In this document: in pieces, positions 1 to 31,236 of the stretch
How the letters are laid out: every line of letters begins with the position of its first letter
How positions within the stretch are numbered: position 1 is the first letter of the stretch
Origin: a virus
Strand: one strand, 5' to 3'
Length of the DNA: 31,236 nt
IMG/VR virus record: IMGVR_UViG_3300030329_000324
Coordinates: 1 to 31,236 of that record
The notes under the pieces: generated by a model
Told to the model about the DNA's origin: nothing
What the model saw: only the letters and a program-made list of their open reading frames with translations
The model's database searches: none
Program-made: the position numbers and the translations under genes

Positions 1-50
1 AAGGACTTTCATTATACTATGAAAAGTACAGATAGTACCATAACAATGGG
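1..50. repeat. Terminal direct repeat, copy 1 (circular contig overlap)
   Basis: These 50 bases are identical to the last 50 bases of the window. The reading frame of a phage gene continues perfectly through the duplicate, so this is the overlap of a circularly closed assembly and not an independent element. The unique genome is therefore about 31,186 bp. Confidence 0.95.
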
Positions 51-447
51 ATTCGATTTTGGAGATGCTAATGATTACTGGCAATTTGTTGACCAAGGTG
101 TTGTTGGTACAGGTAGCTCTGGTGGAAGAAGTAAAACAACAGGTCAATTTACAAGAGGTACAGGAAGTCCATTTAAATTTAAGTATGACAATCCTGGGGG
201 AAAGCTAGTAAATGCTATTCAAGGCTGGATTCAAAACAAGCCTATTAGCCTCAGTGATGGAAATGAAATAGGAGCAGCTTTTGCAATAGGATATTCGATT
301 AAAAGACGAGGATTAGAAAGAACAATGTTTTATACTAGACCAGTAACAAAAGCTATTAAAACGCTTCCTGATGAGTTAATAGAAGCATTTAGATTAGACT
401 TTAGTAAAGTAATGGATAAATTACCAAATCAAATAATTATACAATAA
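1..447 (+). CDS. Tail completion/neck protein, HK97 gp10-like (3' part; gene begins at 31025)
   Basis: This is the C-terminal part of a gene whose ATG lies at 31025. When the 50-base duplicate is collapsed the frame is continuous and gives about 202 residues. The N-terminal part is basic (a Lys/Arg-rich stretch around residues 35-50). The later part has a 'YWQFVDQGVVGTGS'-like segment and an 'RRGLERTMFYTRPVTKAI' segment near the C-terminus. These resemble the layout of HK97-gp10/neck proteins, which close the head-tail or tail-end junction. The gene sits just after the tail chaperone and terminator-like genes, as expected for a tail completion protein. The ATG at 19 is only an internal methionine. 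The family assignment is an inference from pattern and position. Confidence 0.55.
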   Translation, partial: KDFHYTMKSTDSTITMGFDFGDANDYWQFVDQGVVGTGSSGGRSKTTGQFTRGTGSPFKFKYDNPGGKLVNAIQGWIQNKPISLSDGNEIGAAFAIGYSIKRRGLERTMFYTRPVTKAIKTLPDELIEAFRLDFSKVMDKLPNQIIIQ

Positions 448-448
448 T

Positions 449-1936
449 ATGGCGTATTCAATAGAACAGCAACCACATAGATTTACTGCAGCTAGCAGTC
501 CCATGGTGTATATAGTAAAAGAAAGCACTGGATCAATAACAGGAGCAGCGAAATTTAGATACATAGTACAGGTAGAGATAAGCGAAACAGATTCAAGTTC
601 ATTTAGCACAATAGCTAAAATCAAACTACATAAAAACTCGGCTTCTGTAGGTATCGTAGATATTCATAAAATAGTTAGAAATTATTTAGAAATACAAAAA
701 GCAGACCAAAACTCTACAACCAATAGCATACACAGTCTAGGGATATCAGTTCCACTAAAGCCTTTTTCTCAAACAGAAAGTCAAGCTGTATTAGTAAGAG
801 TCAAGGGTGGTTACGAAAAGGCTTCAAGTCAATCCGCAGCCCCTGTGGAGGAGCTAGCACCAACAGGCACTTACACTTCAAATATATCAGTATCTATTCC
901 TGCTACTACGCCATACACTAAAACTGCTTCAAACGTAGGTGGTCTTGACGATGATGATGCGGGAAATAATATGCCTTTATTATATTACATAAATGACACA
1001 TCTGCCGAAGATTCTTACAGCTTTTTAACCAATGCCCCCACCACTCAATTTGTTAGAGGCAGTAGTACGAGTTCAGATAATGTAGACGAGCTTACTATAT
1101 GTTTCAAGCAAGGTAATGGGGCTTCAGGTAGTGCAATAGTTTTAGGTGATAAACTAGAGTATATGGCTATACAATATTTTGACAGCTCAGGCTCTTTAAT
1201 AGCAGGAACAGCAGGTTCGTCACAAATACATTATTTCGCCAACTCCAATGCTAATGGAGGAGCTACTGCTGCTCAATCTAATACTGCACAAGAGGCGATT
1301 CTTTACTTTGGTTGTGGTACTGCTAATTTACAAACACAGTCCTTATCTAATTTTGCAAGACCTTCTAATTTTACTAACTGGGCGTATTATAGGATATGTG
1401 GAACTACAACTAATGCAACTACAGATAACCAACCTGACGATAGGTGTACTAAGTGGTACTACTTCTACAGATATGGTAGTGGAGCAAGTGTAGATGATAG
1501 ACATCAATCTTGTACTAGATATGACAATATAAGACTTGCTTGGCGCAATAGATTAGGGGCTTGGGATTATATGAATTTTAGAGGCAAGTCAACAGAGAGT
1601 GTAGGTATAAAAAGAACGGATATTGCTAGAGTTCCTGGAACTTGGGATAGTGCTACATTTAGCTATAATAACTGGGACGGTGGAAAGCAATCTTTATTTA
1701 CCGAAGCAACAAGAAAACTAACTATTAATAGTGACTGGCTTAATGAAGATGAAGCTGTTTGGCTAGAAGAACTATTTACTTCTATCAATATTCAAATATT
1801 AGGAGATGACAACATAGTATATCCTGTTATATTAACAGATAAAACATACACTAAAAAAACAAGTGTAAATAATAAAATAAAAATACAGTATACTATTAAA
1901 TTAGAGTACGCAAATAAAGTAAGAACAAATAGCTAA
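449..1936 (+). CDS. Tail-associated virion protein
   Basis: This 495-residue protein starts one base after the previous stop. Its stop shares a base with the next start (TAATG). The first ~85 residues contain 'SSPMVYIVKESTG' and 'ASVGIVDIHKIVRNYLE', a beta-rich opening I associate with tail proteins of Bacteroidetes phages. The middle is rich in Ser/Thr/Asn/Gly, like a fibre or adhesin surface. The last ~130 residues turn more regular ('SESVGIKRTDIARVPGTW' and a WLNEDEAVWLEEL-like helix). No catalytic motif is visible. It lies between the tail completion gene and the giant tail protein, so a distal-tail, baseplate or fibre role is likely. I cannot assign a named family. Confidence 0.6.
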   Translation: MAYSIEQQPHRFTAASSPMVYIVKESTGSITGAAKFRYIVQVEISETDSSSFSTIAKIKLHKNSASVGIVDIHKIVRNYLEIQKADQNSTTNSIHSLGISVPLKPFSQTESQAVLVRVKGGYEKASSQSAAPVEELAPTGTYTSNISVSIPATTPYTKTASNVGGLDDDDAGNNMPLLYYINDTSAEDSYSFLTNAPTTQFVRGSSTSSDNVDELTICFKQGNGASGSAIVLGDKLEYMAIQYFDSSGSLIAGTAGSSQIHYFANSNANGGATAAQSNTAQEAILYFGCGTANLQTQSLSNFARPSNFTNWAYYRICGTTTNATTDNQPDDRCTKWYYFYRYGSGASVDDRHQSCTRYDNIRLAWRNRLGAWDYMNFRGKSTESVGIKRTDIARVPGTWDSATFSYNNWDGGKQSLFTEATRKLTINSDWLNEDEAVWLEELFTSINIQILGDDNIVYPVILTDKTYTKKTSVNNKIKIQYTIKLEYANKVRTNS

Positions 1937-4900
1937 TGGATGTAAGATTAGTAGCATATCGTAGAGAAACAACAGCGTCAGGGACTTATGATGTAAAAAA
2001 CTATGAACTGGATTTACAAAAGAATCCTAATGTGGTAGTTAACTATAATTTTTTAGATTTACAAAATCCTGAAAATAGAAAAACAAATTTTAGTCAAACT
2101 CTTAAATTACCTTTTTCAAACGCAAATAATCAATTCTTTGAAAATTGGTTTGATGTTAATTTAGATACTTTAGTCTATAATACTAAGACTAAATTTGACG
2201 CACTTTTATATGTGGATAGTATACCTCAATTAAAAGGATTTATTGAGCTAAAGGCAATTTATTTAAATGCTAGACTCTATGAAGTTGCTTTATTTGGAGA
2301 CACTGCAAACTTCTTTACTGAGATAAAGGATAAGAAACTAAAAGATGCTTTTAAAACTGAATTAGCAGATACTCCAGGAGAATTTGAGATAGACAAACAA
2401 TTAGATCACAACTTAACTTTACAGAATATTAAAAATAGTTGGACCACAGGAATAACCACAACAGAAGAAACTCCAACCACAACTAACGATATAATGTATC
2501 CTATCATAGACTGGGGTCATACAATAAACCCTTATAGTAGTGCTATGTTTTGGAGTCCTGGCGATTTATGGGAAATGAATGAAGATGGTGGTGACACCTC
2601 TCAAGTATTAGATACCTATGGCTTTGTTCAAGCCTCTCACTTAAAACCTGCTATACGAATACAAAGACTACTTCACATAATAGCGCAGAAGGCAGGTTAT
2701 CAAATTAAAAGCACATTCTTAGGAATAGATGATACCAATGATAGTACACCAATAACAGACACTCAGTGGTTTAGTAGATTGTTTATGACTTTATCTACAG
2801 AGACTGAAAGGGTACAGACTTTACATAATACAAGCACAGGTAGTGAAGGTCCGTTTATTGGATTTGAGGTTGAGTCCAATGCTAGCTATAACATGGACAT
2901 ACCAATACAAGCCTACGACACTGCTTTAGAATGGGGTCTAGTAGACACAATGTTTGATAGCTACAGAGTACAAAATGAAATTTTTGATCCTAACAATTTA
3001 TATAACGATCAGTTACTTGATTGGGGAGTAGAAGGTGTTTCAGGCTTTCCTTGGACTCCATCTATTAGAATACCTGACAGTAATAGTGACAATGCTTTGT
3101 TACCTAGTGGATCGTTCTATATTCTAATAAATTTAACTATAACTGTTAACACCGTCTCAACAGAAGGAGAGGATATAGATGGTATCAATATGTTGTATCA
3201 AGTATGGGATCAGTCTACAGACACAGTAGTATGGAGTATGGGCTTTTATCTAACAACAGGTACACCAGCTAATCAGCTACAGTTTATCGTACCAATAGAA
3301 GCTACTCCTGGAACTATATATTATTTTACAATCAACTCTGAACCTACATCATCATCATTGTTTGGTACTCCTACGGATTACGTGAATATGACTTTAGTAA
3401 GTTCTTCAATTAGAACTTTATATACAGGAGATGTGGGGTTGATGGGAGGTGGATTAAATGGAGAGGTGCAAATGTTTCATAATATGCCTGATATTACGCA
3501 GTCTGATTTTATAAAAGACTTGATAAATAGATTTAATCTAATTGTAAACACCGACCCTGATAATGAAAAACTATTAATTATGGAGCCTTATATAGATTAT
3601 GTAAGTGCAGGTGAGACAAAGTATTGGACTGATAAGCTAGATGTATCAAAAGAGCAAGTAATTAAAAGTACCAATAAGTTACAATATAAGCATTTAAAAT
3701 TCAGCGATTTAGAGGACAAGGATATACTAAATCAAAGGTATACAAAAGCTCACAATGTAGTCTATGGAGAATATAATGAATTTAGACAGAATGATTTTGC
3801 AGGTAAAGAGTTTAAAAATTTTAGCGTTATGTCACCTTTTATTGCACAAGGTGTTGGAGAATGGGGAATCAATGGAATACAAGGTGGTTATAATAATGGG
3901 GATATTGCTGTAGCATATTGTTTTGAAGCAGCAGAAGGAGAGGAGAGAAAACCCATAGAAGGGATGAAACCAAAACTATTTTATTATAGCGGAACTCCTG
4001 TAGATGTTTCAGGTGTTAATCCGCATACAGGCACGGCTTTTAATTTTAATATATTATCATCTCAATACCTAGAAGTTCAGACCGATTCAATAAGTACAGA
4101 CAACAAATTTCCTTTATGTTTGCAATATAATCTAGATAGTTTAGGCGATGTATCGACTACAACTAAAATACTTAATTGGACTTATTATACACCTAATTTT
4201 AATTCTGGATTTACATTTAATTTCTTTGGTAATGTTTATAGTACACATGGTTACTATAATGACTACTGGGCTCAGTATATAAACGAAATATATTCTGAGG
4301 AGGCTAGAATAATGGAGTGCTATTTAAACTTAACTCCTGACGATATTATGACTTTTTCAGGCACTGGCTTTCAAGATACTTACTATATAAAAAACACATT
4401 ATGGAGAATTATAAATATTAGTAATTATTTAGTTGGTGGTAATAAATCAACTAAAGTTACTTTATTAAAAGTTATTGATAAATTGACTTATGAATGTGGA
4501 GCTATTCCTACTGTTACAACCACAGGTCAAATAACCTTTACAGATTCTGCAACAGGGGCTTCTACTACTATTACAAACGCGTGTTGCGAAGATGTAAATG
4601 ATAACTGGACTTTTGTTCAAACTAACGCTACGACAGGAGTTGGTACCTGTTGGACTGATGAAGGTGGGGTTTTAACTTTCTCAGAACCTAATCAATTACC
4701 AATGCCATCTTTAATGCCAAATATTGAAACAAACTTTAATATCCAGAGCACAATGGGTGATGGTAATAATACTACCTTTTATCTACAAGCTATAACAGCA
4801 GATTCTAGCACAGCAAACAACTTTACTTATAGTGGTGTGCAAAATGATATTTTACTTTTACCACCATTATCAATGAGTTATGTTAAAGTACATTTAATAG

Positions 4901-5265
4901 GAAGTATAGTATCAGGAACTAATTCAGGTAAATGTGGGTATTTAGAGTATGATACGTTATTAGTAAATAGGAATCAGTTTTCATCACATATTGGTACAGC
5001 AGGTGGTACATTATTAAAAACTAACAAAGATACTGCGTTCACTACTCCAACAGTATCACTAACTAATTTCGATAGCAGGAGAGGTTTTTGGAAACCTACA
5101 ATAACAGGAGGAGCAAATGAACAAGTAAGTTGGATAGCTAAAGTGGAGATTATACAACAACCTTTAGGAGATCCTGGGGGTGTTATGATACCTGCGTCAA
5201 AGGCTTTGTATCAAAACTCGGCAGGTATATTATTTCAAGACTTAAACAATTTAGAATGGAATTAA
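1936..5265 (+). CDS. Large tail/baseplate protein, possible host-recognition component
   Basis: At 1109 residues this is the largest protein of the genome. The N-terminus (about 1-130) contains 'NRKTNFSQTLKLPFSNANNQ' followed by a domain typical of large tail proteins in Bacteroidetes phages. Residues of about 530-650 include 'IVNTDPDNEKLLIMEPYIDY' and Lys/Asp-rich beta segments that suggest a tail-hub-like fold. The remainder is Ser/Thr/Asn-rich beta-structure, with a Cys pair near residue 885 ('NACCEDVNDNW'). There is no enzymatic signature. It probably forms the tail tip or receptor-binding apparatus together with the 495-residue neighbour. Its 3' end overlaps the next small gene by 10 bases. 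The function is inferred from size, composition and position. Confidence 0.6.
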   Translation: MDVRLVAYRRETTASGTYDVKNYELDLQKNPNVVVNYNFLDLQNPENRKTNFSQTLKLPFSNANNQFFENWFDVNLDTLVYNTKTKFDALLYVDSIPQLKGFIELKAIYLNARLYEVALFGDTANFFTEIKDKKLKDAFKTELADTPGEFEIDKQLDHNLTLQNIKNSWTTGITTTEETPTTTNDIMYPIIDWGHTINPYSSAMFWSPGDLWEMNEDGGDTSQVLDTYGFVQASHLKPAIRIQRLLHIIAQKAGYQIKSTFLGIDDTNDSTPITDTQWFSRLFMTLSTETERVQTLHNTSTGSEGPFIGFEVESNASYNMDIPIQAYDTALEWGLVDTMFDSYRVQNEIFDPNNLYNDQLLDWGVEGVSGFPWTPSIRIPDSNSDNALLPSGSFYILINLTITVNTVSTEGEDIDGINMLYQVWDQSTDTVVWSMGFYLTTGTPANQLQFIVPIEATPGTIYYFTINSEPTSSSLFGTPTDYVNMTLVSSSIRTLYTGDVGLMGGGLNGEVQMFHNMPDITQSDFIKDLINRFNLIVNTDPDNEKLLIMEPYIDYVSAGETKYWTDKLDVSKEQVIKSTNKLQYKHLKFSDLEDKDILNQRYTKAHNVVYGEYNEFRQNDFAGKEFKNFSVMSPFIAQGVGEWGINGIQGGYNNGDIAVAYCFEAAEGEERKPIEGMKPKLFYYSGTPVDVSGVNPHTGTAFNFNILSSQYLEVQTDSISTDNKFPLCLQYNLDSLGDVSTTTKILNWTYYTPNFNSGFTFNFFGNVYSTHGYYNDYWAQYINEIYSEEARIMECYLNLTPDDIMTFSGTGFQDTYYIKNTLWRIINISNYLVGGNKSTKVTLLKVIDKLTYECGAIPTVTTTGQITFTDSATGASTTITNACCEDVNDNWTFVQTNATTGVGTCWTDEGGVLTFSEPNQLPMPSLMPNIETNFNIQSTMGDGNNTTFYLQAITADSSTANNFTYSGVQNDILLLPPLSMSYVKVHLIGSIVSGTNSGKCGYLEYDTLLVNRNQFSSHIGTAGGTLLKTNKDTAFTTPTVSLTNFDSRRGFWKPTITGGANEQVSWIAKVEIIQQPLGDPGGVMIPASKALYQNSAGILFQDLNNLEWN

Positions 5266-5456
5266 ACAAAATAGATATACTAACAAAGGTTATACCAGGC
5301 GTTTTAAAGCTGGTAAATAAACACGAATTTGACGATCAATACCTATACTTTGTATATGGTCAAGAAGAATATACTAAAGACCTAGAAAAGGTAAAAAAAC
5401 AATTTAAAAGACAATTAAAAAAAACATTTAGACTATGGCAGGTAAAAAAGAATTAG
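5256..5456 (+). CDS. Small basic protein of unknown function in the tail operon
   Basis: This 66-residue protein overlaps both neighbours, by 10 bases with the large tail gene and 22 bases with the tape measure gene. That tight embedding supports it as a real, translationally coupled gene. The N-terminal half is mixed and the C-terminal third is very Lys-rich ('KVKKQFKRQLKKTFRLWQVK'). No family is recognised. Its place just before the tape measure would suit a small tail assembly factor, but nothing in the sequence proves that. Confidence 0.6.
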   Translation: MELNKIDILTKVIPGVLKLVNKHEFDDQYLYFVYGQEEYTKDLEKVKKQFKRQLKKTFRLWQVKKN

Positions 5457-7399
5457 TATTAGTTTTTAAAGCATCTACAGCAAAGGCTAAAAAAAGTATT
5501 GCTGGAATAGGAGCAAGTTTGAAGTCTGTAGGTAAGAGTGGTAAAGTTGCTCAAGGTGGACTGAATATGATGGGTAAGGGATTTAAAGTTGTAGGTGGAG
5601 CTTTAAAGGCAGCAGGTATTGGTTTGTTTATCGGTTTATTATCTCAATTAACAGGGATGTTTCAAAGCAATCAAAAAACAGCAGATACATTTAGTAGAAT
5701 AATGTTAAAACTACAACCTGTGTTTAAGGTACTAGGTGATGTAATAGGTAAAGTTGCTGAGGCTTTAGAATGGGTTATTGACTTATTTACTGATGCTATA
5801 AATTGGATAGGTGGTTTATTAGGTATTACAAATGATGCTGCAAGTGCTACAGAGGGTTATGCTGAGGATATAGTCAGACTAAGAAATGAAGTTAAATTAA
5901 TGAATGCGGAATTAGCCTTAACACAGTTACAATACCAAAAAGAAGCAGAGTTACAGCGACAAATTAGAGATGATACTTCAAGAACTATTGATGAAAGAAT
6001 AGCAGCGAATGAGGAGCTAGGCAGGGTCTTAGAAAGACAAGCTAGAGAAGAAGAAAGAATGGCTTTAGTTGCTTTAGAATTAGCAGAAAAAGAACTTGCT
6101 TTAGATACACAGAATGTAGATTTACAAGTCGCTGTACTAGATGCTAAGACAAAACTTGCTGAAATAGATGAAAGGATTACAAGTCAAAGATCAGAACAAT
6201 TAACAAACTTAAACTCTTTAGAACAAGAAAGAATAGATATTGAAACAGAAAATGCTAATAAAAGAGAGGAAAGATTAAAAGAGTTACTAGAGCTACAGAA
6301 CAGAGATTTAGAAGTTAAAAAGGATATTACAACTTCTATAAACGATCAATTAACATCCGCAAAGGATGCTCATAAAGATATAATGAAAATGTATAAAGAT
6401 GAGTTGGCTGCACAAATAAAACTCCTTAAAAAAGAAGAAGAAAGGAAGTTAGCGTTATTAAAAGCACGTGAAGAAGAAATGAAAGTAAATTCAGAAACAG
6501 CTAACGCGTGGGGAAATGTATCAGGGGTTATAGATGGTATTATATTACAATCTACTGAATTTAGAGAAAATCAAGAAGAAAAAAAAGTAGATATAATAGA
6601 AGAAAGTAATCAGAAAATTCTAGAACTAGAAAAGGAATATAACGATTTAATGGGCGAGGCTACTGACGAATATTTAAAAACAGAGGAAGGATTAATTTTA
6701 ACAGCTGCAGAAAAATTAGATAGACACTTTGAAACAGCACAGGAAAAAGAAATAAGAGAAGTAGAGGAACAATATGCAACTCTATTTGGTTATGCTGAAA
6801 ATGATGCTCAAAGAACAATTGATCTGCAAAATGAAAAAACAGAAAAATTAAAAGAAATCGAGGAGAAGTACCAAGAAGACACTGAAAAATCTACTGTATC
6901 ATTTATGGACAGAATGATGAAGTTTAATAAAAAGCTAATAGACAAAGAGATAAAAATGGAACAGAAAAAGAATGAGGCTACTGAAAAAGCTATGCAGATG
7001 GGAATGGCGTTAGCTAGTGAAGGTAGTGCTGCAGCAAAAGCTCTAGCTATTGCAAATACAATTATTTCAACAAAGGCAGCTGTTATGCAAGTGTTTGATG
7101 ATGTTGAAACTCCTACACCCTTAAAATGGATTCAAGCAGGTTTATTAGTTGCGACAGGTATGAAGAATTTAGCAGAGATAAAAAAGACTAAAATTCCTGG
7201 TGGCAAAGGGGGTGATGGTGGTGATGATAATATGTCTGATGATATTGGTGGTGGCGGTGATGTATCAGGTGAGGTTCCTGCTCCTACGTTTGGAGCTATT
7301 GAATCAGATGCTCCACCTGTTCAGGCTTTTGTTGTAGAAAGTGATGTTAGTGGAGCTCAGGCTTTACAATCAGAACTTGATTTACAAAGTACCCTATAA
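5435..7399 (+). CDS. Tail tape measure protein
   Basis: This 654-residue protein has the architecture of a tape measure. The first ~35 residues are Lys/Gly/Ser-rich. A glycine/alanine-rich hydrophobic region follows (about residues 45-75, 'GALKAAGIGLFIGLLSQLTG'), then a long Glu/Lys/Arg/Gln-rich coiled coil from about 145 to 520. A second hydrophobic helical part lies near 525-590, and the tail is Gly/Asp-rich and low in complexity ('GGKGGDGGDDNMSDDIGGGG'). Tape measures set tail length and line the tube. By the usual rule of roughly 1.5 angstrom per residue, 654 residues would mean a tail near 100 nm. No sheath gene was recognised, so a siphovirus tail is more likely than a contractile one. 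The start ATGGCAGG lies within the preceding gene. Confidence 0.82.
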   Translation: MAGKKELVLVFKASTAKAKKSIAGIGASLKSVGKSGKVAQGGLNMMGKGFKVVGGALKAAGIGLFIGLLSQLTGMFQSNQKTADTFSRIMLKLQPVFKVLGDVIGKVAEALEWVIDLFTDAINWIGGLLGITNDAASATEGYAEDIVRLRNEVKLMNAELALTQLQYQKEAELQRQIRDDTSRTIDERIAANEELGRVLERQAREEERMALVALELAEKELALDTQNVDLQVAVLDAKTKLAEIDERITSQRSEQLTNLNSLEQERIDIETENANKREERLKELLELQNRDLEVKKDITTSINDQLTSAKDAHKDIMKMYKDELAAQIKLLKKEEERKLALLKAREEEMKVNSETANAWGNVSGVIDGIILQSTEFRENQEEKKVDIIEESNQKILELEKEYNDLMGEATDEYLKTEEGLILTAAEKLDRHFETAQEKEIREVEEQYATLFGYAENDAQRTIDLQNEKTEKLKEIEEKYQEDTEKSTVSFMDRMMKFNKKLIDKEIKMEQKKNEATEKAMQMGMALASEGSAAAKALAIANTIISTKAAVMQVFDDVETPTPLKWIQAGLLVATGMKNLAEIKKTKIPGGKGGDGGDDNMSDDIGGGGDVSGEVPAPTFGAIESDAPPVQAFVVESDVSGAQALQSELDLQSTL

Positions 7400-7431
7400 A
7401 CAAAATATTAATTTTAATATATACTATTACA

Positions 7432-8238
7432 ATGGCAGAAAAAAAGATAAAAAAAAGATTAGTAGAGCTAGTCATAGATGAAGACTCAGAAAGATTTGGC
7501 GTTGAGGCTATAAGTCTCGTTGAGTTTCCTGCGATAGAGGAGAACTGGGTATTCTTTAATAAAGACAATTTCCTATCCTTAGCAAAATTAGATGAAGAAA
7601 AAAGAACTCTCGTAGGTGCCGTACTAATTCCCGAAAAAGAAATACCTAGATATGATCAAGAACTTGATGAGGAGTATGTAGTATACTTTAGTGAAGAAAC
7701 CATTAAACAAGCTCAGGAGCTATTTATGAGCAGCCTAAGGAACAATAATGCCACCTATGAGCATAAGACACCTATTGAGGGTTTAAGCGTTGTAGAAAGC
7801 TGGATTAAGGAAGATGAAAAATACGATAAATCCTCACAATTTGGTTTTGAAAAAATGCCACTTGGAACTTGGTTTGTAAAAATGAAAGTTAATAATGATG
7901 AGGTTTGGGATAAAGTAAGAAACAAAGAAGTAAAAGGTTTCAGCATAGAGGGATATTTTACAGACAAACTAATAGAAGCTTCTAAAAAGAAATACAAAAA
8001 GAAAAAGAAATACACAAAAGAAGATAGAATAAGTGATGAGGATTTGTTAGACAGAATAAGAATTATTATAGCTCAAGATGAGAAAGACCAATTTGAGCTA
8101 ATGAAAGAATACATTACGAAAAAGGCTTTAGCAAAATATCCTTGGAAACAATGTATCGCTGATATGAAAAAAAGGTACGGAAAAGAATCTGCTGCTAAAA
8201 TATGTTCAGCTATAAAAAGGGGTACTGTAAAAAGGTAG
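7432..8238 (+). CDS. Prohead serine protease, XkdF type (Peptidase_S78_2)
   Basis: This 268-residue protein has the pattern of XkdF-like phage proteases. It opens with 'ELVIDEDSERFGVEAISLVE', has a conserved His at about residue 111 (ATYEHKTP), a 'GTWFVKMKVNNDEVWDKV' core and 'VKGFSIEGYF' with Ser171. His and Ser are the expected catalytic residues. Such enzymes process scaffold and capsid subunits during head maturation, and the scaffold and capsid genes follow directly. After a Lys-rich linker (about 183-202) there is a small C-terminal module with 'WKQCIADMKKRYGKESAAKI', a helical Cys-containing motif seen at the ends of phage head proteins. The start is preceded by an AT-rich leader (ctattacaATG) with no Shine-Dalgarno sequence. 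Confidence 0.8.
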   Translation: MAEKKIKKRLVELVIDEDSERFGVEAISLVEFPAIEENWVFFNKDNFLSLAKLDEEKRTLVGAVLIPEKEIPRYDQELDEEYVVYFSEETIKQAQELFMSSLRNNNATYEHKTPIEGLSVVESWIKEDEKYDKSSQFGFEKMPLGTWFVKMKVNNDEVWDKVRNKEVKGFSIEGYFTDKLIEASKKKYKKKKKYTKEDRISDEDLLDRIRIIIAQDEKDQFELMKEYITKKALAKYPWKQCIADMKKRYGKESAAKICSAIKRGTVKR

Positions 8239-8288
8239 CCTGTAAACAATATTAAATAAATTATATATACTTATAAAAATCTATTACA

Positions 8289-8930
8289 ATGAAAGACACG
8301 TTAGAAAAAATCAAAACTTTATTGTCTATTGATAATAAAGAATCTAAGGAAGTTAAAATGTATGCTGAAATGAAATTAGATGATGGCAGAGTTGTAGCTA
8401 CTGAGGATGAACAATTTATGATAGGCTCAGAGGTTTTTGTAGTAAATGATGATGGCGAAGCAAGTGCTTTGGCAGCAGGGTCATATACTATGGAAGATGG
8501 AGCAAAACTTACTATTGATGACAATGGTAAAATCTTAGATATGGGAGAAGAAAAAGAAGCTGAGGATGTAGAAGCAGAAGAAGAAGATAAAGAACAAATG
8601 GCAGATGTTGGTGACTGGGAAGGAATGGAAAAAAGAATCCAAAACCTTGAAGATGCTGTAGCTGACTTAAAAGCAGATAAAGAAAATATGTCTGTAGAAA
8701 CTGAAGAATCAGTTGAAGAAGTTAAAGAAGATGAAAAGGTGGAAATGTCTAAAGATATGGTTACTAGCTTAGTTGAAGAAATAGAACACTTAAAAACTAA
8801 GTTATCAGAAATGGAAGAACAACCAGGAGCTGAGGGTTTTAACCACAATCCTGAAACAGAAACTAAATCTAAAGCAGATTTAGGGAAAATGTCAATTAAT
8901 GACAGAGTTAAATATTTAATAAATAATTAA
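8289..8930 (+). CDS. Head scaffolding protein (acidic, coiled coil)
   Basis: This 213-residue, very acidic protein lies between the protease and the major capsid gene, the normal place of a scaffold. Residues of about 20-100 contain 'LAAGSYTMEDGAKLTIDDNG', a beta motif I associate with scaffold-position proteins of Bacteroidetes phages. From about 95 on there are Glu-rich coiled-coil helices, including a 'MEKRIQNLEDAVADLKADK' heptad segment and a second one near residues 160-178. The end is short, polar and helical ('SINDRVKYLINN'), similar to capsid-binding tails of scaffolds. The leader carries the ctattacaATG sequence also found before the protease, plus a TTATAAAA box at 8271-8278. A large Ser-rich ORF on the opposite strand is a shadow of this repetitive codon use. 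Confidence 0.7.
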   Translation: MKDTLEKIKTLLSIDNKESKEVKMYAEMKLDDGRVVATEDEQFMIGSEVFVVNDDGEASALAAGSYTMEDGAKLTIDDNGKILDMGEEKEAEDVEAEEEDKEQMADVGDWEGMEKRIQNLEDAVADLKADKENMSVETEESVEEVKEDEKVEMSKDMVTSLVEEIEHLKTKLSEMEEQPGAEGFNHNPETETKSKADLGKMSINDRVKYLINN

Positions 8931-8936
8931 AATAAA

Positions 8937-9944
8937 ATGGAAAAAGCTAATAAAAACGAAATTATGAAATTGGCAACTAACAAACGCTATGAGTTTGATA
9001 TTACTGTTAATAGTGATACTTACGCAGGTGTACATAGTTTGCCGTATGTAACTGCTGCGTTAAGAAGTCCTGACACAGTAGCCAAAGGATATGTAAGGAC
9101 GATTGATGGATTAACAAAATCTGCTGTAATTAATAATATTGCTTCAAGCAATCCTATTGTTTCTGCAGCTTGTTCTTTTACAAGTGGTAATGACACTTCT
9201 ACTTCAGAGCAAATTTTAACACTTACCGACTTAAAAGTAAACGAGGAAATTTGTAGAGGTACTATCTTCCCTACTTGGATGGGTCAAGGAATGGATCGAA
9301 ATGGAAACCTGCCTCAAAATTTTGGTGACTTCTTATTGCAAGTAATTGCAGGTAAGGCTGCTGCTCAATTAGAGATTGGTATTTGGCAAGGAGCTTCTCC
9401 TTTTGGAACAGGTTTCTTATCAAATGACGGAACTCAGGATGAGGCAGGAGCAGATGCTTCAGCTTGTAAAGACTTCACAGAAGTTGATTTTGCTGATGCT
9501 TTAGCTGCTTCAGACATTCTTACAGATATGGCTTCTGTATATAATGCTGTAGCTTCAGATGTTTCAGGATTACTAACTAAACCAGGAGCAGGATTCTATA
9601 TGAATAACAAGACTTATGGTTTCTACATTCAAGCGTTAGCTGCTGCAGGTTCTAATCAAGGTCAAGTATCAGGTGCAGGGTTTAATTTGAATGGTGATAA
9701 TATGACTTACTTCGGCTTCCCTATTTACAGATGTCCTGGAATGTTCAACGATACTATTCTTTTCACTTACCCTGAAAACTTAGTATTCGGAACAAACCTA
9801 GCTACTGACTGGACTGAAGCAAGATTAATTCCAACGTATGAATACGATGGTTCTGATAATGTAAGAGTTGTTATGAACTTCGCTGTAGGTGTACAGACTG
9901 CTGTAGCTACAGATGGTGTTTACGGTTCAACTGTTTGGACTTAA
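8937..9944 (+). CDS. Major capsid protein
   Basis: This 335-residue protein begins six bases after the scaffold stop and is followed at once by a strong terminator, a typical layout for a highly expressed capsid gene. The composition is capsid-like: rich in Ala/Gly/Thr/Asn and poor in Lys. Segments such as 'EEICRGTIFPTWMGQGMDRN', 'FGDFLLQVIAGKAAAQLEIG', 'KPGAGFYMNNKTYGFYIQAL' and a C-terminal 'RVVMNFAVGVQTAV' look like the spine helix, A-domain and C-terminal strands of an HK97-fold subunit. The N-terminal ~25 residues could be removed by the upstream protease. No experimental information is available here; the call rests on gene order and fold-like pattern. Confidence 0.8.
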   Translation: MEKANKNEIMKLATNKRYEFDITVNSDTYAGVHSLPYVTAALRSPDTVAKGYVRTIDGLTKSAVINNIASSNPIVSAACSFTSGNDTSTSEQILTLTDLKVNEEICRGTIFPTWMGQGMDRNGNLPQNFGDFLLQVIAGKAAAQLEIGIWQGASPFGTGFLSNDGTQDEAGADASACKDFTEVDFADALAASDILTDMASVYNAVASDVSGLLTKPGAGFYMNNKTYGFYIQALAAAGSNQGQVSGAGFNLNGDNMTYFGFPIYRCPGMFNDTILFTYPENLVFGTNLATDWTEARLIPTYEYDGSDNVRVVMNFAVGVQTAVATDGVYGSTVWT

Positions 9945-9960
9945 TAGTTAATTAATTAAT

Positions 9961-9989
9961 GGGGGTGTGAAATACCACCCTCGTTTTTT
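9961..9989 (+). terminator. Rho-independent terminator after the capsid gene
   Basis: A 7-bp stem (9961-9967 GGGGGTG with 9976-9982 CACCCTC, one G-T pair) closes an 8-base loop and is followed by G and six T. It sits 16 bases past the major capsid stop and would end or attenuate the protease-scaffold-capsid transcript. Confidence 0.8.
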
Positions 9990-10019
9990 ATAATGTATAA
10001 TAATATAAAATAAAATAAC

Positions 10020-10631
10020 ATGGCTTGTACTTTAACGAAAGGCTTGACGGTAGGATGTAAAGATTCCATCGGAGGACTGAAGGCAATATTTTTTGTCTCT
10101 ACATATTCTTCTGAAATTCGTTCTGCAGCTACATTTAATGGTACTGATGTACTACAAATGGACACAGCAGGATTCACAGGATGGGGTGCTTACGGAGTGC
10201 CAACAGGCTCAACAGTAACCGTATTTAAATATACTTTAAGACCGAACTTATCTTCAATGACTGTAAATATCAACAGCGATCCTGCAACGGGAACTACTTG
10301 GTTTGAACAAACTTTATCTCTAACTCTACAAAAATTATCAGTAGCTCAGACAAATGAGTTAAAATTAATTTGTTATAATAGAGCTCAGGTATTTGTTCAA
10401 GATGTAAACGACAATGTATTCTTACTAGGTATGGATAACGGAGTGGATGTTTCAGGTGGAACAGCTGTGACAGGAGCTGCAAAGAGTGATATGCCAGGTT
10501 ATACTTTAGAATTAAGAGCAGAAGAAAAAGATCCTATGATTTGGATTAAACCAACTTCAGGAGGTGGAACGGACTATCCGTTTGACCAACTAGGTGATGC
10601 TGATGCTGACTTAACTATTGTAGCATCTTAA
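10020..10631 (+). CDS. Major tail (tube) protein candidate
   Basis: This 203-residue protein stands alone between two intrinsic terminators, which suggests strong separate expression, as for a structural protein made in many copies. It opens with 'MACTLTKGLTVGCKDSIGGL'. It has beta-strand-rich segments ('TTWFEQTLSLTLQKLSVAQT', 'RAQVFVQDVNDNVFLLGMDN') and ends with 'DMPGYTLELRAEEKDPMIWI'. The 'GYTLELRAEEKDP' segment and the FEQTLSLTL strand fit a tail-tube beta-barrel as found in Bacteroidetes siphoviruses. It is unusual that it lies on the head side of the map, away from the tape measure. A capsid decoration role is the main alternative. The leader is A-rich and has no Shine-Dalgarno sequence. 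Confidence 0.6.
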   Translation: MACTLTKGLTVGCKDSIGGLKAIFFVSTYSSEIRSAATFNGTDVLQMDTAGFTGWGAYGVPTGSTVTVFKYTLRPNLSSMTVNINSDPATGTTWFEQTLSLTLQKLSVAQTNELKLICYNRAQVFVQDVNDNVFLLGMDNGVDVSGGTAVTGAAKSDMPGYTLELRAEEKDPMIWIKPTSGGGTDYPFDQLGDADADLTIVAS

Positions 10632-10654
10632 TTAATAAATCGTTACTCAAAAAG

Positions 10655-10682
10655 AAAGGGAGCTAAATTGCTCCCTTTTTTT
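10655..10682 (+). terminator. Rho-independent terminator
   Basis: The strong hairpin pairs AAAGGGAGC (10655-10663) with GCTCCCTTT (10670-10678) around a TAAATT loop and runs into seven T (10676-10682). It lies 24 bases after the tail-tube candidate. The symmetry of the stem means it could also work on the opposite strand. Confidence 0.88.
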
Positions 10683-10862
10683 ATTGGCTTAATCTCGGTA
10701 CTTTTGTAAGGGTTGTGTTACTCATACTCTGACCTCCTTTTATTTTTTAAATATATAAAAAATATTTTATATTCTACTATATTTTATAAAGTTTTTTTTA
10801 TATAATACACAATAATAAACGAATTACTTATATTTATATATAATTATAAAAGACTTAATATT
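10683..10862. other. Intergenic AT-rich region with promoter-like box
   Basis: This is the largest gene-free stretch (about 230 bases counting the terminator). TACTTTTG at 10699-10706 matches the Bacteroidetes -7 consensus TAnnTTTG exactly, but no TTG was found at the usual -33 distance, so it is only a partial promoter. From about 10740 to 10860 the DNA is almost pure A/T, with short inverted AATATA/TATATT stretches and a TTATAAAA box at 10844-10851, 11 bases before the next start. The sequence could be a promoter leader or an easily melted replication site. No ORF was found in it. Confidence 0.4.
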
Positions 10863-11060
10863 ATGGCTTGGAAAGTAAAAAAAGAATATGAAGGTAAAAC
10901 AGTACCAAACTTTAGAATACCTTTAGATGATCTAAATCAAAAGACTATCAAAGGATTACCAGAAAGCGTTAGAAATGGGTATTTTGAACAAGATATTCCT
11001 AAACCAAAAAAGAAAAAAGTTAAAATAGAAACAGAATCTTATAATGAGTACACAGATTAG
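10863..11060 (+). CDS. Small basic virion-region protein, unknown function
   Basis: This 65-residue protein starts 'MAWKVKKEYEGKTVPNFRIP' and ends with a Lys-rich and then polar tail. Small proteins of this kind (opening with a xWKVKKE-type stretch) recur near capsid and portal genes in Bacteroidetes phages, but no function is known to me. It is the first gene after the terminator and AT-rich leader, and it overlaps the next short ORF by 17 bases, so it heads the connector and portal operon. Confidence 0.6.
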   Translation: MAWKVKKEYEGKTVPNFRIPLDDLNQKTIKGLPESVRNGYFEQDIPKPKKKKVKIETESYNEYTD

Positions 11061-11199
11061 AGAGGTAATTTTTTATGAAGATATAGTTCAGGAATATTTA
11101 GATAAAAGGTCTGAGCTAAACACTAAAGAAGAAAAACAGGCTTTAGCTGAAGAATATAGCATAAAAGCAATAAAAGAGTATAGAGATGTATCAGATTAA
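11044..11199 (+). CDS. Short helical protein, 51 residues, unknown function
   Basis: An ATG at 11044 lies inside the end of the upstream gene and the ORF stops at 11197-11199, 14 bases inside the next gene. The product is charged and mostly helical ('REVIFYEDIVQEYLDKRSEL', then an EEKQALAEEY-type helix). It fills what would otherwise be a 125-base gap in a tightly packed operon and overlaps both neighbours, which supports it as a real gene. No family is recognised. Confidence 0.6.
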   Translation: MSTQIREVIFYEDIVQEYLDKRSELNTKEEKQALAEEYSIKAIKEYRDVSD

Positions 11200-11704
11200 C
11201 TTTAATTCAGCTACAGCGTTATATACTAAATCGTTATTTTTTTATATAAACATTAAATCTTTAACAGATTTGGTTGATTCGCACCCATTTACTTACAACA
11301 TCTTAACAGAATTTAGAGGCGTTAACACAAACTGGGTAAGAACAGCGATAGCTCCAAAGGGACCAGATGGTAGTAGGAATAATAGGTATTGGAGAATAGG
11401 TTATTCATTATACAATAGTAGTTACAATGGTTTATTAGATGGCACGTTATTAAGACAAGAAGGTAATATTTTTTTACCTAGCGAAGAAATGTATAATGTT
11501 TCTTTTTATTATCAAACAAGTACAAGTAATTTAGACGTAGCTAACGCGACTAAAATAGATTGGACAGAGCAACTATATATACAAAGAGAATATGACGACC
11601 AATACAATCAAGCTCCTGTAAGTAGCTATACTCAATACTCAACAAATGATGTTAGTAGCTCAACCACAAATACAAACGTAGAATATGGCACACAAACAGC
11701 GTAA
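11186..11704 (+). CDS. Virion-region protein of unknown function
   Basis: This 172-residue protein is rich in Tyr/Asn/Ser, with alternating hydrophobic strands and a Ser/Thr/Asn-rich C-terminal tail, so it is probably a beta-structured virion component. It starts inside the preceding short ORF and overlaps the portal start by 20 bases, so it is translationally coupled to portal synthesis. No signal peptide or enzymatic motif is seen. A head-fibre or decoration role is possible but unproven. Confidence 0.55.
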   Translation: MYQINFNSATALYTKSLFFYINIKSLTDLVDSHPFTYNILTEFRGVNTNWVRTAIAPKGPDGSRNNRYWRIGYSLYNSSYNGLLDGTLLRQEGNIFLPSEEMYNVSFYYQTSTSNLDVANATKIDWTEQLYIQREYDDQYNQAPVSSYTQYSTNDVSSSTTNTNVEYGTQTA

Positions 11705-13523
11705 GAACAATACAGAAATATCAGTAATACATTTAGCAGAGTTTAATTTGCCTGAAGTTACTGAATCAGCAAATAAAGATTGGATTCAATTTGGTACAGA
11801 TAATATGTACCCTCAATATTTACTTGAATTATATAATGGTAGTAGTATTAATAACGCTATTATAAAAGGCGTAGCTGCTATGATTTATGGAGAGGGTTTG
11901 GACGCTACTGATAGAGAAGACAGTGATGAGCATAAAGAACAATGGTTAAGGCTTACATCTTTACTAGGACATTCACAGAAAGACCTTTTAAAGTGTTTAG
12001 CGTTTGATTTAAAGTTGTTTGGAATGTGTTATGTAAACACAATATGGAATAAGCCTAGAACAAAGATTGTAGAGATGTATCATATCCCTGCACAATATAT
12101 AAGAAGTGGAAAATCTGATGGCTATGGAAATGTAAATGAGTATTACTATTCAGCAGATTGGACTAATACTAGAAAGCACAAACCAAGAACATATAAAGCG
12201 TTTGATGAAAAGGACAGGACAAGTGCTAGTCAAGTATTATGTATCAAAGATTATTCCCCAGGAAGTTACTATTATTCTTTACCTGATTATCAAGGATCTA
12301 CTTCTTATATACAGTTAGACATGGAGATAGCACAATTTCATTTATCTAATATAAAATCAGGTATGTTTCCTAGCATGGCTGTGAATTTTGCAAACGGAAT
12401 TCCTAGCCACGAAGAAAGAAAAACTATAGAAAGACAAATTAATAACAAGTTTGCGGGCAGTGGTAACGCAGGAAAGATTTTAATTACTTTTAATGATGGA
12501 AAAGATACTGCTCCTGAGATAGTTCCTATTAATGCTAATGACAATGCAGATAGCTACCAATTTTTATCTACCGAAACTACTAGAAAAGTGCTGACGGGTC
12601 ATCGTTGTACTAGTCCGCTCCTCTTTGGTGTCAAGGGTGATGGTTCAGGATTCGGTAACAATGCTGATGAACTTCGTGATTCTTACAGCTTATTTACAAA
12701 TACAGTAATTAAACCATTCCAGAACACGCTTTTAAGTGGTTTACAAGCTATTTTTAGTATTTGTGATATAAACCTTGATTTGTATTTCAAAACCCTTAAA
12801 CCTGCTGATTTCATTGACATAGAAAATATAGCTAAAATTGATGAAGATGAGCAAGAAAAAGAGGGAATAGATACAGGGGATGAAATAAAGAAAGAATTTA
12901 CTGAATTATCTGACGATCAATTTGATATTTTACTAAACAACTTAGAGGGAGAACAAATAAATGAAGATGAATGGGAGGTAGTTGATGAAAGAGAGCAAGG
13001 AACAGGGGATGATTATGAAGACTGGGCAAATAGATTAATACAAAAAAGAGAAGACTTTGCAGTAAATGAAATAAAAAGCAATGAAGACAAATTCAGTTAT
13101 TTAGATAAAGCTTATTACAGAGTACGGTTTAAATATGCTGTTGGAACGACTAAAGGAGCAGGAGGTAAGTCTAGACCATTTTGTCAAAATATGATGCGAT
13201 TAAGTAGAGGTGGTTTTGTATATAGAATAGAAGACATAGATATAGCAAGTGAAAGGGGAATAAACAGGCAATTAGGACACAATAAAAAACCTTACGATTT
13301 GTTCAAATTTAAAGGAGGAGTTTTTTGTCGTCATAAATGGAATGAAGTACTATATAGACTTAAAAAAGGAACTGAATTAAAAGATGGTCAAAGTTTAGAT
13401 GAAGATTACAATAAAGTAGATAATATTCCTGCAAGATATAAAAGAAAACCAAAAGGATTAAAAGAAAGTAAAATAGCTCCGTATAATATGCCAGATAACG
13501 GGCACTATCCAGGAGTAAAATAA
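11685..13523 (+). CDS. Portal protein with C-terminal head-morphogenesis-like domain
   Basis: This 612-residue protein has the order of a portal subunit in about residues 10-370. It starts with 'LAEFNLPEVTESANKDWIQF', followed by 'GSSINNAIIKGVAAMIYGEG', a stem/wing region with 'VEMYHIPAQYIRSG', and 'TSPLLFGVKGDGSGFGNNAD' near 309-328, which is typical of the portal clip and crown side. A long acidic linker (about 385-460) leads to a second domain at about 475-560 with Cys500, 'RIEDIDIASERGINRQLG' and 'GGVFCRHKWNEVLYRL' (Cys548, His550). That pattern resembles the C-terminal part of MuF/minor head proteins, so a portal-minor-head fusion is likely. The portal forms the DNA entry ring used by the terminase. 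Confidence 0.78.
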   Translation: MAHKQRKNNTEISVIHLAEFNLPEVTESANKDWIQFGTDNMYPQYLLELYNGSSINNAIIKGVAAMIYGEGLDATDREDSDEHKEQWLRLTSLLGHSQKDLLKCLAFDLKLFGMCYVNTIWNKPRTKIVEMYHIPAQYIRSGKSDGYGNVNEYYYSADWTNTRKHKPRTYKAFDEKDRTSASQVLCIKDYSPGSYYYSLPDYQGSTSYIQLDMEIAQFHLSNIKSGMFPSMAVNFANGIPSHEERKTIERQINNKFAGSGNAGKILITFNDGKDTAPEIVPINANDNADSYQFLSTETTRKVLTGHRCTSPLLFGVKGDGSGFGNNADELRDSYSLFTNTVIKPFQNTLLSGLQAIFSICDINLDLYFKTLKPADFIDIENIAKIDEDEQEKEGIDTGDEIKKEFTELSDDQFDILLNNLEGEQINEDEWEVVDEREQGTGDDYEDWANRLIQKREDFAVNEIKSNEDKFSYLDKAYYRVRFKYAVGTTKGAGGKSRPFCQNMMRLSRGGFVYRIEDIDIASERGINRQLGHNKKPYDLFKFKGGVFCRHKWNEVLYRLKKGTELKDGQSLDEDYNKVDNIPARYKRKPKGLKESKIAPYNMPDNGHYPGVK

Positions 13524-13531
13524 ATTAAAAC

Positions 13532-14104
13532 ATGGCAATACAACACACATTATTCATAAGTACGGATCGTTTAAAAAAAGATTCAGCTTTAGGCGGTAGC
13601 GTAGATGACAATATTTTGCTACCATACATACTAATGGCTCAAGATAGGTATATATTACCTGTACTTGGAACTGATTTAAATGATGCTTTAGTTACTAAAA
13701 TACAAGGTAGTAGTTTAGCGGGTGCATATCTAACGCTTTTACAAACATATATCCAACCTGCTTTAGTTCAGTATGCTTTTGCTACTGTGCTTCCATTCCT
13801 TAGACTTCGTATGGTAAATAATTCTATAGTAACCATGTCAAGTGAGCAAGGTTCTAGCGTTTCTCACAGCGATTTAAAGCCTTTAATTAATGCGAGTATG
13901 GATCAAGCAGAGTTCTACAGAGAACGATTGATAGACTATATAAGAAACAATACAAGTAGTCTACCTGAGTATCAAACAAACACAGGTGCTGACTTACAAC
14001 CTACAGCACAAAACTATTACGCAGGTCTAAATCTTGATGTTGCTCCAATGAGTAATAAAACAAAATCCTTTTTACAAGGAGCTGATATAACGATATGTTG
14101 TTAA
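13532..14104 (+). CDS. Head-tail connector/adaptor protein
   Basis: This 190-residue protein directly follows the portal gene. It is mainly helical and contains 'YILMAQDRYILPVLGTDLND' and 'QTYIQPALVQYAFATVLPFL', a layout I associate with connector proteins of Bacteroidetes phages (DUF6712-like). Such adaptors bind the portal ring and link it to the neck. The gene position (portal, then connector) is the standard one. The C-terminus ends with two cysteines, which has no obvious explanation. Confidence 0.65.
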   Translation: MAIQHTLFISTDRLKKDSALGGSVDDNILLPYILMAQDRYILPVLGTDLNDALVTKIQGSSLAGAYLTLLQTYIQPALVQYAFATVLPFLRLRMVNNSIVTMSSEQGSSVSHSDLKPLINASMDQAEFYRERLIDYIRNNTSSLPEYQTNTGADLQPTAQNYYAGLNLDVAPMSNKTKSFLQGADITICC

Positions 14105-14108
14105 AATT

Positions 14109-14231
14109 ATGCTTACAAAACAAAAGGAAAAACAAAGGAAAAATAACGAACAAAAATTAAAAAAATATTTAGATAGTTATGGCAAATCAAAAACTGACAG
14201 ACAAAACAGAACTAGCCGAACAGGCAGGTAG
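14109..14231 (+). CDS. Possible short basic ORF (40 residues)
   Basis: The ATG at 14109 opens a 40-codon frame rich in Lys/Gln/Arg ('MLTKQKEKQRKNNEQKLKKY'), which runs 53 bases into the next gene. It would fill the 74-base gap after the connector gene. The composition is low in complexity and the overlap is long, so this could be chance. Confidence 0.25.
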   Translation: MLTKQKEKQRKNNEQKLKKYLDSYGKSKTDRQNRTSRTGR

Positions 14232-14715
14232 TGGCGATCTGTTGATGGTGGTCGATGTAAACGACACCACAGGTAGCTCAAGCGGTACTTCAAAAAAGCA
14301 AGATTTTAAATACTTAATGCAAACGGATAAATTCTCATTATCTAATGCTGAGGTATTGGCTTTAGATACCACACCTAAAACTTTAGTAGGGGCCTTAAGT
14401 GGTTATATGCCGACCATATTTAATGTTACTGTATTGTGCACTTATGGGGCGTCAACAGAAAATTCAAGAAAAGACTTGATATTTGGATTCGATGAATCCG
14501 TAGATGCTGAATACTGGGCGTATGTAGAATCTTGTATGGATGGCGAAACAACAGACACTACCTATATTCCAGGACCGAGTAATACAGGGAAACTAGGAAG
14601 TTGTTCATCTTCTATATTAAACAAACCCTTTAAAGTATGGGCGGAAGGAACAGGATTTGCTGGTGGTTGGAGTTGTGATATTTACGTAACCTATTGTTAT
14701 ACAAAAGTATTATAA
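14179..14715 (+). CDS. Decoration or head-fibre-like virion protein
   Basis: This 178-residue protein begins 'KLTDKTELAEQAGSGDLLMV' followed by 'VDVNDTTGSSSGTSKKQDFK'. This opening, a start helix then 'DLLMVVDVNDT', is used by phage fibre and decoration proteins as an anchoring module. The rest is beta-rich with five cysteines toward the C-terminus (for example 'LGSCSSS' and 'YVTYCYTK'), perhaps stabilising an exposed domain. It lies between the connector and the envelope-protein genes and shares its stop with the next ATG (TAATG). Confidence 0.5.
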   Translation: MANQKLTDKTELAEQAGSGDLLMVVDVNDTTGSSSGTSKKQDFKYLMQTDKFSLSNAEVLALDTTPKTLVGALSGYMPTIFNVTVLCTYGASTENSRKDLIFGFDESVDAEYWAYVESCMDGETTDTTYIPGPSNTGKLGSCSSSILNKPFKVWAEGTGFAGGWSCDIYVTYCYTKVL

Positions 14716-15746
14716 TGAAGATAAACGAAAAGCACTTATATTTTTTATTAATAGTTTTTATTCTAGGAATAGGAACTTGTAATGCTCAATTTTTTAAGTA
14801 TGCTACTTTCTATTCATCAGGAAGTATTAATACAAGTATGGTAGAAGATCAAGACTATGTTGCTATAAATAAAGGCTATGAAGAAACAACACAAATTAAC
14901 CCTTATGACTATAATTTTACAATCGGTATTAGAAAAATTGCGCGAATGGAGTACGAACAAAAGCTTACAACGTGGTATTATGGTAACGAAAAATCTGTTG
15001 CAGATAACACTTTCATTGGTAACAATAATGGTTGGGAGTATTTGTTTAATTATTCTTTTATTCGTAATCGTTCTGAAACATACACTAATAGAGATTTTTG
15101 GCTCAGATATTTGGAAAGTAAATGGGTGGTTAAATCTCAAATAAAAAAAGATGAAAGCAGAGATTTAGAATATATGTCTTTTGATGCTAGATTCAGAATT
15201 AATAAAGGTGGATTTGATTTTACTCTTGGAGCAGTTGGAAGGAATCATCCAGTTTACGGGATAGTTCCTATTCAAGATTTTTGGGTAAGTGGAGAGAGTT
15301 CATTCCAAGAATTAGCAGAAGATTTTGGCTATTCTACTCAATTTGTACAAGGGCAGTGGCACTGGTTTAATGATAGCGAATTAATAGCGACTTCAAATGA
15401 TGAGTTTTTTAAGCATTATTTTGGATCGGCAATAGCAGAATACAATCAACAGCAATTAAACGCTTTAGGTAGCGTTACAGAGCTTTCTTTGGCTATTGGA
15501 ACAGCTTACTATTATTATAGTGATAAGTACTGGGTTCACGGATGGGTAAATGTAATGCCTTATCACTATGGATTAGATGATTATTCTTACGACTATGAGG
15601 GAGTTTCTACGGATGTTGATTTAGGATTAGTAGCAGGATGGAGAATAACAAAGAATTTAGGTGTATTTGTAGAGGGTACTTATTTAGAATACTGGGAAAA
15701 GCCTATACAAGAGTTCAAATTTGGGTTTAATTATTTAATATTTTAA
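14715..15746 (+). CDS. Phage-encoded outer-membrane beta-barrel protein with signal peptide
   Basis: Starting at the ATG that overlaps the previous stop (14715), the product has about 343 residues and a clear Sec signal peptide: Lys near the start, then 'YFLLIVFILGIGTCNAQ' with cleavage expected after Asn-Ala. The mature part is rich in Tyr/Trp/Phe in alternating strands ('YTNRDFWLRYLESKWVVKSQ', 'IGTAYYYYSDKYWVHGWVNV') and ends in an aromatic residue ('FKFGFNYLIF'), the usual signature of an outer-membrane barrel recognised by the BAM machinery. I see no enzyme motif. It would insert into the host outer membrane. It could block superinfection, change permeability or help lysis; the sequence does not decide between these. 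An upstream in-frame start (14694) would bury the signal peptide behind extra residues and is less likely. Confidence 0.72.
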   Translation: MKINEKHLYFLLIVFILGIGTCNAQFFKYATFYSSGSINTSMVEDQDYVAINKGYEETTQINPYDYNFTIGIRKIARMEYEQKLTTWYYGNEKSVADNTFIGNNNGWEYLFNYSFIRNRSETYTNRDFWLRYLESKWVVKSQIKKDESRDLEYMSFDARFRINKGGFDFTLGAVGRNHPVYGIVPIQDFWVSGESSFQELAEDFGYSTQFVQGQWHWFNDSELIATSNDEFFKHYFGSAIAEYNQQQLNALGSVTELSLAIGTAYYYYSDKYWVHGWVNVMPYHYGLDDYSYDYEGVSTDVDLGLVAGWRITKNLGVFVEGTYLEYWEKPIQEFKFGFNYLIF

Positions 15747-15747
15747 T

Positions 15748-16233
15748 ATGAAAAGATTAGTATTGTTATTTGCATTAATATTTAGTTATGGATTTAGTCA
15801 AACGAATTGTGAATTATGCGTTGAGCAAAACGGATTCTATTGTGGAGATGATGAGAGTAATTGGACTCAGTATTCTCCACTTGGTTGTGTACCTAATGGC
15901 TATAATAATCTCTATTATCTTAACGATGGTTGGTTAGATTGTGTGGATGGAAGCGATGAGGCAAATGCAATACCTACAACCTTAGAAGATTGTTCAGTCT
16001 ATGACTATAATCCTTGTGATACTATCTATGTAGAAGTGCCAATTATAGATACTCTTTATGTTACTGAATATATTGATTGTGCCACTGGATTACCTTGTGG
16101 AAATACAGGCATCTTAGAGTTACTCCAAAAAACGAAAAACGAAAATAAAATATATAATTTAAATGGAAAGGAGATATACAAGAGAGAAAATGTATACATA
16201 GAGAATGGGAAAATTAACTTTAAAATAAAATAA
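15748..16233 (+). CDS. Secreted Cys-rich protein with LDL-receptor-A-like motif and T9SS-like tail
   Basis: This 161-residue protein starts with a signal peptide ('RLVLLFALIFSYGFS', cleavage near residue 18). The mature part has several cysteines and 'LNDGWLDCVDGSDE' at about residues 58-71. The DxxxDCxDGSDE form is the calcium-binding end of LDL-receptor class A modules, with further Cys at about 21, 24, 32 and 47. A second Cys cluster follows ('DCSVYDYNPCDTIYVEVP'). The last ~28 residues ('KIYNLNGKEIYKRENVYIEN' and then GKINFKIK) closely resemble the C-terminal sorting signal of the Bacteroidetes type IX secretion system (YNLNG...YI.NGK..IK). I infer export through Sec and the host T9SS to the cell surface. 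It is probably co-expressed with the barrel gene one base upstream. Confidence 0.6.
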   Translation: MKRLVLLFALIFSYGFSQTNCELCVEQNGFYCGDDESNWTQYSPLGCVPNGYNNLYYLNDGWLDCVDGSDEANAIPTTLEDCSVYDYNPCDTIYVEVPIIDTLYVTEYIDCATGLPCGNTGILELLQKTKNENKIYNLNGKEIYKRENVYIENGKINFKIK

Positions 16234-16235
16234 AA

Positions 16236-16424
16236 ATGAAAGAAATGATATTAAAATTTATTAAAAGTAGAAAGTTTTGGTACGGATTTGTAACCTTAAT
16301 AATAATACTTTTTTCAGAAAATTTTGGAATAAGTGATACTAAAATGAACACTTTAGTATTTGTAACAGTTGCTTTAATTATAGGGCAAGGATTAGCAGAC
16401 AGAACTTGTAATATGAAAGAATAA
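16236..16424 (+). CDS. Small membrane protein, holin-like
   Basis: This 62-residue protein has a short basic N-terminus and two hydrophobic segments (about residues 13-27 and 40-53) separated by a turn, ending in a charged tail with one Cys. Small two-helix proteins ending in a 'LIIGQGLADR'-type stretch occur near lysis genes of flavobacterial phages. The gene opens the lysis-proximal cluster and shares its last base with the next ATG. A holin or antiholin role is possible, but the 3-TM protein at 17552 is the better holin candidate. Confidence 0.5.
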   Translation: MKEMILKFIKSRKFWYGFVTLIIILFSENFGISDTKMNTLVFVTVALIIGQGLADRTCNMKE

Positions 16425-16714
16425 TGGCAACAGAGGTATCCGAAAATAGCAAGTTCATACTCTCAATAAAATCTATTGTTGCTATAATAGCAGTTGTTGC
16501 GAGTTTTATTGGAATGTATTATTCTCTAAGTATGGAAATCGAGGCTGCAAAAGAGCTTCCGAAAGTGGTTATTCCTGATCCTGAAATAACAAGACAGGAA
16601 TTAGATTTGAAACTGGAATTAATAAGTACGACAGTAATGAGTAATGCAGATAAATTAGATAAAATAGAAACGCAGGTAGAGAAAATAGAGGAGAGAGTTT
16701 ACGAACTTAAATGA
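16424..16714 (+). CDS. Membrane-anchored coiled-coil protein (lysis cluster)
   Basis: This 96-residue protein has one membrane segment at about residues 14-34 ('IVAIIAVVASFIGMYYSLSM'), followed by a linker with Pro residues and a C-terminal helix with heptad spacing ('NADKLDKIETQVEKIEERVY'). One membrane helix plus a periplasmic coiled coil resembles an inner-membrane spanin or a lysis accessory protein, but no partner lipoprotein was recognised. It overlaps the next gene by four bases (ATGA). The function is inferred from topology and position only. Confidence 0.5.
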   Translation: MATEVSENSKFILSIKSIVAIIAVVASFIGMYYSLSMEIEAAKELPKVVIPDPEITRQELDLKLELISTTVMSNADKLDKIETQVEKIEERVYELK

Positions 16715-17088
16715 GATACCTTTTTTACATATTATTGTGGGTAATACCTTATCAATGTCTGAGCCAATCGCTTATAACAACTACTCAACTGAAAGATGCA
16801 CAACAGTCCAATGTACCAATTGTCATTGAGTTTTGGGCAGATTGGAACGACAGTAACAAATGTCACTTCCTTGGCAATCTTAAAGATTGTAGGGCGTACA
16901 GAATATGTATTGAGGACAACCCTGACTTGGCAGAATCTTACAAGATTAAAGTATTACCCACGATAATAGTTTTCAACAAAACAGAAGAAATAAAACGATT
17001 CAAAGGTGATTTAATGTTTTCTCTAAATGTTGAAAAACAAGAAATTCAAGCTGTAATAGACAGCATTATAATCTCTAAATTTAGATAA
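16711..17088 (+). CDS. Exported thioredoxin-fold protein lacking the CxxC active site
   Basis: This 125-residue protein has an N-terminal signal-like hydrophobic stretch ('YLFYILLWVIPYQCLSQ') and then a thioredoxin layout: 'NVPIVIEFWADWNDSNKC' where thioredoxins have FxAxWCGPC, and 'KIKVLPTIIVFNK' with the conserved cis-Pro (about residue 83). The first catalytic Cys is replaced; only Cys51, displaced by several residues, and Cys60/Cys66 remain. It therefore cannot act as a standard dithiol oxidoreductase. A structural, chaperone or binding role in the periplasm is more likely. It is part of the overlapping lysis cluster: ATGA with the gene before, and it shares its last base with the endolysin start. 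Confidence 0.6.
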   Translation: MRYLFYILLWVIPYQCLSQSLITTTQLKDAQQSNVPIVIEFWADWNDSNKCHFLGNLKDCRAYRICIEDNPDLAESYKIKVLPTIIVFNKTEEIKRFKGDLMFSLNVEKQEIQAVIDSIIISKFR

Positions 17089-17555
17089 TGATTCTTTCAA
17101 AGAACTTTGCTTTAAACGAATTTACTAAAAGTGTATCAGCAATTAGGAGCGGAATAGATAATAGTCCTAGCCCTGAGCATATTAGGAATATACAGCTATT
17201 AGTTAAGTTTGTTCTACAGCCACTTAGAGAGGCTCTAGGAAGTCCAATTAGAATCACTAGTGGTTATCGTTCAGAGGCTTTAAATAAGCTCATAAAAGGC
17301 TCTAAACGAAGCCAGCATTGTAAAGGACAGGCAGCAGATATACAATTTAAGGTAGATGGAGTGATGGATAATAAGTTGATTTGGGAAAAGGTTATAGAAT
17401 TACAATTACCATTTGACCAAATGATTAATGAGTTCGGCTATTCTTGGATTCATATTAGTTATAATCACGAGCATAATAGAAAGAGTTTACTTGAAGCTTA
17501 TAAAGAAAACGGAAGAACAAAATATAAATATCATAAAATAGAAAAAGGATTATGA
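17088..17555 (+). CDS. Endolysin, peptidase M15 family
   Basis: This 155-residue protein has the M15_3 (D-Ala-D-Ala carboxypeptidase-like) arrangement. It has 'IRITSGYRSEALNKLIKGSK', then 'SQHCKGQAADIQF' with zinc ligands His77 and Asp84, a 'LPFDQMINEFGYSWIHIS' segment with the third ligand His122, and the preceding Glu/Trp region that carries the catalytic base. Such enzymes cut peptide cross-links of peptidoglycan and serve as single-domain endolysins in many phages of Gram-negative hosts. There is no signal peptide, so release would need a holin, and the next gene (4-base overlap) encodes one. Confidence 0.85.
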   Translation: MILSKNFALNEFTKSVSAIRSGIDNSPSPEHIRNIQLLVKFVLQPLREALGSPIRITSGYRSEALNKLIKGSKRSQHCKGQAADIQFKVDGVMDNKLIWEKVIELQLPFDQMINEFGYSWIHISYNHEHNRKSLLEAYKENGRTKYKYHKIEKGL

Positions 17556-17944
17556 AAATACTAAAAACAATTTTTGGAGATGGAGCAGGAAAGCTAGTAG
17601 AATCTGTAGGTGGCGTACTAGACAATCTAAGCACATCTAAAGAAGAAAAATTAGAAGCCAAAAGAAAGATAAAAGAATTAATGGTAAGCCATCAGGTAGA
17701 AGTAGAGAAGAATGTTAGCGAAAGGTGGAAAGCGGATATGAATAGCGATAGCTGGCTATCAAAAAATGTGCGACCTCTTGTATTGGTTTTTACTATTGCC
17801 TGTACCATGCTTCTTGTATTTATAGATAGCGGTAGCATTAAATTTCAGGTAGAGGAAAAATGGACTGATTTACTTCAGCTAGTCCTCATAACTATCATTG
17901 GAGCATACTTCGGTGGTAGGTCAGTTGAGAAACTTAAAAAATAA
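17552..17944 (+). CDS. Holin, 3-TM family (PF11351-like)
   Basis: This 130-residue protein has an N-terminal Gly-rich helix ('GDGAGKLVESVGGVLDNLS') and a charged coiled region, then 'ERWKADMNSDSWLSKNVRPL' followed by two strong membrane helices (about residues 74-90 and 106-121), ending in 'GAYFGGRSVEKLKK'. The W.aD..SdSwLsk..RPl...GaYFGGRs pattern is that of GTA-type 3-TM holins. It would form inner-membrane holes that release the M15 endolysin encoded just upstream. Its TAA stop is followed, in the same reading frame, by the metallophosphoesterase frame. Confidence 0.75.
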   Translation: MKILKTIFGDGAGKLVESVGGVLDNLSTSKEEKLEAKRKIKELMVSHQVEVEKNVSERWKADMNSDSWLSKNVRPLVLVFTIACTMLLVFIDSGSIKFQVEEKWTDLLQLVLITIIGAYFGGRSVEKLKK

Positions 17945-18682
17945 ATTATTAAAAAAGATTATAGACTTAGATTAACTAAAGCAGAACACGACCTAATCAA
18001 AGAAGTTCGAGTCTCTAAGGGGGGTGTTGTTAATAATGTTCTTGTCATTGGAGATTTACACGAACCTTTTTGTTTAGATTCGTATTTAGATTTCTGTGTA
18101 GCTAAATATGAAGAATTTAAGTGTACAGAAGTTGTGATGATTGGTGATATTATTGATAACCATTACAGCAGTTTTCACGAGGTAAATATAGATGCTGAGT
18201 ATTCAGGTAAACAAGAATTAGAACTAGCTATACAAAGAATTTCAAGATGGTATAAAGAGTTTCCTAAAGCCACTGTTATTATAGGAAATCACGATCGTAT
18301 GATAATGCGTAAAGCACAAACAAGCTTAATACCTAGTAGATGGATCAAAAGTTATAAAGATGTTTTAGAAGTACCTAATTGGAATTTTGTAGAACGATAC
18401 GAAAAAGATGGTGTTCAGTATTTACACGGAGAAGGAGGAACAGCACGTACAAAGGCGAAAAATGATATGATGAACACAGTACAAGGTCATTTACACACCC
18501 AGGCATATTGCGAACACTATGTAGGAATGAATTTTAGAATCTTTGGAATGCAAATCGGATGTGGGATAAATCACGAAACTTATGCAATGGCTTATGCTAA
18601 ATACGGAAAAAAACCAGCAATAGGATGCGGTGTCGTATTAAATAACGGAAAACTTCCAATTAATTTACTTATGAAATTATAA
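17945..18682 (+). CDS. Calcineurin-like metallophosphoesterase with non-ATG start
   Basis: The metallophosphoesterase motifs are all present: GDLHEP (near 18050), GDIIDNH, GNHDR and 'QGHLHTQ', with 'LHGEGG' in between. The first motif lies upstream of the only nearby conventional starts (GTG 18134, ATG 18137), so the frame must begin earlier. It is open back to 17945, directly after the holin stop and in the same frame, but contains no ATG or GTG; ATT at 17945 or 17948 is the likely start, giving about 245 residues ('KKDYRLRLTKAEHDLIKEVR' at the N-terminus). Readthrough of the holin TAA is the other possibility. The family hydrolyses phosphodiesters or phosphomonoesters with two metal ions. 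The phage substrate is unknown. Confidence 0.72.
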   Translation: MIKKDYRLRLTKAEHDLIKEVRVSKGGVVNNVLVIGDLHEPFCLDSYLDFCVAKYEEFKCTEVVMIGDIIDNHYSSFHEVNIDAEYSGKQELELAIQRISRWYKEFPKATVIIGNHDRMIMRKAQTSLIPSRWIKSYKDVLEVPNWNFVERYEKDGVQYLHGEGGTARTKAKNDMMNTVQGHLHTQAYCEHYVGMNFRIFGMQIGCGINHETYAMAYAKYGKKPAIGCGVVLNNGKLPINLLMKL

Positions 18683-18729
18683 TATTCTTATCTATAAGTA
18701 TAAAAAAACATTAATATTTATTAAATTAT

Positions 18730-18760
18730 TTTGTGGTTTATAAAATTATTATTATATTGG
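18730..18760 (+). promoter_or_regulatory. Bacteroidetes-type promoter for the early gene cluster
   Basis: TTTG (18730-18733) is followed after exactly 19 bases by TATATTGG (18753-18760), one mismatch from the -7 consensus TAnnTTTG. Transcription would start near 18767, leaving about a 20-base leader before the ATG at 18786. The preceding 100 bases contain no gene, and several small genes follow without gaps. Confidence 0.5.
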
Positions 18761-18785
18761 CTGTATAATTATAAAATTTAAACAA

Positions 18786-19061
18786 ATGAATAAAATAGAA
18801 GAATTTAAACAAGCGATCAAAGGAGTAAAATTTACACCAGCACAACAAAAAATTGTAGATAAATTATTAAATGGATATGAAATCCGTTTAGTAAACACAC
18901 ACAGAATGAATGGGGGGGAGATGAAATGGAAAAATCCTAATAGCGAATATTTAGAATATGCAGGAAAAGTCTACAGAGCATTTTTTAATATTTTTTATCA
19001 AATAAAAATTCAAAATGGGATAAAATATGAAGCATCAAATTTTTGCAAAAAATATATATAA
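18786..19061 (+). CDS. Early-region protein of unknown function
   Basis: This 91-residue protein is the first gene behind the 18730 promoter. Its N-terminal half resembles a small alpha/beta module ('FTPAQQKIVDKLLNGYEIRL') and the middle is aromatic ('EYAGKVYRAFFNIFYQIK'). It carries no enzymatic motif. First genes behind strong early promoters in phages often encode host-takeover or anti-defence proteins; that is a statement about position and not evidence of function. Confidence 0.55.
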   Translation: MNKIEEFKQAIKGVKFTPAQQKIVDKLLNGYEIRLVNTHRMNGGEMKWKNPNSEYLEYAGKVYRAFFNIFYQIKIQNGIKYEASNFCKKYI

Positions 19062-19081
19062 ATTTTTAAAAAATAAAATAT

Positions 19082-19546
19082 ATGAAAAATATAAATAAAA
19101 TGTTAAATAATTCTATTAATGAATTAAAGCAATTACAAAAGGAAAGAGATAGTATTAGTGAGTTTGACAAGTATATGGAGGATTATAGAAAAAGGTCAGC
19201 TCGTTCACAGGAGTTAAGTAAGCCTGAATACTATAATACTATAAGGGCAAAATGGAGAATAGATTATATTGAGTATGTAGGTAGAGTTATTGAGGTTGCA
19301 AGAGATCATATTACAGGAGATAATTTTAGTGATTTACCTAGTAGTAGTTATGAGAGTTCTATTTTTACAGGCACTAAAAAAGAGTTTGATGATATGATGA
19401 GTGTTTTATACACAAAGCCTCATAATCAGATTAAAATAATAGGTACTTCTTTTTATGAGGATATTATACAAGGAGCTTATGGCGAAGATATTGACCACGA
19501 AGAAGTGATGAGAGAATACGAGGATTATTTAAAATCTAAAGAATAA
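19082..19546 (+). CDS. Charged helical protein of unknown function
   Basis: This 154-residue protein is rich in Asp/Glu/Lys/Ser. Long helices ('INELKQLQKERDSISEFDKY', then 'RRSARS'-type and acidic stretches) suggest a coiled structure, and the C-terminus is acidic ('HEEVMREYEDYLK'). No domain or membrane segment is recognised. Its stop shares one base with the next start, so it belongs to the same transcript as the small genes around it. Confidence 0.55.
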   Translation: MKNINKMLNNSINELKQLQKERDSISEFDKYMEDYRKRSARSQELSKPEYYNTIRAKWRIDYIEYVGRVIEVARDHITGDNFSDLPSSSYESSIFTGTKKEFDDMMSVLYTKPHNQIKIIGTSFYEDIIQGAYGEDIDHEEVMREYEDYLKSKE

Positions 19547-19755
19547 TGGCAGTAAATTATATAGAAACAGCAGAGCTACATACATTTAGCTGTGATGGTC
19601 AGATAACATATATAGGAGGCATTGATGCTAGTGGTAATGAAATAGTAATAGAAGTTTGTACTTATCAGTTATTACAAACATTAAATATACCTTATATGAA
19701 AGAAAAGTTAAACGATTATATTAATAAATTAAATGAGAATAAAAATGAGAAATAA
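19546..19755 (+). CDS. Small protein of unknown function (69 residues)
   Basis: The first ~45 residues look like a small beta-sheet ('ELHTFSCDGQITYIGGIDAS' then 'NEIVIEVCTYQLL'), followed by a Lys/Asn-rich helix. The start overlaps the preceding stop (TAATGG) and the 3' end overlaps the next gene by 11 to 23 bases. No family is recognised. Confidence 0.5.
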   Translation: MAVNYIETAELHTFSCDGQITYIGGIDASGNEIVIEVCTYQLLQTLNIPYMKEKLNDYINKLNENKNEK

Positions 19756-20104
19756 ACAGGAAATTATAGAATATTTTGAAAAAATATCAACACACCTAGA
19801 GTTTGATATTATGGATCACTTAACAGAAGATGATTTAGATGATATGGAAGATTTTGATGATTTAAGAGATATATTAAGAGAGGATGGTGCCTTTTATATA
19901 GATATAATATACTACCATAAGGCAATAAAATATTTACAAGAACACGATCCTTCATTAACTGAAAGCCTTAATATAGCCAATGAATGTGGATATAAAACTT
20001 GTGATTTAAATTCTGAAATGTTAGCTAGTTTATTAGCAAGCGAAAATTGTGAGGCAAGTTTTTTTGATTATGAAGATGAGATAAATGAATTATTAAATAA
20101 ATAA
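19745..20104 (+). CDS. Acidic small protein, unknown function
   Basis: This protein of about 119 residues (123 if the in-frame ATG at 19733 is used; 19745 has the better A-rich leader) is strongly acidic, with 'MDHLTEDDLDDMEDFDDLRD' near the N-terminus and a C-terminal acidic helix. Small, highly acidic proteins are a common shape for DNA mimics that inhibit host restriction or other DNA-binding systems. The composition and early location fit that idea but do not prove it. Three Cys occur in the second half. Confidence 0.5.
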   Translation: MRNKQEIIEYFEKISTHLEFDIMDHLTEDDLDDMEDFDDLRDILREDGAFYIDIIYYHKAIKYLQEHDPSLTESLNIANECGYKTCDLNSEMLASLLASENCEASFFDYEDEINELLNK

Positions 20105-20108
20105 AATT

Positions 20109-20348
20109 ATGACACAAAAAGAAACATTATTAAAATACCTCAAAGAGAATGAAAGTATTACCTCTTTAGAATGTGTTACTAAGCTATTCATAATTGATCT
20201 GCAGGGTGTTGTTAGAAACCTTAAAGAAGATGGATATACTATACTTGATAAATGGGAAAATAGAGCTAATTTGTATGGTCAAAAGAAACGATTTAAAAGA
20301 TATTTTCTAATTGAAAGTGATGTAGATTACGCTAACTTTAATTATTAA
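20109..20348 (+). CDS. Winged-helix-like DNA-binding protein
   Basis: This 79-residue protein opens with 'TQKETLLKYLKENESITSLE' and continues into 'DLQGVVRNLKEDGYTILDKW', the arrangement of a small winged helix-turn-helix (helix, turn, recognition helix ending in a wing with 'GYTI'). The C-terminus carries a KKRFKRYFLIE-like strand. Proteins of this shape are frequent in the early regions of Bacteroidetes phages and probably regulate transcription. The family is assigned by pattern only. Confidence 0.6.
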   Translation: MTQKETLLKYLKENESITSLECVTKLFIIDLQGVVRNLKEDGYTILDKWENRANLYGQKKRFKRYFLIESDVDYANFNY

Positions 20349-20399
20349 AAAATAAACAGTTATGTTAAATTATATATATATTTATAAAAAGAAATTATT

Positions 20400-20618
20400 A
20401 TGGTAAACACTAGCTTAAAAGAAATTGCTGAACATTTAGCCATGGAAGAATGTAAAAGAATATATGGAGATGAACACGAAACTCTATATAAAAATAACTA
20501 TCACGAATTTAGAGGTTATGTTATGCGACCTGCCGTAAAGGTTACTTATACTAAGATGTATAATAAATACTATGACCTAATAAACTCATTAATAAAAAAG
20601 AAAGACAATGAAATATAA
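20400..20618 (+). CDS. Small protein of unknown function (72 residues)
   Basis: The protein is helical and charged ('SLKEIAEHLAMEECKRIYGD', a Lys-rich end). It has its own 50-base AT-rich leader with a TTATAAAA box at 20382-20389, suggesting a separate start of transcription or translation. The end overlaps the HTH gene by 11 bases, so the two are probably made together. No domain is recognised. Confidence 0.5.
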   Translation: MVNTSLKEIAEHLAMEECKRIYGDEHETLYKNNYHEFRGYVMRPAVKVTYTKMYNKYYDLINSLIKKKDNEI

Positions 20619-20832
20619 AGTATTAAATACCAGTCAAGACATTAAAGAGTCTATATACAGGCTAATGGTTAGAAATAAAATCAGAAAGGTAGAACTTGCT
20701 GATAGAATGGATCTTTCCTATCCAAGTATATTAAACAAGATTGATAACCCAGGAACCTTTAAGGTCTCTGAGTTGTTAGAGCTGTGTAATATACTAAACG
20801 TGGATATTAACGAATTATTAATTAAATACTAA
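20608..20832 (+). CDS. XRE-family HTH transcriptional regulator
   Basis: This 74-residue protein consists almost entirely of a Cro/CI-type helix-turn-helix: 'IRKVELADRMDLSYPSILNK' provides the HTH, followed by 'ELLELCNILNVDINELL', the usual C-terminal helices of XRE domains. It could be the phage's early or late switch regulator. No divergent partner or integrase is present, so it is not evidence for a temperate life cycle on its own. Confidence 0.78.
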   Translation: MKYKVLNTSQDIKESIYRLMVRNKIRKVELADRMDLSYPSILNKIDNPGTFKVSELLELCNILNVDINELLIKY

Positions 20833-20838
20833 AATAAA

Positions 20839-21219
20839 ATGAATAAATCAAAATTAGCAAATATTCAAGCAAATGGTAATTGGAAAGACTTTTATAAGTT
20901 TGATGTAGAGTTCGAAGATGGTACTACGGGAACTATCTTTAAAAAAAGTGATAATCATAGACTAGAAGTAGGTAAAGAATATAACTACTCTAGGAATGAG
21001 AAAGGGTCTGTTAAAATTATTCCTGAAGGTGGTGGCTTTACTACTAATTATACTAATAATGATGATAAACAAAAGTATATCATCCGACAAAGTATGTTAA
21101 AAGCCGCAGTAGACTTTCATTCAGGATCTAGCTGTACTACAGCACAAGTTTTAGGAACGGCAGAAGAATTTGAACAATGGGTTTTGAGCAAGAAAATACC
21201 TGTTGAAGTACCTTTTTAA
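20839..21219 (+). CDS. Possible ssDNA-binding OB-fold protein
   Basis: This 126-residue protein has an N-terminal beta-barrel-like half ('KDFYKFDVEFEDGTTGTIFK', 'GKEYNYSRNEKGSVKIIPEG') and a helical C-terminal half ('DDKQKYIIRQSMLKAAVDFH') with a final acidic/hydrophobic helix. This is the order of a family of replication-associated proteins next to initiator genes in Bacteroidetes phages, which are probably single-strand binding proteins. The canonical acidic SSB tail is absent. The assignment is tentative. Confidence 0.4.
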   Translation: MNKSKLANIQANGNWKDFYKFDVEFEDGTTGTIFKKSDNHRLEVGKEYNYSRNEKGSVKIIPEGGGFTTNYTNNDDKQKYIIRQSMLKAAVDFHSGSSCTTAQVLGTAEEFEQWVLSKKIPVEVPF

Positions 21220-21233
21220 CAATACTATGTTTA
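21203..21233 (+). promoter_or_regulatory. Candidate promoter before the replication gene
   Basis: TTG (21203-21205) lies 20 bases before TATGTTTA (21226-21233), one mismatch from TAnnTTTG. The start point would be near 21240, leaving about 50 AT-rich bases before the ATG at 21292. The -33 part overlaps the end of the upstream gene. One mismatch plus ordinary spacing makes this plausible only. Confidence 0.35.
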
Positions 21234-21291
21234 TAACTAACGTATAATATACTTAATAATTATATAAGAAATATTATATATTTAACACACA

Positions 21292-22083
21292 ATGAAAAAA
21301 TCAACACTAGCATCTACTCCTTTTCTTATCTTGAATAAATCTCTTTTAGTTGCCTTTGGAATAGATGCTAATGTTGTGTTATCTCACTTATATCAACAAC
21401 AGAATTACTTTAAAGAACAGGATAAATTAAAGGATGGTATGTTCTTTTGTACTACGGAAAACATAAGCTGTGTAACGACTCTTTCTTACTATCAAATTAA
21501 ACAAGCAATTGCTACACTTACAAAATGGGGCATACTAAAAGTGGTACGAAAGGGCGTTCCAGCTAAATTATACTTTAAAATAGATGAATCTCAGATATTA
21601 AAAAACTTAAACTCTAGTATTCAAAAAACTTCAATACTAGATTGTGAGAATTTTAATAACAAGATTTCAAAAAATTTAAGAACTATTAATAATAATAAAA
21701 AAATAATATTAAAGAATAATAATAGTATATCCCCAAAGGATAAGTTTTTAGATGATATTAAAAAACTAGAACCTAAAGAATTTATAGAAGACTTTTTAGA
21801 CTACTGGACTGAAGAAAATAATAAAGGAAAGATGAGATGGGAGCTAGAAAAAACTTGGAACACTTCTTTAAGGTATAAAAGATGGTGTAGAAACAATACT
21901 AAGTTTGAAAAAACAACTAAAACTACAGAGCCTAAATTTCCAGACTATTACGATATACATTTCGCCAAAAGGTTAGAGCAAGATCAAACAGCCCTTAGAA
22001 GCTATTACAAGCATTTAGAGAGCTTAGGTTATGAAAAGAAGGTAAATCATTATGATGGAAAAATTAAATGGATTAAAAGATGA
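21292..22083 (+). CDS. Replication initiator/DnaD-like winged-helix protein
   Basis: This 263-residue protein has an N-terminal winged helix of the phage replisome-organiser type: 'LILNKSLLVAFGIDANVVLS' followed by 'TTENISCVTTLSYYQIKQAI' and a wing with 'GILKVVRKGVPAKLYFK'. A low-complexity Asn/Lys linker (about 118-148) leads to a C-terminal module 'FLDYWTEENNKGKMRWELEK' with 'TWNTSLRYKRWCRN', typical of initiator C-termini that load the helicase. With no phage helicase or polymerase in sight, it probably recruits host replication proteins. The stop overlaps the next short gene by four bases. Confidence 0.65.
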   Translation: MKKSTLASTPFLILNKSLLVAFGIDANVVLSHLYQQQNYFKEQDKLKDGMFFCTTENISCVTTLSYYQIKQAIATLTKWGILKVVRKGVPAKLYFKIDESQILKNLNSSIQKTSILDCENFNNKISKNLRTINNNKKIILKNNNSISPKDKFLDDIKKLEPKEFIEDFLDYWTEENNKGKMRWELEKTWNTSLRYKRWCRNNTKFEKTTKTTEPKFPDYYDIHFAKRLEQDQTALRSYYKHLESLGYEKKVNHYDGKIKWIKR

Positions 22084-22223
22084 ATGTCATAATTTCTATA
22101 ATATGGAACGGATTAATGCTTGGAGTAAGTCATTATGAACCAGATAAAGTTCATCCATATTTTGAGATTAGAATTTATTTACTTTTTATACAACTAACAA
22201 TATTTATAGACAATAGGAAATGA
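22080..22223 (+). CDS. Very small hydrophobic protein (47 residues)
   Basis: The ATG at 22080 overlaps the initiator stop (ATGA) and the TGA at 22221-22223 overlaps the next start (ATGA), an exact fit between two genes. The product contains 'NGLMLGVSHYEPDKVHPYFE' and then a hydrophobic strand or helix. Small proteins of this look occur beside replication genes in Bacteroidetes phages, but the function is unknown. Confidence 0.62.
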   Translation: MNVIISIIWNGLMLGVSHYEPDKVHPYFEIRIYLLFIQLTIFIDNRK

Positions 22224-22564
22224 AAGAAATAGATTTACAAAATTCTGTAATCACTTATTTAGATACAATAAAAGTTTTATACACTTGTACTTTGGGTGGA
22301 ATATTTTTAGGGTCTAATAATTATAAACAAAAAGCAATAGTAAAAAGACATTATAAAAAAGGTGTACCTGATATATTAATATTTGAGCCATCAAAAAAAT
22401 ACAACGGATTAATGATAGAATTAAAAGTTGGATATAACAAACCATCTAAAGAACAAAAAGAATGGATTGCTAAACTTAATATACGTGGATATAAAGCTGT
22501 AATATGTTACACTTTGGATCAAGTTATAGATGTAGTAAAAGATTATAAAAATGAGACCATTTAG
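22220..22564 (+). CDS. VRR-NUC domain nuclease
   Basis: This 114-residue protein is a stand-alone VRR-NUC domain. The order is an N-terminal helix, 'KKGVPDILIF' with the catalytic Asp, 'NGLMIELKVG' with the Glu-x-Lys pair, and 'KEQKEWIAKLNIRGYKAVIC' with a conserved Gln-Lys and GYKA. PD-(D/E)xK enzymes of this type act on structured DNA such as junctions or flaps and are common in phage replication and recombination modules. The gene lies between the replication initiator and the sigma-like gene. Confidence 0.82.
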   Translation: MKEIDLQNSVITYLDTIKVLYTCTLGGIFLGSNNYKQKAIVKRHYKKGVPDILIFEPSKKYNGLMIELKVGYNKPSKEQKEWIAKLNIRGYKAVICYTLDQVIDVVKDYKNETI

Positions 22565-22829
22565 ATTTTATAAAAACATACGAAAACCAAGTCATACAAT
22601 ATTTACACATTGTTTTATATTCTTTGTGGATGATGGTAAAAAAGGGGAAACATTTATACTTAGAGATTTAGAAACAGATTTTGAGGGTGTAGATTATAAT
22701 AAATATATATATAAAAAAGAAAAAGAGTTATACTCTAAATATGATACAAATGTAAAAATAGAAGGAAGTAGGCTTGGGTTGTGGGAATATGAACAATTAC
22801 TAGAACTTGGTGTACCTAAATTGTGTTAA
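22551..22829 (+). CDS. Small protein of unknown function (92 residues)
   Basis: The N-terminus is basic and aromatic ('RPFRFYKNIRKPSHTIFTHC') and the middle is acidic. There are two Cys, one at the very end, and no known motif. Overlaps on both sides (14 and 7 bases) support it as part of the operon. Confidence 0.5.
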   Translation: MRPFRFYKNIRKPSHTIFTHCFIFFVDDGKKGETFILRDLETDFEGVDYNKYIYKKEKELYSKYDTNVKIEGSRLGLWEYEQLLELGVPKLC

Positions 22830-23356
22830 GTCTAAACATATATATAAACAAAAAATATGTCAAGCTAAATGAGATTAGTAGGAAATTAACATCTGATAAA
22901 TACCCTGACTATGAGGATTTGTTGCACGAGGTAATATTAGAGCTGTATAGCAAAGAGGAGGAGTTGATTAATGGTTTAATTCAAAGGGGGGAATTGCTGT
23001 ATTATATCGTAAGAATTATGATTAATCAGTACCATTCTTCAACTTCACCTTTTTATGCTAAATATAAAAGACATTATAAACTAAGAAAACAATATAAAGA
23101 AAATTATATATTTAATAAAAGAGTTGGTATTGGTATAGAGAATTGGGATGAGCTAAAAGAAATGGAAAGAAAGCTGAATTGGATAGATAATAAATGTAAG
23201 AATCTAAATTGGTTCGATGTACAAATATTTAAAATATATTACCTGAATGGCTTTAGCTTAACTACTATGCAGATGGCCACAAAGATTAATAGGAACACTT
23301 TGGGAAAATCAGTAAGAATTGTAAAAAACTATTTAAAAGAAAGATTAAATGATTGA
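22823..23356 (+). CDS. Sigma-factor-like protein
   Basis: This 177-residue protein starts with GTG inside the end of the previous gene. No good ATG lies nearby. Residues of about 20-70 have the shape of sigma region 2 ('YPDYEDLLHEVILELYSKEE' followed by 'LLYYIVRIMINQYHSSTSPF'). The last ~45 have the shape of a region-4-type HTH ('WFDVQIFKIYYLNGFSLTTM', 'ATKINRNTLGKSVRIVKNYL'). The spacing resembles ECF-type sigma factors. It could direct host RNA polymerase to phage promoters or act as an anti-sigma decoy. The family call is from pattern alone. Confidence 0.55.
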   Translation: MLSLNIYINKKYVKLNEISRKLTSDKYPDYEDLLHEVILELYSKEEELINGLIQRGELLYYIVRIMINQYHSSTSPFYAKYKRHYKLRKQYKENYIFNKRVGIGIENWDELKEMERKLNWIDNKCKNLNWFDVQIFKIYYLNGFSLTTMQMATKINRNTLGKSVRIVKNYLKERLND

Positions 23357-23474
23357 ATTTTTAAAACACTTATTCGGCTTTTGTGGAGAAAGTCATATAA
23401 ATATATTTATACTAATATTAACACTACCAGTAATTAGTTATATAACATTTAAATATTTAAAATATGGGAGATAA
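23349..23474 (+). CDS. Very small membrane protein (41 residues)
   Basis: The ATG at 23349 overlaps the sigma-like stop and the TAA at 23472-23474 lies 11 bases inside the next gene. After a short polar start the product has one membrane helix ('INIFILILTLPVISYITF') and a basic end. Both overlaps and the hydrophobic core support a real gene. The function is unknown. Confidence 0.6.
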   Translation: MIEFLKHLFGFCGESHINIFILILTLPVISYITFKYLKYGR

Positions 23475-23832
23475 AAACAAAGGACTTGGAGATACAATAG
23501 CAAAGATTACAAAGGCTACAGGAATAGATAAAGTGGCTAAAGCAGTATTAGGAGATGATTGTGGTTGTGAAGAACGAAGAAAAAAACTAAATCAAATGTT
23601 TCCAAACTTTAAAAATATTAGACAATTCACAGAAGATGAAATAAAGATTTATGATGAAGTAGTTCCTACTGTAGATAAAAAGGGTATGCTTACACCTGCT
23701 GAAAGGGGAATAGTATCAGCTTTATACAAAGGAGTATTTGGTGTAGACCCTCAATGGAAAAGCTGTAGTCCTTGTAATAAACAAATAATGAATAATCTAA
23801 AAAAAGTATATGAAAAATCTTGCAAGGTATGA
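23464..23832 (+). CDS. Cys-containing protein of unknown function
   Basis: This 122-residue protein starts 'GDKNKGLGDTIAKITKATGI' and has a 'DDCGCEERRKKLNQMFPNF' motif (a CxC followed by a basic helix), then 'CSPCNKQ' near the end. The paired cysteines suggest a metal-binding site. I have met this opening and CGC(E/S)ER motif in Bacteroidetes phage genomes, but I know no function. It directly precedes the HNH gene (ATGA overlap). Confidence 0.6.
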   Translation: MGDKNKGLGDTIAKITKATGIDKVAKAVLGDDCGCEERRKKLNQMFPNFKNIRQFTEDEIKIYDEVVPTVDKKGMLTPAERGIVSALYKGVFGVDPQWKSCSPCNKQIMNNLKKVYEKSCKV

Positions 23833-24080
23833 AGAAGTATGTAAAAATATATATGGACTACCACGATTATTGTAAAGACGATATAATAGTTTGTTCTATG
23901 TGTAATAATATTGCAGTAGATATTCATCACATTAAAGCCAGAGGAATGGGTGGTAGTAAGAAAAAAGATTTTATTGAAAACTTAATTGCGTTATGTAGAA
24001 GCTGTCACATAAAAGCTGAAATGGATAAAGAATTTAATTTAAAATGTAAACAATATAATGAGCAATTTCACAATAAATAA
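23829..24080 (+). CDS. HNH endonuclease
   Basis: Starting at the ATG overlapping the previous stop (23829), the product has about 83 residues. 'CSMCNNIAVDIHHIKARGMG' gives the first zinc Cys pair and the HH catalytic motif, and 'ENLIALCRSCH' gives the central Asn and second Cys pair. It is a compact HNH domain. Small HNH proteins next to terminase or modification genes help packaging cleavage or cut unmodified DNA. Here it is the immediate upstream neighbour of the deazaguanine operon (23-base overlap with queD). Confidence 0.8.
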   Translation: MKKYVKIYMDYHDYCKDDIIVCSMCNNIAVDIHHIKARGMGGSKKKDFIENLIALCRSCHIKAEMDKEFNLKCKQYNEQFHNK

Positions 24081-24480
24081 AAAGTATCATTTTTACGCAG
24101 GACATAGAAATGAGAATTTAAAAGACAAATGTGCTAATTTACACGGACATACATATTATGTAGATATTTATTTTACCTTTCCTTATGACAAAAAACTAGG
24201 AATAACTAAATTGTTCAGCGAAATAGATGATGTGGTAGATCCATTTATAAAAAAATTAGACCATTCTTTATTAATAAATAAAAACGATCCATTATTAAAA
24301 TATTTAGAACTATTTGTTGTGCAAGAAAAAACAAGCTTAAAGCTTACAAAATTTAATAAAGTTACAAGTGCAGAGCATTTAGCGGAATATATTTATAATG
24401 GATTAAAAGAATTACCAATAACAAAAATAGTATTACAAGAAACAAAATCAAGTATAGTTATATATGAACCTAATAGTTAG
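24058..24480 (+). CDS. queD: 6-carboxy-5,6,7,8-tetrahydropterin synthase QueD
   Basis: This 140-residue member of the PTPS/QueD family converts 7,8-dihydroneopterin triphosphate to 6-carboxytetrahydropterin, the second step of preQ0 synthesis. Visible residues are the zinc ligand His16 (YAGHR), Cys25 followed by His29 and His31 ('CANLHGHTYYVDI') as catalytic Cys and further ligands, Asp68-His69 ('LDHSLL') of the charge relay, and Glu128 ('LQETKSS') for pterin binding. The length is normal for QueD. It is the first enzyme gene of the operon, overlapping HNH upstream by 23 and queE downstream by 17 bases. Confidence 0.88.
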   Translation: MSNFTINKKYHFYAGHRNENLKDKCANLHGHTYYVDIYFTFPYDKKLGITKLFSEIDDVVDPFIKKLDHSLLINKNDPLLKYLELFVVQEKTSLKLTKFNKVTSAEHLAEYIYNGLKELPITKIVLQETKSSIVIYEPNS

Positions 24481-25201
24481 TGAATATTTTTATTCAATAC
24501 AGGGAGAGGGTAAAACAATGGGTGTGCCCTCCGTATTTATTAGATTAACAGCGTGCAATTTAATGTGTGGTGGTAGAGGAACTGAAAAAGATTTCAAACT
24601 ACATAATGGAGCAACTTGGCGGTGTGATAGTATAGAGGTGTGGCGAAAGGGAAAAAAATGGAAAACAGATGATTTCGTAGAAGAAGTTGTAGATTTATAT
24701 GGATTAAAATTAAGCGAAGGAACACATCTAATAATTACAGGGGGTGAGCCTGTGTTACAACAAAAAATGTTAAAAGATTTTTTTGATAAATTAATAGCAA
24801 GATTAGGCTTTAAACCATTTATTGAAATAGAAACAAATGGAACATTAATACCTAAGTTGATTTATAATTATATTGATTTAATTAATTGTAGCCCTAAATT
24901 ATCAAACAGTGGAGAATTGAAAGAAAAAAGAATTAAAAAGGAGGTATTAACATTTTTTAATAACTCATCAAAATCAATATTTAAATTTGTTATAAGTAGG
25001 GAGAAAGATTTAGCAGAAGTAATAGAGCTACAAAACAAACTTAATCTACATACACATAAAATATATTTAATGCCTAGTGCTGAGGATCAAAAAGAATTAA
25101 AAGAAAATCAAGACAGGGTGTTAGATTATTGTTTAAAATATTCATTTAACTTTTCAACTAGATTACAAATTATATTATGGAACAAAACAACAGGAGTTTA
25201 A
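24464..25201 (+). CDS. queE: 7-carboxy-7-deazaguanine synthase QueE (radical SAM) with extended cluster loop
   Basis: This 245-residue enzyme rearranges 6-carboxytetrahydropterin to 7-carboxy-7-deazaguanine. 'EYFYSIQGEGKTMGVPSVFI' is the QueE N-terminus, and 'IITGGEPVLQQ' (SAM-binding GGE) and 'FIEIETNGTLIP' with 'NCSPKLSNSG' follow in the right order. The iron-sulfur cysteines are Cys31, Cys35 and Cys54, i.e. CX3CX18C: about 16 extra residues (Gly-rich, ending 'NGATWRCDSIEVW') separate the second and third ligands compared with CX3CX2C. The insertion is in frame and the flanks fit well, so the protein is probably active with a variant loop. It overlaps queD and the FolE fusion. Confidence 0.87.
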   Translation: MNLIVSEYFYSIQGEGKTMGVPSVFIRLTACNLMCGGRGTEKDFKLHNGATWRCDSIEVWRKGKKWKTDDFVEEVVDLYGLKLSEGTHLIITGGEPVLQQKMLKDFFDKLIARLGFKPFIEIETNGTLIPKLIYNYIDLINCSPKLSNSGELKEKRIKKEVLTFFNNSSKSIFKFVISREKDLAEVIELQNKLNLHTHKIYLMPSAEDQKELKENQDRVLDYCLKYSFNFSTRLQIILWNKTTGV

Positions 25202-26037
25202 AACTATCTTGGGTAGAGATATACAAGAAGTTAGATTTATTAATTGAAGATTTATTTAAAAAACACGATACTTTAAACATATATGGTATTCCAAGGGGAG
25301 GACAATTTATTTCAGGTGTTAGTGGATTTGCTGTTGATACCCCTGAAGAAGCAAATATAATTGTAGACGACCTTTATGATAGCGGAACGACTTACAGAAA
25401 ATGGAAAGCTAAATACCCTGATAAAGATTTTTGTTTTTTATTTGATAAAAGAGAAAAAGAATACAAAGGAAAGTGGTTAGAATTTCCATGGGAGGAGTCT
25501 GGCGAAAAAGAAGTAGAAGAAAATGTGGTAAGACTTTTAGAATACTTTGGACAAGATGCTAACAGGGAAGGACTAAAAGACACACCAAAAAGATATATTA
25601 AATTCTGGAATGAATTTCTAAGTCCTCCCAATTGGAAGCCCACTACTTTTTCTGCAGAGGGTTATGACCAAATGATTGTGCAAACGAATATCCCTTTTCA
25701 TTCTGTTTGTGAACATCACTTAGCTCCATTCTTCGGCACAGGACACATAGCATATATTCCAAACAAAAAGATTATTGGCTTAAGTAAATTAGCAAGAACT
25801 TTAGAAACTTATAGTAGAAGATTACAGAATCAAGAAAGAATAACAAATCAAGTGGTGGACTTTCTTATGAAAGAGTTAGAGCCTTTAGGAGTGGGTTGTG
25901 TTATAAAAGCTAAACATATGTGTATGGAGATGAGAGGTGTTAAAAAACATAATACATTTACAACAACATCTGCATTAAGGGGGGTGTTTGAAAATAAAGA
26001 ACAAAAAGATGAATTTTTTAAATTAATAGAATTATGA
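25177..26037 (+). CDS. folE: Phosphoribosyltransferase-GTP cyclohydrolase I fusion
   Basis: The protein has 286 residues in two parts. Residues of about 10-105 form a short type I phosphoribosyltransferase: 'YGIPRGGQFISG', the PRPP motif 'IIVDDLYDSGTT' (61-72), and 'KWLEFPWEE', which parallels the base-binding hood (WIEQPWD) of the E. coli xanthine-guanine enzyme Gpt. Residues of about 110-286 are GTP cyclohydrolase I, with 'FGQDANREGLKDTPKRY', 'PFHSVCEHHLAPFFGTGHIA' (Cys178 and His181 as zinc ligands, catalytic His in the same stretch) and 'KHMCMEMRGV' (Cys249 as third ligand). FolE makes dihydroneopterin triphosphate from GTP, the first step of preQ0 synthesis. The PRTase part might convert guanine released by DpdA back to GMP. 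Confidence 0.85.
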   Translation: MEQNNRSLKLSWVEIYKKLDLLIEDLFKKHDTLNIYGIPRGGQFISGVSGFAVDTPEEANIIVDDLYDSGTTYRKWKAKYPDKDFCFLFDKREKEYKGKWLEFPWEESGEKEVEENVVRLLEYFGQDANREGLKDTPKRYIKFWNEFLSPPNWKPTTFSAEGYDQMIVQTNIPFHSVCEHHLAPFFGTGHIAYIPNKKIIGLSKLARTLETYSRRLQNQERITNQVVDFLMKELEPLGVGCVIKAKHMCMEMRGVKKHNTFTTTSALRGVFENKEQKDEFFKLIEL

Positions 26038-26699
26038 AAAAAGCATTAGTATTACTTTCGGGTGGACAGGATAGTACCACCTGTTTATATTGGGCGTTAA
26101 AAAATTTTAAAGACGTATATGCAATAGGATTTGATTACGGACAAAAACATTTAAAAGAAATAGAATGTGCTAAAAAAATATGTAAAGACGTAGGAGTGCC
26201 TTATGAATTAATAAACATAAAAGGATTGCTAGGTAATTCAGCTTTAACAAATCACGATGAAGATATTAATTCAAATCATAAAGACTTGGAACATTTACCT
26301 GCAAGTTTTGTGCCTGCAAGAAATGCTGTGTTTTTAACTATTGCTACTGCTTATGGTTTTAATAAAGGAATCACAGATATAGTTACAGGAACTTGCGAAA
26401 CAGATTACAGTGGCTACCCAGATTGTAGACAAAGATTTATTAACAGTCTTTCAGTAACAATGACTTTAGCACTTGATACTGATATAACAATACATACACC
26501 ACTTATGTATTTAGACAAAGCGCAAACTTGGAAATTGGCAAAAGATTTAAATTGCTTAGACGTTATTATTAACGATACAATGACTGATTATAATGGATGC
26601 GAAACATTGAATGAATGGGGACGGGGAAATTTAGACAACCCAGCAAGTGAGTTACGAGCAAAGGGGTATTACCAAGCGAAAGAGAATGGTTGGTTATGA
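26034..26699 (+). CDS. queC: 7-cyano-7-deazaguanine synthase QueC lacking zinc cysteines
   Basis: This 221-residue enzyme converts carboxydeazaguanine to preQ0 using ATP and ammonia. It has the PP-loop 'LLSGGQDSTTCLYWA' (residues 8-22), 'IGFDYGQKHLKEIECA', 'LPASFVPARNAVFLTIA' and 'GTCETDYSGYPDCRQRF', all in QueC order. The usual C-terminal zinc motif (CYxx...CGxCxxC) is replaced: Asp-Tyr-Asn-Gly stands where Cys-Tyr is expected, and 'EWGRGNLDNPASELRAKGY' where CGxCxxCxLR is expected, leaving one Cys (189). Length and alignment are otherwise normal, so this is divergence and not truncation. It overlaps folE and dpdA by four bases each. Confidence 0.85.
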   Translation: MKKALVLLSGGQDSTTCLYWALKNFKDVYAIGFDYGQKHLKEIECAKKICKDVGVPYELINIKGLLGNSALTNHDEDINSNHKDLEHLPASFVPARNAVFLTIATAYGFNKGITDIVTGTCETDYSGYPDCRQRFINSLSVTMTLALDTDITIHTPLMYLDKAQTWKLAKDLNCLDVIINDTMTDYNGCETLNEWGRGNLDNPASELRAKGYYQAKENGWL

Positions 26700-27595
26700 T
26701 TCTATATTTAGCGGGAAATGTAGGTAATCAAAAATACAAGGAATCAAGTATGGTGTTAGGTGGAGCATTAAACCAACTAATATCGTATAACGATATATTA
26801 ACAAAAAATGCAGATATGAATTTATACTTTGCGGGGGCAGAAGCATTTAATAAAGTTCTAGAGGATATGAAAACCACAAAAGAATTATTTTCTTATTATA
26901 GTATTCCAAAGAGCAAAGCAGAAGATTTATTTAAAAGAAAAAGAAAAATCTTTATTGATAGCGGAGGGTTTTCCGCCTTTACACAGGGGGCAGAAATAAA
27001 CATTGACGAGTATTGTGATTTTATTAAGAAATACAACAAACACATTACCGCTTATGCTCAACTGGATGTTATAGGAGATGAGCAGGGAACACAAGATAAT
27101 TTGGAGTATATGGAAAAGCAGGGATTAAAACCACTACCTGTTTTCCATTTTAGGGGCGATTTTAAGCGATTAGAGACACTTTCTAATAAATATGAATATA
27201 TTTGCTTAGGTGGACTCGTTCCGCTTGCTAGCAGAAAGGATATTTTAAAGAGCCATTTGGACCAATGTTTTAAAATAATAAAAAACAAATGTAAAGTTCA
27301 CGGGTTTGGAATGACAGGTGTTGAGATATTAAAAAGGTATCCTTGGTATTCGGTAGATAGCACTAGTTGGATAGAGGCATCAAGACGGGGTACTTATTAT
27401 GAATTTAAAAACGGTGAAATGATTTCACTGCCAACATCAGAAAAAAACAAAGCCACATATAAAACAATAGAATACACAGGAAAGGTAAAAGGTATGTGGA
27501 GACTAAGGCTTGTACAATCAATTAAAGAGTGGTTGAAATTAGAAACTTATATAACAAAATTATGGAAAAAAAGGGGAATAAATTGGGATTCATAG
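26696..27595 (+). CDS. dpdA: DNA 7-deazaguanine transglycosylase DpdA (TGT-like)
   Basis: Starting at the ATGA-overlapping ATG (26696), this protein of about 299 residues follows the pattern of tRNA-guanine transglycosylases redirected to DNA. 'KIFIDSGGFSAF' carries the active-site Asp of the DSGGF motif, 'AYAQLDVIGDEQGTQDNLEY' follows, 'YICLGGLVPLASR' replaces the GGLAVGE base-binding loop, and 'HGFGMTGVEILKRYPWYSVD' with 'STSW' provides the nucleophile Asp. The C-terminal CxCxxC zinc site of tRNA enzymes is absent, as in phage DpdA. With a complete preQ0 pathway directly upstream, the role is exchange of guanine in phage DNA for a deazaguanine base. The subfamily and the sequence context it modifies cannot be read from this window. 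Confidence 0.82.
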   Translation: MILYLAGNVGNQKYKESSMVLGGALNQLISYNDILTKNADMNLYFAGAEAFNKVLEDMKTTKELFSYYSIPKSKAEDLFKRKRKIFIDSGGFSAFTQGAEINIDEYCDFIKKYNKHITAYAQLDVIGDEQGTQDNLEYMEKQGLKPLPVFHFRGDFKRLETLSNKYEYICLGGLVPLASRKDILKSHLDQCFKIIKNKCKVHGFGMTGVEILKRYPWYSVDSTSWIEASRRGTYYEFKNGEMISLPTSEKNKATYKTIEYTGKVKGMWRLRLVQSIKEWLKLETYITKLWKKRGINWDS

Positions 27596-28209
27596 AAATT
27601 CCTGTAGAAAAATTAGTTAAAGCGGACTGGAACTACAAAACAGAAGATCCAGAAAAACAAGAAAAACTAAAAGAGAATATAAAAAGAAACGGACAAATAG
27701 AAAATATTATTATTAGAGAATTGAAAACAGGTTTTTTTGAAGTAGTGAATGGTAATCATAGACTGTCCGTTTTAAAGACTTTAAACATAGAAAAAGCATA
27801 TTCCTACAACTTAGGTAAAATAAGTCAAGCACAGGCAATGAGAATAGCAATAGAAACAAACGAAACTAAATTTGAAACTGATAGCATTGTTCTTGCAGAA
27901 AGAATTAAAGAAATTTCTGCGGTATTTGATGACCTTGAATTAACTATGCCTTATAGTAAACAAGAATTAGAAAACTTTAAAACATTAACAGATTTCGATT
28001 GGAATCAATATGACACAGAACAAATAGATACTTTAAGTGATACAGAGTTTAATAAAACTATAACTTTAAAGATAACAGATGAAACTTATAAAAGATGGCT
28101 AGAATTAAAAGATAGAATGAAAAACATAAATGGATATAGCAACGAATCAAAGGTGTTTGAGTTTGCTATAATAGAGGCTTTAAATATACCGATTGAAAGC
28201 TATAAATAA
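27562..28209 (+). CDS. ParB/Srx-like domain protein
   Basis: From the ATG at 27562 (A-rich leader; an in-frame ATG at 27529 would overlap dpdA by 67 bases) the protein has about 215 residues. The first ~100 match the ParB N-terminal fold: 'IEIPVEKLVKADWNYKTEDP', 'LKENIKRNGQIENIIIRELK', 'VVNGNHRLSVLKTL' (the GxxR-like phosphate-binding box) and an 'ALMAI.ETNET'-type segment. The C-terminus has 'TLKITDETYKRWLELKDRMK', a DNA-binding-like helix seen in similar phage proteins. ParB-like domains in phages can be nucleases or CTP-dependent DNA clamps. Adjacency to dpdA and terminase suggests a link to modification or packaging. Confidence 0.75.
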   Translation: MEKKGNKLGFIEIPVEKLVKADWNYKTEDPEKQEKLKENIKRNGQIENIIIRELKTGFFEVVNGNHRLSVLKTLNIEKAYSYNLGKISQAQAMRIAIETNETKFETDSIVLAERIKEISAVFDDLELTMPYSKQELENFKTLTDFDWNQYDTEQIDTLSDTEFNKTITLKITDETYKRWLELKDRMKNINGYSNESKVFEFAIIEALNIPIESYK

Positions 28210-28242
28210 TTACACAATATTATACACACTAAAAAAAACAAT

Positions 28243-28623
28243 ATGGCAAACAAAAATAAATTTACAAGAGAAACAATTAAGAAAGCAATAGAGAATTCAG
28301 GTGGCTTTGTATCTGTAGCTAGTAGGCAGTTAAATTGTACTAGAAAAACAATATACAACTATTTAGAAAAATACCCAGAATTAAAAGAAGTATTGCAAGA
28401 TATTAAAGAGCAGTACTTGGATATGGCAGAAGCAAAGTTGATAGAAAAGATTAGAACAGGAGCAACACCTGAGCTTTTATTTTATTTAAAAACACAAGGA
28501 AAGAGCAGGGGTTATATAGAAAGACAACAATTAGATTTAACTAGCAAGGATGAACAAATAAATAAAATAGAAATTGAAATCGTTAAACCTACAGGGAACA
28601 GTAGTTCTTCAGAAGAATCTTAA
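28243..28623 (+). CDS. terS: Terminase small subunit
   Basis: This 126-residue protein has an N-terminal helix-turn-helix ('ENSGGFVSVASRQLNCTRKT' followed by 'IYNYLEKYPELKEVL') and the central segment 'DMAEAKLIEKIRTGATPELL' with 'YLKTQGKSRGYIERQQLDLT', the shape of phage terminase small subunits that bind pac/cos DNA and oligomerise. The last ~15 residues are Ser/Glu-rich. It lies directly before, and overlaps, the large subunit gene. Confidence 0.78.
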   Translation: MANKNKFTRETIKKAIENSGGFVSVASRQLNCTRKTIYNYLEKYPELKEVLQDIKEQYLDMAEAKLIEKIRTGATPELLFYLKTQGKSRGYIERQQLDLTSKDEQINKIEIEIVKPTGNSSSSEES

Positions 28624-29743
28624 TGCGACCACAAGAATAGTAGTAAATCAAGGTGGTACTAGAAGCAGTAAGACTTATTCTTTAGCACAGCTAATAATCC
28701 TGAAAGCTCTACAGGAACAAGGAAAGGTATATACTATTTGTAGAAAGACTTTGCCTGCTCTTAAAGGTACTGCCTACAAAGACTTTTTTAATATCTTAGA
28801 AGAACACAATCTATATAATCCCGACAAACATAATAAATCTGAACTTACTTACAAATTAAATAATAATGAAATAGAATTCATCTCGGTTGATATGCCTCAA
28901 AAGATTCGTGGAAGAAAGAGAAATGTATTATGGCTTAATGAAGCAAATGAGTTTAGTTTTGAAGACTGGATTCAGCTCACATTAAGAACAACAGAGAATA
29001 TTTATTTAGACTTTAATCCTAGTGATCCATATAGTTGGATATATGACAATGTAATGAATAGAGAAGATTGTACTTTCATTAAATCTACCTATTTGGACAA
29101 TCCCTTTTTGCCTGAAGAAACAATTAAGGAAATAGAAAGATTAAGAGATTTAGATAGTAACTATTGGAAGATATATGGACTTGGAGATATGGCTCAACCT
29201 ACTGAAACTATATTCAGGCAATTTGAGATTTGTAATAACATACCTACTGAAGCACAGCTAACAGCAATAGGAATGGACTTTGGCTATTCTAACGATCCTA
29301 CGGCAATAGTGGAGGTGTTTAAATTAAATGATGATTTATACATTAATGAACTAATATATAGTAAAGGATTAACAAACCAAGATATAGCAGAAAAGTTAAG
29401 GGAATTAAATATCACAAGACAAATAGAAATTATTGCTGATTCAGCAGAACCTAAGTCAATAGAGGAGCTATACAGACAAGGCTTTAATATTAAAGGGGCT
29501 AAGAAAGGTGCTGATTCTATTAATATGGGAATAGATGTTTTAAGGCGTTTTAAACTACATATAACTAAGAATAGTACAAATGCTTTAAATGAGTTCAAAT
29601 ACTACAAATGGCTCACGGATAAAAACGGACACATAATAAATAAACCTGCTACTAACCAACAAGATCATATATTAGATGCTTGTAGATACGTTGCTTTAAA
29701 TAAGCTAATGACTAATCATAGTGGCAAATACTATATTTTATAA
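28574..29743 (+). CDS. terL: Terminase large subunit (ATPase-nuclease)
   Basis: This 389-residue Terminase_3-type motor has Walker A 'GGTRSSKTYSLAQ' (residues 27-39), Walker B 'NVLWLNEANEF' with catalytic Glu123, the coupling segment 'TENIYLDFNPSDPYSWI', and the RNase-H-like nuclease Asp residues Asp235 ('GMDFGYSNDP'), Asp289 ('IIADSAEPKS') and Asp364 ('NQQDHILDACRYV'). It pumps DNA into proheads and cuts it. The start is TTG at 28574, 50 bases inside terS; no ATG occurs before the Walker A box in this frame, so TTG is the only reasonable choice and translation is probably coupled to terS. Confidence 0.93.
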   Translation: MKSLNLQGTVVLQKNLNATTRIVVNQGGTRSSKTYSLAQLIILKALQEQGKVYTICRKTLPALKGTAYKDFFNILEEHNLYNPDKHNKSELTYKLNNNEIEFISVDMPQKIRGRKRNVLWLNEANEFSFEDWIQLTLRTTENIYLDFNPSDPYSWIYDNVMNREDCTFIKSTYLDNPFLPEETIKEIERLRDLDSNYWKIYGLGDMAQPTETIFRQFEICNNIPTEAQLTAIGMDFGYSNDPTAIVEVFKLNDDLYINELIYSKGLTNQDIAEKLRELNITRQIEIIADSAEPKSIEELYRQGFNIKGAKKGADSINMGIDVLRRFKLHITKNSTNALNEFKYYKWLTDKNGHIINKPATNQQDHILDACRYVALNKLMTNHSGKYYIL

Positions 29744-29774
29744 ACGATTATTAACAAAATATATATACTATAAA

Positions 29775-30365
29775 ATGGAAAGAGAAAAAAGGAAAGTTGA
29801 AATACCTAACGATTGGAGTGGGATTACAATACAAATGTATCAAAAGTTTCAAGAAGTAAAGAGAAAGAAGTTAGAAAAAGACGAATTTGAATTAGAAGTT
29901 TTAGGTGTTATTTGTGGGCTAGATAAAGAAATGATTGAAAGACTTGAAGTTAAAAGTTTAAACAAGATACTTAAAACACTTAGATTTTTATCTACTGATA
30001 TACCTGAAAACCAGGAGCTTGAAAAAAAGGTAGAATGGAATGGCAGGAAGTATGGATTTATACCTAATCTCAGTGAAATAACAACAGGGGAGTATATTGA
30101 TATAGAACAATACTGTAAAGAGGGTGAAAAGAACTTGCATAAGATAATGAGTATATTATATAGACCAATAGTAAAAGAAACTAAAACTAGATATAGTATA
30201 GAACATTATAAACCTAGTGAAGACTTAGAGGAGGAGTTTTTAGACTTCCCGATACTTCCCTCAATGTCAGCGTTGAGTTTTTTTTTTCATTTAGGAAGAA
30301 CACTTCCAGACGCTTTGGGCAGATTTTTGAAAAAGGAGATCAAGAAGATGCGGCAGGCTCTTTAA
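29775..30365 (+). CDS. Tail assembly chaperone-like protein (0 frame)
   Basis: From the ATG at 29775 (an alternative GTG at 29721 lies inside terL) the protein has about 196 residues. It begins 'REKRKVEIPNDWSGITIQMY', a virion-assembly protein seen after terminase in Bacteroidetes phages, and continues with acidic helices and 'EITTGEYIDIEQYCKEGEKN'. It ends with a hydrophobic helix 'SMSALSFFFHLGRTLPDALG' and a short Lys-rich tail at the TAA 30363-30365. The -1 frame after this point encodes a further conserved-looking module (30329-30541), the layout of the GpG/GpGT tail chaperones, which are made as short and long forms and bind the tape measure. Confidence 0.6.
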   Translation: MEREKRKVEIPNDWSGITIQMYQKFQEVKRKKLEKDEFELEVLGVICGLDKEMIERLEVKSLNKILKTLRFLSTDIPENQELEKKVEWNGRKYGFIPNLSEITTGEYIDIEQYCKEGEKNLHKIMSILYRPIVKETKTRYSIEHYKPSEDLEEEFLDFPILPSMSALSFFFHLGRTLPDALGRFLKKEIKKMRQAL

Positions 30366-30541
30366 GTGGCAAATGGGGGTGGTATAATATAATCTTTGCT
30401 TTATGCCAGGAGGATATTACAAAAATAAAAGAAGTAACAGAATTAGAGTTATATTTAGTATTAACCTTTTTATGTTACCAACAAGATAAAAATAATATAA
30501 AGAAAAATAACTATGGTCACTTTCAAAAACGTAATAGATGA
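30329..30541 (+). CDS. -1 frame extension of the tail chaperone (probable frameshift product)
   Basis: The -1 frame is open through the 0-frame stop. From 30329 it encodes 'EKGDQEDAAGSLSGKWGWYN' followed by 'IIFALCQEDITKIKEVTELE', ending at TGA 30539-30541, 29 bases inside the next gene. The KWGWYN...A..DI.K..EVT.L pattern is that of phage tail chaperone C-terminal modules. No ATG/GTG/TTG start lies in this frame near 30329, so it is probably reached from the 0 frame. The switch is best placed in the TTTTTGAAAAAG stretch (30324-30335), where the 0 frame still reads sensibly before and the -1 frame after. A single-base indel in the sequence is the alternative. Confidence 0.6.
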   Translation, partial: EKGDQEDAAGSLSGKWGWYNIIFALCQEDITKIKEVTELELYLVLTFLCYQQDKNNIKKNNYGHFQKRNR

Positions 30542-31025
30542 TTTTAGCGATATAGCTACTAACCATTATTTAATAAACTCTTTTCACTCAGGTTTCTTAG
30601 ATGAGGTGGATGTAAACAAACTTGACCAATCAGATTTTCCTATTCTTTATTGTGAGCCAGGAACAGCAACTATTGATATGGGCGTATTAACATATTCATT
30701 TACAATATTTGTTTTAGATATGTTAAAAGAAGATTTGACAAATAGGAATGATGTATGGACAAACACCCTTGAAATAACACAAGATATAATAGCTGAGTTT
30801 AGACAAAACCTAGCTTTACAAACTTCGGGGGGTGATAGTGGAAAGAAGTTTAGTTATGTTACTGATGAAGCTGTTTTAGAGCTTCCAATAAGTACCGAAC
30901 CATTTACTGCTAGATTTGCTAATATTTTAACAGGATGGAGTGCTAGTATGTCAATACAAGTAAACAATGCTAATAACCTCTGTGATGCTCCTATAGAGCC
31001 TTCAGACAATAACCCTAATACATAA
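30513..31025 (+). CDS. Tail terminator/virion structural protein candidate
   Basis: This 170-residue protein is mixed alpha/beta, opening with 'TFKNVIDDFSDIATNHYLIN' and containing 'ILYCEPGTATIDMGVLTYSF' and then 'TIFVLDMLKEDLTNRNDVWT', with a long second half ending in an acidic/Asn-rich tail. The size, the opening and the position between the chaperone and completion genes resemble tail terminator or neck proteins of siphoviruses. The stop shares a base with the next ATG (TAATG). Confidence 0.5.
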   Translation: MVTFKNVIDDFSDIATNHYLINSFHSGFLDEVDVNKLDQSDFPILYCEPGTATIDMGVLTYSFTIFVLDMLKEDLTNRNDVWTNTLEITQDIIAEFRQNLALQTSGGDSGKKFSYVTDEAVLELPISTEPFTARFANILTGWSASMSIQVNNANNLCDAPIEPSDNNPNT

Positions 31026-31236
31026 TGCCAGTAACATTTAGATTAAGAGGACCAGACGGAAAGTTTGTAAAAGGAAAGGCTAAGAACCTAGAAAAGGCTA
31101 TGACTAAATTCGGTTCTAATGTTATAAAGGGTGGTAGAGCTATTCTTAATAAAAAGAAAAAAAGAACAAAAGAGAATACATTATTTAAGGACTTTCATTA
31201 TACTATGAAAAGTACAGATAGTACCATAACAATGGG
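31025..31236 (+). CDS. 5' part of the tail completion gene that continues at position 1
   Basis: The ATG overlaps the previous stop. The frame encodes 'PVTFRLRGPDGKFVKGKAKN' and a Lys/Arg-rich segment, then enters the 50-base duplicate in the same frame as position 1 (the codon AAG at 31187 equals the codon at 1). The whole gene therefore spans the joint and ends at 447. The window edge cuts it only because of where the circle was opened. Confidence 0.85.
   Translation, partial: MPVTFRLRGPDGKFVKGKAKNLEKAMTKFGSNVIKGGRAILNKKKKRTKENTLFKDFHYTMKSTDSTITM
31187..31236. repeat. Terminal direct repeat, copy 2 (circular contig overlap)
   Basis: Identical to bases 1-50. See copy 1. The frame of the spanning gene is preserved through it, which argues for circular closure or permuted ends. 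Confidence 0.95.

Follow-up and report, generated by a model that had tools for sequence, protein, structure and literature searches.

In all likelihood, the complete phage genome of about 31.2 kb described here has a single operon whose products modify the phage DNA with 7-deazaguanine after replication, the chemistry, the product and the protection that it would give being predicted from homologues. Within the 31,236-nucleotide stretch that we analysed (the window), five genes on the same strand span positions 24058-27595, with successive overlaps of 17, 25, 4 and 4 nt. These overlaps lend strong support to the single operon proposed in the initial annotation, and the ORFs and their family profile matches bear out its assignment of the five genes to QueD, QueE, a FolE fusion, QueC and DpdA. 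The families stand as they were called; the partner of FolE now appears to be a Gpt-like phosphoribosyltransferase (PRTase), and QueE and QueC proved non-canonical. The predicted features of the region are:

23820..24080, + strand: HNH endonuclease-like ORF, overlapping queD; context, outside the pathway (PF01844, E 1.7e-6)
24058..24480, + strand: QueD, 6-carboxytetrahydropterin synthase (PTPS, E 2.7e-22)
24464..25201, + strand: QueE-like radical SAM enzyme with a CX3CX18C motif (phrog_2076, E 2.5e-57)
25177..26037, + strand: PRTase-FolE fusion; residues 1-112, loop-deleted Gpt-like phosphoribosyltransferase; residues 114-284, GTP cyclohydrolase I (GTP_cyclohydroI, E 5e-64)
26034..26699, + strand: QueC without zinc cysteines (PF06508, E 4e-65; TIGR00364, 220 bits)
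26696..27595, + strand: DpdA, DNA-guanine transglycosylase, DpdA1-like with a short C-terminus (phrog_887, E 1.8e-56)
27562..28209, + strand: ParB-like protein overlapping the end of dpdA, a possible accessory gene (phrog_723, E 5e-22)

FolE and QueC pass curated cut-offs, while QueD and QueE fall under the NCBIfam equivalog cut-offs. With the profiles used, no QueF, Gat domain or other amidotransferase, ArcS or DUF6884 was found in the window. Many relatives likewise have a ParB-like gene close to DpdA (e.g. L094:4325-4789), and in Cellulophaga phage phi38:2 the two genes are neighbours.

As predicted from the enzyme families, FolE would convert GTP to dihydroneopterin triphosphate, QueD would make carboxytetrahydropterin, QueE would contract that compound to CDG, and QueC would turn CDG into preQ0. 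In a last step that runs by way of a covalent Asp intermediate, DpdA would put preQ0 in the place of guanine in DNA and set the guanine free. DNA altered in this way would be expected to resist restriction enzymes that read G. The ParB-like protein encoded beside DpdA might aid DNA targeting.

The virus record measures 31,554 bp, and its bases 1-31236 make up the window; ten N and 308 further bases follow. Bases 1-50 repeat exactly at 31187-31236, and the final 368 bases of the record align with the window start at 88%; the record thus has redundant ends, which close it at 31,186 bp. Joining the ends yields an open frame of 202 residues across the junction. In G031, G016 and G015, relatives that measure 31-32 kb, the distances separating FolE, the 29721 gene and the genes for the portal and a 1109-residue protein fit a single circular map of this size. 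Taken together, the terminal overlap, the frame across the junction and the spacing in relatives make it very probable that this tailed-phage genome is complete, with a length of about 31,186 bp, in agreement with the earlier estimate of about 31 kb. We found no relatives at the DNA level among isolate phages. The homologue of window gene 29721-30365 in G031 (7618-8226) has in-frame stops inside the match.

DpdA and its likely substrate

The proposed base-exchange enzyme matched phrog_887, the phage queuine tRNA-ribosyltransferase family of PHROG (E 1.8e-56). It scored 27.8 bits against the NCBIfam DpdA equivalog NF041059, whose cut-off is 200 bits, and a Pfam search gave no match; the protein is therefore assigned on the strength of its phage family and its fold, and not as a member of that equivalog. 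Although no solved relatives were found by sequence search, an AlphaFold2 model built from an alignment of 32 sequences (pLDDT 83) retrieved TGTs in all 50 of the matches listed by Foldseek against the PDB (best 1j2b, E 2e-7), and the predicted fold is a TGT-type barrel. Both profile search and structure prediction thus put 26696-27595 within the TGT/DpdA superfamily, the placement on which the initial annotation had hinged. D88-S89-G90, D124, H202 and D221 are invariant in 46 sequences, and include both catalytic aspartates (D88 of DSG and D221 of DST/SSW). A histidine marks DpdA1 and is missing in DpdA2 (Hutinet et al. 2019, PMC6884629); we take H202 to be this residue. The C-terminus is about 40 residues shorter than that of CAjan DpdA and there is an N-terminal insert, both shared by close relatives.

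As the fold is that of TGT, an enzyme that usually acts on tRNA, the genes could in principle raise host queuosine in tRNA in place of modifying DNA. We consider this very improbable: the protein groups with phage DpdA (phrog_887) and not with cellular TGT models, the TGT zinc site CxCxxC was not seen in its sequence, and deletion of dpdA in phage CAjan abolishes DNA modification (PMC6884629). Families, gene order, fold and invariant catalytic residues all argue well for the phage 7-deazaguanine operon with DpdA that was first proposed.

The kind of system is known. DpdA with FolE, QueD, QueE and QueC, and without an amidotransferase, is the gene set of 'group 2' of Hutinet et al. 2019, which Escherichia phage CAjan and Mycobacterium phage Rosebush share and in which both carry dPreQ0, at ~32% and ~28% of G, respectively (PMC6884629). 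In CAjan this base has a protective effect and disappears when dpdA is deleted (PMC6884629). Measured DpdA phages range from none to ~32% of G modified (PMC6884629), and the term 'hypermodified', applied earlier to this genome, is a prediction. The same gene cluster occurs in CAjan, 9g, VpKK5 and NP1. Rosebush was compared by gene set. CAjan differs in its genome of 59.7 kb, its unfused FolE, its CX3CX2C QueE and a QueC that has the zinc cysteines. Closer in architecture are the Queuovirinae Pseudomonas phage NP1 and Vibrio phage VpKK5, and Pseudomonas phage PSASB_03, which share both the PRTase-FolE fusion and DpdA; their FolE and DpdA are only 32-46% identical to those of the window (VpKK5 QueC, ~54%). 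Unlike in the window, QueE is CX3CX2C in all three and NP1 carries a Gat-QueC. PSASB_03 QueC has lost its zinc cysteines, as in the window.

Variant QueE and QueC and the base that may be installed

QueD scored 65.7 against the TIGR03367 equivalog cut-off of 89.25, and its CxxxHGH site is present (H16, C25, H29, H31). QueE lies below the cut-offs of all NCBIfam QueE models (best 67 bits against 200), with the motifs QGEG, TGGEP, ETNG and SPK intact. Its cysteine motif, CNLMC-GGRGTEKDFKLHNGATWR-C, has the spacing CX3CX18C in place of the usual CX3CX2C or CX14CX2C. Within the fetched set, 55 QueE entries, near-duplicates included, have this spacing, and relatives have X5, X6, X22 or X23 at the equivalent position. 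The QueE proteins of Haloarcula virus HVTV-1 (X22) and Cellulophaga phage phi38:2 (X6) likewise have an insert between the second and third cysteines and are 39-43% identical to that of the window over their full length; in those entries, however, FolE is unfused and QueF is present, and DpdA was undetected near the HVTV-1 cluster. The haloarchaeal host of HVTV-1 can probably make preQ0 itself, and for that reason this virus is weak proof that a QueE with an inserted motif functions.

QueC, in contrast, scores well over its curated cut-offs (PF06508, 219.8 bits against 22; TIGR00364, 220 bits against 150.3), and its PP-loop SGGQDS and SGYPDCR motifs are intact. Its four-cysteine zinc site is gone: TMTDYNG...NLDNPAS stands in place of TCYNG...CGECPAC, and alignment with CAjan QueC puts Asp, Asn, Asn and Ser at the four cysteine positions. 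Over a dozen loci show this zinc-less pattern again, and the relatives L003, L018 and L026 retain the cysteines. In L003, a DUF6884 protein (2006-2425) lies between FolE and this cysteine-bearing QueC.

Many relatives have no QueC: we found none in the fetched DNA of 42 of the 69 loci with a fused PRT-FolE and DpdA, nor in 17 of the 19 PRT-FolE contigs searched whole. L015, L022, L025, L033, L034, L038, L041 and others, on contigs of 12-58 kb, carry PRT-FolE, QueD, QueE and DpdA without QueC, and the close relatives L013 and L014 (FolE 84-87% identity) have only a short, divergent QueC-like ORF. The QueC-less contigs with PRT-FolE and DpdA are candidates for 7-carboxy-7-deazaguanine or 7-deazaguanine in DNA. 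Work by Cui et al. in 2023 reportedly deals with dCDG, dDG and DpdA3.

These observations qualify the initial claim that the genes cover every step from GTP to preQ0. All the families are there by homology, but the QueE cysteine motif is non-canonical, the zinc ligands of QueC are gone, and relatives often do without QueC. Because both of the last synthetic enzymes are variant and so many relatives lack QueC, the pathway might yield an acid or an amide in place of preQ0. The operon would then install 7-carboxy- (CDG) or 7-amido-7-deazaguanine (ADG), with the zinc-less QueC inactive or halting at the amide, as the cysteine loss in the window and relatives might suggest. We judge this unlikely, given the scores and intact motifs of QueC and the precedent of phage CP220: its group was reported with dADG (PMC6884629), yet CP220 QueC keeps its zinc cysteines. 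Loss of the zinc site does not, then, track the amide, and its use as a dADG marker was unsupported. The base made in this phage is probably preQ0.

A phosphoribosyltransferase domain on FolE

Residues 114-284 of the FolE fusion constitute a normal GTP cyclohydrolase I (TIGR00063, 188 bits against a cut-off of 181.6). The zinc site CEHH...HxC is present, and C178, H180, H181, H247 and C249 are invariant in an alignment of 50 PRTase-FolE sequences. The profile of residues 1-112 matched xanthine-guanine PRTase 5xtk over the whole domain (PRT profile A1, E 6e-10), and an AF2 model of the fusion reached a pLDDT of 92. The PPi loop, the PRPP loop (D64, D65, D68, T72) and the purine-pocket residues K91 and W100 are invariant in the 50 sequences. 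E. coli Gpt likewise matches by profile over the whole domain: D64, D65, D68, T72, K91 and W100 align with its D88, D89, D92, T96, K115 and W134, of which K115 contacts guanine O6 and W134 stacks. In contrast to Gpt, the window domain is fused to FolE and lacks the flexible catalytic loop and adjoining strands; 19-32 residues separate RGG from VDD in the fusions with a strict motif (74 of 78 distinct fusions), versus ~47 in Gpt by alignment numbering. By its sequence, then, the FolE N-terminus is a loop-deleted Gpt-like (xanthine/guanine phosphoribosyltransferase) domain. We found no description of the fusion in the literature searched, most subscription papers being out of reach, and the domain is apparently undescribed. 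Among isolate phages, 33 records have the PRTase domain, all on FolE; where annotated, they are named only 'GTP cyclohydrolase' or 'hypothetical', and none is called a PRTase.

The fusion keeps company with DpdA. In IMG/VR, the domains are fused in 79 of the 80 best loci, and DpdA occurs on 71 of the 80 PRT-FolE contigs (70 in the fetched DNA and L086 by whole-contig search); the nine contigs without detected DpdA measure 4-13.5 kb. Neither a fusion nor a DpdA of the window type was present in 80 other viral FolE loci taken as a control set, although each set is clustered by descent, so these figures describe an association and not independent counts. Where we found the fusion in bacterial and archaeal genomes, it always lay in a cluster with Que genes, and two of these clusters also held DpdA; on the MAG contig L109, the fusion is present and DpdA was not found. 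Phages L188, L189 and L196-L201 have separate Gpt-like PRTase genes close to or beside folE and no detected DpdA1, an absence that is weak because the search controls gave no signal. Strict confinement of the PRTase domain to DpdA phages was rejected on account of these phages and L109. In the FolE tree, the fused proteins form nearly a single group that encloses the unfused CAjan and 9g proteins, which suggests that the PRTase domain was lost there.

Two roles may be considered for the domain. It could bind guanine released by DpdA together with PRPP, making GMP that would be converted to GTP, the substrate of FolE, or it could sense guanine or GMP. Guanine salvage is a tentative proposal, against which stand the missing catalytic loop, the separate PRTase genes beside folE without detected DpdA, and the L109 fusion. 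The same missing loop and separate genes, with the invariant ligand-pocket residues, would fit a non-catalytic allosteric sensor that responds to PRPP, GMP or guanine and adjusts FolE in a role like that of GFRP on animal GCH1. Such a sensor is a serious possibility, though short of an even chance. With the purine-contacting Lys and Trp both retained, a purine ligand fits salvage and sensing alike. More broadly, though this is doubtful, the loop-deleted Gpt domain could be a unit that DpdA phages devote to guanine and that, by recycling or sensing, couples base exchange to precursor synthesis, with the zinc-less QueC and CX3CX18C QueE marking a lineage whose pathway end has been rewired.

The complete 31-kb genome, the loop-deleted Gpt-FolE, the CX3CX18C QueE and the zinc-less QueC make this system a variant whose combination of traits we did not find described, with most subscription papers outside the search. 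It is a case of a compact, complete phage genome with a full 7-deazaguanine operon, and it brings out an apparently overlooked fusion, a purine PRTase on FolE carried in 33 isolate records and annotated as such in none. The zinc-less QueC and altered QueE offer naturally occurring forms with which to test what base a given phage puts into its DNA, and if the domain handles guanine, it would answer what becomes of the base that DpdA ejects.
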